Source: Tenacibaculum aquimarinum (lineage in GTDB: Bacteria; Bacteroidota; Bacteroidia; Flavobacteriales; Flavobacteriaceae). Taken from it: DNA of 64,000 nt. Shown here in pieces: positions 1-64,000 of this stretch; positions within the stretch are counted from its first letter, which is position 1, and every line of letters starts with the position of its first letter. Where the stretch lies: contig NZ_JAKGSC010000003.1 in the NCBI RefSeq assembly GCF_022478115.1, positions 186,001-250,000 on the forward strand, written 5' to 3'. The notes under the pieces were generated by a model. It saw nothing but the letters and a program-made list of their open reading frames with translations, made no database searches and was not told where the DNA came from. Both the position numbers and the translations under genes were made by a program.

Positions 1-1614
1 TTTTTTTATTGAAGGATTTTTAGTTAAAAATTCTTCAGCAACATCTTCAAAGACATAAGAAGAAAAACCTTCTTTTTGTTGTAAAATTGTATCGAAAAAA
101 TTCCAGTTAAAAAATGAATCTGTAGCTTCTGCTTCTAATGTTTCTAAAACATAACGAATACCATTTTGATTTGTAGGAATATATAAATCTCCTTTCTTAA
201 AAGTAATTTTTTCTTCGGAAGCTTTTACGGTTGTATTATAATGTAAATAATGGCCTTCGTAGGCTTGTTTTCTGGTTTCGTAGTTGTCAATATGGTTTAC
301 TTCAACCAATAAAGTTGTATCGTTTTTAAAACGCGTAAACTCAATTTTATTGGTAGTTAATCGATCAATGATGTTTTTCCAACCTTGTTGTAAAATGTAG
401 GCTTCAGGAATTGTAACTTCTTTAGTTGCTACAAAGTTGTTGTAATAGTTTACCTCCTTTTCAAACGGTTTAGATTTGTCGTAAAACAATCTTTTCCCTG
501 TAGTAACTTTACTTTCAATATAAGTTCCTTCGTATCCTTTAAAGTTGAATTGTGTTGGGTTTTCTCCATCAATTTTATATGTAATAGGATACGTTTTGTT
601 TTTCAGAATTTCGGAAGTTGCATTTGCGCGTAATTCTTTAATTTCGGTAGATTTTTCTTCGGAAAAGTCAAGCGCAGATAGCATTAATTCATAGGTTTGC
701 TCAACGCGAATTTTATACGGTTTTAACATGTGTGTTTCCACCATTAAACCAAAAGTATTAAACAAAGTTGTGTAGCCTGTTGAATATCTTGGCGAATCGA
801 AAAATTGTGACCAACCTTTATCTGGAGTTGAACCCCAAACATTAACATAAGGCGTAATATCAATATTTTTTGTTGCTAAAGACTGCTCTAAAGCAGGACG
901 CATTTCTTGCTCTAAAAATGAGCCTAATTTTCCACCTAATTTGTTGTGTTGTGTAAATAAATGTGTAATTGCATATTGATAATCTGCGCCATTGCTAACA
1001 TGATTGTCAATGAAAACATCAGGATTTACTGTATGAAAAATTTCTGCAAATGCTTTAGCATTTTCTGTGTCTTGTTTTATAAAATCTCTGTTTAAATCAA
1101 AATTTCTTGCGTTTCCTCTAAAACCGTATTCTTTTGGTCCATTTTGGTTGGCTCTTGTATGTGAATTTCTATTTAAAGAACCGCCAATGTTATAGACCGG
1201 AATTACACAGACAAGTGAGTTTTTATATGCTTTTTTCAGTGAGTCATTTTTAACAATGTCTCTAAGTAATAACATGGAAGCGTCAATTCCGTCTGATTCT
1301 CCAGGATGAATTCCGTTATTGATTAAAATTCTGTTTTTAGATGAATTTTTAATGTCCTCTAAATTTGTTTTTCCATCAGCATTAAAAACCACTAAATGTA
1401 GCGGGTTTCCAGAATCTGTTTTGCCCATTTCAAACAAAGAAATATCAGTATAGCTTTCAGATAATGCTTCATAGTATGAAATTACTTCCTTGTATTTAGG
1501 AGTTTCCGTTCCGTTAGATTTTTCAAATAATGTTGTAAAATCATGTGTTATTTTTTTATCCTTAGAACAAGATAAAAGTGAAACTAAAATGGTAAAAAGA
1601 AGTAGTTTTTTCAT
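1..1614 (-). CDS. M14 family zinc carboxypeptidase lipoprotein (C-terminus outside window)
   Basis: Predicted secreted zinc carboxypeptidase. Reading leftward from the ATG at 1614 the frame stays open for 538 codons and leaves the window without a stop, so the C-terminus is missing. The N-terminus is a short hydrophobic signal ending in a lipobox (LLSC, Cys16), which predicts a lipoprotein. The M14 zinc motif HPGES lies at residues 103-107 (His103, Glu106), and NRDF and DNHVSNGADYQY segments typical of the family follow. It starts 3 bp after the coaD stop, so it probably shares the ddl-coaD transcript. Substrate (peptides or wall-derived peptides) cannot be told from the sequence. The family call is firm. 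Confidence 0.88.
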   Translation of the reverse strand, partial: MKKLLLFTILVSLLSCSKDKKITHDFTTLFEKSNGTETPKYKEVISYYEALSESYTDISLFEMGKTDSGNPLHLVVFNADGKTNLEDIKNSSKNRILINNGIHPGESDGIDASMLLLRDIVKNDSLKKAYKNSLVCVIPVYNIGGSLNRNSHTRANQNGPKEYGFRGNARNFDLNRDFIKQDTENAKAFAEIFHTVNPDVFIDNHVSNGADYQYAITHLFTQHNKLGGKLGSFLEQEMRPALEQSLATKNIDITPYVNVWGSTPDKGWSQFFDSPRYSTGYTTLFNTFGLMVETHMLKPYKIRVEQTYELMLSALDFSEEKSTEIKELRANATSEILKNKTYPITYKIDGENPTQFNFKGYEGTYIESKVTTGKRLFYDKSKPFEKEVNYYNNFVATKEVTIPEAYILQQGWKNIIDRLTTNKIEFTRFKNDTTLLVEVNHIDNYETRKQAYEGHYLHYNTTVKASEEKITFKKGDLYIPTNQNGIRYVLETLEAEATDSFFNWNFFDTILQQKEGFSSYVFEDVAEEFLTKNPSIKK

Positions 1615-1617
1615 AAT

Positions 1618-2070
1618 TTAAACTCTAACAGCGGTTGGAACTAAGCTTGTGTAATCTCCATGGTTTCTAATTACATCTCTAACAATTGAAGAAGATATGT
1701 AACTTTTACCAGAAGAAGTTAGTAAGAAAACGGTTTCAATTTCAGAAAGTTTTCTGTTGGTGTGCGCAATAGCTTTTTCAAATTCAAAATCACCAGGATT
1801 TCGTAAGCCTCTTAAAATAAATTGTGCGTTTTGTTCTGCACAAAAGTTAACGGTAAGTCCACTGTAAGTAACTACTTTTACTTTTGGTTGATCTTTAAAA
1901 GTTTCTTCAATAAATTTTTTGCGTTCTTCTAAAGAGAACATGTATTTCTTATCAGCATTTATTCCGATAGCAATAATTAATTCATCAAAAAGAGTTATAC
2001 CTCTTTCTATAATGTCAACGTGACCTAAAGTAATTGGGTCAAAAGAACCTGGGAAAATTGCTCGTTTCAT
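1618..2070 (-). CDS. coaD: pantetheine-phosphate adenylyltransferase
   Basis: Cytoplasmic enzyme that transfers AMP from ATP to 4'-phosphopantetheine, the penultimate step of coenzyme A synthesis. The 150 residues cover the whole nucleotidyltransferase fold. The N-terminal GSFDPITLGH carries the (T/H)xGH nucleotide-binding motif and ISSSIVRD near residue 130 matches the C-terminal ISSTxxR motif. Length is close to the usual 155-165. It lies 5 bp downstream of ddl and 3 bp upstream of the M14 peptidase, consistent with one leftward operon. The other CoA gene in the window, coaBC, lies 41 kb away. Confidence 0.96.
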   Translation of the reverse strand: MKRAIFPGSFDPITLGHVDIIERGITLFDELIIAIGINADKKYMFSLEERKKFIEETFKDQPKVKVVTYSGLTVNFCAEQNAQFILRGLRNPGDFEFEKAIAHTNRKLSEIETVFLLTSSGKSYISSSIVRDVIRNHGDYTSLVPTAVRV

Positions 2071-2075
2071 AATTG

Positions 2076-3050
2076 TTAGTTTATTGCCATTTTTATAGCA
2101 TTATCAAATAATTGTGCTAAAGAAATTCCAGCCTCTTTAGCTTGTTGCGGTAAAATACTTTCTTCGGTTAAACCTGGAACGGTATTCATCTCTAAAAAAT
2201 GAGGAATTCCTTTTACCAATATATATTCTGAACGAGAAAATCCGCTCATATTTAAAATTTCATATACTTTTTTTGCAATTTCTTGTACATTCTTTTCTTT
2301 TGAAGGAGCAATTCTTGCGGGTGTAATTTCTTGCGATTTTCCTTCGTATTTAGCTTCGTAATCAAAGAAGTCGTTTTCTGTTACAATTTCTGTAATTGGT
2401 AACACTTTTGTTTTTCCTTCATATTGAATAACACCAACCGAAACTTCAGTTCCGTCTAAGAAACTTTCAATTAAAATTTCACTGTCTTCTGCATATGCTT
2501 TTTCTAAAGCTGGTAAGATTTCTTCCGCAGTAAAAACTTTTGAAATTCCAAAGCTAGAGCCTGCATTGTTAGGTTTTACAAAACAAGGTAAGCCAACTTT
2601 GTCTATAATTTGTTCAACAGAAAAAGCATCACCTTTATTAAGATATACTGAAGTTGCGCATGGAATTCCGTAGTTTTTTACAACACTTAACGTATCTCGT
2701 TTATTAAAAGTCAAAGCCATTTGATAAAATGGGGCAGAAGTGTGCTTCATTCCAAGTAAATCGAAATACGCTAAAATAGTTCCGTTTTCTCCAGGAGCAC
2801 CGTGAATTGCGTTAAAAACACAATCAAAAGTTATGTGTTTATTGTTGATTACTGTGCTGAAATCATCTTTGTTTATTGGAAATTCATTGCTGTTTTCATC
2901 TAAAACAACCCATTTGTCTTTTAAAATGTGAACTCTGTATGCGTTGTACTTTTCTTTTTCAAGATGATTGTAAACAACGTTTCCGCTTTTTAAAGATATT
3001 TTTACTTCAGAGGAAAATCCTCCCATTATAATGGCAATATTTCTTTTCAT
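2076..3050 (-). CDS. ddl: D-alanine--D-alanine ligase
   Basis: ATP-grasp ligase that makes the D-Ala-D-Ala dipeptide for peptidoglycan precursors. The chosen ATG at 3050 gives 324 residues starting MKRNIAIIMGGFSSE, the usual Ddl N-terminus; an upstream in-frame extension is not supported. Visible family motifs include HGAPGENG (about residue 80), the ATP-grasp segment KPNNAGSSFGISKV, and the C-terminal FLEMNTVPGLTEES that binds metal and substrate. It heads the leftward ddl-coaD-peptidase group and diverges from the PASTA gene, with about 100 bp between the two starts. Confidence 0.96.
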   Translation of the reverse strand: MKRNIAIIMGGFSSEVKISLKSGNVVYNHLEKEKYNAYRVHILKDKWVVLDENSNEFPINKDDFSTVINNKHITFDCVFNAIHGAPGENGTILAYFDLLGMKHTSAPFYQMALTFNKRDTLSVVKNYGIPCATSVYLNKGDAFSVEQIIDKVGLPCFVKPNNAGSSFGISKVFTAEEILPALEKAYAEDSEILIESFLDGTEVSVGVIQYEGKTKVLPITEIVTENDFFDYEAKYEGKSQEITPARIAPSKEKNVQEIAKKVYEILNMSGFSRSEYILVKGIPHFLEMNTVPGLTEESILPQQAKEAGISLAQLFDNAIKMAIN

Positions 3051-3125
3051 TTTCAGTTGATAAAGTACAAACTTAGCAAAAATTACGTTCACAATTTTGC
3101 TAAGCTGTTTTAAAGTTAAATAATG

Positions 3126-3133
3126 TACATTTG
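3126..3133 (+). promoter_or_regulatory. -7 box candidate for the PASTA gene
   Basis: TACATTTG is an exact match to the Bacteroidetes -7 element TANNTTTG, 22 bp before the PASTA ATG at 3155. The -33 side has no clear TTG at the expected spacing. A possible TTG start at 3131 would overlap this box, which argues for the ATG at 3155. Confidence 0.42.
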
Positions 3134-3154
3134 TACCGCTACAAAAAACAAGAA

Positions 3155-3709
3155 ATGAGTATCGTAAATTTTATAAAAAGTAAAACATTTTTTAAGCAAA
3201 TAGCTATTGCCGTAGTTGGTTTATTGTTATTTGTGTTTGTGTTAAAATTTTGGTTAGGTGTAACTACAAATCATAATCAAAAAATACAAGTTCCTAATTT
3301 GCATAAAATGTCTTTAGCAGATGTTCAGCAAAAATTAGAAGAACTAGATTTAGATTTTATAGTAATAGACTCTGCTAGTTTTAATCCAGATTATCCAAAG
3401 AAATCAGTTATTGAGCAAACGCCAGAAGCAGGTGGTTTTGTAAAAGAACAACGTAAAATATACTTAACGTTAAATCCGTCTAAATATAGAGATGTTACTA
3501 TTCCAGATTTAAATGGAAGAACAAAAAGACAAGCAACTTCACATTTAAGTTCTATCGGATTTAAAGTTGGAGAAAACTATACTTGGGTTGGCGGAATTGG
3601 TAAAAACGTAGTTCGTGGTTTAAAATACAAAGGAAAACGTATAAAAGCAGGAGATAAATTACCTAAAAATTCTGTAATCGATTTAATATTAGAAGACGGT
3701 AATAGATAG
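3155..3709 (+). CDS. single-pass membrane protein with two PASTA domains
   Basis: Predicted inner-membrane protein exposing PASTA domains to the periplasm; PASTA modules are known to bind peptidoglycan fragments or beta-lactams in kinases and PBPs, but this protein has no kinase or transpeptidase domain. It has 184 residues: a hydrophobic anchor at about residues 14-34 (IAIAVVGLLLFVFVL), then a PASTA repeat beginning KIQVPNLHKMSLADVQ and a second beginning DVTIPDLNGRTKRQA. Start chosen at the ATG at 3155. It sits between ddl and an RluD-type gene, a setting that suggests a wall-related role. Exact function unknown. Confidence 0.85.
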   Translation: MSIVNFIKSKTFFKQIAIAVVGLLLFVFVLKFWLGVTTNHNQKIQVPNLHKMSLADVQQKLEELDLDFIVIDSASFNPDYPKKSVIEQTPEAGGFVKEQRKIYLTLNPSKYRDVTIPDLNGRTKRQATSHLSSIGFKVGENYTWVGGIGKNVVRGLKYKGKRIKAGDKLPKNSVIDLILEDGNR

Positions 3710-3713
3710 ATTT

Positions 3714-3773
3714 CAGTTATCAGTTATCAGTTATCAGTTATCAGTTATCAGTTATCAGTTATCAGTTATCAGT
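3714..3773 (+). repeat. 8.5-copy tandem repeat of the heptamer CAGTTAT
   Basis: Eight perfect copies of CAGTTAT (3714-3769) plus a partial CAGT, beginning 5 bp after the PASTA stop and ending 33 bp before the rluD ATG. No unit carries a substitution, which suggests recent expansion or ongoing slippage. Because 7 is not a multiple of 3, any unit change would shift frame, but both flanking genes end or begin outside the array, so only their spacing would change. Confidence 0.97.
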
Positions 3774-3806
3774 AGCGGTTTGCTATGCGGTAAAAAACTA
3801 AATTTT

Positions 3807-4835
3807 ATGCAAGAAAATACTTCTTCAGAAATAGAAAACAACGATCTTTTTGAACACTATAATTTTACTGCTGCAGAAGGTCAAGAGCCTTTAAGAGTAG
3901 ATAAGTTTTTAATGAACTTTATAGAAAGTGCAACTAGAAATAAAATACAACAAGCGGCAAAAGCGGGTAATATTTTAGTGAATGATGTTGTTGTAAAATC
4001 GAATTTTAAAGTAAAACCAAACGATGTTGTTCGTGTTGTTTTAGAATATCCGCCAGTAGAAACGGAAGTAGTTGCTGAAGATATTCCGTTAGATATTGTC
4101 TATGAAGATGATGCTTTAATGGTGATAAATAAACCAGCCGGAATGGTTGTGCATCCAGGACACGGAAATTATACAGGAACGTTAGTAAACGGATTAATGC
4201 ATCATGTAGAAAATTTGCCGACAAATTCTAATGAACGTCCAGGTTTAGTGCATAGAATTGATAAAGATACAAGTGGTTTATTAGTTGTTGCTAAGACAGA
4301 ATCTGCAATGACACATCTTTCAAAGCAATTTTTTGATCGTACAACCGAGCGTTTATATTACGCACTTGTTTGGGGTTATGTAGATGAAGATGAAGGTACA
4401 ATTGAAGGAAATATTGGGCGTAGTTTTAAAAACAGATTGCAAATGGATGTTTTTCCAGAAGGCGATTTTGGAAAACACGCAGTTACGCATTATAAAGTAC
4501 TAGAGCGTTTAACGTATGTAACGTTGGTGCAATGTAAATTAGAAACAGGAAGAACACACCAAATTAGAGCGCACTTTAAACATATTGGACACACACTTTT
4601 TAATGATGAGCGTTATGGTGGAGATGCTGTTTTAAAAGGAACTACGTTCACAAAGTATAAGCAGTTTGTGCAAAATTGTTTTAAAGTTTTACCAAGACAA
4701 GCTTTGCATGCAAAAACACTTGGATTTACACATCCAACAACTGGAGAGTTTATGCAATTTAACTCTGAAGTGCCAGAAGATATTACTGCTTGTTTAGAAA
4801 AGTGGAGAACGTACTCTGAAAATAGTGTTCAGTAG
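3807..4835 (+). CDS. rluD: RluD-family 23S rRNA pseudouridine synthase
   Basis: Converts specific uridines of 23S rRNA to pseudouridine (family role of RluD/RluC). The 342-residue protein begins MQENTSSE at the ATG at 3807; an earlier TTG at 3780 is possible but unsupported. Residues about 28-85 form an S4 RNA-binding domain, followed by the catalytic domain with HRIDKDTSGLLVVAKT, whose first Asp (residue 152) is the expected nucleophile, and the RTHQIRAH motif (near residue 250) typical of the family. It ends at a strong terminator shared with clpC. Which uridines it modifies cannot be read from sequence. Confidence 0.92.
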   Translation: MQENTSSEIENNDLFEHYNFTAAEGQEPLRVDKFLMNFIESATRNKIQQAAKAGNILVNDVVVKSNFKVKPNDVVRVVLEYPPVETEVVAEDIPLDIVYEDDALMVINKPAGMVVHPGHGNYTGTLVNGLMHHVENLPTNSNERPGLVHRIDKDTSGLLVVAKTESAMTHLSKQFFDRTTERLYYALVWGYVDEDEGTIEGNIGRSFKNRLQMDVFPEGDFGKHAVTHYKVLERLTYVTLVQCKLETGRTHQIRAHFKHIGHTLFNDERYGGDAVLKGTTFTKYKQFVQNCFKVLPRQALHAKTLGFTHPTTGEFMQFNSEVPEDITACLEKWRTYSENSVQ

Positions 4836-4854
4836 GTGAAATTTATATTCTAAA

Positions 4855-4890
4855 CAAAAAATCCCAAACTATAAAGTTTGGGATTTTTTT
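4855..4890. terminator. bidirectional intrinsic terminator between rluD and clpC
   Basis: Perfect 10-bp stem ATCCCAAACT / AGTTTGGGAT (4861-4870 and 4875-4884) with a 4-nt loop, flanked by an A run on the left and a T run on the right, so it can serve both converging genes. Confidence 0.9.
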
Positions 4891-4907
4891 ATTTTAAGGG
4901 TTAAAGA

Positions 4908-7475
4908 TTATTCGTCTTCAACTTCGGTTCTTGTTTCTTTAGGTGCGTCACCTTTTTTAATTTTTATGGTAAGCTCGTTTTTATTTTCGTCTAAGTCCAT
5001 AAAAATTGTATCACCTTCATCTAGTTTAGAGTTTACAATTTCTTCAGCTAAAGCGTCTTCAATATATTTCTGAATTGCTCTTTTTAAAGGTCTTGCTCCA
5101 TATTTCTTATCAAAACCTTTATCTGCTATATAATCTTTGGCAGGTTCGCTTAAGTTAAGTGTATATCCTAAATCTCCAATACGGCTTAATAATTTGTCTA
5201 ATTCGATATCAATAATTTTGTGGATATCTTCTCTTTCAAGTGAATTAAACACAATAATATCATCAATTCTGTTTAGAAATTCTGGTGCAAAGGCTTTCTT
5301 TAAAGCGCCTTCAATAATGCTTTTTGCATGTGCATCTTCTTGGTCTTTCTTAGAAGAAGTTCCAAAACCAACTCCGCCACCAAAATCTTTTAATTTACGT
5401 GCACCAATATTAGAAGTCATAATAATTATGGTATTTCTAAAATCGATTTTACGTCCTAAACTATCAGTAATGTGTCCGTCATCTAAAATCTGTAATAACA
5501 TATTAAAGACATCTGGATGCGCTTTTTCAATTTCATCTAAAAGTACTACTGAATATGGTTTTCTACGAACTTTTTCAGTTAATTGTCCACCTTCTTCGTA
5601 ACCAACATATCCTGGAGGCGCTCCAATTAAACGAGAAATAGCAAATTTTTCCATGTATTCACTCATGTCAATTCTAATTAAAGAATCTTCAGAATCAAAT
5701 AATTCACGTGCTAAAACTTTAGCTAATTGTGTTTTACCAACACCAGTAGAACCTAAGAAAATAAACGAACCAATTGGTTTGTTAGGATCTTTTAATCCAA
5801 CTCTATTTCGTTGGATAGCTTTTACAACTTTGGTTACGGCTTCATTTTGACCAATAACTTTACCTTTAATCATATTTGGTAAATCGGCTAAACGATGGCT
5901 TTCTGCTTCCGCAACTCTGTTTACAGGAATTCCTGTCATCATAGAAACTACTTCTGCAACATTATCTTCGGTAACAATTTCTCTGTTTAGCTTTGTGTCT
6001 TCTTCCCATTGATTTTGGGCTGAAGCTAAAGCTGCTTCCATGTTTTTCTCGTCATCACGTAATTTAGCTGCTTCCTCATATTTTTGTCCCGTAACCGCTT
6101 TCGATTTTTGATCACGAATTTCTTCAAGCTTTGCTTCTAATTCTAAAACCTGTTGAGGTACAACAATATTTGTAATATGAATTCTAGAACCTGCTTCATC
6201 TAAAGCATCAATAGCTTTGTCTGGAAGATGTCTGTCAGTCATGTATCTGTTTGTTAATCTTACACAAGCTTCTAGTGCTTCATCTGTATAATTAACATGG
6301 TGATGTGCTTCGTATTTTTCTTTAATGTTATGTAAAATCTGTACAGTTTCTTCAACAGAAGTTGGGTTAACAATTATCTTCTGAAAACGACGTTCTAATG
6401 CGCCATCTTTTTCGATGTTTGTTCTGTATTCATCTAAAGTTGTTGCTCCAATACATTGAATTTCTCCACGCGCTAATGCAGGTTTTAACATGTTAGAAGC
6501 GTCTAATGAGCCAGTTGCGCCACCAGCGCCAACAATTGTATGAATTTCATCAATAAATAAAATAATGTCTTCATTTTTCTCTAGTTCGTTCATTAACGCT
6601 TTCATGCGCTCTTCAAACTGACCACGATATTTTGTACCTGCAACTAAGCTTGCTAAATCTAAAGAAACGATACGTTTGTCAAATAAAATTCGAGATACTT
6701 TTCGTTCAATAATACGCAAAGCTAAACCTTCGGCAATGGCAGATTTACCAACACCAGGTTCTCCAATTAACATTGGATTGTTCTTTTTACGTCTGCTTAA
6801 AATTTGAGAAACGCGCTCTATTTCCTTTAAACGACCAACTACAGGGTCAAGCTTCCCATTTTCTGCAAGCGCTGTTAAATCACGTCCAAAATTATCTAGA
6901 ACAGGAGTTTTAGACTTCTTAGCAGTCTTTCCTTTTGGTTGTTGTCCGCTAAAAGGATTTGCCTTTTCTCCAGGAAACTCATCATCAGAAGGAGTTTCGG
7001 CAATTGGATTTGTTGGTAAATCTATACTTTCATCTACATGGAGCTGTTTGTATAGCGTTTTTACATCATCGTAATTTATATCTTGTTTTTGCAATAATTT
7101 AGTTGTTGGGTCATTTTCATTTCTTAAAATACATAATAACAAATGTGCAGTATCAATAGCTACGCTTTGATAAAGTTTAGCTTCTAAAAATGTGGTTTTT
7201 ATTGCTTTCTCGGCTTGTCTTGTAAGGTGTAAGCTCTTTTTTTCGTTACTTGGTGTAATTGATGGGTTTATAGGATTTAGTTTCTCTAATCTAGTGCGTA
7301 CTAAGCTTAAATCTATATCAAAAGCAGTTAAAATATCAATTGCTTTACCATCTCCTTTCCTTATTAAACCAAGCAGTAGATGTTCTGTTCCAATAAAGTC
7401 GTGCCCTAAACGTAGCGCTTCTTCTTTACTGAAGGTGATTACATCTCTTACTTGTGGTGAAAAATTATCGTCCAT
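4908..7475 (-). CDS. clpC: ATP-dependent Clp protease ATP-binding subunit ClpC
   Basis: AAA+ unfoldase that feeds proteins to ClpP. The 855 residues contain the N-terminal double Clp_N repeat (about 1-145), first ATPase with Walker A GEPGVGKS (238-245) and Walker B LFIDEIH, a UVR motif KYEEAAKLRDDEK near 465-477 that distinguishes ClpC from ClpA/ClpB, a second ATPase with GSTGVGKT (575-582), and the C-terminal D2-small domain. An acidic tail closes the protein. It diverges from gyrA over a 336-bp gap. No mcsB or ctsR neighbour is present, so regulation is unlike that of Firmicutes. Confidence 0.96.
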   Translation of the reverse strand: MDDNFSPQVRDVITFSKEEALRLGHDFIGTEHLLLGLIRKGDGKAIDILTAFDIDLSLVRTRLEKLNPINPSITPSNEKKSLHLTRQAEKAIKTTFLEAKLYQSVAIDTAHLLLCILRNENDPTTKLLQKQDINYDDVKTLYKQLHVDESIDLPTNPIAETPSDDEFPGEKANPFSGQQPKGKTAKKSKTPVLDNFGRDLTALAENGKLDPVVGRLKEIERVSQILSRRKKNNPMLIGEPGVGKSAIAEGLALRIIERKVSRILFDKRIVSLDLASLVAGTKYRGQFEERMKALMNELEKNEDIILFIDEIHTIVGAGGATGSLDASNMLKPALARGEIQCIGATTLDEYRTNIEKDGALERRFQKIIVNPTSVEETVQILHNIKEKYEAHHHVNYTDEALEACVRLTNRYMTDRHLPDKAIDALDEAGSRIHITNIVVPQQVLELEAKLEEIRDQKSKAVTGQKYEEAAKLRDDEKNMEAALASAQNQWEEDTKLNREIVTEDNVAEVVSMMTGIPVNRVAEAESHRLADLPNMIKGKVIGQNEAVTKVVKAIQRNRVGLKDPNKPIGSFIFLGSTGVGKTQLAKVLARELFDSEDSLIRIDMSEYMEKFAISRLIGAPPGYVGYEEGGQLTEKVRRKPYSVVLLDEIEKAHPDVFNMLLQILDDGHITDSLGRKIDFRNTIIIMTSNIGARKLKDFGGGVGFGTSSKKDQEDAHAKSIIEGALKKAFAPEFLNRIDDIIVFNSLEREDIHKIIDIELDKLLSRIGDLGYTLNLSEPAKDYIADKGFDKKYGARPLKRAIQKYIEDALAEEIVNSKLDEGDTIFMDLDENKNELTIKIKKGDAPKETRTEVEDE

Positions 7476-7811
7476 ATTGTTGTTTTCTTTCTTGTGTAAA
7501 GTTAGTGGAAATTTTTTAGTAGAAATTACAAAAAATGTGCCACTGATTTTTTTGTGTCAATCTGACTGAAAAAGTAGTTAAAAAATCAATAGGTAAAACA
7601 TTATTTTTTCAACTGTTAAAAACTCAATAAAATTGTTAATAACTATGATTGGTTTTTGTGGCTGAAGCCTTTGTAAATAAAGCGATTTGTTCTATCTTGC
7701 ATTGTTTTACAAAATGAAGCTTTTTTAAGCGTATTTTAAGGTGGGTTTTATATTGAATAGAATTCACTTTTTTAACGAAAAAATAACAATATTAATTTAA
7801 CAAAATAATAT
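7476..7811. other. 336-bp divergent intergenic region between clpC and gyrA
   Basis: No coding frame or RNA gene is visible. It must contain the promoters of both genes. The best candidate is the gyrA-directed element at 7670-7700; I could not identify a convincing clpC-directed pair on the other strand. The segment at 7600-7670 is AT-rich without clear repeats. Confidence 0.6.
7670..7700 (+). promoter_or_regulatory. candidate gyrA promoter
   Basis: TTTG (7670-7673), a 19-nt spacer and TATCTTGC (7693-7700) fit the Bacteroidetes pattern TTTG-N19-TANNTTTG, with two mismatches at the end of the -7 box. It lies about 110 bp before the gyrA start. Confidence 0.42.
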
Positions 7812-10325
7812 ATGGCAGATGGCGAAAAGTTGATTCCTATCAACATTGAAGAGCAAATGAAATCGGCTTACATTGATTATTCAATGTCGGTAATTGTATC
7901 GAGGGCTTTACCTGATGTGCGAGATGGTTTAAAACCTGTACACCGTAGAGTTTTATTTGGAATGCATGAGTTAGGAATTAAAGCAACTGGATCGTATAAA
8001 AAGTCAGCAAGAATTGTTGGTGAGGTTTTAGGTAAGTATCACCCGCATGGAGATACTTCTGTGTATGATTCTATGGTGCGTATGGCACAAAACTGGAGTG
8101 TTAGATACATGATGGTTGATGGTCAAGGAAACTTTGGTTCTGTAGATGGTGATTCACCAGCAGCAATGCGTTATACAGAGGTGCGTTTTCAAAAAATATC
8201 AGAAGATATGTTAGCTGATATTGAAAAAGATACTGTAGATCATCGTTTAAATTTTGATGATACTTTACAAGAGCCAACTGTATTACCAACTCGTATTCCT
8301 AATTTATTAGTAAATGGAGCTTCTGGTATTGCTGTAGGTATGGCAACAAATATGGCGCCACACAACTTAACTGAAGTTATTAATGGTACTGTTGCTTATA
8401 TCGAAAATAGAGATATTGAGATAGATGAGTTAATGCAGCATATTAAAGCACCAGATTTTCCTACTGGAGGAATTATTTATGGTTACGATGGTGTAAAAGA
8501 TGCTTTTCATACAGGTCGTGGACGTATTGTTATGCGTGCAAAAGCTGTAATAGAAGAGGTTAAGGGACGCGAATGTATCATTGTTACAGAAATTCCTTAT
8601 CAAGTTAATAAAGCAGAAATGATTAAAAAAACTGCTGAATTAGTAAATGATAAAAAAGTAGAAGGTATTTCTAATATTAGAGATGAATCTGATAGAAACG
8701 GTATGCGTATTGTGTACGTTTTAAAGCGTGATGCAATTCCTAATATTGTTTTAAATAAATTATTTAAATACACACAATTACAAACTTCTTTTAGTGTAAA
8801 TAATATTGCTTTGGTTAACGGAAGACCAGAACAATTAAACTTAAAGGAATTAATCCATTATTTTGTTGAACATAGACATGAAGTTGTTGTTCGTAGAACA
8901 GAATTTGAATTAAAGAAAGCTGAAGCAAGAGCACATATTTTAGAAGGATTAATTATAGCTTCTGATAATATTGATGAAGTAATTAAAATTATTAGAGCAT
9001 CTTCTAATGCAGATGAAGCAAGAGAAGCTTTAATAACTCGTTTTGAGTTGACTGAAATTCAAGCAAAGGCAATTGTAGAAATGCGTTTACGTCAGTTAAC
9101 TGGTCTAGAACAAGACAAGTTACGTGCGGAGTTTGACGCTATTATGATTACAATTACTGACTTAAAAGACATTTTAGCGAACGAGCCAAGACGTTATCAA
9201 ATAATTACCGATGAGTTGCTTAAAATCAAAGAAAAATATGGTGATGAGCGTAGATCTGTAATAGAATATGCTGGTGGAGACATGCGTATTGAAGATATGA
9301 TTCCTGATACAAAAGTAGTGGTAACTATTTCTAATGCAGGATATTTAAAACGTACAAATCTAGATGAATATAAAGTTCAGAATAGAGGAGGAAGAGGTCA
9401 AAAAGGAGCAACAACTAGAAATGAAGATTTCTTAGAGCACTTATTTGTTGGTACAAATCACCAATATATGATGTTCTTTACGCAGAAAGGTAAAGTATTC
9501 TGGATGCGAGTTTATGAAATTCCAGAAGGTGGTAAAAACACCAAAGGTAGAGCAATGCAAAACCTTATTAATATAGAACAAGATGATTCTGTAAAAGCCT
9601 TCCTTGTAACACAAGATTTAAAAGATGAAGATTACATAAATAGTCATTATGTAATTATGGCAACTAAAAAAGGTCAAGTAAAAAAGACTTCATTAGAGCA
9701 GTATTCTAGACCAAGAACAAATGGTATTAATGCTATTACCATTAAAGAAGGAGATGAGTTATTAGAAGCTAAATTAACAACTGGAGACAGTCAAGTAATG
9801 TTAGCGTTAAAGTCTGGTAAGTCAATCCGTTTTGAAGAAGCAAAAACTCGACCAATGGGAAGAACTGCTTCTGGTGTAAGAGGAATAACTTTACAACATG
9901 AAAATGATGAGGTAATTGGTATGGTAGCTGTAAATGATATGGATAGTAATATTCTTGTTGTTTCAGAAAAAGGATACGGAAAGCGTTCTAAATTAGAAGA
10001 TTATAGAGTTACAAATAGAGGTGGGAAAGGAGTTAAGACTTTAAATATTTCTGAAAAGACAGGAGAATTAGTTGCAATTAAAAATGTAGATGATTCAAAT
10101 GATTTAATGATTATTAACAAATCGGGACTTACAATTAGAATGGCTGTTGAAGATTTAAGAGTAATGGGACGTGCAACGCAAGGAGTTCGTTTAATTAATA
10201 TTAAAGATTCGGATAGTATTGCTGCTGTAGCTAAAGTTATGCATGAAGAGGAGGATGAAGATGAAAATTTAGAAGACTCAGAAGATGGCACGGAAATTGA
10301 AAACAACACAGAAGAACAAGAATAA
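7812..10325 (+). CDS. gyrA: DNA gyrase subunit A
   Basis: Breakage-reunion subunit of the type II topoisomerase that adds negative supercoils. The 837 residues begin [10 protein letters not shown]. The active-site tyrosine is Tyr121 in AAMRYTE. The quinolone-determining segment reads [12 protein letters not shown], with Thr82 and Asp86 at the positions of E. coli Ser83 and Asp87; Thr there is, as I recall, a wild-type state in flavobacteria. The C-terminal wrapping domain has a GyrA-box-like segment NRGGRGQKG and a second NRGGKGVKT. The tail after about residue 810 is almost entirely acidic. A TPR gene follows 17 bp downstream and may be co-transcribed. Confidence 0.97.
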
Positions 10326-10342
10326 ATTTAATACACATTAAA

Positions 10343-11587
10343 ATGAAAAAACAAATATTAGCACTTACATTAGGATTAATGACTGTTGGTGCAATGGCTC
10401 AAAAAAATGAATTAAAAGCAGCAGAAAAAGCTATTAAAAAGAATGACTTTTCAACTGCTGTGACTGCTGTAACTGCAGCAGAAGCTTTAATGAGTAATAT
10501 GGATGCAAAATCTAAAGCTAAATTTTACTTTTTAAAAGGGAAAGCTTTTGCAGGAAAGAAAGATTATAAAAACGCAGCAGATGCTTTTAATAATTTAATG
10601 AAGCACGAGAAAGCTACAGGTAAAGCTAGATATACTAAAGAGGCAGCACCAATGTTAGGTGTTTTAAAAGATGAAGTTCAACAAAAAGCATTTAGTTTCT
10701 ACGAAAGTAAAGATTATAAAGGTGCATCGGATACTTTTTATTTAAGATATTTACTTGAAGAAAAAGATACAATGTTTTTATCTAATTCAGCTCAATTAGC
10801 GCTACAAGGTAAAGACTATGATAATGCATTAAAATATTATTCAAAACTAAAAGATTTAGGATATACCGGAATAGAAACTCAATTCTTAGCTACTAATAAA
10901 GAGTCTGGAAAAGTTGAAAACTTAGGTTCTAAGCAGCAAAGAGATTTAATGGTGAAAACTGGAAAATATATAAAACCAGAAGATAAGAGAACTAAATCTA
11001 AAAAAGTAGATATTATAAAAAACATAGCATTAATATTAAAAGAACAAGGTAAAACAGATGAAGCAATTAATGCTTTTAAAGAAGCTAGAGCTTCAGATCC
11101 AGATGATATACAGCTTTTATTAGCAGAAGCTTATATGTACAATGATCTTAAGCAAATGGATAAGTTTTCTTCTTTGTTGAAAGAAGCTACAGAAAAAGAT
11201 CCTACTAACCCAGATTTGTATTTTAATATTGGTATTGTTAACTATAATGAGAAAAGAGGAGAAGAGGCTCAAAAGTATTTTTTAAAGGCTTTAGAACTTA
11301 AAACTGATTATCCAAAGGCTCATTTAATGTTAGCAACTTCTATGTTACAGAAAGATGATATAATCGTAAAGAAAATGAATGATTTACCTCCTTCTGATAT
11401 GGCAAGCTATACAAAACTTGAAAACGAGAGAAAAGTTTTATATACAGAAATTATACCAGTTTTAACAAAGGCAGATGAGTTAGAAAGAACAATTGATACA
11501 GTTAGATTGTTAATGAACTTACATGAGTCTCTAGAAAACGAAGCAAAAGCAAGTGAATTTAGAGCATTATACAAAGCAATGAAATAA
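10343..11587 (+). CDS. secreted TPR-repeat protein
   Basis: A 414-residue exported protein of unknown job. A signal peptide (MKKQILALTLGLMTVGAMAQ) is followed by a lysine- and alanine-rich helical protein with several tetratricopeptide repeats; the clearest are near residues 60-90, 150-170, 228-260 and 285-320 (NPDLYFNIGIVNYNEKRGEE). No lipobox or enzyme domain is seen. It lies 17 bp after gyrA and ends at a strong terminator. I recall a TPR protein in this position in other Flavobacteriia, but its function is not known to me. Confidence 0.85.
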   Translation: MKKQILALTLGLMTVGAMAQKNELKAAEKAIKKNDFSTAVTAVTAAEALMSNMDAKSKAKFYFLKGKAFAGKKDYKNAADAFNNLMKHEKATGKARYTKEAAPMLGVLKDEVQQKAFSFYESKDYKGASDTFYLRYLLEEKDTMFLSNSAQLALQGKDYDNALKYYSKLKDLGYTGIETQFLATNKESGKVENLGSKQQRDLMVKTGKYIKPEDKRTKSKKVDIIKNIALILKEQGKTDEAINAFKEARASDPDDIQLLLAEAYMYNDLKQMDKFSSLLKEATEKDPTNPDLYFNIGIVNYNEKRGEEAQKYFLKALELKTDYPKAHLMLATSMLQKDDIIVKKMNDLPPSDMASYTKLENERKVLYTEIIPVLTKADELERTIDTVRLLMNLHESLENEAKASEFRALYKAMK

Positions 11588-11608
11588 TAATAATTTCATA
11601 CTAATAAA

Positions 11609-11640
11609 AAAAACCGAAACGTAAGTTTCGGTTTTTTTTT
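11609..11640. terminator. intrinsic terminator after the gyrA-TPR genes
   Basis: Perfect stem AAACCGAAAC / GTTTCGGTTT (11611-11620 and 11625-11634) with a GTAA loop and a long T run. The A run on the left side lets it also act for the leftward NlpC/P60 gene. Confidence 0.9.
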
Positions 11641-11655
11641 ATGTTTAAAAACGGA

Positions 11656-12423
11656 TTAAATAATTCGTTTTATAACTCTTAGTTTATGTGTGTGTTTTTG
11701 AAACTCCGCATTATAAATACCGCTATGATCTAACGTGTCTATTCTAACTTTACCATGAGCGTGGATAATGTTATAGTCTTTCATAATAATACCAACATGC
11801 GTAATGTTGCCTTCCTCATTATCAAAAAAAGCTAAATCTCCAGGTTCACTTTCTTCAATAAAACTTAAAACTTCTCCATGTTTAGCTTGGTCTTTTGCAT
11901 CTCTTTGTAACTCATATCCACAGATTTTATAAACCATTTGCGTAAAACCAGAACAATCTATACCAAAAGGTGTTTTTCCGCCCCATAAATAGGGAGAGTT
12001 TAAAAATAAATAGGCCTTATTTACAATTTCAGATTTTGGTAATCTTTCAGAAAATACTTTTCCATCGTAAGAAAAAGGAGTGTTATTAATTTTAAAAGAA
12101 CCTCCATCATAAAAAGGCAAGCTTGAGCCAATTGGAATTGTGGTTAGACTGTTGTTTTTATCAACGATAAAATCAATTAGTTCACCTGAATAATGTTTTG
12201 GTGAGTTTGAAATCGAATGGTAATATTCTTCAGTGATTTCTTGATATTGTTTATTGTCAATAAAGCCTTCATAACCATCAAAATGTAATTTGATTTTACT
12301 CCATTTTTTATCCTTTTCAAGAACTTCAAAATGCTCGCCAAATAAAACTTGACTCACCATTTCCGAAGGATCTCTTGGCTCTAAACGAAGAGGAACAATA
12401 CTTAAATTACAAATTCCGAACAT
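11656..12423 (-). CDS. NlpC/P60 family peptidoglycan endopeptidase with SH3-like N-terminus
   Basis: Predicted cysteine peptidase cleaving wall peptides (family: gamma-D-Glu-diaminopimelate bonds). In the 255 residues, an SH3-like region spans about 1-60 and the NlpC/P60 domain about 130-255. The catalytic set is visible: Cys157 in GIDCSGF, His209 in ITHVGI and His221 in IIHAHG. No classical signal peptide is visible at the chosen start (MFGICNLSIV), so it may act in the cytoplasm on recycled muropeptides, like YkfC-type enzymes; this is inference. It follows the thiolase by 9 bp. Confidence 0.88.
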   Translation of the reverse strand: MFGICNLSIVPLRLEPRDPSEMVSQVLFGEHFEVLEKDKKWSKIKLHFDGYEGFIDNKQYQEITEEYYHSISNSPKHYSGELIDFIVDKNNSLTTIPIGSSLPFYDGGSFKINNTPFSYDGKVFSERLPKSEIVNKAYLFLNSPYLWGGKTPFGIDCSGFTQMVYKICGYELQRDAKDQAKHGEVLSFIEESEPGDLAFFDNEEGNITHVGIIMKDYNIIHAHGKVRIDTLDHSGIYNAEFQKHTHKLRVIKRII

Positions 12424-12432
12424 TAAAAAAAA

Positions 12433-13608
12433 TTAAATACGCTCTATTACCATTGCACTTGCGCCACCACCACCGTTGCAAATTCCGGCAGCACCAATTT
12501 TAGCATCATTTTGTTTTAAAATAGAAGTTAAAGCAATAATAATTCTTGCTCCAGAAACTCCTAATGGATGTCCTAAAGAAACAGCTCCACCATTTACGTT
12601 AACTGTATCTGCAGATAAACCTAAGATTTTCATGTTAGCTAAACCAACAACTGAAAATGCTTCGTTTAATTCAAAATAATCTACATCATCTATAGAAACA
12701 TTTGCTTTCGCTAATGCTTTTGGTAATGCTTTTGCAGGCGCAGTAGTAAACCATTTTGGCTCGTGTGCAGCATCTGCATATCCTTTAATTTTTGCAAGAG
12801 GTTTTATACCTAATTCTTTTGCTTTATCAGCAGACATTAAAACTAATGCAGCTCCACCATCATTAATTGTAGATGCGTTAGCAGCAGTTACGGTTCCCTC
12901 TTTTGTAAAAGCAGCACGTAAAGCAGGAATTTTCTCCATTTTTACAGCTTTATATTCTTCATCTTCAGCAAAAATAATTGCATCTCCACGTCTTTGTGGA
13001 ATTTCAACAGGTACAATTTCGTCAGCAAATTTACCATCTGCCCACGCTTTTGCAGAACGATTGTATGATTCAATAGCAAAAGCATCTTGATCTTCTCTTG
13101 AAAAGTTATATTCTGTAGCACATTCATCTGCACAAACTCCCATAGCAACTTGTTCGTATGCATCAACTAAACCGTCTTTTTGCATTCCGTCTTCCATTTT
13201 AATTGGACCAAATTTACTTCCTTTACGGGCGTGTTGATAATGCGGAATAGAACTCATGTTTTCCATACCACCAGCAACAACAATTTCGGCATCGCCTAAA
13301 GCAATTGTTTGTGCTGCTAACATAATCGATTTCATTCCAGAAGAACAAACTTTATTAACAGTTGTACAAGGAACTGTATCTGGAATTCCAGCAAAGATTG
13401 CTGCTTGACGCGCCGGAGCTTGTCCTAAACCTGCAGAAACAACATTTCCCATATAAACTTCTTCAACCATTTCTGGTTTTAAATTGATTTTATCTAAAGC
13501 GCCTTTTATAGCAATTGCACCTAATTTTGGAGCAGGTATTGAAGATAAACTTCCCATAAAACTACCAATTGGTGTACGAGCAACTGCGGCAATTACAACT
13601 TCTTTCAT
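12433..13608 (-). CDS. acetyl-CoA C-acetyltransferase (thiolase)
   Basis: Condenses or cleaves acetyl-CoA and acyl-CoA (thiolase II fold). The 391 residues show the acyl-accepting Cys88 in NKVCSSGMKS, the GGMENMSS segment, the His motif GHPLGVSGAR, and the C-terminal base CNGGGGASAM. This pattern fits biosynthetic-type acetyl-CoA acetyltransferases (AtoB/PhaA-like), though beta-oxidation thiolases look similar. It is first in a two-gene leftward unit with the NlpC/P60 hydrolase, an odd partner. A perfect 22-bp palindrome lies 48 bp upstream of its start. Confidence 0.92.
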   Translation of the reverse strand: MKEVVIAAVARTPIGSFMGSLSSIPAPKLGAIAIKGALDKINLKPEMVEEVYMGNVVSAGLGQAPARQAAIFAGIPDTVPCTTVNKVCSSGMKSIMLAAQTIALGDAEIVVAGGMENMSSIPHYQHARKGSKFGPIKMEDGMQKDGLVDAYEQVAMGVCADECATEYNFSREDQDAFAIESYNRSAKAWADGKFADEIVPVEIPQRRGDAIIFAEDEEYKAVKMEKIPALRAAFTKEGTVTAANASTINDGGAALVLMSADKAKELGIKPLAKIKGYADAAHEPKWFTTAPAKALPKALAKANVSIDDVDYFELNEAFSVVGLANMKILGLSADTVNVNGGAVSLGHPLGVSGARIIIALTSILKQNDAKIGAAGICNGGGGASAMVIERI

Positions 13609-13655
13609 ATCTATATCGATTTGTTTGTGTTTATTTTTGTCTTGCGAAAATACTC

Positions 13656-13677
13656 ATTTTATTGCAGGCAATAAAAT
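13656..13677. promoter_or_regulatory. perfect palindrome in the thiolase/pgpH divergent region
   Basis: ATTTTATTGC-AG-GCAATAAAAT: two perfect 10-bp arms around a 2-bp centre, 48 bp before the thiolase start and 40 bp before the pgpH start. There is no T run or adequate loop for a terminator, so a dimeric repressor operator is the more likely reading. Confidence 0.55.
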
Positions 13678-13716
13678 AATTCCAAAAGGTTATATTTACA
13701 TATTCAAATAAGGAAA

Positions 13717-15780
13717 ATGAATAATTTTATTAATAAGATTTATAAAAATAACACTATTGTATATAAAGTGTTGTTGTTTTTAATTACTGCAGTTGCTATT
13801 GTTTACCTATTTCCAAAAGGAGGGCAGTTTAAATACAATTTTAACAATGGTAAATTATGGCAGTATGATAATTTGTACGCGCCATTTGATTTTGCTATTC
13901 AAAAAACCAATGAAGAGCTTATTGCAGAAAAAGCTTCGATAGGGAATACTGCAAAAAAATATTTTAAATACAATTTACAAACTCCTAAAGATGTAAAAAC
14001 AGTTTTCGAAATTAAAATAAATGCGTTAACCGAAAGCGATTCTTTATCTGAATATGAAATTAAAGATTTATACAAAAAAGGAAATTTAATAATTGATAAA
14101 GTTTACAAAACTGGTTTTTTAGAAAATTCTAGTCAAGATAAAATAAATAACGCAACAGAAATTGTAGAGCTTAGAAAAGGAAATGAAGTAGAAGAGGTGT
14201 CTTTTCAGAAAATATTAGGATCTAAAGATGTTTTTAAAATTATTACTGAAAATATAGGAAGTCAGCCTTTTTCTTTTGGTGAAAATGAAGTTTTGACCAT
14301 ACTTTCTGAAGTGTTAAAACCGAATGTCTCTTTTGATGAGAATTACACGCAAAAATCTTTGAATGAATCTCTTAGTAATCTTTCTTACACAAAGGGGAAA
14401 GTTTCTAATGGAGAACTAATAATTTTAAAAGGAGATATTGTTGAAGGTAAAAAGTTAAATATATTAAATTCTTTAAAAAGCGAATCTGAATCTAAAATTT
14501 GGACAGAATCTAATTATAATTGGATTGTTTTTGGCTACGCAATTTTAGTGTCTTTGGCTTTGTTAATGCTATTGCTTTTTTTACGAAAATACCGACCAGA
14601 AATATTTGAAAACAACAATAAAGTAACCTTTATATTTTTCAATGTATTCTTAATGATTTTAGTACAAACGTTGGTTATTAAATATAATTCAGATTATTTA
14701 TACGTTGTTCCTTTAAGTATTTTACCAATTGTTTTAAAAGCGTTTTTTGATGCGCGTTTAGGATTATTTACACACGTATTAACTGTGTTGCTTTTAGGTT
14801 TTATTGTGCCAAACAGTTTCGAGTTTATTTACTTGCATATTATTGCTGGTATGGTAACTATTTTAACGGTTTCTGAATTATATAAAAGAGCAAGTTTATT
14901 TATTTCAATAGGGCAGATTACATTGATTTATATGATTACGTATTTTGCTTTTTCAATTCTTAAAGAAGGAAATGCAAGTCAGATTAATTGGGATTACTTC
15001 TTACTATTTTCAGCAAACGGATTATTATCTTTCTTAGCGGTTTTCTTTATTTATTTTTATGAGAAAGTCTTCGGATTAGTTTCGGATGTAACCTTGTTAG
15101 AGCTTTCTAATACTAATTCTAAACTTTTAAGAGAGTTGAATGAAAAAGCACCAGGAACTTTTCAGCATTCAATGCAGGTAGCTAATTTAGCGGAAGCAGC
15201 AGCCAATGAAATAGGAGCAAACTCAATGTTGGTTAGAACTGGAGCTTTGTACCATGATATTGGAAAAATGGTAAACCCACAATATTTTATAGAAAATCAA
15301 GCAACAGGCGTAAACCCACACAACGATTTATCTGCGCAAGATAGTGCGCATATAATTTTAAATCATGTTATAAACGGAATTGAATTAGCCAAGAAAAATA
15401 AACTACCGGATAGAATAATAGATTTTATAAGAACACACCATGGAACTAGTTTGGTGTATTATTTTTATAAGAAAGAACAAGACGCAAATCCAGATATTGA
15501 CGTAAATATTAAGAAATTTATGTATCAAGGTCCAATTCCGTTCTCAAAAGAGACTGCAATTTTAATGATTTGTGATGCTGCAGAAGCAGCTTCTAAAAGC
15601 TTAAAAAATCCAACTTCAAACTCAATTGACGAGTTAATTAATAAGATTGTTGAAAAGCAAAAAGCTGATAATCAGTTTGTAAATTCAGATATTACTTTTA
15701 GAGAAATAGAAACAATTAAAAAAGTTGTAAAAAAGAAGTTGATGAATATTTACCACTTGCGTGTAGAATATCCAGAATAA
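13717..15780 (+). CDS. pgpH: PgpH-type 7TM-HD cyclic dinucleotide phosphodiesterase
   Basis: Membrane phosphohydrolase of the 7TMR-HD family; the characterised homologue PgpH degrades cyclic di-AMP. The 687 residues comprise an N-terminal membrane helix (about 17-35), an extracytoplasmic 7TMR-HDED region to about 265, a bundle of membrane helices (about 268-455) and a cytoplasmic HD domain with TFQHSMQVANLAE, GALYHDIGKM and HHGTSLVYYF supplying metal-binding His/Asp residues. Length and domain order match the family. Cyclic di-AMP as substrate is inferred. The gene is followed directly by the tRNA cluster. Confidence 0.88.
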   Translation: MNNFINKIYKNNTIVYKVLLFLITAVAIVYLFPKGGQFKYNFNNGKLWQYDNLYAPFDFAIQKTNEELIAEKASIGNTAKKYFKYNLQTPKDVKTVFEIKINALTESDSLSEYEIKDLYKKGNLIIDKVYKTGFLENSSQDKINNATEIVELRKGNEVEEVSFQKILGSKDVFKIITENIGSQPFSFGENEVLTILSEVLKPNVSFDENYTQKSLNESLSNLSYTKGKVSNGELIILKGDIVEGKKLNILNSLKSESESKIWTESNYNWIVFGYAILVSLALLMLLLFLRKYRPEIFENNNKVTFIFFNVFLMILVQTLVIKYNSDYLYVVPLSILPIVLKAFFDARLGLFTHVLTVLLLGFIVPNSFEFIYLHIIAGMVTILTVSELYKRASLFISIGQITLIYMITYFAFSILKEGNASQINWDYFLLFSANGLLSFLAVFFIYFYEKVFGLVSDVTLLELSNTNSKLLRELNEKAPGTFQHSMQVANLAEAAANEIGANSMLVRTGALYHDIGKMVNPQYFIENQATGVNPHNDLSAQDSAHIILNHVINGIELAKKNKLPDRIIDFIRTHHGTSLVYYFYKKEQDANPDIDVNIKKFMYQGPIPFSKETAILMICDAAEAASKSLKNPTSNSIDELINKIVEKQKADNQFVNSDITFREIETIKKVVKKKLMNIYHLRVEYPE

Positions 15781-15802
15781 CATAAAAATTTTTAAAAAAA
15801 AA

Positions 15803-15834
15803 GTTGCGATATTGTAATTGTAAATGTACATTTG
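15803..15834 (+). promoter_or_regulatory. promoter of the tRNA cluster
   Basis: GTTG (15803-15806), a 20-nt spacer, and TACATTTG (15827-15834), an exact -7 match to the Bacteroidetes consensus. It lies 50 bp before tRNA-Ser with no gene in between. Confidence 0.62.
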
Positions 15835-15883
15835 CACTCGCAATTTTTGTTTCATGCTTTTTATAAAGTTTGAAATGTCCAAA

Positions 15884-15967
15884 GGAGAGGTGGCAGAGTG
15901 GTAATGCAGCAGATTGCTAATCTGTCGACGGGAAACTGTCGCCAGGGTTCGAGTCCCTGTCTCTCCG
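15884..15967 (+). tRNA. tRNA-Ser(GCT)
   Basis: Acceptor arms GGAGAGG and TCTCTCC pair with one G-U; the anticodon loop TTGCTAA gives GCT; a variable arm (GACGGGAAACTGTC) marks a class II tRNA; T-arm CAGGG-TTCGAGT-CCCTG. Discriminator G; CCA is not encoded. Confidence 0.96.
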
Positions 15968-15981
15968 CTAAAAATTGCACT

Positions 15982-16056
15982 CGGGGTGTAGCGTAGCCCG
16001 GTCATCGCGCCTCGTTTGGGACGAGGAGGTCGCAGGTTCGAATCCTGCCACCCCGA
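15982..16056 (+). tRNA. tRNA-Pro(TGG)
   Basis: Acceptor CGGGGTG with CACCCCG, anticodon stem CCTCG/CGAGG around loop TTTGGGA (anticodon TGG), T-arm GCAGG-TTCGAAT-CCTGC. Second gene of the cluster, 14 bp after tRNA-Ser. CCA is not encoded. Confidence 0.96.
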
Positions 16057-16086
16057 CACAGTTGGTCGTAACAACTCAAAAATTAC

Positions 16087-16160
16087 GGGCTCTTAGCTCA
16101 GCTGGATAGAGCACCTCCCTTCTAAGGAGGCGGTCGAAGGTTCGAATCCTTCAGGGCTCA
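16087..16160 (+). tRNA. tRNA-Arg(TCT)
   Basis: Acceptor GGGCTCT pairs with AGGGCTC using G-U wobbles; anticodon stem CCTCC/GGAGG around loop CTTCTAA (anticodon TCT); T-arm GAAGG-TTCGAAT-CCTTC. Last gene of the cluster, followed at once by a terminator. Confidence 0.96.
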
Positions 16161-16163
16161 CTT

Positions 16164-16196
16164 AAAGCTTCACAGAAATGTGAGGCTTTTTTGTTT
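16164..16196 (+). terminator. terminator of the tRNA cluster
   Basis: AAAGCTTCACA / TGTGAGGCTTT stem (one wobble) with a GAAA loop, followed by a T-rich run, 3 bp after tRNA-Arg. Confidence 0.85.
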
Positions 16197-16234
16197 TTAA
16201 AAAGGTAGTTTAGTGTTCCTTATTAATTTCTTTT

Positions 16235-16897
16235 ATGAATCCGAAAAAAATAAAAAAGCCTTGGCCAACCAAAAAGGCAATGGAACAGGTTTATGAAATG
16301 AATCTTTGGGGAACCAACAATACCCATTTTTATTCTGGTGAAGGTTCTCATCTTCCGGAAATAGTAAATCCTTATGTTAAGGTTTTAATTGCGTTTCTAA
16401 CTTCTTTTAAAGAACCTATTACTGTTTGTGACTTTGGTTGTGGCGATTTTAATATAGGCAAACAATTAGTTGAATATACCAGCAAATACATTGCGGTAGA
16501 TATTGTTGAAGATTTAATTCAGTTTAACAAGGAACATTTTAAACAACCTAATTTAGAATTCCATTCTTTAGACATAGCAAAAGATAACTTGCCAGTTGGA
16601 GATTGTGCCATAATAAGACAAGTATTACAGCATTTGTCCAACGAGGAAATTAAAAGTATTGTGCCAAAATTAAGTGCCTTTAAATATGTTATTTTAACAG
16701 AACACTTACCTGAAGGAAATTTTATACCCAACGTAGATATTATTTCTGGACAAGGAATTCGATTAAAAAAACAAAGTGGCGTAAATTTACTTGAACCTCC
16801 TTTTTATTTAAAATTAAAAGAAGAAACTCAATTATTGTCTATTAAATTGAAGCAAGGGAAAGGTGATGTTGTTACAACATTGTATCGACTGTTTTAA
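16235..16897 (+). CDS. class I SAM-dependent methyltransferase of unknown substrate
   Basis: A 220-residue protein with a Rossmann-type methyltransferase core: motif I VCDFGCGDFNIG near residue 70, an acidic residue after strand 2 (IAVDIVEDL), and motif around CAIIRQVLQHLSNEEI. The N-terminus (KKIKKPWPTKKAMEQVYEMNLWG) is basic. Substrate not recognisable. It is a single-gene unit between the tRNA terminator and the terminator shared with secA. Confidence 0.75.
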   Translation: MNPKKIKKPWPTKKAMEQVYEMNLWGTNNTHFYSGEGSHLPEIVNPYVKVLIAFLTSFKEPITVCDFGCGDFNIGKQLVEYTSKYIAVDIVEDLIQFNKEHFKQPNLEFHSLDIAKDNLPVGDCAIIRQVLQHLSNEEIKSIVPKLSAFKYVILTEHLPEGNFIPNVDIISGQGIRLKKQSGVNLLEPPFYLKLKEETQLLSIKLKQGKGDVVTTLYRLF

Positions 16898-16905
16898 TAT
16901 ATTCA

Positions 16906-16940
16906 AAAAAAACTCGAAGCAAACGCTTCGAGTTTTTTAA
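16906..16940. terminator. bidirectional terminator between methyltransferase and secA
   Basis: Stem AACTCGAAGC / GCTTCGAGTT (16911-16920, 16925-16934), loop AAAC, with an A run before and a T run after; suits both converging genes. Confidence 0.9.
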
Positions 16941-16957
16941 TTTATGTTAAAAAGTGT

Positions 16958-19900
16958 TTAGTTATTGTACAAAACCCATTCGCCTTTTTCTAAAAGCGGA
17001 ATTGCTTGTTTGTACTTCACTTGTTTTTCTTCGCCGCTCATTACATTTTTTATAGTAACTTTTTCATTTCTACCAATTTTTGGTTGATCTCTAACTACAG
17101 TTTCAACAGGTTCTTGTTGTTGCTGGCGCGAGTTCTGAATTGCTTGTTGTGTAGAGTTCTGAACATCGTCTTTACGCAAGTCTAGTTTTTCTCTAGTTTG
17201 TTCACGTGCTTCCGAAATCTGATTTGCTTCTTGGTTTGGTAACTTTCCTTTAAATAAGAACGATAATACTTCTTTGTTAATGTCTGCAACCGTTAATTTA
17301 AACAACTCAAAAGCTTCGAACTTATAAATTAACAACGGATCTTTTTGCTCGTAAGAGGCATTTTGTACAGACTGTTTTAATTCGTCCATTTTACGTAAAT
17401 GCTCTTTCCAGTTTTCGTCTATAATTGCTAGTGTAATGTTCTTTTCAAAGTCTTTAACTAAAGATTGCCCTTCAGTTTCATACGCTTCTTTTAAATTGGT
17501 AGTTACTTGTAACGTTTTTACACCATCTGTAAAAGGAACTACAATACGTTGGTATCTGTCGCCTTCGTTTTCAAAAACATTTTTAATAACTGGATATGCT
17601 TGTGCCGCATTTCTAATTTTATCTTCTTTGTAATGTGCTGTTACAATTGTGTACAATTTATCAGTTAATTCTTTTTCTGACATTTTATTGAATTCTGCTT
17701 CCGTAAAAGGAGAAGTCATTGAAGAAAAACGAATTAATTCGAATTCAAAATTCTGGAAATCTTTGTTCTGTTTGTTGGCAATTGTAATAGCTTCACAAGT
17801 TTCAAAAATCATGTTTGCAACATCAATTTGTAAACGTGTTCCGTCTAAAGCGTGTCTTCTACGTTTGTACACAAACTCACGTTGTGCGTTCATTACATCA
17901 TCATATTCTAACAAACGTTTTCTGATTCCGAAGTTGTTTTCTTCTACTTTTTTCTGCGCTCTTTCAATAGATTTAGAAATCATAGAATGCTGAATTACTT
18001 CACCATCTTTTAAGCCCATTCTATCCATCATTTTGGCAATTCTGTCCGAACCAAAAAGACGCATTAAATTGTCATCTAAAGCTACGTAAAACTGAGAAGA
18101 ACCAACATCACCTTGTCTTCCTGCACGTCCACGTAACTGTCTGTCTACACGTCTAGAATCGTGTCTTTCTGTACCAATAATTGCCAAACCACCAGATGCC
18201 TTTACTTCGTCTGATAATTTAATATCGGTACCACGACCAGCCATATTTGTTGCAATTGTTACAACACCAGGATTACCTGCTTGTGCAACTACATCAGCTT
18301 CTCGCTTGTGTAATTTTGCATTTAAAATATTATGTGGAATCTTACGCATTTGTAACATTCTACCTAATAATTCAGATATTTCTACCGAAGTTGTTCCTAC
18401 TAGAACTGGACGACCTTCGCCAACCAATTTTACAACATCTTCAATTACTGCATTGTATTTTTCACGTGTAGTTTTGTAAACTAAATCGTCTTTATCATCT
18501 CTTTGAATTGGTCTGTTTGTAGGGATTTCTACAACATCTAATTTGTAAATTTCCCAGAATTCACCCGCTTCTGTAATCGCTGTACCTGTCATTCCAGATA
18601 ATTTACGATACATTCTAAAGTAATTTTGAAGTGTTACCGTTGCAAAAGTTTGCGTAGCGTCTTCAATTTTACAGTTTTCTTTAGCTTCAATTGCTTGGTG
18701 TAATCCGTCTGAATAACGACGCCCGTCCATAATACGACCGGTTTGTTCATCAACAATCATTACTTTGTTTTCCATTACAACATACTCAACATCTTTTTCA
18801 AAAACCGTGTAGGCTTTTAAAAGCTGATTCATTGTGTGGATACGTTCACTTTTTATGCTGAAATCTCTGTATAATTCTTCTTTTTCTTCGGCTTTATCTT
18901 CTGCAGAAGCTTCGCTACTTTCAATCTCTCCAACACGAACACCAATATCAGGTAATACAAAGAATGTTTCGTTTTTGGTTACGTCAGATAAGTGAGAAAT
19001 ACCTTTATCAGTTAAATCTATCTGATTGTTTTTTTCTTCAATTGTAAACCATAAATCTTCGTCTACTTCTGGCATTAACTTGTTGTTGTCTGCCATGTAG
19101 AAGTTTTCAGTTTTTTGTAATAACTGTTTAATACCTTCTTGCGATAAAAATTTAATTAAGGCTTTGTTTTTTGGTAAACCTCTGTAAACTCTTAATAATA
19201 AGAATCCACCATCTTTAGTGTTGCCATCTGCAATTAGTTTTTTTGCTTCTGCTAAAACGCTTACTAAATAATTTTTTTGAAGCGAAACTAAGTCGGCAAC
19301 TAAAGGTTTTAATTCTGTAAACTCATGTCTGTCTCCTTGAGGAACTGGACCAGAAATAATTAATGGCGTTCTTGCGTCATCAATTAAAACTGAATCTACC
19401 TCATCAATAATTGCATAGTTTGGAGAACGTTGTACTAAGTCTTTTTTAGACGAAGCCATGTTATCACGTAAATAATCGAAACCAAATTCGTTATTTGTTC
19501 CGTACGTAATATCTGCGTTGTATGCTTTTCTTCTTTCTTCTGAATTTGGTTGATAGAAATCTACACAGTCTGTAGAAAGTCCGTGAAACTCAAAAATAGG
19601 AGCCATCCAAGCGCGGTCACGCTTTGCTAAATACTCATTTACAGTTACAACATGCACACCGTTACCAGTTAATGCATTTAAATAAACAGGAAGTGTAGAA
19701 ACTAAAGTTTTACCTTCACCTGTCATCATCTCAGCAATTTTACCTTGGTGTAAAACAGAACCACCAATTAACTGCACATCGTAATGTACCATGTCCCAAG
19801 TTACAGGTTTACCGCTTGCATCCCAAGAGTTTGCCCAAAACGCTTTATCGCCTTCTAGGTTAACATGGTCGTGAGTTGCAGATAATTCTCTATCAAAAGG

Positions 19901-20299
19901 AGTTGCAGTAACTTCAATTTCTTCGTTATTTACAAAACGCTTTGCAGTTTCTTTAACAACCGCAAATGCTTCTGGCATAATTTCTTCTAAAACCTTTTCA
20001 GAAGCTTCATAAGCTAAATCTTTTAACGAATCTATTTCTGCGTAAATTCCTTCTTGATCGTCTATTGCAGCTTCAGTTGCTTGTGCTTCTAAAGAACTAA
20101 TTTTAGTTGTAAATTCTTCAGTTGCTTTTGCAATTTTGCTTTTAAATTCTATTGTTTTTGCACGTAATTCATCGTGAGATAAACTGGCTAAAGCGCTTTC
20201 AAAAGCGTTTACTTTATTTACAATAGGTTGTAATATTTTTAAATCCTTTTCTTGTTTGTCTCCAACAAAAAGTTTGATAACTGAGTTTAGTATGCTCAT
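16958..20299 (-). CDS. secA: protein translocase ATPase SecA
   Basis: Motor of the Sec pathway, pushing preproteins through SecYEG. The 1113 residues are longer than the roughly 900 of E. coli; the excess includes an insertion around residues 330-430 of the first nucleotide-binding half. Visible are Walker [12 protein letters not shown], Walker [17 protein letters not shown], the helicase-like GTTSVE and [10 protein letters not shown] motifs, and the C-terminal helical scaffold. The usual CxCx8CH zinc tail is absent; the protein ends [10 protein letters not shown]. An 11-bp hairpin occupies the leader at 20316-20341. The gene stands alone between terminators. Confidence 0.97.
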
Positions 20300-20315
20300 T
20301 TTATAATTGTTTTAT

Positions 20316-20341
20316 TTTTAACTTCATAATTGAAGTTAAAA
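20316..20341 (-). promoter_or_regulatory. secA: perfect hairpin in the secA leader/promoter
   Basis: TTTTAACTTCA-TAAT-TGAAGTTAAAA: two perfect 11-bp arms 17-42 bp upstream of the secA ATG. On the secA strand the -7-like box TACTTTTA (20337-20344) overlaps its distal arm. It could be an operator or an RNA hairpin affecting secA expression; it lacks a T run, so a terminator is unlikely. Confidence 0.5.
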
Positions 20342-20410
20342 GTATGTGCTTGATTTGCAGCTTGTTATAATTTGTGTGAATTATGTAAACTGAGGGTTTA
20401 AATTTAACCA

Positions 20411-20437
20411 AAAAAAAAGCCTCAAATGAGACTTTTT
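20411..20437 (-). terminator. leftward terminator before secA
   Basis: In leftward RNA the arms AAAAAGTCTCA and TGAGGCTTTTT pair fully with one G-U wobble and are followed by T residues; on the other strand the same position is an A-C mismatch. It therefore ends leftward transcription from the DUF2795 gene. Confidence 0.68.
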
Positions 20438-20458
20438 AGATATTTTTTTACGAGTATG

Positions 20459-20680
20459 TTAGTATTCGTCTTCGTTCCAAAGATAATCTTCTTCGGTTGG
20501 ATAGTCTGGCCAAATTTCTACGATTGAGTCGTAAGAATCACCTTCATCTTCAATTCCTTGTAGGTTTTCTACAACTTCTAGTGGAGCGCCTGTTCTAATA
20601 GCGTAATCTACTAATTCGTCTTTTGTTGCTGGCCATGGTGCATCTGCTAAATATGATGCTAATTCTAAAGTCCAATACAT
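20459..20680 (-). CDS. DUF2795 family small protein
   Basis: A 73-residue acidic soluble protein, start chosen at MYWTLELASYL (ATG at 20680) because an upstream extension would be a basic, unrelated peptide. The core LADAPWPATKDELVDYAIRTGAPLEVVENLQ fits the DUF2795 fold (a small helical domain of unknown function). The C-terminus is very rich in Asp and Glu. It lies 90 bp downstream of the cobalamin adenosyltransferase gene and upstream of secA. No enzymatic motif is seen. Confidence 0.82.
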   Translation of the reverse strand: MYWTLELASYLADAPWPATKDELVDYAIRTGAPLEVVENLQGIEDEGDSYDSIVEIWPDYPTEEDYLWNEDEY

Positions 20681-20770
20681 TTTTTTAATGTTTAATTTCT
20701 GCAAAAATAATTTTTTTAACGAGAAATGCAAGTTTTTTTTAAAAAATGTGTAAATCAATAAAAAAAGAAC

Positions 20771-21346
20771 TTAATTTTTTTTCTCGGGAATCCATTTGAT
20801 TTCCTTTGCTGATAAGTCTTTAGACAACTTTCGTGCCAACACAAAAAGATAGTCAGAAAGTCGGTTTAAGTACATTAATACGTCAGGATTTATAGGTTCT
20901 TGTTCGTTTAGCTCAACAACTAGGCGCTCTGTACGGCGGCAAACACATCTTGCAATATGACAGAATGACACAGTTTGGTGTCCGCCTGGTAAAATAAAAT
21001 GTGTCATCTGCGGAAGTTCTTCATTCATTTTATCAATCTCTTTTTCTAGAAATTCAATAGAATTATTTTCAACCTTAAGAATATTTAAACGCTCTTTTCC
21101 GTTTTTTAGCGTTTCTTTTTCTGGCGGAGTTGCCAGCATTGCACCTAAAGTAAAAATATCGTGCTGAATTTTATTTAACGAACTTTTAATATGCTCACTA
21201 ATTTCTTGATCCCTAATTAAACCAATATGAGAGTTTAGTTCATCTGCTGTTCCGTAGCTTTCTATACGTAAATTGTATTTTGGAACGCGTGTTCCTCCAA
21301 AAAGTGCGGTTGTGCCTTTATCACCAGTTTTTGTGTATATTTTCAT
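20771..21346 (-). CDS. PduO-type cob(I)yrinic acid a,c-diamide adenosyltransferase
   Basis: Transfers the adenosyl group of ATP to cob(I)alamin to make coenzyme B12. The 191 residues show the family's N-terminal ATP-binding TKTGDKGTTALFGG, the central RCVCRRTERLV and the C-terminal LNRLSDYLFVLAR. Length is usual. No cobalamin biosynthesis genes or B12 riboswitch lie nearby, so it may serve a salvaged cofactor for a B12-dependent enzyme elsewhere (inference). It follows the O-methyltransferase-like gene by 40 bp. Confidence 0.93.
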   Translation of the reverse strand: MKIYTKTGDKGTTALFGGTRVPKYNLRIESYGTADELNSHIGLIRDQEISEHIKSSLNKIQHDIFTLGAMLATPPEKETLKNGKERLNILKVENNSIEFLEKEIDKMNEELPQMTHFILPGGHQTVSFCHIARCVCRRTERLVVELNEQEPINPDVLMYLNRLSDYLFVLARKLSKDLSAKEIKWIPEKKN

Positions 21347-21386
21347 GTTGCTAATTTAAAGATTTAAAAATTGAAGAATTTAAAAA

Positions 21387-22163
21387 TTATATCCTAATTG
21401 TATAATGTTCGTTTATTTGTTTTTGGTTGAAGAAAACAAATCCCCATTGAAAAGTATCTACTGTACAAGAAACTTTTGGGTGCTTTTTTATTAGAGCCCA
21501 AGCTGCTAGCATTTCTTTACTCCAGTAAATATCATCAAAAATAAATACTGTGTTTTCATTTGCTGATTTTAAACAAGCTTCAAAATAATGTAAAGTGGCT
21601 TCCTTTTGATGGTTTCCATCGAAATAAATAAAATTGAATTGCTTGTTTTCAATTGCTTTTGGAAGTGTTTTTGCAAAATCACCAACTTTTAAAGAAATGT
21701 TGTTAAATCCGAATTTGGTAAATTGTTGTTGTGCAATTTTAGCAGTTTCTGGGCAACCTTCTAAAGTTGTAATAGCTGTGTTTTTATTATTTGCAGCTAA
21801 AGCCGAAGTAGCTAAACCTAAAGAAGTGCCTATTTCTAAAATTTCTTTTGGTTGAAAATACGTTGTTAAACGAATTAATAATTTTGCTCTTTTGTTGGAA
21901 ATTCCCGCAACTTTTGCAATCTTAGAAACCTGCCTTTCATCCGAAGAAAAAACAGTAGAACCTGCGCCAAAATCGGTAATCTTAATTGTTGTTTTATTGT
22001 TTAGTAATTGTGTTTTGTATTTCTTGAAAATTTTAAATTTTTCGCTAGAAGTTTTAGCGTTAAAGCAATTGTTTTTCAACCCTAAAATAAAAGAATGTTT
22101 GTTGTTCTTTTGGTTGAAGGACTTTAATAAAAAAAGCAGATATGATTTTAGTTGAAAAAACAT
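21387..22163 (-). CDS. class I SAM-dependent methyltransferase (O-methyltransferase-like)
   Basis: A 258-residue protein with the methyltransferase core in its C-terminal two thirds: EILEIGTSLGLATSALA as motif I (near residue 107), TTLEGCPETAKIA as motif II and FNFIYFDGNHQKEAT, the metal-binding-like motif of caffeoyl-CoA-type O-methyltransferases. The N-terminal 80 residues are basic and poorly recognisable. It diverges from the wza gene with 64 bp between them. Substrate unknown. Confidence 0.8.
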   Translation of the reverse strand: MFFQLKSYLLFLLKSFNQKNNKHSFILGLKNNCFNAKTSSEKFKIFKKYKTQLLNNKTTIKITDFGAGSTVFSSDERQVSKIAKVAGISNKRAKLLIRLTTYFQPKEILEIGTSLGLATSALAANNKNTAITTLEGCPETAKIAQQQFTKFGFNNISLKVGDFAKTLPKAIENKQFNFIYFDGNHQKEATLHYFEACLKSANENTVFIFDDIYWSKEMLAAWALIKKHPKVSCTVDTFQWGFVFFNQKQINEHYTIRI

Positions 22164-22197
22164 TGGGGCTAAAATAACAGTTTTAGTTTTTAAAAAT

Positions 22198-22205
22198 TAT
22201 ATTTG
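22198..22205 (+). promoter_or_regulatory. -7 box candidate for wza-wzc
   Basis: TATATTTG is an exact TANNTTTG match 22 bp before the wza ATG. No clear -33 TTG is present at the expected spacing. Confidence 0.42.
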
Positions 22206-22227
22206 TGAATCAAATTACCTCACAATT

Positions 22228-23010
22228 ATGATTAGAAGCTTAAAGTTCCTTTTTATTGTTATTATTTTTTCTTCTTGTGTTCCAAGTAAAGATTTAGTGT
22301 ATTTGCAAGGAGATCCAGTACAAAAAACTGAAATACATAAAATTAATAACGAGCCTTATAAACTTCAAATAAGTGATGTGGTTTCTATAAATATAAAAGC
22401 CCCAGATGAAAAGTTAGTTGCTTTGTTTAAGAAAACTGAAGGTACAAACTCTTCTCAACAACCTACAGATGGCGGATATTTTTCTGGATACACAGTAGAT
22501 AATCATGGTAATATTAGATTGCCTTATTTAGGAGAAATAAATGTTTTAGGATTTACAACAAAAGAAGTTAGAGTTAAATTAGAAGAACGTTTAAAAGGAA
22601 TGTTTAAAAATCCAGACGATGTTTTTGTTACTGTAAAATTAGCGGGAATAAAATATACGGTTATTGGAGAAGTGGCTAGTCCTGGACCAAAAGTAATTTA
22701 TCAAAATCAAGTTAGTATTATAGATGCAATTTCTAATGCAGGCGATATTTCTGTAACCGGAAATAGAAAACAGATTGAGATTTATAGAGGTTACTTAAAG
22801 AATGATGTAGAAAAGTTTTCTATTGATTTAACAAATGTAGACGCTTTTAATTCAGAAATTTTTTACATAAAACCAAACGATATAATTAATGTGTTGCCTT
22901 TAAAGCAAAAAGCTTGGGGAACAGGAACAACAGGTTTGTCGTCTTTAACAACAATACTTTCTGTATTTACATTGGTAACATCAACTATATTATTGGTAAG
23001 AGGTTTATAA
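22228..23010 (+). CDS. polysaccharide export outer-membrane lipoprotein (Wza-type)
   Basis: Outer-membrane exit channel component for capsule or exopolysaccharide. The 260 residues begin with a lipoprotein signal (FSSC, Cys17), continue with the Poly_export domain (YKLQISDVVSINIKAPDE through the GNIRLPYLGEINV segment) and an SLBB-like domain (YTVIGEVASPGPKVIY...GNRKQIEIYRG), and end in a hydrophobic helix (about 235-258) like the membrane-crossing helix of Wza. The wzc gene begins one base after its stop, so the pair is surely one operon. Confidence 0.92.
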   Translation: MIRSLKFLFIVIIFSSCVPSKDLVYLQGDPVQKTEIHKINNEPYKLQISDVVSINIKAPDEKLVALFKKTEGTNSSQQPTDGGYFSGYTVDNHGNIRLPYLGEINVLGFTTKEVRVKLEERLKGMFKNPDDVFVTVKLAGIKYTVIGEVASPGPKVIYQNQVSIIDAISNAGDISVTGNRKQIEIYRGYLKNDVEKFSIDLTNVDAFNSEIFYIKPNDIINVLPLKQKAWGTGTTGLSSLTTILSVFTLVTSTILLVRGL

Positions 23011-23011
23011 A

Positions 23012-25468
23012 ATGGCAAACAAATCAAACTTTTCAATTGAAAAAAAAACAGCAAGTTCTAATATAGATTTGACATCTTATTTTTTTAAGGTTCTATCTTA
23101 TTGGAAATGGTTTTTATTAACAACTATAATTGCTTTTGCAATTGCAAAGTATAAGAATGATAGAAAAATTAGAGGCTATAGTTTAGATACAGTTGTCTCT
23201 ATAAAGGAAGAATCTAACCCGTTGTTTTCTACAGGAACAAGTTTAACCTTTAATTGGGGTGGAGCAAGTGATTTGCTAGAAACCATAAAAGTAATTTTAC
23301 GCTCTAGAACACATAACGAAAAAGTAGTTTCTCGTCTTCAGTTTTATACACAATATTTAGTGCAAGGAGAATATAGATTGGATGATGCTTACGGTAAAAC
23401 TCCTTTTAAAATTAAAGTAGATACAGAAAAACCGCAATTGTACAACACTTTAATTAAGGTTAAGATGTTGGCAAATAATAAAGTTGAACTCTCTGTAGAT
23501 TATGGAGAAAACTTTAATAGAGTTTCTTTAATTAATTATAAAAAAGACTCTGTTTCTTATTTTACACCAACTGCTAGAAATTATTCTGAAGAGTTTACTT
23601 TAGGCGATAAAATTGAAAAAGAGCATTTAAATTTTACAATCCTTCCTTCTAAGTCTGGTGGAAGTTCAGATGAATATTTTGTGCAATTCGGAAGTTTTAA
23701 TGGCGTTGTTGGAGGTTATCGAAATGTAAATGTAACAGATGTTGCTAAAGGATCTTCTTTAATAAGGTTAGCGCTTTCTGGGCCAAATAAAAATAGGCTT
23801 GCAGATTATTTAAATACTTCGGTTAATGTTTTATCTGAAGATAAACAGAATCAGAAAATTGCATATGCTGTAAAAACAAAAGAATATATAGATACCTTGT
23901 TTATTGCCGAGTCTAAAAGTTTAAAAGATATTGAAAGAGAGTTAGGAAAGTACAAACAGCAAAATAATATTTATGATTTATCTGCTGAAGGTTCTAAGAT
24001 TTTTGAAGAGACTACAACTTTAGAGAGAGAAATTAGAGGTGTAAATGATAATGTTACTTATTTAAATGAATTAGAAAGCTATATTAAATCACATAGTACC
24101 TATAATAGTGAAGCGATACCAGTTCCAGCCTCTGTAGAGGTTTCTGATGCTAAGATTACTTCAGAAATAGCAGATTTAATTCAAAAATCTACGTTAAGAG
24201 AAAATTTAAGAAGTACCGTAACAGCTAATCATCCGCAAGTAATTGGTTTGGAAAAAGAGATAGCTACAAGTAGAAGAGTCTTGTTAGAAAATATTGTTAC
24301 GGTTCGTGGTTCTATGCAAAGCAAGTTAAGGACTAACAGAAATAGATTGCAAACCTTTAGTGGTAAGTTACGTCAATTGCCAAAAAAGGAGCAAGGTCTT
24401 ATTAAGTTTCAACGTAATTATGAAATTTCTGAAGCCAATTATAACTATTTAAAACAAAAAAGTTATGAGGCTGGAACAGCAATAGCGGCCAATGTTTCAG
24501 ATGTAAAAGTAATAGATTCAGCTAAAGATTTAGGACAAGGTCCAGTATATCCGAACACGCAGTTTAATTATGTTTTGGCATTAATGTTAGGAACTATGTT
24601 GCCGTTGTTTTTTATCATTTTGAAAGAAGTTTTGGATAATAAAATTCATACTGTAGAAGAAATTCAGAATAATTATGATATTCCGGTTTTGGGCGTTGTT
24701 GGTAAAAATATGTTAGACACCGATTTGGCAGTGTTTACAAAACCAAAATCTACAGTTGCAGAATCTTTTAGAGCTTTGCGTTCTAATATTCAGTTTTTAT
24801 TTAGAAATAATACAGAGTCAGATTCTTCTTCTAAAACGTTGGTGTTAACTTCGTCAATTAGTGGAGAAGGTAAAACCATGATTTCAATAAACATGGCAAC
24901 TGTTTTTGCTTTAAGTGGTAAAAAGACGGTTTTAGTTGGTTTGGACTTAAGAAAACCGAAAATCTTTGGCGATTTTGGTTTGTCTAATGATTTTGGAGTA
25001 GTTAATTATTTAATCAATCAAAAAAGTTTAGATGAGGTTACGCATACAACACAAGTACCTAATTTAGACGTTATATTATCTGGACCAATACCGCCAAATC
25101 CATCGGAATTATTGTTGAGTAATAAGGCAGATGAAATGATGGTTGCTTTAAAAGAAAAATACGATTATGTAGTTTTAGATACGCCGCCAGTAGGTTTGGT
25201 TTCTGATGCTTTAGAATTGTTTAAATATTCTGATGCTGTTATTTATGTAATTCGTCAAAACTATTCTGAAAAAGGAATGATGAAGATGATTGATGAGAAA
25301 TACACAAATAAAGAAGTAAAGAATATTAGTTATGTTTTAAATGATTTTTCTGTTGGTAGTTCTTACGGCTATGGTTATGGCTATGGTTACGGAAATGGTT
25401 ATGGTTATCATGAAAACGATAAACCAAAAACAGTATTTCAGAAAATTAAAAATAAACTAAACTTATAA
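23012..25468 (+). CDS. Wzc-type polysaccharide co-polymerase with BY-kinase domain
   Basis: Inner-membrane protein controlling polysaccharide chain length and export, with an autophosphorylating cytoplasmic tyrosine kinase. In the 818 residues: membrane helix near 35-45, long periplasmic Wzz region with coiled coil (about 290-480), second membrane helix near 525, then the kinase with Walker A SSISGEGKTMIS, Walker A' LVGLDLRKPK and Walker B YDYVVLDTPP. The C-terminus holds a tyrosine cluster (YGYGYGYGYGNGYGY) as expected for phosphorylation sites. Its last bases overlap the thioesterase stop. No glycosyltransferase genes adjoin. Confidence 0.93.
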   Translation: MANKSNFSIEKKTASSNIDLTSYFFKVLSYWKWFLLTTIIAFAIAKYKNDRKIRGYSLDTVVSIKEESNPLFSTGTSLTFNWGGASDLLETIKVILRSRTHNEKVVSRLQFYTQYLVQGEYRLDDAYGKTPFKIKVDTEKPQLYNTLIKVKMLANNKVELSVDYGENFNRVSLINYKKDSVSYFTPTARNYSEEFTLGDKIEKEHLNFTILPSKSGGSSDEYFVQFGSFNGVVGGYRNVNVTDVAKGSSLIRLALSGPNKNRLADYLNTSVNVLSEDKQNQKIAYAVKTKEYIDTLFIAESKSLKDIERELGKYKQQNNIYDLSAEGSKIFEETTTLEREIRGVNDNVTYLNELESYIKSHSTYNSEAIPVPASVEVSDAKITSEIADLIQKSTLRENLRSTVTANHPQVIGLEKEIATSRRVLLENIVTVRGSMQSKLRTNRNRLQTFSGKLRQLPKKEQGLIKFQRNYEISEANYNYLKQKSYEAGTAIAANVSDVKVIDSAKDLGQGPVYPNTQFNYVLALMLGTMLPLFFIILKEVLDNKIHTVEEIQNNYDIPVLGVVGKNMLDTDLAVFTKPKSTVAESFRALRSNIQFLFRNNTESDSSSKTLVLTSSISGEGKTMISINMATVFALSGKKTVLVGLDLRKPKIFGDFGLSNDFGVVNYLINQKSLDEVTHTTQVPNLDVILSGPIPPNPSELLLSNKADEMMVALKEKYDYVVLDTPPVGLVSDALELFKYSDAVIYVIRQNYSEKGMMKMIDEKYTNKEVKNISYVLNDFSVGSSYGYGYGYGYGNGYGYHENDKPKTVFQKIKNKLNL

Positions 25469-25855
25469 GAGTTCTAAAATATAATTTGGGCAACGTGTAG
25501 GTCTATTTTTTTGCATGTCTATAAATGCTAAAACAGTATTTCCAGTACAAATAAGCTCGTTTTTTTGATTTGTAATTTCATAATTAAATTCAATCTTAAC
25601 TGTAGGTGTTTTTTTTAGCGAAGTTTTTACTGTGAGAACATCATCATAAAGTGCGGATTTTTTAAAATTACAAGCCAAAGAAATTACCGGAAGCATTATT
25701 CCATTTTCTTCCATTTTTTTATAAGTAATATTTAAGGAACGAAGCCATTCAGTTCTTCCAAGTTCAAAATACTGGGCATAATTACCGTGATAAACAACGC
25801 CCATTTGATCTGTTTCGGCATAACGTACTCTAAATGAGTGTTCAAAATTCTTCAA
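25463..25855 (-). CDS. acyl-CoA thioesterase, hot-dog fold (YbgC/4HBT family)
   Basis: Hydrolyses acyl-CoA thioesters. The 130 residues carry the 4HBT active-site segment AETDQMGVVYHGNYAQYFE with its catalytic Asp near residue 16 and the following hot-dog strands. Length is usual. The gene converges on wzc; the two stop codons are nested in the hexamer TTATAA (25463-25468). Natural acyl substrate unknown. Confidence 0.9.
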   Translation of the reverse strand: MKNFEHSFRVRYAETDQMGVVYHGNYAQYFELGRTEWLRSLNITYKKMEENGIMLPVISLACNFKKSALYDDVLTVKTSLKKTPTVKIEFNYEITNQKNELICTGNTVLAFIDMQKNRPTRCPNYILELL

Positions 25856-25937
25856 AATATTTTATTTAAAAATTCGTTTCTATTTACATAAAAAATAACT
25901 AATAATCAATAGCAAATTCATTTTTTTATACTGAATT

Positions 25938-25946
25938 TTATTCACA
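25938..25946 (+). promoter_or_regulatory. DnaA-box match upstream of dnaA
   Basis: TTATTCACA fits the bacterial consensus TTATNCACA exactly, 80 bp before the dnaA ATG. It is the only consensus box I found in this gap. It may mediate dnaA autoregulation; one box does not prove an origin, and dnaN and recF are not neighbours. Confidence 0.45.
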
Positions 25947-26025
25947 CTTTTGTGTAACCAAAAAAAAGGGATATTAAGGGGGCTTATATCTAACATTAAA
26001 CAAACACATTTTACTATTTTAAATA

Positions 26026-27450
26026 ATGACTAAAACTGCTAACTCAGTTTGGAATGAATGCTTGTCTTTTATTAAGGACAACATAAAGCCGCAAGCATAT
26101 AAAACATGGTTTGAACCAATAAAACCTGTAAAATTAGCAGGTGAAGCATTAACAATACAAGTGCCAAGTAAATTTTTTTACGAATGGTTAGAAGAACACT
26201 ATATTAAATTATTAAGAGTTGCTCTAGTTAGAGAGTTAGGAGCAGATGCTAAATTGATTTATGATGTACGTATGGAAAATACGTATAGTAGTAATAATCC
26301 ACAGACGGTTAAAATACCAAGTTCTAATCGTAATCCATTAAAAACTCAAAAAGTTACGGTTCCTTTAGAATCTAAAAGAGAATTAAAAAATCCATTTATA
26401 ATTCCTGGGTTACAAAAAGTAAAAATTGAATCTCAATTAAATCCAAATTATAATTTTAATAATTTTGTTGAAGGAGACTCAAACCGTTTAGCGCGTTCTG
26501 CAGGAATGGCAGTTGCAAATAAACCGGGAGGAACTTCTTTTAATCCTTTATTAATTTACGGAGGTGTAGGTTTAGGAAAAACACATTTAGGACACGCAAT
26601 TGGTGTTGAGATAAAAGATAAATATCCAGATAAGACAGTTTTATATATTTCTTCGGAAAAATTTACACAACAATTTATAGATTCAGTAAAGTCTAATACA
26701 CGTAACGACTTTATTCACTTCTATCAAATGATAGATGTTCTAATAATTGATGATGTACAATTCTTATCAGGCAAAACTGGAACTCAAGATGTGTTTTTCC
26801 ATATATTTAATCATTTACACCAAAATGGTAAGCAAGTAATTTTAACATCAGACAAAGCGCCTGTAGATATGCAAGACATTGAGCAGCGTTTACTTTCTCG
26901 TTTTAAATGGGGATTGTCTGCAGAGTTACAAGCGCCAGATTACGAAACAAGAATTTCTATTCTTCAAAATAAATTATTTAGAGATGGTGTAGAAATGCCA
27001 GAAGAAATAGTTGAATATATTGCTAAGAATATAAAATCTAACGTTCGTGAACTAGAAGGTGTAATTATTTCTATGATTGCGCAAGCATCATTCAATAGAA
27101 AAGAGTTTACACTTGAGTTAGCGAAACAAATTGTAGATAAGTTTGTTAAGAATACTAAGAAAGAAGTTTCAATAGACTTTATTCAGAAAGAAGTTTCTAA
27201 GTATTTTGATATGGATGTAGCTACATTACAATCTAAAACACGTAAACGACATATTGTTCAGGCACGTCAATTAGCAATGTTTTTTGCTAAAAGATTAACT
27301 AAAACGTCTTTAGCAAGTATTGGTAACCAAATAGGGCAAAGAGATCACGCAACTGTATTGCACGCTTGTAAAACGGTTGACAATCTTACCGAAACGGATA
27401 AGCAATTTAGAAAATACGTTGAGGATTTAAGGAAGAAACTTACTTTTTAA
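26026..27450 (+). CDS. dnaA: chromosomal replication initiator protein DnaA
   Basis: Binds DnaA boxes and opens the origin. The 474 residues contain domain I (WNECLSFIKDNIKPQAYKTWFEPI), a variable linker, the AAA+ domain with Walker A GGVGLGKTH, Walker B LIIDDVQFLSG and arginine-finger region EQRLLSRFKWG, and the DNA-binding domain with the signature RQLAMFFAKRLTKTSLASIGNQIGQRDHATVLHA. Start at the ATG at 26026. It is monocistronic with its own terminator. Confidence 0.98.
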   Translation: MTKTANSVWNECLSFIKDNIKPQAYKTWFEPIKPVKLAGEALTIQVPSKFFYEWLEEHYIKLLRVALVRELGADAKLIYDVRMENTYSSNNPQTVKIPSSNRNPLKTQKVTVPLESKRELKNPFIIPGLQKVKIESQLNPNYNFNNFVEGDSNRLARSAGMAVANKPGGTSFNPLLIYGGVGLGKTHLGHAIGVEIKDKYPDKTVLYISSEKFTQQFIDSVKSNTRNDFIHFYQMIDVLIIDDVQFLSGKTGTQDVFFHIFNHLHQNGKQVILTSDKAPVDMQDIEQRLLSRFKWGLSAELQAPDYETRISILQNKLFRDGVEMPEEIVEYIAKNIKSNVRELEGVIISMIAQASFNRKEFTLELAKQIVDKFVKNTKKEVSIDFIQKEVSKYFDMDVATLQSKTRKRHIVQARQLAMFFAKRLTKTSLASIGNQIGQRDHATVLHACKTVDNLTETDKQFRKYVEDLRKKLTF

Positions 27451-27457
27451 AATATAC

Positions 27458-27484
27458 AACCTCACTTTATGTGAGGTTTTTTTT
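27458..27484 (+). terminator. dnaA terminator
   Basis: AACCTCAC / GTGAGGTT stem (27458-27465, 27471-27478) with a 5-nt loop and a T run, 8 bp after the dnaA stop. Confidence 0.88.
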
Positions 27485-27496
27485 AATCTTTTTTAT

Positions 27497-27943
27497 ATGA
27501 AAATACTAATGGTTTGTTTAGGTAATATTTGTCGTTCGCCTTTGGCGGAAGGAATCTTACAATCTAAAGTCTCAGATAATGTTTTTGTAGATTCTGCTGG
27601 AACTGCAGGTTATCATGTTGGTAATTTACCAGATTCTCGTTCTATTGATGTTGCTAAGAAATATGGAATAGATATTACAAACCAGCGAAGCAGAAAGTTT
27701 TCTGTTGAAGATTTTGATAATTTTGATGTTATTTATGCGATGGATGATAGTAATTTTCAGGATATTTTATCATTAGCTAAAAATCAATCGGATAGCGGAA
27801 AAGTAAAAATGATTCTTAATGAAATTCATCCCAATTCGGATGCCAATGTTCCTGACCCATATTATGGAGGAGATTTAGGTTTTGAAAATGTCTATGAAAT
27901 GCTTGATGAAGCTTGTGCTATAATTGTTAAAAAACTACAATAA
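27497..27943 (+). CDS. low-molecular-weight protein tyrosine phosphatase
   Basis: Removes phosphate from phosphotyrosine in the cytoplasm. The 148 residues begin with the P-loop CLGNICRS (Cys7, Arg13) and carry the general-acid loop DPYYGG near residue 120. Two kilobases upstream lies a BY-kinase (wzc), a common partner of such phosphatases, but dnaA and a terminator separate them, so a link is only inference. Its TAA overlaps the next ATG (TAATG), giving translational coupling with the RsmI-like gene. Confidence 0.93.
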   Translation: MKILMVCLGNICRSPLAEGILQSKVSDNVFVDSAGTAGYHVGNLPDSRSIDVAKKYGIDITNQRSRKFSVEDFDNFDVIYAMDDSNFQDILSLAKNQSDSGKVKMILNEIHPNSDANVPDPYYGGDLGFENVYEMLDEACAIIVKKLQ

Positions 27944-28650
27944 TGAACGGTAAATTATATTTAATTCCTACAACTTTAGGAGATACAGAACCTTTAGAAG
28001 TAATGCCATTATCGGTAAAAAAAGTTGTCGAACAAATTGATTATTTTATTGTAGAAAATGAAAAATCGGCTCGTAGGTTTATTAAAAAAATCACTCCAAA
28101 AAAATCACAAGCATCTTTAGAATTAATGCTTTTGGATAAATATGCAGATGCTTTTGAAACAGATAGTTATTTAGATGTTTGTAAAAAAGGAGTTAATGTT
28201 GGTTTACTTTCTGAAGCAGGAGTTCCTGCAGTGGCAGATCCTGGAGCATCTATTGTAAAGTTAGCACACGATAATAATATACAAGTTGTGCCTTTGGTTG
28301 GGCCTTCTTCAATTTTAATGGCAATAATGGCCTCTGGTATGAACGGGCAAAGTTTTGCTTTTAATGGTTATTTGCCAATTGACAAATCAGAAAGAAAGCG
28401 AGCAATTAAAGATTTAGAAAAATTATCTAAAGATAAAAATCAATCTCAAATTTTTATCGAAACACCGTATAGAAACGAGAAAATGTTGGCAGATTTAAAA
28501 GCAGCTTTATCACCTGTAACTAACTTGTGTATTGCTTGCGATATTACGCTTCCTTCAGAATATATTAAAACATATTCTATAAACGATTGGAAACGTCAAA
28601 AGCCAGATTTACATAAACGCCCAGCAATTTTTATTATTCAGAAAGATTAA
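27943..28650 (+). CDS. RsmI-family SAM-dependent methyltransferase
   Basis: Tetrapyrrole-methylase-fold enzyme related to RsmI, which 2'-O-methylates C1402 of 16S rRNA. The 235 residues contain GLLSEAGVPAVADPG and VPLVGPSSILMAIMASGM, the conserved SAM-binding loops. It is shorter than E. coli RsmI (286), lacking the C-terminal tail; Bacteroidota carry such a short paralogue, as I recall, so rRNA specificity should be taken as family-level only. It overlaps the phosphatase stop by one base and converges with the next gene, sharing TTAA at the stops. Confidence 0.82.
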   Translation: MNGKLYLIPTTLGDTEPLEVMPLSVKKVVEQIDYFIVENEKSARRFIKKITPKKSQASLELMLLDKYADAFETDSYLDVCKKGVNVGLLSEAGVPAVADPGASIVKLAHDNNIQVVPLVGPSSILMAIMASGMNGQSFAFNGYLPIDKSERKRAIKDLEKLSKDKNQSQIFIETPYRNEKMLADLKAALSPVTNLCIACDITLPSEYIKTYSINDWKRQKPDLHKRPAIFIIQKD

Positions 28651-29261
28651 ACTGTAGCCTTTTTGTTTGCTTTAATAACAGAAACATCATATCCTTTAAA
28701 TTTCTTTAAATAAGATTCGATTGTTGCTCCGTAAGCGTCAGAAAACTTGGTTGCGCCTTTACTACGTAAGTATTTTTTTACATTTCCTGCACCACTTAAA
28801 TGAGCGGCAGCTAAAATTCCAGATTCTGTAATTTTAATACCGTTTATGGTTTTTCCTACAGAACGTTTTATGTCCTTTCTTAAAATGTATTTATTTACTT
28901 TACAAAGTGCAATAAATGCTTTTTCTTGTAATTCTGGAGTGTTTAAAAATGCTTTTGTATTGTATATTCTAAAACGTTGTAAAGTGGTTTTACCAAATTG
29001 GTATTTACCAAGATATCCTAGAGAATTAACAGCATTGTATTTTCCTTGAGATTCTTTAAAGGCTAAAGCTTCTTTAAAGCCAATAAAGTCTTTTTGTAAA
29101 AGAGGAATTACTACCGAATTTGTATTTGTAACGGTAGCTTTATTTATAGTTTTACTTTCCTTTGGGTTAGTAGTAGTAAAGTTGGTTAAACCTATAAAAA
29201 CTAAAATCAATATTAAATTTCTAATAACTAATTGTTTCTGTTTAGCGATGCAAAGATACAA
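28647..29261 (-). CDS. exported lysozyme/transglycosylase-like protein
   Basis: Predicted periplasmic muralytic protein. After a hydrophobic N-terminus (LVIRNLILILVFIGL) the domain from about residue 60 has ALAFKESQGKYNAV followed by GYLGKYQFG, the arrangement of the catalytic Glu and following loop of transglycosylase/lysozyme folds, and a later ILAAAHLSGAGNVKKYL segment resembling the SLT 'AYNAG' region. No ATG precedes the signal: the given start is a TTG at 29261 and is uncertain. It is 164 bp from mltG and may act with it. Enzymatic activity is inferred. Confidence 0.68.
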   Translation of the reverse strand: MYLCIAKQKQLVIRNLILILVFIGLTNFTTTNPKESKTINKATVTNTNSVVIPLLQKDFIGFKEALAFKESQGKYNAVNSLGYLGKYQFGKTTLQRFRIYNTKAFLNTPELQEKAFIALCKVNKYILRKDIKRSVGKTINGIKITESGILAAAHLSGAGNVKKYLRSKGATKFSDAYGATIESYLKKFKGYDVSVIKANKKATV

Positions 29262-29425
29262 GTAAAATAATTAAACAACTAGCAATCAATAATTTACAGT
29301 GTTTTCACTTTGTCAAATTAGGAATTTCACTGTGCTTTTTTTATTGATGAATATGTTTAATCTAACTTCTATTGAATTGTGTTTAATAAAGCAGTTAATT
29401 TATTGCGAATAAAATTTTGTTAATT

Positions 29426-30451
29426 TTATCTATCAATTCCTCTTTTGTTTATCCAACGCTGGTATTTTGCGGCATTTCTATTATGTTGAGATAATGTTTT
29501 TGCAAACTCATGAAAACCAATTTTATCAACACTAGCACACATATACATGTATTTGTGTTTAGCAGGGTTTAAAACGGCATCTATTGCAGAAACGTCTGGC
29601 ATTGCAATTAGAGTTGGAGGTAACCCCGTGTTTTTGTAAGTGTTATAAGGCGATTTTAATTCCAAATCTTTAGTAAGCACTCTCTTTACAACAAAATCTT
29701 GCCCTTTAATTTCTTTAACGCAATAGATAATTGTTGGATCTGCTTGAAGCGGCCAACCATCTTTTAGTCTATTTAAATACAATCCAGCAACAATAGGGCG
29801 CTCACTTTTTTGAGCAGTTTCCTTCTGAACTATGGAAGCTAATGTTATTACTTGATCTTTTGTTAAGTCTAGTTTTTTTGCTTTTTCTAACCTGCTAGAA
29901 TTCCAAAAACGATTGTATTCTCGCAACATTTTATCTCTAAACTTTTCTGCTGAAGTATTCCAATAAACCTCATAACTATTTGGAATATAAATTTGAATTG
30001 CTGCTTTTTTAGATAAGTTGTTTTTTGATAAAAAAGATTTATCTGTAAAAGCGTTCAGTAAAGAAAGAGAGTCAGTTTCTAGTTGCTCTGCAATTCTACC
30101 TGCTAATTTTTCTACAGTATCTTGGTTGTTGAATGCTATTTTAATTGGAGTTTGGTTTCCAATGCGTAACATGTTTACGATGTCGTTATTAGACATTCCT
30201 TCTTTAAGTAAATATCTACCAGGTTTTGGTTTAGAGAAATTCTTTTTAGCTGATACCCAAAGAAATGTTTGTGGACTTTTAGAAAAAGGTGTTAGCTTTT
30301 CTTTTATGTCTAAAAGACTTTCGTTTGTACGCACAAAAAGAACTGTATCTTCTTTAATAGTGTTTCCAAAAATCTTTTGATAGTAGTTGAATCCAATAAT
30401 TCCTGCAAATAAAAGGAATCCAATAATTCCGTATAAAAGTTTTTTATTCAT
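29426..30451 (-). CDS. mltG: endolytic peptidoglycan transglycosylase MltG
   Basis: Inner-membrane enzyme that cuts nascent glycan strands and sets their length. The 341 residues have one N-terminal membrane helix (about 4-22), a LysM-like region (SLLDIKEKL onwards) and the YceG catalytic domain with ASIVQKETAQ (catalytic Glu), VAGLYLNRLKDGWPLQADPTI and SPYNTYKNTGLPPTLIAMP. Length is usual. It is the last of a leftward group dapF-GNAT-mltG, with 44 bp from the acetyltransferase. Confidence 0.95.
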   Translation of the reverse strand: MNKKLLYGIIGFLLFAGIIGFNYYQKIFGNTIKEDTVLFVRTNESLLDIKEKLTPFSKSPQTFLWVSAKKNFSKPKPGRYLLKEGMSNNDIVNMLRIGNQTPIKIAFNNQDTVEKLAGRIAEQLETDSLSLLNAFTDKSFLSKNNLSKKAAIQIYIPNSYEVYWNTSAEKFRDKMLREYNRFWNSSRLEKAKKLDLTKDQVITLASIVQKETAQKSERPIVAGLYLNRLKDGWPLQADPTIIYCVKEIKGQDFVVKRVLTKDLELKSPYNTYKNTGLPPTLIAMPDVSAIDAVLNPAKHKYMYMCASVDKIGFHEFAKTLSQHNRNAAKYQRWINKRGIDR

Positions 30452-30495
30452 AAAATTTAAATATTTTTTCTTGAGATTTTATAACTTAATCCCTC

Positions 30496-31026
30496 TTAGA
30501 AGGATTCATTGATAAGTTGAAATAAGATTTCGTTTTTATAATTTCCTTCGGATAAAATCCAGTCTTTTTTTATGCCAATTTGCACAAAATTATGTTTTTT
30601 AAACAACGTTAAGCTTTTAGCGTTGTCTTCTGTAATATTGGCAAAAAGTTGATGTAAATTTAAGTGTTTAAAACAATAATTGATTAATAATTGTAAAGCT
30701 TCAGAAGCAAAACCCTTATGTTGGTGTTCTTCAGAAATTAAAACACCAATTCCTGCGCGTTTGTGTTGTGGGTTAAAATCGAATAAATCGATCATTCCAA
30801 TTTGTTTGCTGGAGTTATTTTCTTCAATTATTAAACGAAGTTGTTTGGCTTCAAAAATATCTAAATGAGCATTTTCTAAATATTGTTTCAATAAAAATTT
30901 AGAAAAAGGAGTTTGTGTATGGCTAATTTCCCAAAAAGCTTCATTGTTTTCTGTGTTATATAGAAACTCTAGATCTTCTGGTTCTAATGCTCTTAATTTT
31001 ATTTTTTGACCTAAAAGTGTTTGCAT
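30496..31026 (-). CDS. GNAT family N-acetyltransferase (RimJ/RimL-like)
   Basis: A 176-residue acetyltransferase. It opens with IKLRALEPEDLEFLY and has the acetyl-CoA-binding segment GIGVLISEEHQHKGFASEALQLL near residue 90 and the ANITEDNAKSLTLFKKHNFVQ motif typical of the RimJ/RimL group. Its acceptor is unknown. The ATG overlaps the dapF stop by one base (TAATG), so the two are translationally coupled. Confidence 0.88.
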   Translation of the reverse strand: MQTLLGQKIKLRALEPEDLEFLYNTENNEAFWEISHTQTPFSKFLLKQYLENAHLDIFEAKQLRLIIEENNSSKQIGMIDLFDFNPQHKRAGIGVLISEEHQHKGFASEALQLLINYCFKHLNLHQLFANITEDNAKSLTLFKKHNFVQIGIKKDWILSEGNYKNEILFQLINESF

Positions 31027-31796
31027 TATATTTCTATTTCGCCTTTAAAAACAAACTGAGCAGGCCCTTTTAAAAAAACGTTTTTATAAACACCTTTTTC
31101 TTCAGTAAATGAAACCTCTAAATTTCCTCCTTCAACAGGTAAAGAAATTAAGTTGCTGTTTGTTTTATTTGTTTTATGCATTGCAATAGCAACTGCTGTA
31201 ACTCCAGTTCCACAAGCTAAAGTTTCATCTTCTACACCTTTTTCATAAGTTCTAACTCTAAAAGTGGAAGCGTCAACTTGTTGTACAAAGTTTACGTTAC
31301 TTCCAGGATCTTGATAACTGTTTCTAATTTCTTTTCCGTTTTTAAAAACAGGATACTCTTTTAAATCATCAACAATTTCTACATGATGCTGAGTTCCTGT
31401 ATACATAAAAACTGAGTTTTCATTTAGTTGTATTTCGCTAACATTTATCATTTGTAAAGAAACAATACCGTCTTCAATTTTAGCAAAATGTTTTCCATCA
31501 ACAGCTAAAAAAGTAGTTTCTTTTTCAATAATGTTTAGTTTTTTAGCAAAAGCAACTGCACATCTTGCTCCATTTCCGCAAAAAGTTTCACTTCCATCAG
31601 CATTAAAATACACCATTTTAAAATCAGCATTTTCATCATTCTCAATTAGAATAACGCCGTCCGAACCAATTCCAAAATTTCTATTAGATAATTTATGGAT
31701 TATTTCTACGTTGTTTTTAGGAAAGGTATTTGTTCTGTTGTCGAACATTACAAAATCATTTCCTGTGCCTTGATATTTATAAAAAGTTAAATTCAT
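31026..31796 (-). CDS. dapF: diaminopimelate epimerase
   Basis: Converts LL- to meso-diaminopimelate for lysine and peptidoglycan synthesis. The ATG at 31796 (MNLTFYKYQGTGNDF) gives 256 residues; a GTG two codons earlier is less likely. The two catalytic cysteines are visible in ETFCGNGARC and LACGTGVTAVA. The gene starts a leftward group with an acetyltransferase and mltG and diverges from the htrA gene. dapA of the same pathway lies 9 kb away on the other strand. Confidence 0.96.
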   Translation of the reverse strand: MNLTFYKYQGTGNDFVMFDNRTNTFPKNNVEIIHKLSNRNFGIGSDGVILIENDENADFKMVYFNADGSETFCGNGARCAVAFAKKLNIIEKETTFLAVDGKHFAKIEDGIVSLQMINVSEIQLNENSVFMYTGTQHHVEIVDDLKEYPVFKNGKEIRNSYQDPGSNVNFVQQVDASTFRVRTYEKGVEDETLACGTGVTAVAIAMHKTNKTNSNLISLPVEGGNLEVSFTEEKGVYKNVFLKGPAQFVFKGEIEI

Positions 31797-31834
31797 TGCC
31801 ACAAAGATAGCAAATTTAGCAGCATTTAAAACTT

Positions 31835-31872
31835 GTTAAATAGCCGTTAAAGTCCGTTAAAATGAAGTTAAA
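31835..31872. promoter_or_regulatory. four GTTAAA direct repeats in helical phase upstream of htrA
   Basis: GTTAAA occurs at 31835, 31846, 31856 and 31867, start-to-start 11, 10 and 11 bp; a variant GTTTAAA at 31889 is a further 22 bp on. The array lies about 40-77 bp before the likely htrA transcription start. Spaced direct repeats of one helical turn are typical of OmpR/PhoB-type response-regulator sites. Confidence 0.68.
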
Positions 31873-31898
31873 CAGATTTATTGAATTTGTTTAAAGTG

Positions 31899-31906
31899 TA
31901 TATTTG
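31899..31906 (+). promoter_or_regulatory. -7 box of htrA
   Basis: TATATTTG, an exact TANNTTTG match, 25 bp before the htrA ATG. The -33 position lacks a good TTG, which fits a promoter that needs an activator. Confidence 0.52.
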
Positions 31907-31931
31907 AGTATAAATAAAAACAAAAAGAAAA

Positions 31932-33311
31932 ATGAGAAAAGTATTCGGAATTATTGGAGCTGCTATTCTTGGAGGAATAGTAACGTTAGGAGGTTACAAA
32001 TTATTAATTGAAAAACCTCAAGTTGTGGTTGAACAAGCTACAACACCTAATATGCAAATGGTAAATGCAAATTATAATCCAGAAGTTATAAATACCTCAA
32101 TTGCGCCAACTGATTTTACGGAGGCTGCAGAAAAAACAGTGCACGCGGTTGTGCATGTTAAAAATACCAACACAAAATCTTCAGTAAACTCGCTGTCAGA
32201 TTTATTTTACGGAGGAGTTCCAAGAGCACAAGTTGGTACTGGAAGTGGAGTAATTATTTCTCCAGATGGTTATATTGTTTCTAATAACCACGTAATTGCA
32301 AACGCCAACGATTTAGAGATTACCTTAAATAATAAGAAAAAATATAAGGCAGAATTAATTGCTACAGATGAAAAGAATGATATTGCTTTGTTGAAAATTG
32401 AAGCTGGTTTCGATTTACCTTATATCCCTTTTGCAAATTCAGACAATGTTAAAATTGGTGAATGGGTTTTAGCTGTTGGTAATCCTTATAACTTAAACTC
32501 AACTGTAACAGCAGGAATTGTAAGTGCTAAAGGAAGAGATTTGGAAGGAAATAGAAATATTGATGCTTTTATACAAACAGATGCGGCAGTTAATCCAGGA
32601 AATAGTGGAGGAGCTTTGGTAAATATTAGAGGAGAGTTAATAGGTATTAATACCGCTATTACTTCTAAAACGGGTTCTTTTATTGGGTATTCTTTTGCGG
32701 TTCCATCAAATATTGCTCGTAAAGTCATAGATGATTTATTAGAGTTCGGAAATGTGCAAGAAGCTATTTTAGGAATAAATGTTGACGGATCTTCTTCTGC
32801 AAATGATATAGAAGGTGTTAAAATTGCATCTGTAACTGATGATGGAGGAGCAAAAAGCGCTGGTATTTTAGATGGAGATGTAATTGTTAAAGTAAATAAT
32901 GTAAAAATTTCTAAGTTTTCTGAGCTTACTGGACAGTTAAAAGCAAAAAGACCTGGAGATTTTGTTGAAATTACTATAGATAGAAATGGAACTGAGCTTA
33001 TTAAACAGGTTAAATTAAGTAAAAAGGACACGTATTATTCACAAGGATTTGGTGTACAATTAAAAGACTTAACGGAAAAAGAGAAAAAGGAAAAAGGAAT
33101 TTCTTACGGAGCCAAAATTGTAGATGCATCTAATAGTAAAGGCTTTACTTATTTTAACGTTGGTAAAGGTTATATTTTAACAAAAATAAATAATATAAAA
33201 GTTAATAGTGCTTCAGAGGCTGTTTCTATTTTAGATAAATACACAGGTAATCAGCACTTTTATTTAGAAACAATAAATCCAAAAGGCGAATTAGAACGAT
33301 ATAGATTTTAA
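31932..33311 (+). CDS. degP: DegP/HtrA-type periplasmic serine endoprotease
   Basis: Envelope quality-control protease and chaperone. The 459 residues start with a hydrophobic signal or anchor (about 5-24). The trypsin-like domain shows the triad His120 (VSNNHVI), Asp150 (NDIALLKI) and Ser225 (NPGNSGGAL). Two PDZ domains follow (about 275-370 and 375-459), the second beginning near GFGVQLKDL. Length matches the Do family. It is monocistronic with its own terminator, and its upstream region carries a striking array of phased GTTAAA repeats, suggesting stress-responsive control. Confidence 0.94.
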   Translation: MRKVFGIIGAAILGGIVTLGGYKLLIEKPQVVVEQATTPNMQMVNANYNPEVINTSIAPTDFTEAAEKTVHAVVHVKNTNTKSSVNSLSDLFYGGVPRAQVGTGSGVIISPDGYIVSNNHVIANANDLEITLNNKKKYKAELIATDEKNDIALLKIEAGFDLPYIPFANSDNVKIGEWVLAVGNPYNLNSTVTAGIVSAKGRDLEGNRNIDAFIQTDAAVNPGNSGGALVNIRGELIGINTAITSKTGSFIGYSFAVPSNIARKVIDDLLEFGNVQEAILGINVDGSSSANDIEGVKIASVTDDGGAKSAGILDGDVIVKVNNVKISKFSELTGQLKAKRPGDFVEITIDRNGTELIKQVKLSKKDTYYSQGFGVQLKDLTEKEKKEKGISYGAKIVDASNSKGFTYFNVGKGYILTKINNIKVNSASEAVSILDKYTGNQHFYLETINPKGELERYRF

Positions 33312-33335
33312 ATACATGTTAGTTATGTTTTTTAG

Positions 33336-33369
33336 ATCCGGTTTTGAGGTATCAAAACCGGATTTTTTA
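33336..33369 (+). terminator. htrA terminator
   Basis: Perfect 12-bp stem ATCCGGTTTTGA / TCAAAACCGGAT with loop GGTA (33336-33363), followed by a T run. Confidence 0.92.
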
Positions 33370-33397
33370 TGCCGTAAATTTTTACTTAAAAATTATA

Positions 33398-33413
33398 ACG
33401 AAATCGATTTCGT
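33398..33413. promoter_or_regulatory. 16-bp perfect palindrome at the gap promoter (LacI-type operator candidate)
   Basis: ACGAAATCGATTTCGT is fully self-complementary with a central CG. Size, ends (ACG...CGT) and centre resemble LacI/GalR-family operators such as the PurR box. It overlaps the presumed -33 element at 33408-33411. Confidence 0.62.
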
Positions 33414-33438
33414 ATTCTAAAAAAAAGAAATACTTTTG
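33408..33438 (+). promoter_or_regulatory. gap promoter
   Basis: TTTC (33408-33411), exactly 19 nt, then TACTTTTG (33431-33438), a perfect -7 match. The ATG of gap follows at 33472. Confidence 0.58.
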
Positions 33439-33471
33439 CATCAAATTTTAAAAATTTTCAACAACATAACT

Positions 33472-34914
33472 ATGTCAACAATAGTAAATTACGAAAAAGA
33501 AGTTGTTTTACAAGCTGAAACAAGAAAAGCAACTACAGAGTTTATCAATATTGTAAACGATTTATGGTACGACAAATCAATAGAATTGGTTTTATTCCGT
33601 AACACATTAATTGATAAAAGAGCTAGTGAAGTTTTAAACTTAATAAACTACGCAGGTGAGTTTGTAGCAAAGTCAATTACAATTCAAGATGCATTAGATA
33701 TTGCAAGAGCAATTCAGCAATTAGAATTACCGGCTTCTAAATTAGATATTGGTAAGCTAGCTTATGAATGTTTTTTAAATGAAGATGGATGTAAAGACAA
33801 AGTTGCCTTTGTGAAAAATCAATTAAAAAACATTGCAGAGGTTGCAGAACTACAACCTAGAGATGTTGTTTTATATGGTTTTGGTAGAATTGGTCGTTTA
33901 TTAGCACGTGAGTTAATGAGTAAAATGGGACGCGGATCTCAACTACGTTTACGTGCCGTTGTAACGCGTGGAGAAATCAACCAAACAGTATTAGAAAAAA
34001 GAGCTTCTCTTTTAAGTATAGATTCTGTTCACGGAGATTTCTTAGGAACTGTACAAACAGATGTAGAAAACAATGCATTAGTAATTAACGGAACAACTGT
34101 ACACATGATTTCTGCTGCAAAACCAGAAGATATCGATTATACAGCTTACGGAATTAACGATGCTTTAGTAATAGACAACACAGGTGCTTTTAGAGATAAA
34201 GAAGCATTAAGCCGTCATTTAGTAGCAAAAGGAGCAAGTAAAGTCTTATTAACTGCGCCAGGAGCAGGAGTTCCAAATATTGTACACGGAGTAAATCACT
34301 TAGAAAACAATCCAGATAATATCGATATTTTCTCAGCAGCATCTTGTACAACAAATGCTATTACGCCAGTTTTAAAAGTCTTAGAAGATAACTTCGGAAT
34401 TAAAAAAGGACACTTAGAAACTATACATGCATATACAAACGACCAAAATTTGGTAGATAATATGCATAAAAAATACCGTAGAGGAAGAGCAGCAGCTTTA
34501 AATATGGTAATTACAGAAACAGGTGCCGGAAAAGCAGTAGCAAAAGCATTGCCAGCATTAGCAGGTAAATTAACCTCAAATGCAATTAGAGTTCCAGTTC
34601 CAAACGGATCTTTAGCAATTTTAAACTTGCAATTACACCAAAATGTAACAACAGAAGCAGTAAATTCAATTATGAAAAAGTATGCTTTAGAAGGAGATTT
34701 AGTCGAGCAAATTAAATTTTCTTTAGACAATGAGTTGGTTTCTTCAGACATTGTTGGTACAACTGCGCCCTCAATTTTTGATAGTAAAGCAACAATTACA
34801 GACGGAGATACTATTGTAATTTATGTTTGGTACGATAATGAATACGGATATTCTCATCAAGTTATGCGTCTTGCAAAACATATTGCCAAAGTAAGAAGAT
34901 ATACATATTATTAG
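33472..34914 (+). CDS. gap: glyceraldehyde-3-phosphate dehydrogenase, long form
   Basis: Oxidises glyceraldehyde 3-phosphate to 1,3-bisphosphoglycerate (or the reverse in gluconeogenesis). Start at ATG 33472 (MSTIVNYEKEVVLQAETRK); an earlier TTG overlaps the -7 box. The 480 residues include an N-terminal extension of about 125 residues absent from classical 335-residue GAPDH, then the Rossmann start VVLYGFGRIGRLLAREL, catalytic Cys in SAASCTTNAITPVLK and WYDNEYGYSHQVMRL near the end. This long form is usual in Flavobacteriia. The palindromic operator candidate suggests carbon-source control. Confidence 0.94.
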   Translation: MSTIVNYEKEVVLQAETRKATTEFINIVNDLWYDKSIELVLFRNTLIDKRASEVLNLINYAGEFVAKSITIQDALDIARAIQQLELPASKLDIGKLAYECFLNEDGCKDKVAFVKNQLKNIAEVAELQPRDVVLYGFGRIGRLLARELMSKMGRGSQLRLRAVVTRGEINQTVLEKRASLLSIDSVHGDFLGTVQTDVENNALVINGTTVHMISAAKPEDIDYTAYGINDALVIDNTGAFRDKEALSRHLVAKGASKVLLTAPGAGVPNIVHGVNHLENNPDNIDIFSAASCTTNAITPVLKVLEDNFGIKKGHLETIHAYTNDQNLVDNMHKKYRRGRAAALNMVITETGAGKAVAKALPALAGKLTSNAIRVPVPNGSLAILNLQLHQNVTTEAVNSIMKKYALEGDLVEQIKFSLDNELVSSDIVGTTAPSIFDSKATITDGDTIVIYVWYDNEYGYSHQVMRLAKHIAKVRRYTYY

Positions 34915-34957
34915 AAATAAGTTTTGATTACTTATATTTAATTCTCTACAATGACGA

Positions 34958-34990
34958 AAAACCGAAACAAAAAAATGTTTCGGTTTTTTA
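34958..34990 (+). terminator. gap terminator
   Basis: AAAACCGAAACA / TGTTTCGGTTTT stem (34958-34969, 34976-34987), A-rich loop, T run. Confidence 0.9.
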
Positions 34991-34993
34991 TTT

Positions 34994-35089
34994 TAAGAAG
35001 CTATTTCCTGCTTTCCGCTATATCTTTTTTTCATGCTTCAAAAAAGGATGCCGCTTCAATCAGGGCTAAACTTTTTTGCTAGTTTTTAG
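34994..35089 (+). repeat. dispersed intergenic repeat, copy 1
   Basis: About 96 bp sharing with two other places in this window the left block AGAAGCTATTTCCTGCTTTC and the right block TCAATCAGGGCTAA, and ending TTTTGCTAGTTTTTAG. The middle (CCGCTATATC...GGATGCCGC) differs from copies 2 and 3, so it is a second subtype. The left AGC...CCTG can pair with the right CAGGGCT. It fills most of the 307-bp gap after gap; the remainder of that gap holds the gap terminator and the next promoter. Confidence 0.85.
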
Positions 35090-35173
35090 AATCTAAAAGT
35101 TAAGCTTTTGTTGGCCTATTTTTAATTTAAGAAAAAAGGTGAAATTACATTTCACTTATAGTTTTAACAATAG

Positions 35174-35203
35174 TTGAATTTGTTTGTTTTTTCTGTATTT
35201 TTA
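35174..35203 (+). promoter_or_regulatory. candidate promoter of the DinB-like gene
   Basis: TTG (35174-35176), 19 nt, TATTTTTA (35196-35203; one mismatch to TANNTTTG), 19 bp before the ATG at 35222. Confidence 0.4.
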
Positions 35204-35221
35204 TCAAAAAATAAAACACGA

Positions 35222-35785
35222 ATGAAAATCATATTTTCTGTTATTTTATTACTAACAATTAGCCTTATGCAAGCACAAGAATTACCCTATTATGAAATTT
35301 CAGAATCAACGGAAAACTATACAGCAGGTTCTGTAGCAGGAAGAATGATAGACGGTTTAGGGTTTCGTTATTATTGGTCTACAGAAGGTTTAACAGCAAA
35401 AGATTTAGCTTTTCAATCGGCAGAAGAAGCAAGAACTACACAAGAAACTATAGAACATGTTTACAGTTTAAGTAATACCTTGTTAAAGTACACAAAAACA
35501 AAATTTGAACAAAGTAAATCAAGAGAAGAAATGTCTTTTACAGAAATGAGAGCACAAACATTATATAATTTAGAAGCTGTTAGCAATCGTGTAAAAGCAA
35601 GTAAAGATATATCTGAATTTGATACAGAGAAAGATGGTGAAATTACAGTGCCTTTTTATTATTTAATAAACGGTCCAATTGCAGATGCAATTTGGCATAC
35701 AGGACAACTAGCTTCTTATAGAAGGTCTTCTGGAAATCCAATCAACTCAAAAATAAATCACTTTTCAGGAACTGTAAGAAAGTAA
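35222..35785 (+). CDS. exported DinB-like superfamily protein
   Basis: A 187-residue protein with signal peptide MKIIFSVILLLTISLMQAQ (ATG at 35222; an upstream in-frame extension overlaps the promoter). The mature part is a helical bundle with EHVYSLSNTLL and DAIWHTGQLASYRR, the latter like the metal-binding His motif of DinB/YfiT proteins. The family contains metal-dependent transferases, but which reaction this one performs is unknown. It lies 6 bp upstream of ligA and may share its transcript. Confidence 0.7.
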   Translation: MKIIFSVILLLTISLMQAQELPYYEISESTENYTAGSVAGRMIDGLGFRYYWSTEGLTAKDLAFQSAEEARTTQETIEHVYSLSNTLLKYTKTKFEQSKSREEMSFTEMRAQTLYNLEAVSNRVKASKDISEFDTEKDGEITVPFYYLINGPIADAIWHTGQLASYRRSSGNPINSKINHFSGTVRK

Positions 35786-35791
35786 TTTTAA

Positions 35792-37789
<1,998 letters not shown>

Positions 37790-37797
37790 AAACACAA

Positions 37798-37983
37798 ATG
37801 AGAAAAAAACATTTTGGTTTTATTGAAATGATTGGTTCTTTTGTTCTACTCATTTTAGATCCTGATAGAAGAAATAATAAGAAGTATTTAGATAAGAAAT
37901 ATAATTCTATAAATAGAATTATTGGAATTATAACTTTATTGTTATTATCTGCTATAACATTGTATATTTTAAATAAACTATGA
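37798..37983 (+). CDS. small membrane protein of unknown function
   Basis: A 61-residue protein with a charged middle (LDPDRRNNKKYLDKKYN) between two hydrophobic stretches (FIEMIGSFVLLIL and IIGIITLLLLSAITLYIL), so probably two membrane segments with a cytoplasmic or periplasmic loop. I do not recognise a family. It begins 8 bp after ligA and its TGA overlaps the lysoplasmalogenase ATG by 4 bp (ATGA), which supports it being a real, translated gene. Confidence 0.68.
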   Translation: MRKKHFGFIEMIGSFVLLILDPDRRNNKKYLDKKYNSINRIIGIITLLLLSAITLYILNKL

Positions 37984-38642
37984 CCAAACAAACCAAAATA
38001 ATAATTGCATCATTATTTTTTTTAATAGTAACAATTATTGATGTCTATGCAGTAATAATTCAAGACAAAACTTTAGAAATGATTTTTAAACCATTGTTAA
38101 TGACAACGTTGGTTATTGTCTATTTGGTTTCAGTAAAAAAGCCTAACTTTTGGTTGGTTTCTGCTTTATTCTTTTCGTTTTGGGGAGATGTTTTTTTGCT
38201 AGATAAAACCAATTACTTTGTATTTGGCTTAGGTTCTTTTTTAATAGCACATTGTTTGTATATAGTAATGACGAAACAGTTTTTAACTAAATTCAACGTT
38301 AAAGAATTATTGATTTGTTTTCCTCCATTTGCTATGATATTTTTAGGAGTACTTCAATTTATAAAAAACAATTTGGGTGAAATGTTAATTCCTGTAATTG
38401 TTTACGGATTGGTAATTTCTGTTTTTGGAGCATTTGCATTGTTAAATTATAGACAAGAAAGATCTAAAGCTAATTTAAGTTTACTAATAGGTGCAATTTT
38501 ATTTATAGCGTCAGATAGTTTAATAGCAATTAACAATTTCTACAGCCCAAAACACTTGTTTAATGTGTTAATAATTGTATTGTATATTGTTTCTCAGTAC
38601 CTTATAGTTAAAGCTGTTGTTGCCAAATCAAATAATAATTAA
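37980..38642 (+). CDS. lysoplasmalogenase (YhhN/TMEM86 family)
   Basis: Multi-pass membrane protein of the YhhN family, whose characterised members hydrolyse the vinyl-ether bond of lysoplasmalogens. The 220 residues form about seven to eight membrane helices and keep the family signatures KPLLMTTL, ALFFSFWGDVFLL and FGLGSFLIAHCLYI, and SDSLIAINNF near the end. Whether this bacterium makes plasmalogens is unknown. It is translationally coupled to the 61-residue membrane protein and followed 19 bp later by a lipoprotein gene. Confidence 0.87.
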   Translation: MTKQTKIIIASLFFLIVTIIDVYAVIIQDKTLEMIFKPLLMTTLVIVYLVSVKKPNFWLVSALFFSFWGDVFLLDKTNYFVFGLGSFLIAHCLYIVMTKQFLTKFNVKELLICFPPFAMIFLGVLQFIKNNLGEMLIPVIVYGLVISVFGAFALLNYRQERSKANLSLLIGAILFIASDSLIAINNFYSPKHLFNVLIIVLYIVSQYLIVKAVVAKSNNN

Positions 38643-38661
38643 AACGCTATATTTGGAGCAG

Positions 38662-39750
38662 ATGAAAAAAATAATCTTTACCTTTTTTGTAGTTTTTCAG
38701 TTTGTTTCTTGTAAAACTGAATCTAAAATCCAGTTAAACTTTTTAGATGAATATGTAATTGCAGATTCTTTGAAATATAAAAACACAATTATAGGAGGCT
38801 TATCTGGAGTAGATTATGCAAACGGATACTTTTACTTTGTTGTAGACGATTCTAGAGATCCAAGATTTGTTAAATCAAAAATTAAATTTGATAAAGACAC
38901 AATTTCATCAATTGATTTTGTAGATGTAGTTTCTTTAAATGATTCAACGGAAACTTTTTATAAAAATAATTTCTTAGATTTAGAATCAATTTTTGTTGAT
39001 GAAGAAACTCAAGAAGTAAATTTTGTTAGTGAAGGTTCTATTGTAAAAGGAGAAAGTCCTTCAGTATTTACAACAGACACTTTAGGTAAATTAGTGCATA
39101 ATTATAATATTCCAAATTATTTTATACCTAATGATATTGCAAAGTTAAAGCATAATGGAGCTTTTGAAGGTTCTTCTAAAAGTAGCAATAATAAAGGTTT
39201 TTGGGTTGCAATGGAATCACCTTTATTAACTGATGGAGATGAACCAACTTTTAATAAAACATCATCACCAATTAGAATTACTTATTTTGATAAAACCTCT
39301 AAGAAAGCCACAAAACAATTTGCATATCAATTAGAACACATTACTAAACCTGCAAAAGCAAAAATTAATTTAAATGGTTTAACGGCTATTTTAGAGTACA
39401 AAGACAATCATTTCTTTATAATTGAAAGAACGTATCAAAGTGGTTACGGCGCTCACGGAAATATTATAAGAATTTTTGAAGCAACGGTAGAAAATGAAAC
39501 TACAAATACTTTAGATGTAGATTCTTTGGAAGAAACGGAGTTTGTTCCTCTTAAAAAGAGATTGTTATTTAATTTTGCAGATGTAGAAAATAAGTTAACT
39601 GACGGAATAATTGATAATATAGAAGGAATTACTTTTGGACCAACATTGGCAAACGGAAACAAATCATTATTAGTTATTTCTGATGATAATTTTCAAGTTT
39701 ACGGAAAACAACTTAATCAGTTTTTGTTGTTAGAAATAGTAGAAAAATAA
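38662..39750 (+). CDS. esterase-like/phytase-like lipoprotein
   Basis: A 362-residue exported protein beginning with a lipoprotein signal (VSC, Cys17). The chosen ATG at 38662 makes that signal; upstream in-frame codons would bury it. The body resembles the 'esterase-like activity of phytase' beta-propeller family: GGLSGVDYANGYFYFVVDD at the start of the propeller, FLDLESIFVD, and IDNIEGITFGPTLANGNKSLLVISDDN at its end. Enzymatic activity is not established for most members. Confidence 0.75.
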   Translation: MKKIIFTFFVVFQFVSCKTESKIQLNFLDEYVIADSLKYKNTIIGGLSGVDYANGYFYFVVDDSRDPRFVKSKIKFDKDTISSIDFVDVVSLNDSTETFYKNNFLDLESIFVDEETQEVNFVSEGSIVKGESPSVFTTDTLGKLVHNYNIPNYFIPNDIAKLKHNGAFEGSSKSSNNKGFWVAMESPLLTDGDEPTFNKTSSPIRITYFDKTSKKATKQFAYQLEHITKPAKAKINLNGLTAILEYKDNHFFIIERTYQSGYGAHGNIIRIFEATVENETTNTLDVDSLEETEFVPLKKRLLFNFADVENKLTDGIIDNIEGITFGPTLANGNKSLLVISDDNFQVYGKQLNQFLLLEIVEK

Positions 39751-39777
39751 ACGATTAAACATAATAATATCCTATAA

Positions 39778-40290
39778 GTGTTCAATTTTTTTAAGAAAAA
39801 AGAAACAGTTCTTGCAAAGAGATTAGCGAAATTACAATTAGAAACCTTAGTAGGTTCTAAATCTAATAAAGTTAAAACAGTAGCAATTATTACTACAGAA
39901 GAAATTTCTCAAAAATATAATTTACAAAGCCTTGTTGAAAAATCATTAGCAATTAAAAACACTAAAATATATAGTTTTAGAAAGTTTGATAAACAAAATG
40001 AAATATCAACAATTCATTTTTCAGAAAAAGACCTTGCAAAAAGTGGAAAGGTTGTTGATGAAGATTTTAATACTTTTTTAAATAAACCATTTGATTTATT
40101 AATCGGTTTTTTTGATGCAAATCATTTATACTTAGAATACGCTACAGCTAAATCTAAAGCAACATACAAAGTAGGTTTTGCAAATGTAAACGCAGACTTA
40201 TTTGAGTTGGAAATTCATTCTAAAGCAGATAATACTTCAGAATTTTTATCAGAATTAAAAAAGTACTTACAAATTTTAGATAAACTGTAG
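39778..40290 (+). CDS. DUF6913 family protein
   Basis: A 170-residue soluble protein of unknown function. The start is GTG (MFNFFKKKETVLAKRLAKL); no ATG is available nearby and the N-terminus fits what I recall of the family. No membrane segment or catalytic motif is seen; the middle (FDLLIGFFDANHLYLEYATAKSKATYKVGF) is alternating strand/helix. It precedes dapA by 115 bp, a common neighbourhood in Flavobacteriia. Confidence 0.78.
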   Translation: MFNFFKKKETVLAKRLAKLQLETLVGSKSNKVKTVAIITTEEISQKYNLQSLVEKSLAIKNTKIYSFRKFDKQNEISTIHFSEKDLAKSGKVVDEDFNTFLNKPFDLLIGFFDANHLYLEYATAKSKATYKVGFANVNADLFELEIHSKADNTSEFLSELKKYLQILDKL

Positions 40291-40405
40291 AATGATTAAA
40301 ATTAAACAGTTAAAACCAATCTGTAAAATTTAACCATCGCTAAGCTTTTATTAATCAAAGTCTCCAAAAAAGAAGTATTTTTACGGTACTTTAAAAAACG
40401 ATAGA

Positions 40406-41281
40406 ATGCAAAAGTTTATAGGAACAGGAGTTGCGTTAGTAACACCATTTAATAATGATTTAAGTGTAGATTTTGGAGCACTTAAAAAATTAGTAAATTA
40501 TAATATAGATAACGGAACAAATTATCTTGTAATTAACGGTACAACAGGAGAAAGCGGAACAATTACCGAAGAAGAAAAGCAAGAAATAATTGCTGTAATC
40601 GTTGCCGAAAATAAAGGTCGTTTACCTTTAGTTTTAGGAGTTGGAGGTAATAATACAGCAAATGTTGTAAAAGAATTACAAACAAGAGACTTGTCTAATA
40701 TAGATGGAATTTTATCAGTAGCACCTTATTATAGCAAACCAACCCAAGAAGGTTTTTATCAGCACTTTAAAGCCATTGCAGAAGCAACAGATAAGCCCAT
40801 AATTTTATATAATGTTCCTGGAAGAACTGCAAAAAACATGGAGCCAGCAACAACGTTACGTTTAGCAAAAGACTTTAAAAATGTTGTAGCAGTTAAAGAA
40901 GCAGGTAACAATCAACAACAATATTACGAGCTAATAAAAAACAAGCCTGCAGATTTTTTAATAATCTCTGGAGACGATGATTTAGCTTTAGGAACAACTT
41001 TAGCAGGAGGTTCTGGAGTAATTTCTGTTATAGGGCAAGCATTACCAAAAGAATTTTCAACAATGATTAATTTTGGATTAGCAGGAAATAACGTAGAAGG
41101 CTATAAAATTCATTACAAATTAATGGATTTAATTAATGGTATTTTCGAAGAAAACAATCCAGCAGGAATAAAATCGGTATTACATAAGTTAAATATCTGT
41201 TCAGACGAAGTAAGATTACCATTGGTAAAAGCTTCCTCAGAATCACAAAAAAAACTAGCACAGTTTATAGATAATTTATAA
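40406..41281 (+). CDS. dapA: 4-hydroxy-tetrahydrodipicolinate synthase
   Basis: Condenses pyruvate with aspartate semialdehyde, the first committed step to diaminopimelate and lysine. The 291 residues hold NGTTGESGT, Tyr135 in ILYNVPGRT and the Schiff-base Lys164 in VAVKEAG. Length is typical. It ends at a strong terminator. DapF for the same pathway is also in this window but in another operon. Confidence 0.96.
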   Translation: MQKFIGTGVALVTPFNNDLSVDFGALKKLVNYNIDNGTNYLVINGTTGESGTITEEEKQEIIAVIVAENKGRLPLVLGVGGNNTANVVKELQTRDLSNIDGILSVAPYYSKPTQEGFYQHFKAIAEATDKPIILYNVPGRTAKNMEPATTLRLAKDFKNVVAVKEAGNNQQQYYELIKNKPADFLIISGDDDLALGTTLAGGSGVISVIGQALPKEFSTMINFGLAGNNVEGYKIHYKLMDLINGIFEENNPAGIKSVLHKLNICSDEVRLPLVKASSESQKKLAQFIDNL

Positions 41282-41308
41282 TTTGTCTAAACAAAAATTA
41301 GAGAAACA

Positions 41309-41341
41309 AAAGACCACAATAGCAATATTGTGGTCTTTTTT
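41309..41341 (+). terminator. dapA terminator
   Basis: Perfect 13-bp stem AAAGACCACAATA / TATTGTGGTCTTT with loop GCAA, followed by T residues. Confidence 0.92.
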
Positions 41342-41371
41342 TAGCATCTTTGAAGTATTAAAAATAAAATT

Positions 41372-41884
41372 ATGTTATCAAAAAAAATAGAAGAGGCATT
41401 AAATAGCCAAATCACTATAGAAGCAGAATCTTCACAAGTATATTTATCAATGGCATGTTGGGCAGAAACACAAGGTTTTGAGGGTGTTGCGCAGTTTATG
41501 TACGCACATTCAGACGAAGAACGTATGCACATGTTAAAACTAGTAAAGTTTGTAAACGAAAGAGGTGGACACGCAAAAATATCTGAATTAGCAGCGCCAC
41601 CAACAGAATTTGGTTCGTTTAAAAACATGTTTCAAACACTTTTTGATCATGAAGTATTTGTATCAAAATCTATCAACGATTTAGTACATATAACATTAGA
41701 AGAACGCGATTATGCAACACATAATTTCTTACAATGGTACGTTTCTGAACAAATAGAAGAAGAAGCATTAGCAAGAAATATCTTAGATAAAATTAACCTA
41801 ATTGGAGACGATAAAGGAGGTTTGTATCTATTTGATAATGATGTAAAGCAAATTGTTGGGCAACAAAACACCGATCAACAATAA
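41372..41884 (+). CDS. ftnA: ferritin
   Basis: Iron-storage ferroxidase. The 170 residues show the ferroxidase-centre helices: ITIEAESSQVYLSMACWAE (Glu ligands), HSDEERMHMLKLVKF, and EQIEEEALARNILDKI. Length fits FtnA. It stands alone between the dapA terminator and a dispersed repeat that begins 4 bp after its stop. Confidence 0.95.
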   Translation: MLSKKIEEALNSQITIEAESSQVYLSMACWAETQGFEGVAQFMYAHSDEERMHMLKLVKFVNERGGHAKISELAAPPTEFGSFKNMFQTLFDHEVFVSKSINDLVHITLEERDYATHNFLQWYVSEQIEEEALARNILDKINLIGDDKGGLYLFDNDVKQIVGQQNTDQQ

Positions 41885-41887
41885 CAA

Positions 41888-41990
41888 TTAGAAGCTGTTT
41901 CCTGCTTTCACTACTCGCTTTTTTTGAGAAAAACAAAAAAGAGCTCAAACAAACCGTTCAATCAGGGCTAAGCTTGTTTGCCAGCTTTAG
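41888..41990 (+). repeat. dispersed intergenic repeat, copy 2
   Basis: About 103 bp with left block AGAAGCTGTTTCCTGCTTTC, then CTACTCGCT, a variable middle, GAGCTCAAACAAACCG, and right block TCAATCAGGGCTAAGC followed by TTGTTTGCCAGC. It shares the CTACTCGCT/GAGCTCAAACAAACC subtype with copy 3. The remainder of the gap to bamD (41991-42119) is AT-rich with no gene. Confidence 0.88.
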
Positions 41991-42119
41991 TAAATATAGG
42001 TTGTTATCAATTAACAAACTTTTAGTATAAAATTCGGAAAATTTTTAGAGATTTTGTGGTTTATTGCACCGCACAATTTACTGTGTGAAAAATCGTTTTA
42101 ATAATCCATAATTAATCAC

Positions 42120-42127
42120 TAATTTTG
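42120..42127 (+). promoter_or_regulatory. -7 box of the bamD operon
   Basis: TAATTTTG is an exact TANNTTTG match 25 bp before the bamD ATG. A TTTT stands at the -33 position 20 nt upstream. Confidence 0.48.
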
Positions 42128-42152
42128 CACCCGACCTATTTGGGATATAATA

Positions 42153-42965
42153 ATGAAGAAAGTAGTATATTTATTGGCGTTCAGTTTACTTTTAATTTCG
42201 TGTGGCGAATATCAAAAAGTATTAAATAAAGGAACAACAGAAGATCAGTACAAGATGGCTGTAAAAATGTATGAAGCCCAAAAGTACGGTAAGGCTATAC
42301 GTTTGTTCGAAAAAATAACACCAAGCTATCGAGGTAAACCACAAATGGAACGTATCCAGTTTATGGTAGCAAACTCTAATTTTAATGAGAAAATTTACAG
42401 TCTAGCTGGTTATTATTTTGACAGGTTTACTCAGAATTATCCTAAAAGTTCTAAAAAGGAAGAAGCTGCATTTTTATCTGCATTATCCTATTATAAAGCT
42501 GCACCACGTTTCAGTTTAGATCCAACAGATACAAATAAAGCTTTAAATGCTTTTCAAAAGTTTATAGATGAAAACCCAAACTCTTCTAAAACGGCTGAGG
42601 CAAATAAATATTATAAAGAAATACGCTATAAATTAGAGAAAAAATCTTTTGAAATAGCTAAAACATATTATAGAACTGCAGATTATGATACAAGAAATTA
42701 TAAGGCAGCTATACAAGCTTTCGATAATCTTTTATCAGATTATTTAGGAACAGAGTTTAAAGAAGAAGCATTGTATTACCGTTTTAAAGCAGCAAATGAT
42801 TTTGCTTTAAAAAGTACAAAGAGAAGAAAAGAAGAGCGTATTAAAGAAGCAATAACTGCTTATCAAAAGCTAAAAAGAAATTTCCCAGAATCTAAATTTA
42901 TGAAAGATTCTAACGAAATGTTAGCAGAATTACAAGAAGAACAAAAACAATTTGCAAAAATTTAA
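42153..42965 (+). CDS. bamD: outer-membrane assembly lipoprotein BamD
   Basis: Lipoprotein of the BAM machine that inserts beta-barrels in the outer membrane. The 270 residues begin with a lipoprotein signal (LISC, Cys17) and consist of TPR helices: KMYEAQKYGKAIRLFEKI, YYFDRFTQNYPKSSKKEEAAFLSALSYYK and KAIQAFDNLLSDYLGTEFKEEALY-like repeats. Size and order match BamD. First gene of a tightly packed rightward operon with rpoZ, coaBC and porD. Confidence 0.93.
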   Translation: MKKVVYLLAFSLLLISCGEYQKVLNKGTTEDQYKMAVKMYEAQKYGKAIRLFEKITPSYRGKPQMERIQFMVANSNFNEKIYSLAGYYFDRFTQNYPKSSKKEEAAFLSALSYYKAAPRFSLDPTDTNKALNAFQKFIDENPNSSKTAEANKYYKEIRYKLEKKSFEIAKTYYRTADYDTRNYKAAIQAFDNLLSDYLGTEFKEEALYYRFKAANDFALKSTKRRKEERIKEAITAYQKLKRNFPESKFMKDSNEMLAELQEEQKQFAKI

Positions 42966-42967
42966 TT

Positions 42968-43288
42968 ATGGATTATAAAGACACAAATGCAGCTAGTACA
43001 ACAATAACGTATGATAAAGGTGCAATTGAAGCCCCAACAGATAACATCTATGAGGCAATTTCAATTATAGCAAAAAGAGCTACTCAAATTAATTCTGATT
43101 TAAAGAAAGAATTAGTAGAGAAACTAGAAGAGTTTGCAACATACAACGATAGTTTAGAAGAGGTTTTTGAAAACAAAGAACAAATTGAAGTTTCTAAATT
43201 TTACGAGCGTTTACCAAAACCAACTGCATTAGCTGTTGAAGAATGGTTAAATGATAAAGTATACCACAGAACACCAGACGCAGAATAA
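42968..43288 (+). CDS. rpoZ: DNA-directed RNA polymerase omega subunit
   Basis: Small subunit that helps assemble RNA polymerase. The 106 residues are only distantly like E. coli omega; the recognisable part is NIYEAISIIAKRATQINSDLKKEL. Its place 2 bp after bamD and 1 bp before coaBC is the standard Flavobacteriia arrangement for the omega/Rpb6-type protein and supports the call. Confidence 0.87.
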   Translation: MDYKDTNAASTTITYDKGAIEAPTDNIYEAISIIAKRATQINSDLKKELVEKLEEFATYNDSLEEVFENKEQIEVSKFYERLPKPTALAVEEWLNDKVYHRTPDAE

Positions 43289-43289
43289 T

Positions 43290-44501
43290 ATGTCTGTATT
43301 AAGCGGTAAAAAAATATTACTTGGCATTACAGCTGGTATTGCCGCTTATAAAACGGCTAGCTTAGTCCGTTTATTTATAAAATCAGGCGCAGAAGTCAAA
43401 GTTATAATGACACCTGCGTCTAAAGATTTTATAACACCACTTACACTTTCCACACTTTCTAAAAACCCAGTTCATTCAACTTTTTATGATAAAGAAGATG
43501 AAAATGAATTATGGAATAATCATGTAGATTTAGGCCTTTGGGCAGATGTGTTTTTAGTTGCTCCTGCAACTGCAAATACATTATCTAAAATGGCAAATGG
43601 AACGTGTAATAATTTGTTGTTAGCAACCTATTTATCTGCAAAATGCCCAGTGTATTTTGCTCCTGCAATGGATTTGGATATGTATATTCATCCATCAACA
43701 AAAACAAGTTTAGACAAATTACAAAGTTTTGGAAATGTTATGATTCCTGCAACTTCTGGCGAATTAGCTAGTGGTTTAGTTGGAGAAGGAAGAATGGCAG
43801 AACCAGAAGATATTGTCTCTTTTATAGAAAAAGATGTACATGCTAAACTTCCACTTCGCGGAAAAAAAGTATTAATAACAGCTGGTCCAACTTATGAAGC
43901 TATAGATCCAGTTCGTTTTATTGGAAACCATTCTTCAGGTAAAATGGGATTTGAAGTTGCAAAAACAGCAGCAAATTTAGGAGCAGAAGTATTTTTAGTT
44001 TCTGGTCCATCTAGCCAAAAAGTAAGTCATTCTTTTATTCAAAGAATAGATGTGAAATCTGCAGAAGAAATGTATAATGCATGTCATAATGTATACAAAA
44101 CTGTAAATATTGCTATTTTATCTGCCGCAGTTGCAGATTATAAACCAAAAAATATAGCAACTCAAAAAATAAAAAAGAAAGATGCTTCGTTAACTATAGA
44201 GTTATCGCCAACAAAAGATATTTTAAAATCTTTAGGAGAAATTAAAACGAATCAATTTTTAGTAGGTTTTGCTTTGGAAACAAATAACGAAGTAGAAAAT
44301 GCTAAGAAGAAAATAAAAAGTAAAAATTTAGATTTAATTGTTTTAAACTCGTTACAAGATAAAGGAGCAGGTTTTGCAGGAGATACAAATAAAATTACTA
44401 TTATTGATGCAGATTTTAGCCAACAAGTGTTTGAGTTAAAATCTAAAAAAGAAGTATCGAAAGATATTATTAATGAAATTATAAACAGAATAGATGCGTA
44501 A
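43290..44501 (+). CDS. coaBC: bifunctional phosphopantothenoylcysteine decarboxylase / phosphopantothenate-cysteine ligase
   Basis: Catalyses two steps of coenzyme A synthesis. The chosen ATG at 43290 gives 403 residues starting MSVLSGKKILLGITAG; an earlier ATG would overlap rpoZ. The flavin-binding CoaC half (about 1-185) has GITAGIAAYK, VAPATANTLSKMANG and PAMDLDMYIHP; the CoaB half has ITAGPTYEAIDPVRFIGNHS and LSAAVADYKP. The next gene overlaps its end by 8 bp. Confidence 0.96.
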   Translation: MSVLSGKKILLGITAGIAAYKTASLVRLFIKSGAEVKVIMTPASKDFITPLTLSTLSKNPVHSTFYDKEDENELWNNHVDLGLWADVFLVAPATANTLSKMANGTCNNLLLATYLSAKCPVYFAPAMDLDMYIHPSTKTSLDKLQSFGNVMIPATSGELASGLVGEGRMAEPEDIVSFIEKDVHAKLPLRGKKVLITAGPTYEAIDPVRFIGNHSSGKMGFEVAKTAANLGAEVFLVSGPSSQKVSHSFIQRIDVKSAEEMYNACHNVYKTVNIAILSAAVADYKPKNIATQKIKKKDASLTIELSPTKDILKSLGEIKTNQFLVGFALETNNEVENAKKKIKSKNLDLIVLNSLQDKGAGFAGDTNKITIIDADFSQQVFELKSKKEVSKDIINEIINRIDA

Positions 44502-45384
44502 TATAGTACTTGTTTTAACTTGTTTTTTATCAATTACAATTGCAAACTCTCAAGAGTTAAATGCCTTGGTAACGGTTAATGCAGATCAAGTTCAAAGTAC
44601 AAATAAACAAGTTTATTCAACTTTAGAAACAGCATTAACAGAATTTATTAACCAAACAGAATGGACTAATAAAACGGTAAAACCACAAGAAAGAATTAAT
44701 TGTGCTTTTACTATAATCGTTAGTAACCAATCGGGTAATAATTTTGATGCAAGTATTCAAGTACAATCTACAAGACCAGTATTTGGTTCTACTTATGAAA
44801 CGCCTGTTTTAAATATAAATGATGGTAACTTTAGTTTCCGTTATAATGAGTTTGATCCATTGTTATTCAACGCAACTCAGTTTGATTCTAATTTAGTTTC
44901 AACCATTGTATTTTATGTGTACACAATTTTAGGAGTAGATGCAGATACATTTGCTTTAAAAGGAGGTCAAAGTTATTTAAAAGAAGCCGAAAGAGTAATG
45001 CTTCAAGCACAACAAAGTGGTATTTCTGGTTGGCAAAATCAAGTAGGTTCTCAAAATCGATTTGAACTCATAGACAACTTTCTATCGCCTAAATATGCAA
45101 CTTTAAGAAGTATTTACTACAACTTTCATAGAAACGGATTGGATAAATTTTCTTCAGATTTAACCAACGGAAAGCAGCAGATTGAATTAAGTGTAACACA
45201 GCTTGAAAAACTGTTTAATAAAGATGTTGGTAATTATATGATTCGTGTTTTCTTAGATGCAAAGTCAGATGAAATAGTTACTGTTTTTACAGATGGAAAA
45301 GAATCGAGAAACCAACAAAAAATGGCAACTGTTTTACAAAAGATAATGCCAACTCAAGGAAATAAGTGGCGTAAGATTGAGTAA
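44494..45384 (+). CDS. porD: DUF4835 family protein, type IX secretion-associated PorD
   Basis: A 296-residue exported protein with signal peptide (MRNIVLVLTCFLSITIANSQ). The mature part matches the DUF4835 family, annotated as PorD of the type IX secretion system, with QERINCAFTIIV, SIQVQSTRPVFGSTYETPVLN and LRSIYYNFHRNGLDKF. Its molecular role in secretion is not defined to my knowledge. It overlaps coaBC by 8 bp. This is the only T9SS-linked gene I see in the window. Confidence 0.8.
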   Translation: MRNIVLVLTCFLSITIANSQELNALVTVNADQVQSTNKQVYSTLETALTEFINQTEWTNKTVKPQERINCAFTIIVSNQSGNNFDASIQVQSTRPVFGSTYETPVLNINDGNFSFRYNEFDPLLFNATQFDSNLVSTIVFYVYTILGVDADTFALKGGQSYLKEAERVMLQAQQSGISGWQNQVGSQNRFELIDNFLSPKYATLRSIYYNFHRNGLDKFSSDLTNGKQQIELSVTQLEKLFNKDVGNYMIRVFLDAKSDEIVTVFTDGKESRNQQKMATVLQKIMPTQGNKWRKIE

Positions 45385-45442
45385 TATTTATTACTCTAAT
45401 TCATCCAAATTAAGTACTTTTATATTCTTATTTTTATAAAAC

Positions 45443-47095
45443 TTGCTTACACAATTATCCATACAAAATTACGCGTTAATAAATCAGTTAAGTATTGATT
45501 TTACAAAAGGATTGTCTATAATCACTGGAGAAACTGGTGCAGGTAAATCAATTCTTTTAGGAGCTCTTGGCCTCGTTTTAGGTAACCGAGCAGATTCTTC
45601 AACATTAAAAGATACCGCTAAAAAATGTGTTGTAGAAGCGCAATTGGCAATTAGTAACTATAATTTACAAACTTTTTTTGATAAAGTTGATTTAGATTAC
45701 GAAGCAAATACAATAATTAGAAGAGAGATTTTGCCTTCTGGTAAATCGCGTGCATTTGTAAACGATACGCCAGTAACTTTATCCGTTTTAAATGAGTTAA
45801 AATCTAAATTGATTGATGTGCACTCACAACATCAAACATCAGAACTTTCAGACACTAATTTTCAGTTTTCAGTATTAGATACTTTAGCGAAGAACCAAAC
45901 GAAAATTGCATCTTATAAACGCGGATTAGTTCAGTATAATAAGTTACAAAAAGAGTTGGTAGAGCTTCAACAAAAACAACAAGAAGCTAATCAGCAATAC
46001 GATTATAACTTGCATTTGTTTAATGAGTTCGAAGAAGCTAAGTTGCAAATAGATGAACAGCAAGAGTTAGAAGAAAAGTTAGATAAACTCAATAATATTG
46101 AAGATATAAAACTGAATTTATCAGAATCGCTTCAAATTGCTGTAAACGATGAAATTGGTACTCAATCTCTATTAAATTCAATTGAATTCAGTTTAAGTAA
46201 AATAGCTGATTTTTCTAAAGAATACAAAGAACTTTCTGAACGAATTTCTTCTGTAAAAATAGAATTTGACGATATTGTTTCCGAATTAGAAACCGCAAAT
46301 GAAAATGTTGATTTCAACCCTAATGAATTAGAAAAAATAAACGATAGATTACAATTAATTTATAATCTTCAGAAAAAACATACTGTAAGTTCTATTAAAG
46401 AATTACAAGCAATACACGCAACACTTTCAGACAAAGTTGGTCAAGTAGAAAGTGCAGAAGAAACCATAAATAAAAAACAAGAAGAAATTAATACAGTAGC
46501 AAAAAAGTTAGATGACGTTGCTACAATGATTTCTACTTCAAGAAATAAAAGCATACCAAAATTAACAAAAGAGTTAGAAGTTTTATTAGCAGATTTAGGT
46601 ATGGAAAACGCACGTTTTTCAATCAAAATAAAAGAAACAGACAATTATTTTTCAAACGGAAAAGACGAATTAGAATTCCTGTTTTCAGCAAATAAAGGAG
46701 GTAGTTTTGGCGAATTAAAAAAAGTAGCTTCTGGTGGAGAATTGTCTCGTATAATGCTTTCAGTAAAAAAAGTATTATCGCAAAACAGCAAATTGCCAAC
46801 CATTATTTTTGATGAAATTGACACAGGAGTCTCAGGAGAAGTTTCTAATAAAATAGCAACGATTATGCAGCAAATGAGCGCAAATATGCAAGTAATTACT
46901 ATTACGCATTTACCGCAAATTGCAGCAAAAGGAACACAGCATTATAAAGTGTATAAAGAAGAAGTAAACGGCGTTACAACTACAAACTTAAAGCAGTTAT
47001 CTTTAGATGAACGTATTGTAGAAATAGCTGAAATGCTAAGCGGAAAAGATATTTCAGACAGCGCACTTACACATGCAAAAGAATTATTGAACTAA
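45443..47095 (+). CDS. recN: DNA repair protein RecN
   Basis: SMC-like ATPase acting in double-strand break repair. The 550 residues have Walker A GETGAGKS (29-36), a long coiled coil (about 150-375), ABC signature ASGGELSRIML and Walker B TIIFDEIDTGVSGE. The start is TTG at 45443: the resulting MLTQLSIQNYALI is the conserved RecN N-terminus, and no ATG precedes it in frame. A TPR gene follows 4 bp later. Confidence 0.95.
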   Translation: MLTQLSIQNYALINQLSIDFTKGLSIITGETGAGKSILLGALGLVLGNRADSSTLKDTAKKCVVEAQLAISNYNLQTFFDKVDLDYEANTIIRREILPSGKSRAFVNDTPVTLSVLNELKSKLIDVHSQHQTSELSDTNFQFSVLDTLAKNQTKIASYKRGLVQYNKLQKELVELQQKQQEANQQYDYNLHLFNEFEEAKLQIDEQQELEEKLDKLNNIEDIKLNLSESLQIAVNDEIGTQSLLNSIEFSLSKIADFSKEYKELSERISSVKIEFDDIVSELETANENVDFNPNELEKINDRLQLIYNLQKKHTVSSIKELQAIHATLSDKVGQVESAEETINKKQEEINTVAKKLDDVATMISTSRNKSIPKLTKELEVLLADLGMENARFSIKIKETDNYFSNGKDELEFLFSANKGGSFGELKKVASGGELSRIMLSVKKVLSQNSKLPTIIFDEIDTGVSGEVSNKIATIMQQMSANMQVITITHLPQIAAKGTQHYKVYKEEVNGVTTTNLKQLSLDERIVEIAEMLSGKDISDSALTHAKELLN

Positions 47096-47099
47096 AATT

Positions 47100-47615
47100 A
47101 TGAGTGATAATAAAGCAGAAAATTTATTTTTTGAAGCAGATCAATTAATTGACGACAATAAAATTGTTGAAGCTAAAGAAATTTTAATAGATTTATTAAG
47201 CGATTTTCCAGATTACGGAAGAGCGCACAATCATTTAGGTTGGTTGTATAGCGTTAAATTTAACAACTATCCAAAAGCAAAATATCATTTAGAATTGGCT
47301 ATAAAGTTTTCACCAGATTACCAAGGCGTTTATGCAAATTATGCATATTTACTTGTAGAAATGAATTTGTATGACGATATGATACATTTTGGAAACAATG
47401 CAATAGCTAAAAACGTCGCAGATCCAGCAACAATCTATAACAAAATGGCACAATCATTTGAGTTAAAAGGAGAATTAATGGAAGCATTTAATTTTTATAA
47501 ATTAGCTATAAAAGGCGCTATAAACAATCAGTTTTTAGACGAATTATATGCTGCTGTAAATAGAGTAAAAGGAAAAATGAACCTTTTACAAAAACTAAAA
47601 CTGATTAATAAATAG
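47100..47615 (+). CDS. cytoplasmic TPR protein
   Basis: A 171-residue protein without signal peptide, built of tetratricopeptide repeats: AKEILIDLLSDFPDYGRAHNHLGWLYS, AKYHLELAIKFSPDYQGVYANYAYLLVE and NKMAQSFELKGELMEAFNFYKLAI. It follows recN by 4 bp, so it is probably co-transcribed, but no role in repair is known to me. A dispersed repeat follows 20 bp after its stop. Confidence 0.82.
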   Translation: MSDNKAENLFFEADQLIDDNKIVEAKEILIDLLSDFPDYGRAHNHLGWLYSVKFNNYPKAKYHLELAIKFSPDYQGVYANYAYLLVEMNLYDDMIHFGNNAIAKNVADPATIYNKMAQSFELKGELMEAFNFYKLAIKGAINNQFLDELYAAVNRVKGKMNLLQKLKLINK

Positions 47616-47635
47616 AGAATCAAAACAGCAGTTTT

Positions 47636-47733
47636 TTAGAAGCTATTTCCTGCTTTCGCTACTCGCTGTTTCGTTCCTCAACGAGCTCAAACAAACCGCT
47701 CAATCAGGGCTAAGATTGTTTGCTAATTAATAG
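47636..47733 (+). repeat. dispersed intergenic repeat, copy 3
   Basis: About 98 bp: AGAAGCTATTTCCTGCTTTC, GCTACTCGCT, a middle with GTTTCGTTCCTCAACGAG, then CTCAAACAAACCGC and TCAATCAGGGCTAAG, ending TTGTTTGCTAAT. The inner CTCG/CGAG and the outer AGC...CCTG / CAGGGCT can fold into a stem. It is in the same orientation as the other two copies. Confidence 0.88.
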
Positions 47734-47747
47734 AAAACAAAGAACTT

Positions 47748-48710
47748 TTGACACTTTCTAATTTTTCATTTTCAATAATAATTCCGGTCTATAACAGACC
47801 GCAGGAAATTGACGAATTGTTAGAAAGTCTTATAAAACAAAATTTCTCAGACACTTTTGAAATTGTAATTGTAGAAGATGGCTCAGAAAACTCATCACAA
47901 GAAATTGTAAATAAATATGCGAATGAATTAAACATTCAATATTTTTTTAAAGAGAACAGTGGAGCAGGAGCAAGCAGAAACTATGGAATGCAACGCGCTT
48001 CAGGTAATTACTTTATTATTTTAGATAGCGATGTAATTGTTCCACCTCAATATTTATCCGAAGTAAAAAAAGCATTAAAACTCAATTATACCGATGCTTA
48101 TGGAGGACCAGATGCAGCACATAAAAGTTTTACCAATTTACAGAAAGCAATAAATTACTCAATGACAGCTGTTTTAACAACTGGCGGAATTAGAGGTAAA
48201 AAAAACGCAGTTGGTAAATTTCAACCAAGAAGTTTCAATTTAGGTTTGTCTAAAACAGCTTTCGAAAAAACAAACGGATTTTCTAAAATGAAAACCGGTG
48301 AAGATATTGACTTAACATTTAGACTTTGGAAAAATGGATTCCAAACACAATTGATTGAAAAAGCATTTGTATATCATAAACGTAGAAGTACAATTCAGCA
48401 GTTTTTTAAACAGACTTTCTCATTTGGAACCGCAAGACCAATTTTAAATAAAAAGTATCCAGAAACAGCTAAAATAACCTATTGGTTTCCAAGTTTATTC
48501 ATAATCGGATTCGATGTTAGTATTATAATGGCAATCTTTGGTTTTAATCAATTACTTTACTGTTACGGATTGTATTTTATCTTAATTTTTATTGATTCTT
48601 TACTTCAAAATAAAAATATTGCAGTTGCTTTTTTAAGTGTAATAACTAGCTTTACGCAGTTTATTGGCTACGGAATTGGTTTTTTAGAATCAAATTTTTT
48701 TAAAAAATAA
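47748..48710 (+). CDS. family 2 glycosyltransferase with C-terminal membrane helices
   Basis: Transfers a sugar from a nucleotide donor. The 320 residues start FSFSIIIPVYNRPQEID, carry the donor-binding DSDVIVPP and the GEDIDLTFRLWKNG motif of GT2 enzymes, and end in two or three membrane helices (about 240-315), so it works at the inner membrane. The start is a TTG at 47748; no ATG lies between the upstream stop and the domain. It is isolated from other polysaccharide genes; acceptor unknown. Confidence 0.88.
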   Translation: MTLSNFSFSIIIPVYNRPQEIDELLESLIKQNFSDTFEIVIVEDGSENSSQEIVNKYANELNIQYFFKENSGAGASRNYGMQRASGNYFIILDSDVIVPPQYLSEVKKALKLNYTDAYGGPDAAHKSFTNLQKAINYSMTAVLTTGGIRGKKNAVGKFQPRSFNLGLSKTAFEKTNGFSKMKTGEDIDLTFRLWKNGFQTQLIEKAFVYHKRRSTIQQFFKQTFSFGTARPILNKKYPETAKITYWFPSLFIIGFDVSIIMAIFGFNQLLYCYGLYFILIFIDSLLQNKNIAVAFLSVITSFTQFIGYGIGFLESNFFKK

Positions 48711-48734
48711 AGCTCCCAATTTCTTGAGAGCTTT
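48709..48734 (-). terminator. arsC terminator
   Basis: In leftward RNA AAAGCTCTCAA pairs with TTGGGAGCTTT with one U-G wobble, followed by AT-rich T residues inside the end of the glycosyltransferase gene. On the other strand the position is an A-C mismatch, so it favours leftward termination. Confidence 0.65.
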
Positions 48735-48736
48735 AA

Positions 48737-49078
48737 TTAAATTATTTCTAAAATTTTTTCAGTTGGTCGTCCAATTACAGCTTTGTTTCCATTTATGATA
48801 ATTGGTCTTTCAATTAGTTTTGGATTTTGAATCATTGCAGAAATAATTTCAGCATCTGATAACTCTTTTCCTTTAAATTCTTCTTTCCAAACTTTTTCAT
48901 TTTTGCGAACCAACTCAATTGGAGCAATTTTTAAAAGCTTAATAATTTCTTTTAATTCTTTTTCTGAAGGAATGTTTTCTAAATATTTTACAACTTCAAA
49001 TTCTTTTCCAGATTCTTCTAAAAGAGCTACTCCTAAACGAGATTTACTGCATCTATTATTGTGGTATATTTTTATCAT
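48737..49078 (-). CDS. ArsC family glutaredoxin-type arsenate reductase
   Basis: The 113 residues have HNNRCSKSR with Cys10, the HX3CX3R pattern of ArsC, and the C-terminal LIERPIIINGNKAVIGRP with the conserved RP(I) segment. Reduction of arsenate is the family function, but chromosomal ArsC/YfgD-like proteins without arsB or arsR neighbours, as here, may have another role. Monocistronic. Confidence 0.87.
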   Translation of the reverse strand: MIKIYHNNRCSKSRLGVALLEESGKEFEVVKYLENIPSEKELKEIIKLLKIAPIELVRKNEKVWKEEFKGKELSDAEIISAMIQNPKLIERPIIINGNKAVIGRPTEKILEII

Positions 49079-49180
49079 TTTTTTGTTTTAGTTTCTAAAT
49101 TGAGGTTCCTCAATCGCTTAAAAAAGCTCATTTCGGAATAACATTCGTTAATGTTTTTGGTTTTGAACACTGAATACTAC

Positions 49181-50275
49181 TTATTCTTTCTTCTGTCCGT
49201 TTAACATTAAAAACGCCTTTAAAAATGGTTGAATATCTCCATTCATAACATTGTCTACATTACCGGTTTCATGTGCAGTTCTTACGTCTTTTACCAATTT
49301 ATAAGGATGCATTACGTAATTACGAATTTGACTTCCCCATTCGTTTTTCATTTTATTAGCTTCAATATCTGCACGTGCAGCTTGTTGTTTTTGTAGCTCA
49401 ATTTCGTACAGTTGAGATTTTAACATTTTCATAGCTGTTGCTCTATTATCGTGTTGAGAACGCGAGTTAGAACACTGAATCTGAATTCCGGTTGGTTTGT
49501 GATGTAACTGAACTTTAGTTTCAACTTTGTTTACATTTTGTCCTCCAGCGCCACTTGAACGTGCTGTTGTAATTTCTATATCGGCAGGATTTACTTCTAT
49601 TTCAATGGAATCGTCTGCAACTGGATACACATAAACCGAAGCAAAGCTAGTGTGTCTTTTTGCGTTGCTATCAAACGGAGAAATACGCACCAATCTGTGT
49701 ACACCATTTTCTCCTTTTAACCAACCGAAAGCATAATCTCCATCAACTTCAAAAGTTACGGTTTTTATTCCGGCAGCATCGCCAGCTTGGTAGTTGAGCG
49801 TTTTAAGTTTGTAACCTTGTTTTTCTGCCCACATTGTGTACATTCTGTAAAGCATTTCTGCCCAATCGCAACTTTCTGTTCCGCCAGCTCCAGCTGTAAT
49901 TTGAACAGTTGCAGATAAAGAATCACCTTCTTCAGAAAGCATGTTTTTAAATTCAATATCTTCTATAAATGTGCTTAGTTTTTCAAATTGTGCGTTAATT
50001 TCAGATTCTTCAACTTCACCTTCTTTGTAAAACTCGTATAAGACATTAACATCGTCATTTAATGTAATGGATTTATTGTAATCTTCTACCCATTTTTTCT
50101 TAAAACGAAGTTCTTTCATAACAAGTTCAGCTGCTTTTGGATCGTTCCAAAAATCTGGATTTGCCGTTTTTTCTTCTTCGTTAGAAATTTCAATTAATTT
50201 TTTATCTATTTCTAAATAAGATTTTAATTTTTCAATTCTGGTGGCAATATCTTTAAGTTGGTCTTGTGTAATCAT
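49181..50275 (-). CDS. prfB: peptide chain release factor 2
   Basis: Ends translation at UGA and UAA. The 364 residues have the codon-recognition tripeptide in [12 protein letters not shown] (SPF) and the catalytic GGQ in [14 protein letters not shown]. The frame is continuous from [11 protein letters not shown] through [13 protein letters not shown], where many bacteria have an in-frame UGA and a programmed +1 shift; no such site exists here, so autoregulation by frameshifting is absent. Monocistronic, diverging from the metalloprotease gene. Confidence 0.96.
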
Positions 50276-50361
50276 ACGTTGAACAAAAATAACTGAATTT
50301 TTAAGATTTCTTGTTTTAAAACTGCTCCTTATTTTATAGATTTATAGAAATTATACCAAAC

Positions 50362-52749
50362 ATGAAAAAATTACTGCTTATTCTGTTTTTTATTGCTTTT
50401 TCTGTTGAAGGATTTTCTCAATTTTTCACTGAAAATTCTGGAACATCTTTAAAAAAAGGGATTACTAAATATGAAGGTTATTTTCCGTTTTATTATGATG
50501 ATACCTCTGATAAGATATTTATTCAAATTAATAATTTAAATACTGAATTTCTTTACGTTCGTTCACTTTCTGAAGGTGTTGGTTCTAACGATATTGGCTT
50601 GGATAGAGGTCAATTAGGAAATGGTGTTGTAGTGTATTTTAAAAAAGCAGGAAACAAAATTTTATTAATTCAGCCGAATCAAGATTTTAGAGCAATAACC
50701 GATAATAAAGAAGAAAAACAATCTGTAAAAGAAGCCTTTGCAAAATCTGTTTTACATGGTTTTATAGTTAAAGAAGAAAAAAACGGACAATTTTTAGTGG
50801 ATGCAACCGATTTTTTTATGCGTGACGCGCATGGAGTTAAAAGTACTTTAGCAAGAAATAAGCAGGGAAGTTATAGTTTAGATAAAAGTAAATCGGCTTT
50901 TAATTTAGATAGAACAAAAGCATTTCCTAAAAATGTTGAATTTGATATAATACTTACCTTTAAAGGAACTCCTAAAGGTTATAAGATAAGAAGTGTAACA
51001 CCAGATGCAAGTTTGGTTACTGTTAATCAACATCATTCTTTTGTAGAATTGCCTGATAATAATTACAAACCAAGAGTTTATGATCCTCGTTGTGGTTCTT
51101 GGCAAATGACCTATATGGATTATGCAACTCCAGTTGATGAACCAATTACAAAACGTTTTATTTACCGTCATCGATTGGAAAAGAAAAATCCGAATGCAAC
51201 AATATCTGAAGCAAAAGAACCTATAATTTATTATTTAGACAGAGGAACTCCAGAGCCAGTTCGTTCCGCTTTATTAGAAGGTGGTCGTTGGTGGAACCAA
51301 GCTTTTGAAGCTGCAGGTTATAAAGATGCTTTCCAAGTAAAAATGTTACCTGAAGGTGCAGATCCATTAGATGTGCGTTATAATATGATTCAGTGGGTGC
51401 ATCGTTCTACAAGAGGTTGGAGTTATGGAGGAAATATTTCTGACCCAAGAACTGGAGAAATAATTAAAGGGCATGTTAGTTTAGGAAGCTTACGTATTCG
51501 ACAAGATTTTTTAATTGCGCAAGCGTTGCAAGCACCTTATAAATTTAATGATTCTGATGATAAATTTGCCTTAGAAATGGCAATTGCAAGAATTAGACAA
51601 TTATCTGCGCATGAAATTGGACACACTTTAGGGTTTGCTCATAACTTTGCTGCAAGTTCAAATAATAGAAGTTCTGTTATGGATTATCCGCATCCGAAAT
51701 TATCCTTAAAAAAAGGAAAAGTAGATTTTTCAGAAGCGTATGATGATAAAATAGGAGATTGGGATAAAATTACAGTTGCTTATGCATATCAAGATTTTGT
51801 AAATGATGAAAAACAACAATTAGAAAAACTATTAGACGAAGCTTTTGATAAAGGATTTCGATTTATAACTGATACTGATTCAAGGTCTAAAGGAAGTGCG
51901 CATGCATATTCTCATTTATGGGATAACGGAAAATCGGCTTCTAAAGAATTAGAAAATGTGTTGGCAATTAGAAAACATGCAATTGCTAATTTTTCTTCGG
52001 ATAATGTTCGAAGTAAAACACCGTATTCTGTATTAGAAGATGTGTTTGTTCCGTTGTATTTTTTCCACAGATTTCAAACTGATGCAACTTCAAAAATTAT
52101 TGGTGGATTGGATTATACCTATGCCGTAAAAGGTCAAAAAGAACTTATAGTAAAAAGAGTTGATGGTAAAACACAAAGAGATGCTTTAAGGGCATTATTA
52201 AAAACCATAAATGTTGAAGAAATTGCAATTCCGAAGAAGTTATTAGCGTTATTTCCACCAAGAGCATATGGTTACGGCAGAACTCGAGAAAGCTTTAAAT
52301 CGAAGGTTGGTGTTGCGTTTGACCCATATGGAGCAGTGCAAACAGCAACCGCATTTACGTTGAGTTATTTATTACATCCAGATAGAGCAAATAGATTAGT
52401 GCAACATAAAAGTTTAGATGAAAAACAATTGGGTTTTGCTGAAGTAATTGAAGATTTAATTACTAGTTCTTTCGATAAAAAATACAAAGATTCTTATCAT
52501 CAAGCATTGCAAGAAGTTGTTCAAGTTGAAGTCTTAAATGCAATGTTTACTTTGGCTTCAAATAAAAATGTATATCCACAAGTAAAGTCTGTTTTAAACA
52601 AATCCTTCACTAAATTAATGCTAAAAGGAAATGATAAACATTATTTAGAAATGATTGTTAATTATAAAAAGAATCCGTCTAAATTTGTGAAAATAAATGC
52701 ACCAAAAATTCCAGATGGTTCGCCAATTGGAAGTGATTACAAATATTAA
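50362..52749 (+). CDS. secreted zinc-dependent metalloprotease (metzincin type)
   Basis: A 795-residue exported protease. A signal peptide (MKKLLLILFFIAFSVEGFSQ) precedes an N-terminal region, and the zinc motif HEIGHTLGFAH lies at residues 417-427 with a downstream SSVMDYPHP Met-turn, together defining a metzincin. Overall layout resembles the DUF5117/DUF4953 metalloproteases common in Bacteroidota. No T9SS C-terminal sorting domain is seen; the chain ends PDGSPIGSDYKY. The aldolase gene follows 14 bp later. Confidence 0.88.
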   Translation: MKKLLLILFFIAFSVEGFSQFFTENSGTSLKKGITKYEGYFPFYYDDTSDKIFIQINNLNTEFLYVRSLSEGVGSNDIGLDRGQLGNGVVVYFKKAGNKILLIQPNQDFRAITDNKEEKQSVKEAFAKSVLHGFIVKEEKNGQFLVDATDFFMRDAHGVKSTLARNKQGSYSLDKSKSAFNLDRTKAFPKNVEFDIILTFKGTPKGYKIRSVTPDASLVTVNQHHSFVELPDNNYKPRVYDPRCGSWQMTYMDYATPVDEPITKRFIYRHRLEKKNPNATISEAKEPIIYYLDRGTPEPVRSALLEGGRWWNQAFEAAGYKDAFQVKMLPEGADPLDVRYNMIQWVHRSTRGWSYGGNISDPRTGEIIKGHVSLGSLRIRQDFLIAQALQAPYKFNDSDDKFALEMAIARIRQLSAHEIGHTLGFAHNFAASSNNRSSVMDYPHPKLSLKKGKVDFSEAYDDKIGDWDKITVAYAYQDFVNDEKQQLEKLLDEAFDKGFRFITDTDSRSKGSAHAYSHLWDNGKSASKELENVLAIRKHAIANFSSDNVRSKTPYSVLEDVFVPLYFFHRFQTDATSKIIGGLDYTYAVKGQKELIVKRVDGKTQRDALRALLKTINVEEIAIPKKLLALFPPRAYGYGRTRESFKSKVGVAFDPYGAVQTATAFTLSYLLHPDRANRLVQHKSLDEKQLGFAEVIEDLITSSFDKKYKDSYHQALQEVVQVEVLNAMFTLASNKNVYPQVKSVLNKSFTKLMLKGNDKHYLEMIVNYKKNPSKFVKINAPKIPDGSPIGSDYKY

Positions 52750-52763
52750 AAAGAACTATTTAA

Positions 52764-53783
52764 ATGATTATAGATTTAATTTCAGATACAGTAACAAGAC
52801 CTTCAAAAGGAATGTTAGATGCAATGATGCATGCTAAAGTTGGTGATGATGTCTTTAAAATGGATCCAACGGTAAATGAATTGCAAGATAAAGTAGCCAA
52901 ATTATTTGGAATGGAAGATGCGTTGTTTTTTCCTTCAGGTACAATGGCAAATCAAACTGCCATAAAATTACATACGCAACCTGGAGATAGAATGTTTTGT
53001 GATAAATGGGCACACGTTTATAATTATGAAGGAGGTGGAGCAGCGTTTAATGCAGGTGTTACATCGCATTTAATTGATGGAAATAGAGGAATGTTTACTG
53101 CTGAGCAATTAATTTCAGCTGTTTCAGGAAGAGCAGATATTCATGTTCCTTATAATAAATTAGTTTGTATAGAAAATACAACAAATAAAGGTGGTGGGGC
53201 TTGTTGGGATTTTACTGAATTAGAAAAAATTCAAAAAATAGCTAAAGAAAACAACTTAGCTTTTCATTTAGATGGAGCACGTTTATTTAATGCGTTGGTT
53301 GCTAAAGACGAAACTCCAGAGCAATATGGTAAGTTGTTTGATACCATTTCTATTTGTTTATCAAAAGGTCTTGGCGCTCCAATTGGATCTATCTTATTAG
53401 GAACTAAAGAACATATAGCTAAAGCACTTAGAGTTAGAAAACTATTTGGAGGTGCAATGCGACAAGCTGGTTTTTTAGCTGCTGCTGCAATTTATGCGTT
53501 AGATAATAATGTAAAACGTTTAGCAGAAGATCATAAAAAAGCAAAAGAAATAGGAGCCGTTTTAGAATCTGTTTCCTATGTAACAAAAGTAGAATCTATA
53601 GAGACTAATATTGTTATCTTTTACGTAGATGATAAAATTGGTGCAGATAATTTTATTCAAAAAATGAAAGACAAAAATATTTTATTAACCCCAATGGGTG
53701 AAGGTAAAATAAGAATTGTAACGCATTTAGATTATACAAATCTTATGCATGAAAAATTATTGAAATCGATCAAAGAGTTTTAA
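52764..53783 (+). CDS. ltaE: GntG-family PLP-dependent aldolase (threonine aldolase type)
   Basis: Cleaves beta-hydroxy amino acids such as L-threonine/allo-threonine to glycine and an aldehyde. The 339 residues show ISDTVTRPS at the N-terminus, GDDVFKMDPTVNELQ, AFHLDGARLFNAL and SICLSKGLGAPIGS with the PLP lysine near residue 206. Length is usual. Its TAA overlaps the convergent barrel gene's stop by 4 bp. Confidence 0.92.
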   Translation: MIIDLISDTVTRPSKGMLDAMMHAKVGDDVFKMDPTVNELQDKVAKLFGMEDALFFPSGTMANQTAIKLHTQPGDRMFCDKWAHVYNYEGGGAAFNAGVTSHLIDGNRGMFTAEQLISAVSGRADIHVPYNKLVCIENTTNKGGGACWDFTELEKIQKIAKENNLAFHLDGARLFNALVAKDETPEQYGKLFDTISICLSKGLGAPIGSILLGTKEHIAKALRVRKLFGGAMRQAGFLAAAAIYALDNNVKRLAEDHKKAKEIGAVLESVSYVTKVESIETNIVIFYVDDKIGADNFIQKMKDKNILLTPMGEGKIRIVTHLDYTNLMHEKLLKSIKEF

Positions 53784-54268
53784 AATAAAACCCTAATAAA
53801 AGGTGTAAATCCATTAGCATTTACACTTTTTGTTTCATCATATAAAAGATCATACTGAATACCAAAAGTAACTTTACCGGTAATGTAAGCTGCTCCAATG
53901 TTTAACGATGGGTAACTATAAGTATCATTTGCAGTTCCAAAACTTCTATCAACATAAGATTGCATTAATTCAGCAGAAAATTCAATTTGGCGAATTGGTC
54001 TATACAAAGTAAGTACACTTGCAGAATAAACGTTAGCATTAAAGTCTCCTCTTTTGTTATATAAATAGCCTAGTGTAGCCCCAACTGAAAATTCTTCGTT
54101 AAAGTCGTAAACTGCAGTTGGAGAAACAGAAATAGAAGTATTGTTACTTCCAAAACTAAATCCAAATCCACCTCCAAAGCGCACTTTACTTAAAAATGAA
54201 TCCTCATTTGATTGAGAAAATATTGAAATTGAGAACGTTAATAAACAGAATGTAAGTAATTTTTTCAT
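53780..54268 (-). CDS. outer-membrane beta-barrel protein
   Basis: A 162-residue exported protein: signal peptide (MKKLLTFCLLTFSISIFSQ), then alternating amphipathic strands (GFGFSFGSNN, VGATLGYLY, EFSAELMQSYV, LNIGAAYITGKVTFGIQYDLLY) and a C-terminal TPFIRVLF ending in Phe, as in barrel proteins. It is too short for a large porin and probably has eight strands. Last of the leftward sigma / membrane protein / barrel group, 9 bp after the membrane protein. Confidence 0.82.
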   Translation of the reverse strand: MKKLLTFCLLTFSISIFSQSNEDSFLSKVRFGGGFGFSFGSNNTSISVSPTAVYDFNEEFSVGATLGYLYNKRGDFNANVYSASVLTLYRPIRQIEFSAELMQSYVDRSFGTANDTYSYPSLNIGAAYITGKVTFGIQYDLLYDETKSVNANGFTPFIRVLF

Positions 54269-54277
54269 GAATTAAAT

Positions 54278-54892
54278 TTAATTTAATTCAGCTAATTTAG
54301 ATAATTCTTTATAATTACGGTTTAATTTACGTAATAAAATTCCGTAGAGTAATTGGTAAAGGCCATACATTAATCCTAAGAAAAAACCAGTAACAAGTAT
54401 TGATGCTCCGATAGTTACCCACATTTGCGTGGTTGTTAAAGTGTCAATTTTAAAATTAATTTCAGCTGATACTAAAATGATAATAGAAATAGCCGCAAAT
54501 ATTAAGTTCACTATTACATAGTTTCTTACAGTTTTTCTGGTTTTTAATATTTTTTGCATTAATACTTTTGTAGAATCTACAACAGATATAGCTTTATAAT
54601 TTAAATAAAACTTTACTAGAAAATAAAGTATTATTAAAAAGCTAAAAATATTAATTAACTTATAAAAACCAGGAATACCTATTTTTTTATACTCCTTAAG
54701 AACATTTGTATCATCAAAAAGTAAACTAAAGGACGCTAATAGAATAAATTCTAAGACACCAATAATAAAAATCCATTTTACAATAGATGATGAACGCGAA
54801 TGCGCCATTTTGTAAATATCAATTTTAGAAACCTTTTCTGTTTCTTCGGGTTGATTATCCCAAGCTTTTTTATAATTATCTAATACATCCAT
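54278..54892 (-). CDS. membrane protein downstream of an ECF sigma factor, possible regulator
   Basis: A 204-residue protein with a short soluble N-terminus (about 1-37, MDVLDNYKKAWDNQPEETEKV) and four hydrophobic segments near 38-60, 80-97, 122-145 and 158-185. No family is recognised. Its place 2 bp after an ECF sigma gene and its cytoplasmic N-terminus suggest an anti-sigma role, as is common for such pairs, but no anti-sigma domain is seen, so this is inference. Confidence 0.7.
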   Translation of the reverse strand: MDVLDNYKKAWDNQPEETEKVSKIDIYKMAHSRSSSIVKWIFIIGVLEFILLASFSLLFDDTNVLKEYKKIGIPGFYKLINIFSFLIILYFLVKFYLNYKAISVVDSTKVLMQKILKTRKTVRNYVIVNLIFAAISIIILVSAEINFKIDTLTTTQMWVTIGASILVTGFFLGLMYGLYQLLYGILLRKLNRNYKELSKLAELN

Positions 54893-54894
54893 AA

Positions 54895-55389
54895 TTATGG
54901 GTTTAGTATTTTTTTCAACTTATCTTTTGCTCTGTTCATTTTAACTCGAGCGTTTACCTCAGAAATACCTAGTGTTACAGCTATTTCTTTGTAAGGTTTG
55001 TCCTCCAAATACAAGAAAATTAATGCTTTATCTATATCTCCCATTTTTCTAATGGCTGCATATAAAGACTTTAATTGTAATTCTTGTGTGTCATCGTAAT
55101 CCTCACCTTTTATTTTATACGCAAAATCTTCAATGTCTTGCGTTTTTATTCTTCTTGTTGATTTTCGATACAACGAAATAGCTGTATTTAAAGCAACTCT
55201 ATACATCCAAGTGCTAAACTTCGCTTCGCCACGAAACTTGGAGTAGTTTTTCCAAAGTTGAATGGTTATCTCTTGAAACAAATCGTTATGCGCGTGTTGG
55301 TTTGTCGTGTAAATTCTACAAACCTTATGCACAATATTCTGATTTTGTTCAAAGTCGGCTAAAAATTTTTGCTCTTGTTCGCTTTGCAC
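54895..55389 (-). CDS. ECF-type RNA polymerase sigma factor
   Basis: Directs RNA polymerase to a small regulon. The 164 residues hold region 2 (HNDLFQEITIQLWKNYSKFRGEAKFSTWMYRVALNTAI) and region 4 (LIFLYLEDKPYKEIAVTLGISEVNARVKMNRAKDKLKK) without region 3, the ECF architecture. First gene of a leftward operon with a membrane protein and a barrel protein, and divergent from the LytTR operon across a shared 182-bp region. Confidence 0.94.
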   Translation of the reverse strand: MQSEQEQKFLADFEQNQNIVHKVCRIYTTNQHAHNDLFQEITIQLWKNYSKFRGEAKFSTWMYRVALNTAISLYRKSTRRIKTQDIEDFAYKIKGEDYDDTQELQLKSLYAAIRKMGDIDKALIFLYLEDKPYKEIAVTLGISEVNARVKMNRAKDKLKKILNP

Positions 55390-55450
55390 TTAGTTAGTTT
55401 AGTTGATTATAGATAAGATGCTCAAAAGTAGAAATTGTTACACTTAAATT

Positions 55451-55501
55451 GAAGTTTATTTTAAAATAAATACAATTCAGCATAAAATATGTACAGTTCG
55501 G
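55451..55501 (+). promoter_or_regulatory. three LytTR half-sites at 21-bp period
   Basis: GAAGTTTAT (55451), ACAATTCAG (55472) and ACAGTTCGG (55493) match the LytTR half-site [TA][AC][CA]GTTN[AG][TG] at 8, 8 and 9 of 9 positions, with starts exactly 21 bp apart. They lie about 47-97 bp before the likely start of the operon that encodes a LytTR regulator. Confidence 0.72.
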
Positions 55502-55534
55502 TAGTTTTAAATTTAAAAAAGCTGAGTTCTATTG

Positions 55535-55542
55535 CATATTTG
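55535..55542 (+). promoter_or_regulatory. -7 box candidate of the LytTR operon
   Basis: CATATTTG (one mismatch to TANNTTTG), 29 bp before the DUF2141 gene and 33 bp after the last LytTR half-site. Confidence 0.42.
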
Positions 55543-55571
55543 TACCATAATTAACCATTAAAACAAAAATT

Positions 55572-55985
55572 ATGAAAACAATTGTAACTATCGCAACATT
55601 AGCTTTATTATTTGTATTTAATACTTTAGAAGCTCAAAACAAAACAATAACAGTGTCTATAGAAAATGTAACTTCTGATGAAGGTAAAGTAGGTTTTGCT
55701 TTATATACTAAAGATAATTTTATGGGGAAACCTGTTCAAGGTACTGAAGGGAAAATTAAAGATGGTAAAACGTCTGTAGTTTTTGAAAATGTTACTCCAG
55801 GAGAATATGCAATTATTTGTTACCATGATAAAAACAACAATAATAAATTAGATTTTGCAGCAAACAGAATGCCTTTAGAAGATTTTGGAGCATCAAATAA
55901 CAATATGTCTTTTGGACCACCACAATTTGAAGATGCAAAGTTTGCTGTTTCTGATAAAAATGTATCTTTAGAAATCAAATTTTAA
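55572..55985 (+). CDS. exported DUF2141 protein
   Basis: A 137-residue protein with signal peptide (MKTIVTIATLALLFVFNTLEAQ). The mature part is a compact beta fold with KVGFALYTKDNFMG, TPGEYAIICYHDKNNNNKLDF and DFGASNN, the DUF2141 signature. Function unknown. It is first in the operon that continues with the kinase 24 bp downstream, so it may be the output or the sensed partner of that system. Confidence 0.88.
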   Translation: MKTIVTIATLALLFVFNTLEAQNKTITVSIENVTSDEGKVGFALYTKDNFMGKPVQGTEGKIKDGKTSVVFENVTPGEYAIICYHDKNNNNKLDFAANRMPLEDFGASNNNMSFGPPQFEDAKFAVSDKNVSLEIKF

Positions 55986-56009
55986 TAATTTCTGTAAATA
56001 AAAAAACGA

Positions 56010-57365
56010 ATGAAATCAACTGTTTCAAATTCATTTAAAAGTTTAAAAAGTGACGTTTGGGTTTGTTTAAAACTTACAATCGCATTTGGAATCCTTTTCA
56101 TAATAATAAATCAAAAGTTTACTTTAAAAGGAGCAGGTTATACGTTTTTAATTTCTGCAATGTATTCTTTTACTTTAGGCTTAGGTAACGGAATAGTTAA
56201 CGATTACTTAAATACAAAATGGAATTGGGTTACAGAAACAAATCAAAGAGTTTGGTCTGGAGTTATAGCAACCGTAATTTATACAGTTGTAGCTGTTTTG
56301 TTAATACATTATGTGCAATATATATTAATGTTTGGGTACGATCCTGCTAACTTTTTTAAAGGATATTTAATTTGGGTACATCTTTTTGCAATTATTATTT
56401 CATTAGGAATCGCTGCTTTTTTTCATGCAAAAGGTTTTATGGTAAACTGGAAAGCTGCCATGACACAAGAAAATACACAACAACAATTTGTAGCTAAAAC
56501 AGAAACAGCAAAATTTGAAACATTAAAAAATCAATTAGATCCACATTTTTTATTCAACAGTTTAAATGTTTTAACTTCTTTAATTGGTGAAAATCCTGCG
56601 CAAGCAGAAAAATTTACCACAAAACTATCTAAAGTTTACAGGTATGTTTTAGAGCAGAGAAATAAAGATTTAACGCCTTTGGCGGAAGAATTAAAGTTTG
56701 CAAAAGCTTATATGGAACTATTATCAATGCGATTTGAAGATGCAGTAGAGTTTAATATTCCTTCAGAAGTTAGTAGTGATAGTTTAAAAATTGTGCCATT
56801 ATCATTACAATTGTTATTAGAAAATGCAGTGAAGCATAATGTAGTTTCTTCTGTAAAACCTTTAAAGATTTCAATAACAGAAGAAAATGGATTTTTAAAG
56901 GTTACCAATAATGTTAATCCGAAGGAAGCAATTGGTAAAAGCACAAAAGTAGGTTTGCAAAATATTGCAGATCGCTATGGATTAATAACTGATAGATCGG
57001 TAGAAATAACAAATAATAAAAGAATATTTACGGTAAGTTTACCCTTACTAACACAAATAAATAGCATTATGAGAACCTCAGAAGATTACGAAAATAGTAA
57101 ATATGTACGCGCCGTAGAACGTGTAGAAAAAATGAAAGAATTTTATCAAAATTTGGTAACGTATTTAGTAATGGTACCAGTTTTTATATACATTAACTTA
57201 CGTTTTGTACCACAATTTCATTGGTTTTGGTTTCCAATTTTTGGATGGGGAATAGGAGTTTTATTCCACGGATTAGAAGCTCACAACTATAGCGTTTTTA
57301 TGGGTAAAGATTGGGAAAGTAAAAAGATAAAAGAACTAATGGACAACGATAAAAATAACTATTAA
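56010..57365 (+). CDS. LytS/YehU-type sensor histidine kinase with C-terminal 2TM domain
   Basis: Membrane sensor kinase of 451 residues. Four membrane helices occupy about 16-142. The cytoplasmic His_kinase domain has the phosphoacceptor His179 in QLDPHFLFNSLNVL and an ATPase part with LLLENAVKHNVV and VGLQNIADRYG. Unusually, the kinase is followed by a 2TM domain (about 363-446: YVRAVERVEKMKEFYQNL, two helices, then GKDWESKKIKELMD). The same module occurs as three free proteins downstream, and a LytTR regulator ends the operon. The signal sensed is unknown. Confidence 0.92.
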   Translation: MKSTVSNSFKSLKSDVWVCLKLTIAFGILFIIINQKFTLKGAGYTFLISAMYSFTLGLGNGIVNDYLNTKWNWVTETNQRVWSGVIATVIYTVVAVLLIHYVQYILMFGYDPANFFKGYLIWVHLFAIIISLGIAAFFHAKGFMVNWKAAMTQENTQQQFVAKTETAKFETLKNQLDPHFLFNSLNVLTSLIGENPAQAEKFTTKLSKVYRYVLEQRNKDLTPLAEELKFAKAYMELLSMRFEDAVEFNIPSEVSSDSLKIVPLSLQLLLENAVKHNVVSSVKPLKISITEENGFLKVTNNVNPKEAIGKSTKVGLQNIADRYGLITDRSVEITNNKRIFTVSLPLLTQINSIMRTSEDYENSKYVRAVERVEKMKEFYQNLVTYLVMVPVFIYINLRFVPQFHWFWFPIFGWGIGVLFHGLEAHNYSVFMGKDWESKKIKELMDNDKNNY

Positions 57366-57366
57366 G

Positions 57367-57660
57367 ATGAGCGCTAATTTAAAAAAAGAAGAAAGCTACT
57401 TAAAAGCTAAAAAGAAGGTAAAAGACATAAAAGGATTTTATATTCATTTAACAGTCAATATAGTTTCAATTGCAATAATTGTAACCGTTAATTTATTGTT
57501 TTCTCCTGGTTATCATTGGTTTTGGTATGCTGTGTTTGGAATAACAATTGCCCAATTAATACATGCTGTAGTTGTATTTGGATTCCCAAATTATGGTTTT
57601 GATAAAAATTGGGAGGAGAAAAAAATAAAAGAATTAATGAATAACGATTTAAAAAAATAA
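57367..57660 (+). CDS. 2TM domain protein 1
   Basis: A 97-residue membrane protein of the 2TM family: amphipathic start AKKKVKDIKGFYIHL, two membrane helices (about 29-48 and 57-75), then FGFPNYGFDKNWEEKKIKELM. It starts one base after the kinase stop and is very similar in pattern to the C-terminal domain of that kinase and to the next two genes. Function unknown; likely interacts with the kinase through the shared module (inference). Confidence 0.88.
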   Translation: MSANLKKEESYLKAKKKVKDIKGFYIHLTVNIVSIAIIVTVNLLFSPGYHWFWYAVFGITIAQLIHAVVVFGFPNYGFDKNWEEKKIKELMNNDLKK

Positions 57661-57664
57661 TAAG

Positions 57665-58009
57665 ATGGAATCAAATTATTTAGAAGAACAACGCTATATA
57701 AAAGCAAAGAAACGTGTAGATAATATTAAAGGATTTTACATTCATTTATTAGTTTATGTATTGGTAAATATATTTATAACAGGTGTAATCATTTTCGGAT
57801 TAACGCATGATGAAGATTTAACTTTTACCGAAGCAATAACGCATCCTGGAGCTTATATGACTTGGTTAGGTTGGGGAATTGGAGTGTTTTTTCATTGGTT
57901 AGGAGTTTTTGGATTTCCTTCAGTAATCTCTAAAGATTGGGAAGAAAGAAAAATCAAAGAATTAATGGGAGAAGACGAAGAAAAATCGAATAAATACTTA
58001 AAGAAATAA
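57665..58009 (+). CDS. 2TM domain protein 2
   Basis: A 114-residue 2TM protein: AKKRVDNIKGFYIHLLVYVLVNI opens helix 1; an extracytoplasmic loop GLTHDEDLTFTEAITHPGAY is longer than in its neighbour; helix 2 (GWGIGVFFHWLGVFGFP) leads to SKDWEERKIKELMGEDEE. It lies 4 bp after protein 1. Function unknown. Confidence 0.87.
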   Translation: MESNYLEEQRYIKAKKRVDNIKGFYIHLLVYVLVNIFITGVIIFGLTHDEDLTFTEAITHPGAYMTWLGWGIGVFFHWLGVFGFPSVISKDWEERKIKELMGEDEEKSNKYLKK

Positions 58010-58010
58010 G

Positions 58011-58331
58011 ATGAGGGAAATAGATAATAGAAACGATAGTCAAAAGTATATTCGTGCTAAAAAACGAATAGAAGACATTAAAAGCTTTTATAAACACCTT
58101 TCTTTTTATTTAATAATAAACCTGTTTTTTATAATTAGAAGAATTTATAAAGACATACAATATGGCGATTCTGTTTTTGAAGCGCTAACCGATTTAGACA
58201 ATTATCGATTCTTTTTTTGGTGGGGAATTGTCTTAATTTTTCATGCCGTTGGAACCTTCGGAATTCCAAATTTATTTAGCAAAGAGTGGGAAGAGCGAAA
58301 AATTAAAGAATATATGAACAACAATCGTTAA
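58011..58331 (+). CDS. 2TM domain protein 3
   Basis: A 106-residue 2TM protein with AKKRIEDIKSFYKHLSFYLIINLF, a loop with DSVFEALTDLDNYR, helix 2 FFWWGIVLIFHAVGTFGIP and the closing FSKEWEERKIKEYM. It follows protein 2 by one base and precedes the response regulator by 34 bp. Function unknown. Confidence 0.87.
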   Translation: MREIDNRNDSQKYIRAKKRIEDIKSFYKHLSFYLIINLFFIIRRIYKDIQYGDSVFEALTDLDNYRFFFWWGIVLIFHAVGTFGIPNLFSKEWEERKIKEYMNNNR

Positions 58332-58365
58332 ATTTGAACAGTAAATTTTTATAGTATTTTAAAAG

Positions 58366-59121
58366 ATGAAAATAATTATTATTGAAGACGAAAAACCTGC
58401 TGCAAGAAGACTTGGAAGAATGTTAGCGGAACTTAACTTAGAAGCACAACAAATGTTACATTCTGTTGAAGAATCTATCAATTGGTTTCAAAATAACGAA
58501 CATCCAGATTTAATATTTTTAGACATTCAGCTTTCAGACGGATTGTCATTTGAGATTTTTGAAGAAGTAGAAGTGAAGTCGGCAATAATATTTACAACAG
58601 CCTATGATGAATATGCATTAAAGGCTTTTAAACTTAATTCAATTGATTATTTATTAAAACCTATTGATGAAGATGAATTAAAAATTGCAGTTGATAAGTT
58701 TAAAGAAAACCAGCCAAAACAAACCAATTTACAAGTTAATATAGATGATATTAGAAAATTGTTAGTAAATCCGGTTGATAGAAAATTCAAAAAACGATTT
58801 ACTATAAAAGTTGGTCAACATCTTAAAATTATTCCAACTGATGAAATTGAAAGTTTTTATTCAGAAAATAAAGCAACCTATATTCATACTTCAACTAACA
58901 GAAATTATTTGATTGATAACTCTTTAGAACATTGGCAAGAAGAACTAAATCCAGGTCAGTTTTTTAGAGTAAATAGAACTTTTATTGTGAATATAAATGC
59001 GATAAAAGATATTGTTTCTTATACAAACTCACGTTTACAAATAAAGTTAAATTCTTATAATGAATCTGAAATTATTGTAAGTAGAGAACGTGTAAAAGAC
59101 TTTAAAAATTGGATTGATTAG
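58366..59121 (+). CDS. LytTR family response regulator
   Basis: DNA-binding regulator of 251 residues. The receiver domain (about 1-118) has the acidic pair in IIEDEKPAA and phosphoacceptor Asp53 (LIFLDIQLSDG), with the switch residues TTAYDEYALKAF and Lys in LLKPIDE. The LytTR domain (about 145-250) has KVGQHLKIIPTDEIESFYSENKATYIH and RVNRTFIVNINAIKDI. As the last gene after the LytS-type kinase it is the expected partner, and tandem LytTR half-sites lie before its operon. Confidence 0.94.
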   Translation: MKIIIIEDEKPAARRLGRMLAELNLEAQQMLHSVEESINWFQNNEHPDLIFLDIQLSDGLSFEIFEEVEVKSAIIFTTAYDEYALKAFKLNSIDYLLKPIDEDELKIAVDKFKENQPKQTNLQVNIDDIRKLLVNPVDRKFKKRFTIKVGQHLKIIPTDEIESFYSENKATYIHTSTNRNYLIDNSLEHWQEELNPGQFFRVNRTFIVNINAIKDIVSYTNSRLQIKLNSYNESEIIVSRERVKDFKNWID

Positions 59122-60110
59122 TTTTTTGCCTTTATAAAATCAGAAATTAAATAACTAATAAACTTACCAACTTGACCGCTAGCAGTGCTGTTTTCCATAA
59201 TTGCAGGCGCTCCTTCACAAATATGTAAATAACTTGCATTACTGTTTTTGCTTAAAAAATGAACAAATCTACGAGTTTGTTGAGGTGAAAAACCACTTGG
59301 AGACATTGCGCTACTCGGAAAATTTTGAATACAGTCTAAATCTATTTCAATTCCAAAATATTTATCATTTATAAAATTTTCAGCGCGTTCTAATTCACTT
59401 TCAAATGAAGTAGATTTATAGATTTCTAGCGCTTCGTATAAATTATAATCAATTAATGTGTTTTTATGAATAGCATCAAAAATATATTGAGGAGTATAGT
59501 TTTCGTGCAGTCCAAACATAAAATATTTGTGTACAAATTTTTGATCAATTGCATACGAAAAACCATTACCGCTATGGCGTTCTTCTAAAAGACGTAAGTC
59601 AGAATGTGCATCAAAATTAATTGCATTTATAGGTTGGTTTTTAGCTTCAGATAATCCTTTTAAGTTTCCAAAAGCATTGTTGTGTCCACCGCCAATTATA
59701 ATAGGAATTTTACCTGAACGAACAATTTTTTTCACAATATCAGATAGTTGTTCATCTATTTTCTTGACTAATAGATCTCCTTTTTTTCTCTCATTTTTAT
59801 CAAAATTAGTAACAGCGTCGCTATAATTTAAATACCCTAAAACAAGAATATCATCACCTTTAATAAATTGATTTTGTTGAATATTTAAAAAGGATTTTAA
59901 AGCAGGAATAAAAGCAGATTGTGCGCCACCATTTCCGTAATTCATTTTTACGCCAATATCTTCAGGAACTCCAATAATTACAAATTTTGCTGAAGAATTT
60001 TTAAGGTTTTCAACAGAAGAAATTGTTTGTACAACTTCACCTAGTTTAGTTTCTCCATTTCTTGGATTCACAAAATTATCAATGTCTTTTTGAGAAAATA
60101 AGTCTAACAT
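59118..60110 (-). CDS. hutG: formimidoylglutamase
   Basis: Arginase-family enzyme that hydrolyses N-formimidoyl-glutamate in histidine breakdown. The 330 residues have the metal motifs GGGHNNAFG, NFDAHSDLR and FGIEIDLDCI. Hut assignment rests on the 2-bp distance to hutI; other ureohydrolases look alike. Its stop overlaps the LytTR regulator's stop by 4 bp. hutH and hutU are not in the window. Confidence 0.88.
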   Translation of the reverse strand: MLDLFSQKDIDNFVNPRNGETKLGEVVQTISSVENLKNSSAKFVIIGVPEDIGVKMNYGNGGAQSAFIPALKSFLNIQQNQFIKGDDILVLGYLNYSDAVTNFDKNERKKGDLLVKKIDEQLSDIVKKIVRSGKIPIIIGGGHNNAFGNLKGLSEAKNQPINAINFDAHSDLRLLEERHSGNGFSYAIDQKFVHKYFMFGLHENYTPQYIFDAIHKNTLIDYNLYEALEIYKSTSFESELERAENFINDKYFGIEIDLDCIQNFPSSAMSPSGFSPQQTRRFVHFLSKNSNASYLHICEGAPAIMENSTASGQVGKFISYLISDFIKAKN

Positions 60111-60112
60111 TT

Positions 60113-61345
60113 TTAAATTTGTTTTCCGTTAATAAAAACTGAATCAATTAAGTTACTTCCAAAAGAGTAAGGGATAAAACCGTAAGAAGGAATCTCTTTA
60201 GTAATTATGAAATTCGCTTTTTTGCCTTTTGTAATACTTCCCACTTCGTTGGAAACATTCATCGCATAAGCGCCATTAATTGTAGCAGCATTTATTGCTT
60301 CTTCTGGCGTCATTTTCATTTTTATACAAGCAGTTGCTACCACAAAGCTCATGTTTCCAGAAGGTGTAGAACCTGGATTATAATCTGTTGCCAAAGCAAT
60401 TGGTAAACCGTTATCAATAATATTTCTTGCAGGCGCGTAAGGAATACTTAAAAAGTAGGAGCAAGATGGCAATGCAACTGGCATTGTTGCTGTTCCTTTT
60501 AAAGCATTAATATCATCAGAATTCATTATTTCTAAATGATCTACAGACAATGCATTGTGTTTTACAGAAACTTGAACTCCGCCAATAGTTGTAAACTGAT
60601 TAACGTGTACTTTTGGTGTTAATCCGTATTTTTTTCCTGCGGATAAAATCTTGTCTGTATCTTCAACTGAAAAGTAACCCGTTTCACAAAAAGCATCAAT
60701 AAATTCAGCTAAATTTTCTTCGGCAATTTTAGGTAGCATTTCATCAATTATTAAATTGATATAACCTTCTTTGTTGTTTTTATATTCCGTTGGAAAAGCG
60801 TGTGCGCCTAAAAAAGTTGCTTTAATTGGTAAATTGTAATTATCTTTTAGTTTCTTAATTACACGTAACATTTTAAGTTCTGCTTCAACTGTTAATCCGT
60901 AACCTGATTTTATCTCAACAGCGCCGGTTCCTAAATGCATTATTTCTTCCAAACGTTTTGCAGATTGTTGGTATAAATCTTCAAAGGAAGTTTGCTGTAG
61001 TTTCTTAGCGGAGTTTACAATTCCGCCACCATTATTGGCAATTTGCTCATAAGTTAAACCATTAATTCTATCTACAAATTCTTGTTCTCGGTTTCCTGCG
61101 TAAACAATATGCGTATGAGAATCGCACCAAGTTGGTAAAATCATTTTACCTGTACAATCTATAGTTTTATCTGCTGAATTTGGAATGTTTTCCATAGCGC
61201 CAAAATCAATAATTTTATCATTTTCAATGAGTAAAAAAGCATTTTTTATAGTTGGTAAAATGCGCATTTCTTTACCAGAAACTTTTAAAACTGAAGTCTC
61301 TCTTACTTGAATGAGTTCTTTTATATTGGTAAAAAGTATTTTCAT
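60113..61345 (-). CDS. hutI: imidazolonepropionase
   Basis: Opens the imidazolone ring in histidine degradation to give formimidoyl-glutamate, the substrate of HutG next door. The 410 residues are an amidohydrolase with DSHTHIVYAGNREQEFVDRI (metal His pair), EIKSGYGL, and LATDYNPGSTPSGNM with the metal Asp. Length is standard. It begins the leftward hut pair, 30 bp after a small membrane protein gene that may share the transcript. Confidence 0.95.
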   Translation of the reverse strand: MKILFTNIKELIQVRETSVLKVSGKEMRILPTIKNAFLLIENDKIIDFGAMENIPNSADKTIDCTGKMILPTWCDSHTHIVYAGNREQEFVDRINGLTYEQIANNGGGIVNSAKKLQQTSFEDLYQQSAKRLEEIMHLGTGAVEIKSGYGLTVEAELKMLRVIKKLKDNYNLPIKATFLGAHAFPTEYKNNKEGYINLIIDEMLPKIAEENLAEFIDAFCETGYFSVEDTDKILSAGKKYGLTPKVHVNQFTTIGGVQVSVKHNALSVDHLEIMNSDDINALKGTATMPVALPSCSYFLSIPYAPARNIIDNGLPIALATDYNPGSTPSGNMSFVVATACIKMKMTPEEAINAATINGAYAMNVSNEVGSITKGKKANFIITKEIPSYGFIPYSFGSNLIDSVFINGKQI

Positions 61346-61375
61346 ATAGAAACAAATTTACATTAAAAACAGCAA

Positions 61376-61765
61376 CTATTTTTTTTGACGATAGTTTTTT
61401 ACAACTCTTAATTCAACAAAAGCAATGGTTGTAACTATTATAATTTCTAATATAATATATAGCCAACCTAATTTGGTAATTAAATTGGAATGATAAATTG
61501 CCAAAGCAATAGATAAACAACAATACAGTAAATTAATAATAGCAATTGCTTTTAAGAATTTATCTAAACTACTATTAATTTTGAAATAACAATAAAAATC
61601 ATAGATAGCAAAAATGCAAGGTAATGTTGCAAGAAAATATAGTGTAGGTTTTGGAATTCCGAAATAGGTTTCCAATTTAGTTAAAACGAGTCCTAATAAT
61701 ACAGCAGAAATAATTGCTCCAAAACCATCTATTAAAAAGAATTTTTTTAGAAGCGTATTCTTCAT
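61376..61765 (-). CDS. four-helix membrane protein of unknown function
   Basis: A 129-residue protein with four hydrophobic helices (about 10-28, 42-60, 67-88 and 98-118) joined by short loops, one with KINSSLDKFLK. No family recognised; general appearance resembles DoxX-like or transporter-associated small membrane proteins but without a diagnostic motif. It lies 30 bp upstream of hutI and could be carried on the same leftward transcript. Confidence 0.68.
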   Translation of the reverse strand: MKNTLLKKFFLIDGFGAIISAVLLGLVLTKLETYFGIPKPTLYFLATLPCIFAIYDFYCYFKINSSLDKFLKAIAIINLLYCCLSIALAIYHSNLITKLGWLYIILEIIIVTTIAFVELRVVKNYRQKK

Positions 61766-61811
61766 TTTTAACTATGCTTTATGTTTTTGAAGCGGATAAT
61801 TTTTATCTAGG

Positions 61812-61949
61812 TTCGCTAACGTGATTGTGTATGGTTAGTTGCGTGGTTAAGCAACTAATTTAGCAAATAAATCACAGATAGAATATTCCGCAGGAATGTT
61901 CGTAAGTCGGCAGTGAACTAGCAATTAATTATACACGGTGTTAGCCAAC
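61812..61949. repeat. structured element A with imperfect terminal inverted repeats
   Basis: Bounded by GCTAAC (61815-61820) and GTTAGC (61940-61945). The ends match over about 30 bp: GCTAACgtgattGTGTAT on the left and, inverted, GCTAACaccgTGTATAAT on the right. Inside are a perfect hairpin TTAGTTGC/GCAACTAA (61835-61842, 61851-61858) and ATTCC/GGAAT. It starts 46 bp upstream of the membrane protein gene and ends just after the LRR gene. Confidence 0.62.
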
Positions 61950-61954
61950 GTTTT

Positions 61955-62539
61955 TTATTCTTTCTTTTTTCTCTTTTTAATATAATTGTTCGCAGTAAGA
62001 AATTCACAGTTCGGCATTTCCGGTTCCAATTCCTCAACGATTTTATGATTCTTAAAGATTGTCCAGTTCCCATAAAGAGAGATTTGCTTAAGATTTTTAA
62101 GATTCGCGAGTTCTTTAGGTAAGGATTTTATTAGATTATAATCCAATTCAAGGTACTCTAATTTCTCAAGAGTCAAAAGTTCAGCCGTTATATTGTCGAT
62201 GTAATTATAGTCCAATACTGTTCCTTTTTTTCGGTCAAGATGCAGATATCCACCTCCAACGTTCTTTGCTAACTTATGAGTTGTACTATCCAAATCTTTT
62301 TTTGGTCTCCAACCAAATAATAAGACACGAAGATTTTTAAATTCCGAAATCTCTTTTGGTATTTCTTTAAGATTTTGGCCACCTAAATCAAGTATTTCAA
62401 CTTCGTTTGGATTTTCAAGAGCAACTTCCAGTTCTGTGAATACTTTCAAATCTTTCAAGTCTCCTTTTTTCCATTGCTGGTTGGTTTGAGAAAAACTCAA
62501 AGTTGGAATTATTAAAAGAATTATAATTAGTCGATTCAT
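61955..62539 (-). CDS. exported leucine-rich-repeat protein
   Basis: A 194-residue protein with signal peptide (MNRLIIILLIIPTLSFSQ) and LRR units: NEVEILDLGGQNLKEIPKEIS, NLRVLLFGW, LEYLELDYNLIKSLPKELANL and NLKQISLYGNW. The C-terminus is lysine-rich (IKKRKKKE). LRRs usually bind proteins; the partner is unknown. The gene lies between two elements bounded by GCTAAC and GTTAGC and looks like an inserted cassette relative to the housekeeping genes on both sides. Confidence 0.8.
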   Translation of the reverse strand: MNRLIIILLIIPTLSFSQTNQQWKKGDLKDLKVFTELEVALENPNEVEILDLGGQNLKEIPKEISEFKNLRVLLFGWRPKKDLDSTTHKLAKNVGGGYLHLDRKKGTVLDYNYIDNITAELLTLEKLEYLELDYNLIKSLPKELANLKNLKQISLYGNWTIFKNHKIVEELEPEMPNCEFLTANNYIKKRKKKE

Positions 62540-62550
62540 TTCAAATGTTT

Positions 62551-62600
62551 GCTAACTTAAATGATATGTCGAGTTTTAATTCTATATATCAGGAGTTAGC
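62551..62600. repeat. short element B with GCTAAC/GTTAGC ends
   Basis: GCTAACTtaaaTGATAT at the left and, inverted, GCTAACTccTGATAT at the right, about 50 bp in all, 12 bp before the LRR gene start. It has the same end hexamers as element A but a different, shorter interior. Confidence 0.52.
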
Positions 62601-62641
62601 GAAGTTACCCAAAAATAAGTTTAGAATCAAACCAAATTTAA

Positions 62642-62683
62642 ATCATAAAAAATCCCAAACGAAAGTTTGGGATTTTTTATGAT
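62642..62683 (-). terminator. terminator of the deaminase gene
   Basis: A perfect 19-bp stem (ATCATAAAAAATCCCAAAC / its inverse) with loop GAAA, directly abutting the deaminase stop. The T run suits leftward RNA; the A run would also let it act rightward. Confidence 0.9.
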
Positions 62684-63163
62684 TTAATATTCAATTTTAT
62701 CATTTTTTTCACTCCATTTCTGGAAAGGTTCTAAAGCAATATCTCGTCCAATTTGCTCAAACGGAATGCTACGTTTTTCGTAAGGTAACGGAATTTCTTT
62801 GTAAATAAACTCGTCATCAAATCCAATATCTGCAGCGTCTTGTTGGTTACTTCCGTAAAAAACTTTGTCTGGTCTTGCCCAGTAAATTGCACCCAAACAC
62901 ATTGGGCAAGGCTCGCAAGAAGTATATACAATACAACCATCTAATTGAAAAGAGCCTAAGTTTGTACAGGCATCTCTAATTGCTGTAACTTCTGCATGTG
63001 CAGTTGGGTCGTTTGTAGAGGTTACTTTATTATTTCCTCTACCCACAATTTCTCCATCTTTTACTACGATGCAACCAAAAGGTCCTCCTTCATTGTTGCT
63101 CATTCCTTTTAAAGCTGCTTTTACAGCTTCACTCATAAATTCTTCATGTGTATTCATCTTCAT
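62684..63163 (-). CDS. nucleoside/guanine deaminase
   Basis: Zinc deaminase of the cytidine-deaminase-like fold. ATG at 63163 gives 159 residues (MKMNTHEEF; a second ATG is two codons later). The active site is visible as TAHAEVTAI (His, Glu) and SCEPCPMCLGAIYWA (two Cys). The NNEGGPFGCIVVKDG start and the FIYKEIPLPYEKRSIPFEQ tail fit guanine deaminase (GuaD of Bacillus type) better than tRNA deaminase TadA. Substrate not proven. Confidence 0.87.
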   Translation of the reverse strand: MKMNTHEEFMSEAVKAALKGMSNNEGGPFGCIVVKDGEIVGRGNNKVTSTNDPTAHAEVTAIRDACTNLGSFQLDGCIVYTSCEPCPMCLGAIYWARPDKVFYGSNQQDAADIGFDDEFIYKEIPLPYEKRSIPFEQIGRDIALEPFQKWSEKNDKIEY

Positions 63164-63192
63164 TGTCTTATTATAGTTATTATTTAAGCTAA

Positions 63193-63224
63193 AAAAAAGC
63201 TGCAAAATAAATTACAGCTTTTTA
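63193..63224 (-). terminator. fumC terminator
   Basis: AAAAAGCTG / CAGCTTTTT stem (63194-63202, 63215-63223) with a 12-nt AT-rich loop that can pair further, followed in the leftward direction by T residues; it lies between fumC and the deaminase gene. Confidence 0.75.
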
Positions 63225-63242
63225 AATTTATTTATTGTTTTT

Positions 63243-64000
63243 TTATTTCAAGCCACTTGTCATGTCGGCAGGTTTTACCCATTCGTCATATTCAGCTTCA
63301 GTAACGTACCCTAAACGAACCGCTTCTGTTTTTAAAGTTGTTCCGTTTGCATGTGCTGTATTTGCAATTTCAGCCGCTTTATAATAACCAATTTTAGTAT
63401 TTAAAGCCGTAACTAACATTAAAGAATTGTTTACCAATTCTGTAATTCTACCATGATTTGGTTCAATACCAGCAGCACAATTTTCATCAAAAGATTTACA
63501 AGCATCTCCAATTAATTGAGCAGATTGTAACACGTTTGCCGCCATCATTGGTTTAAAAACGTTTAATTCGTAATGACCTTGCGTTCCACCAACAGTTACA
63601 GCAACATCGTTACCCATAACTTGTGCGCAAACCATTGTTATTGCTTCTGCTTGCGTAGGATTTACTTTTCCTGGCATAATAGAAGAACCTGGCTCGTTTG
63701 CAGGAATAATTAATTCTCCAATTCCAGATCTTGGACCAGAAGCCATCATTCTAATATCGTTTGCAATTTTATTTAAAGAAACTGCAAGTTGTTTTAAAGC
63801 TCCATGAGTTTCTACTAACGCATCGTGTGCTGCTAATGCTTCAAATTTGTTTTCTGCTGTAATAAAAGGTAAGCCTGTAAACTCAGCAATATATTTTGCT
63901 ACTAAAACATCGTAACCAGCTGGTGTATTTAAACCTGTACCAACAGCGGTTCCACCTAAAGCTAATTGAGATAAATGTTCAAGTGAATTATTTAAAGATT
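63243..64000 (-). CDS. fumC: class II fumarate hydratase (N-terminus outside window)
   Basis: Interconverts fumarate and malate in the citric acid cycle. The visible 252 codons are the C-terminal half: [16 protein letters not shown], the signature loop [19 protein letters not shown] with the catalytic Ser, and the closing tail [16 protein letters not shown]. These match FumC rather than aspartase or argininosuccinate lyase. The frame is open to the window end, where the N-terminus is cut off. Confidence 0.94.

Follow-up and report, generated by a model that had tools for sequence, protein, structure and literature searches.

A putative two-half-site LytTR operator upstream of a kinase-2TM-regulator operon in Tenacibaculum, with a predicted regulon of envelope genes in Flavobacteriaceae

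Background

According to the excerpted text of PMC4227749, AgrA reads repeats at P2 and P3 of S. aureus whose centre lies near -60, and the promoter that follows them is suboptimal. The locus described here resembles such AgrA-type operators, as that excerpt presents them, in having two direct repeats for a LytTR response regulator, predicted to be centred near -60, and a suboptimal promoter downstream. It differs from them in its half-sites (ACAAYTCAK/ACAGTTCGG), in the Bacteroidota -7 box TAnnTTTG, in a kinase that carries a C-terminal 2TM domain and in a different set of targets.

The second group for comparison are LytTR Regulatory Systems (LRS). In the part of PMC6193735 that deals with them, HdrRM and BrsRM have 9-bp repeats mostly 12 bp apart, which lie about 10 bp before the -35 and mediate positive autoregulation. 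The same part describes LRS-like operons of Bacteroides, with 11-bp repeats located 11 bp apart and 11 bp before a TATCTTTG-type promoter. Our locus shares with the LRS of that account the direct repeats in front of its own operon, here with 9 bp to the expected -33. However, an LRS has a membrane inhibitor without a histidine kinase, and this is not the arrangement found. One of the operon's proteins is a His_kinase protein and the regulator possesses a receiver domain (Pfam), so we regard the system as a two-component system and not as a membrane-inhibitor LRS.

Our search of the open-access literature (most subscription papers lie outside it) brought up neither a defined operator nor a regulon of any kinase-linked LytTR regulator from Flavobacteriaceae. 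The excerpts of PMC10197871, PMC10057207 and PMC5395568 have no bearing on the system.

Results and discussion

Locus and neighbouring genes

The window, by which we mean the whole analysed stretch of 64,000 nucleotides from Tenacibaculum aquimarinum, belongs to a genome of 2.83 Mb (G000). A sequence-only reading of this DNA had described a gap of 182 bp shared with a divergent ECF sigma gene and an operon ending with a LytTR regulator at 58366-59121, all of which we confirm; the gap (55390-55571) separates the ECF gene from the operon. The three repeats it had reported, GAAGTTTAT at 55451, ACAATTCAG at 55472 and ACAGTTCGG at 55493, are exact in letters and coordinates. The features of the locus are as follows.

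54895..55389, minus strand: divergent ECF sigma factor, neighbour of the operon (Pfam PF04542 + PF08281)
55451..55459, plus strand: claimed third unit, GAAGTTTAT, unconserved and judged to lie outside the element
55472..55480, plus strand: putative LytTR half-site 1, ACAATTCAG, consensus ACARYTCRK, about -75 to -67 from the predicted start; present in 39 of 39 promoters
55493..55501, plus strand: putative LytTR half-site 2, ACAGTTCGG, consensus ACARYTSRG, about -54 to -46; 21 bp after half-site 1 in 39 of 39
55511..55514, plus strand: expected -33 position, degenerate (ATTT), 9 bp after half-site 2, read from the sequence
55535..55542, plus strand: putative sigma-A -7 box, CATATTTG, consensus TAnnTTTG
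55572..55985, plus strand: DUF2141 protein, operon gene 1 (Pfam PF09912, 4.3e-30)
56010..57365, plus strand: LytS-type histidine kinase with C-terminal 2TM domain (Pfam PF06580 + PF13239)
57367..58331, plus strand: three small 2TM-domain proteins (57367-57660, 57665-58009, 58011-58331; Pfam PF13239 each)
58366..59121, plus strand: REC-LytTR response regulator, presumed operator binder (Pfam PF00072 + PF04397), correlated with the element in 299 genomes

The gene order DUF2141, kinase, 2TM genes, regulator is widely conserved in the genus; one locus (L050) gave no DUF2141 or separate 2TM matches. The 2TM count per operon differs among same-genus loci (L039-L078, and 57367-58331 in the window), with about 3-7 tblastn matches where the operon is complete, and this varying number suggests an expanding array of small membrane proteins. 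At its other end, the regulator gene shares 4 bp (59118-59121) with a convergent arginase-family gene (59118-60110, minus strand), the two overlapping at their stops. The gene beyond the latter resembles imidazolonepropionase (named by eye).

The closest named matches of the regulator are from Tenacibaculum and Polaribacter. In NCBIfam, six of nine proteins scanned had no family; the match of the TonB-dependent receptor discussed below was partial and under cut-off, the regulator matches shown were all under cut-off, and for the ECF protein the sole match was to ECF sigma factors in general. Sequence search of the PDB returned nothing for DUF2141 and receiver-domain matches for the regulator; with the TonB receptor, it gave a single short stretch of a SusC homologue.

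Conservation of the half-sites

LytTR half-sites follow a loose consensus, [TA][AC][CA]GTTN[AG][TG]. Inside the window it is uninformative. At 8 of 9 positions or better it fits 758 of the 63,992 plus-strand positions, and its 21-bp pairs (11 on the plus strand, 8 on the minus strand) are no commoner than pairs at other spacings between 15 and 27. Single triples also occur at spacings of 17, 19 and 26 on the plus strand and 18 on the minus strand. The triple seen in the window alone is thus weak evidence. It is comparison that makes the signal real, because relatives conserve the sequence of two units, their 21-bp spacing and their distance to the -7 box.

Of the 57 other genomes of the genus that were searched, 49 contain a regulator match that is nearly full-length and at least 75% identical, by our count from the search listing. 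Upstream DNA was taken for 40 of these 49 genomes; two loci (L039 and L059) stop short of the promoter, which leaves 38 and, together with the window, 39 promoters. When gaps of 14-29 were tried, with ties broken towards 21, the best half-site pair lay 21 bp apart in all 39 (the window and 38 same-genus loci). In every one of the 38 promoters measured, the start of TTTG follows half-site 2 at a distance of exactly 37 bp. The 39th, that of L050, was too short in the spacing measurement, and the composite element (two half-sites at 21 bp plus the -7 box; its reversed pattern served as control) fits it with 1 mismatch. Only the columns of the half-sites and of the promoter are conserved: the mean is 1.59 and 1.74 bits per column for half-sites 1 and 2 and 1.52 for the -7 box, compared with 0.12 upstream.

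The fixed spacing does not depend on how the pairs were sought. A pattern with free start-to-start spacing of 18-26 bp yielded 47 matches in 35 of 58 genomes, 46 of them at 21 bp, and none when reversed as a control in the same 58 genomes. The lone match at another spacing is located inside an open frame and lacks a -7 box. Furthermore, we inspected position +37 in 25 sites not chosen on the -7 box (22 of the 47 free-spacing matches and 3 own-genome sites), and 24 of them carry TTTG (18) or TTTA (6). The pair, two 9-bp half-sites about 21 bp apart, has the layout of a LytTR direct-repeat operator, and its architecture is a textbook one. The comparison supports the earlier suggestion that the pair is a LytTR-type operator, putatively of the operon that ends with a LytTR regulator. 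Loss of the 21-bp periodicity in relatives had been named as grounds for refuting it; we find the periodicity kept for the units at 55472 and 55493 and lost for the one at 55451.

Association with the regulator

At up to 1 mismatch, the composite is present in 219 of 299 family genomes and its control in 2. A strong regulator match, defined as E <= 1e-80 by a cut-off set after seeing the table, occurs in 224 of these 299 sampled, mutually related genomes. The element accompanies it in 214 of the 224, being absent at up to 1 mismatch from the other 10, and occurs in 5 of the 75 genomes without such a match. Since the genomes are related and the cut-off was chosen afterwards, the Fisher p-value of this contrast should not be read at face value. 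Three of these five exceptions (G136, G255 and G290) have a weaker regulator match, with E from 1e-67 to 1e-79. Of the 17 genomes that measure 3 Mb or more and lack the regulator, 4 contain the element; a difference in genome size may therefore account for some of the contrast, though not for the whole.

In 61 of 80 named loci the element lies upstream of the regulator on the same strand at up to 2 mismatches, compared with 0 for the reversed control. Twelve of the 80 show no element at up to 3 mismatches, and four of these have short upstream DNA. The element stays before the operon across the genus and in the named family genera.

Some genomes carry the element without the regulator. In G039, which has no regulator match, it stands in front of DUF2141 and kinase genes, and the short contig breaks off ahead of the place where a regulator would be expected, so that incompleteness is the likely cause. 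G008 has no regulator ortholog, but a full element stands 96 bp ahead of a 219-aa gene (region of L249:1306, minus strand); an identical 71-bp stretch with the full element occurs in G016 (L250:1159, plus strand). The element in G008 and G016 may be read by another LytTR protein. G010 and G014, both without an ortholog, have one candidate composite match each at up to 2 mismatches.

Paralogous LytTR loci of the genus provide a further comparison. In four of five, the downstream regulator is 43-46% identical to ours and a different half-site, ACARYTSAYTACA, is found twice at 21 bp. The fifth has the ACARYTSAYTACA pair and no regulator match within the stretch taken. The positions of these operators are L244:959, L245:878, L246:914 (minus strand), L247:1116 and L248:1017 (minus strand). 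Different half-sites before paralogous regulators make it likely that the operators are regulator-specific.

These data bear on the question whether the main binder of the LytTR operator could be another LytTR protein of the genome, or whether several paralogs share the site. The own genome contains 8 LytTR-domain matches, and the case of G008 points in the same direction. Against this stand the co-occurrence of the element with the operon's regulator in the 299 genomes, the identity of only 33% for the next-best match listed in the own genome, and the use of ACARYTSAYTACA by the paralogs examined. We consider a different or shared binder improbable.

Promoter geometry and proposed model

The consensus of the -33 promoter element is TTTG, and its expected position in our promoter is degenerate. 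The repeats end 9 bp before this position, close to the published distance of about 10 bp from the -35 in LRS (PMC6193735), and they are fixed to the promoter, with TTTG at +37 in 38 of 38. In F. psychrophilum, the -7 box occupies -12 to -5 (excerpt of PMC9723704). If the same applies here, the transcription start would be near 55547 and the pair would be centred near -60.

We propose that 55472-55501 is very probably a two-half-site LytTR operator of its own operon, serving self-activation as well as a compact envelope regulon. The operator would have the layout ACARYTCRK - 12 bp - ACARYTSRG and lie just upstream of a weak sigma-A-type promoter. The membrane kinase would phosphorylate the response regulator encoded at 58366-59121, as the receiver and kinase domains (Pfam) suggest. 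A regulator dimer would then bind both half-sites, which are two helical turns apart, and recruit polymerase to the weak promoter of the DUF2141-kinase-2TM-regulator operon. A positive feedback loop would arise. As the operon behind this operator ends with the LytTR regulator gene, self-activation is the natural reading; the element is kept before the operon, at fixed promoter distance, and co-occurs with the regulator. Besides, the composite element would drive genes for a TonB-dependent receptor, DUF2141/TPR-like proteins, and DUF2807 head-GIN plus DUF4440 proteins. From these targets alone we infer a role in the envelope, and presumably an envelope-related signal.

In a different model, the site would be a repressor or dual-purpose site, at which the regulator holds the operon low and releases it on a signal. 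The sign of regulation is not given by bioinformatics alone. Still, the pair is located upstream of the -33 and clear of the -7 box, the -33 is degenerate, and the placement is as described for activation by AgrA and HdrR (excerpts of PMC4227749 and PMC6193735, respectively). A repressor or dual-purpose site is in our opinion quite unlikely, and activation is the reading we retain.

The third unit and the divergent ECF gene

The sequence-only reading went further in two respects: three units were suggested to load cooperatively, and the same sites were thought to possibly control the divergent ECF gene. In its favour, the 9-mer at 55451 is placed 21 bp ahead of half-site 1 and agrees with the loose consensus at 8 of 9 positions. 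Across the 39 promoters, however, this position is not conserved. Its mean match at offset -21 is 3.28 of 9, compared with 2.90-4.00 at 17 other offsets tried, and its conservation of 0.138 bits per column compares with 0.12 for the upstream background. As the 55451 unit is at background, we count two half-sites and not three; chance is the best reading of this unit, and we reject the three-site array.

Of the 38 same-genus loci whose promoter could be read, tblastn revealed an ECF homologue in 9; in the 29 where it revealed none, the pair and its spacing are unchanged. No composite on the opposite strand occurs upstream of the regulator in the 80 named loci at up to 3 mismatches, and no ECF gene is present among the target clusters of 110 sites described below. 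The element points one way, towards the DUF2141 operon, and co-control of the ECF gene is unsupported. Cooperative loading of three half-sites that control the LytTR and the divergent ECF operons alike is highly improbable.

As for mere chance repeats in AT-rich DNA, the lack of enrichment of 21-bp loose-consensus pairs within the window would speak for them, but for the two conserved units they are refuted by every cross-genome test when set against its control.

Sites and downstream genes

At up to 2 mismatches, the composite has 202 sites in the 58 genus genomes, compared with 10 for the reversed control. A loose search for further sites in the own genome, allowing up to 3 mismatches, gave 43 matches compared with 37 in the reversed control; since this is barely above control, only the four matches at up to 1 mismatch were kept. 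Adding the -7 box to the search returned the same four sites, each with 0 mismatches.

Site 1: before the window operon (DUF2141-kinase-2TM-regulator)
Site 2: C7:14895, 92 bp before a 718-aa TonB-dependent receptor
Site 3: C7:17152, 95 bp before a 210-aa TPR-like protein
Site 4: C11:34135, minus strand, 96 bp before a DUF2807 head-GIN gene

The DUF2807 head-GIN gene is followed by a DUF4440 gene and preceded by DUF4870, PadR and PspC/Toastrack genes. We note that the element of the DUF2807 operon starts a few bases past the end of the PspC gene (own genome, L120:3344-6654). This arrangement is reminiscent of Psp/Toastrack envelope-stress modules, which comprise PspC, Toastrack and HAAS-PadR in the excerpt of PMC11237479: the site of the DUF2807 (Toastrack-class) gene is directly behind a DUF4870-PadR-PspC/Toastrack cluster. 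Unlike these modules, the window operon is without PspA, PspC or PadR, and no composite element at up to 2 mismatches occurs before the PadR-PspC genes of the own genome.

The same kinds of genes recur in other genomes. Of the 47 free-spacing matches, classified from their positions and open frames, 27 belong to the regulator operon, 10 to DUF2141/TPR-like and 5 to DUF2807 head-GIN genes; the remaining ones are 3 TonB-dependent receptors, 1 ABC transporter and 1 chance match. Pfam was run on the own-genome members and one DUF2141 protein, and other targets were assigned by likeness. A larger set of 110 sites is biased in composition, with 40 loci chosen by regulator, 20 by site clustering, 20 from free-spacing matches and 2 from own-genome matches, plus the window; its downstream genes encode DUF2141 (56), TonB receptor (18), DUF2807 (12), TPR-like (7), kinase/2TM (5) and DUF4440 proteins (2) and an ABC transporter (1), one frame is apparently spurious, and for 8 sites the simple gene finder reported no downstream gene.

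Four named loci (L177, L182, L186 and L191) have a second, weaker composite match with 1-3 mismatches that is closer to the regulator, about 1.1-1.5 kb upstream of it. This is perhaps an internal promoter.

Beyond the family

Outside the family, the composite at up to 1 mismatch was found in 8 of 192 genomes of the class, compared with 2 for the control. Six of 20 distant loci have a match upstream of the regulator at up to 3 mismatches: L242 (0; included because of its match), L227 (1), L225 (2), L226 (3), L229 (3) and L235 (3). The reversed control gave none at up to 4, and the other 14 loci have nothing at up to 3. We observed that some regulator loci of other families in the class keep the geometry of 21 + 37 bp with drifted half-site letters, for example ACGCTTCAG; in the orientation of the regulator, such sites are L242:1514, L227:1904, L225:1157, L226:1885 and L235:3754. 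The spacing is preserved in a few distant families whose half-site letters have drifted, so the geometry may predate these letters. A plasmid search with the promoter plus DUF2141 gave no match.

Conclusions

Taken together, the operator, the promoter geometry and a short list of targets can be read directly from the sequence. It is quite conceivable, and we advance it tentatively, that they belong to an unrecognised core regulon of Flavobacteriaceae. In it, a self-amplifying 2TM-kinase/LytTR system would use a rigid operator (21 bp; 37 bp to TTTG) to mount an outer-envelope stress response, in which a TonB-dependent receptor, secreted proteins of the DUF2141/TPR-like kind and head-GIN proteins of the Toastrack class are turned on. 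If so, the uncharacterised families DUF2141, 2TM and head-GIN and the small TonB-dependent receptor become testable as one response. The rigid 21 + 37 bp geometry would also be a simple tool in the search for other LytTR regulons in the phylum.
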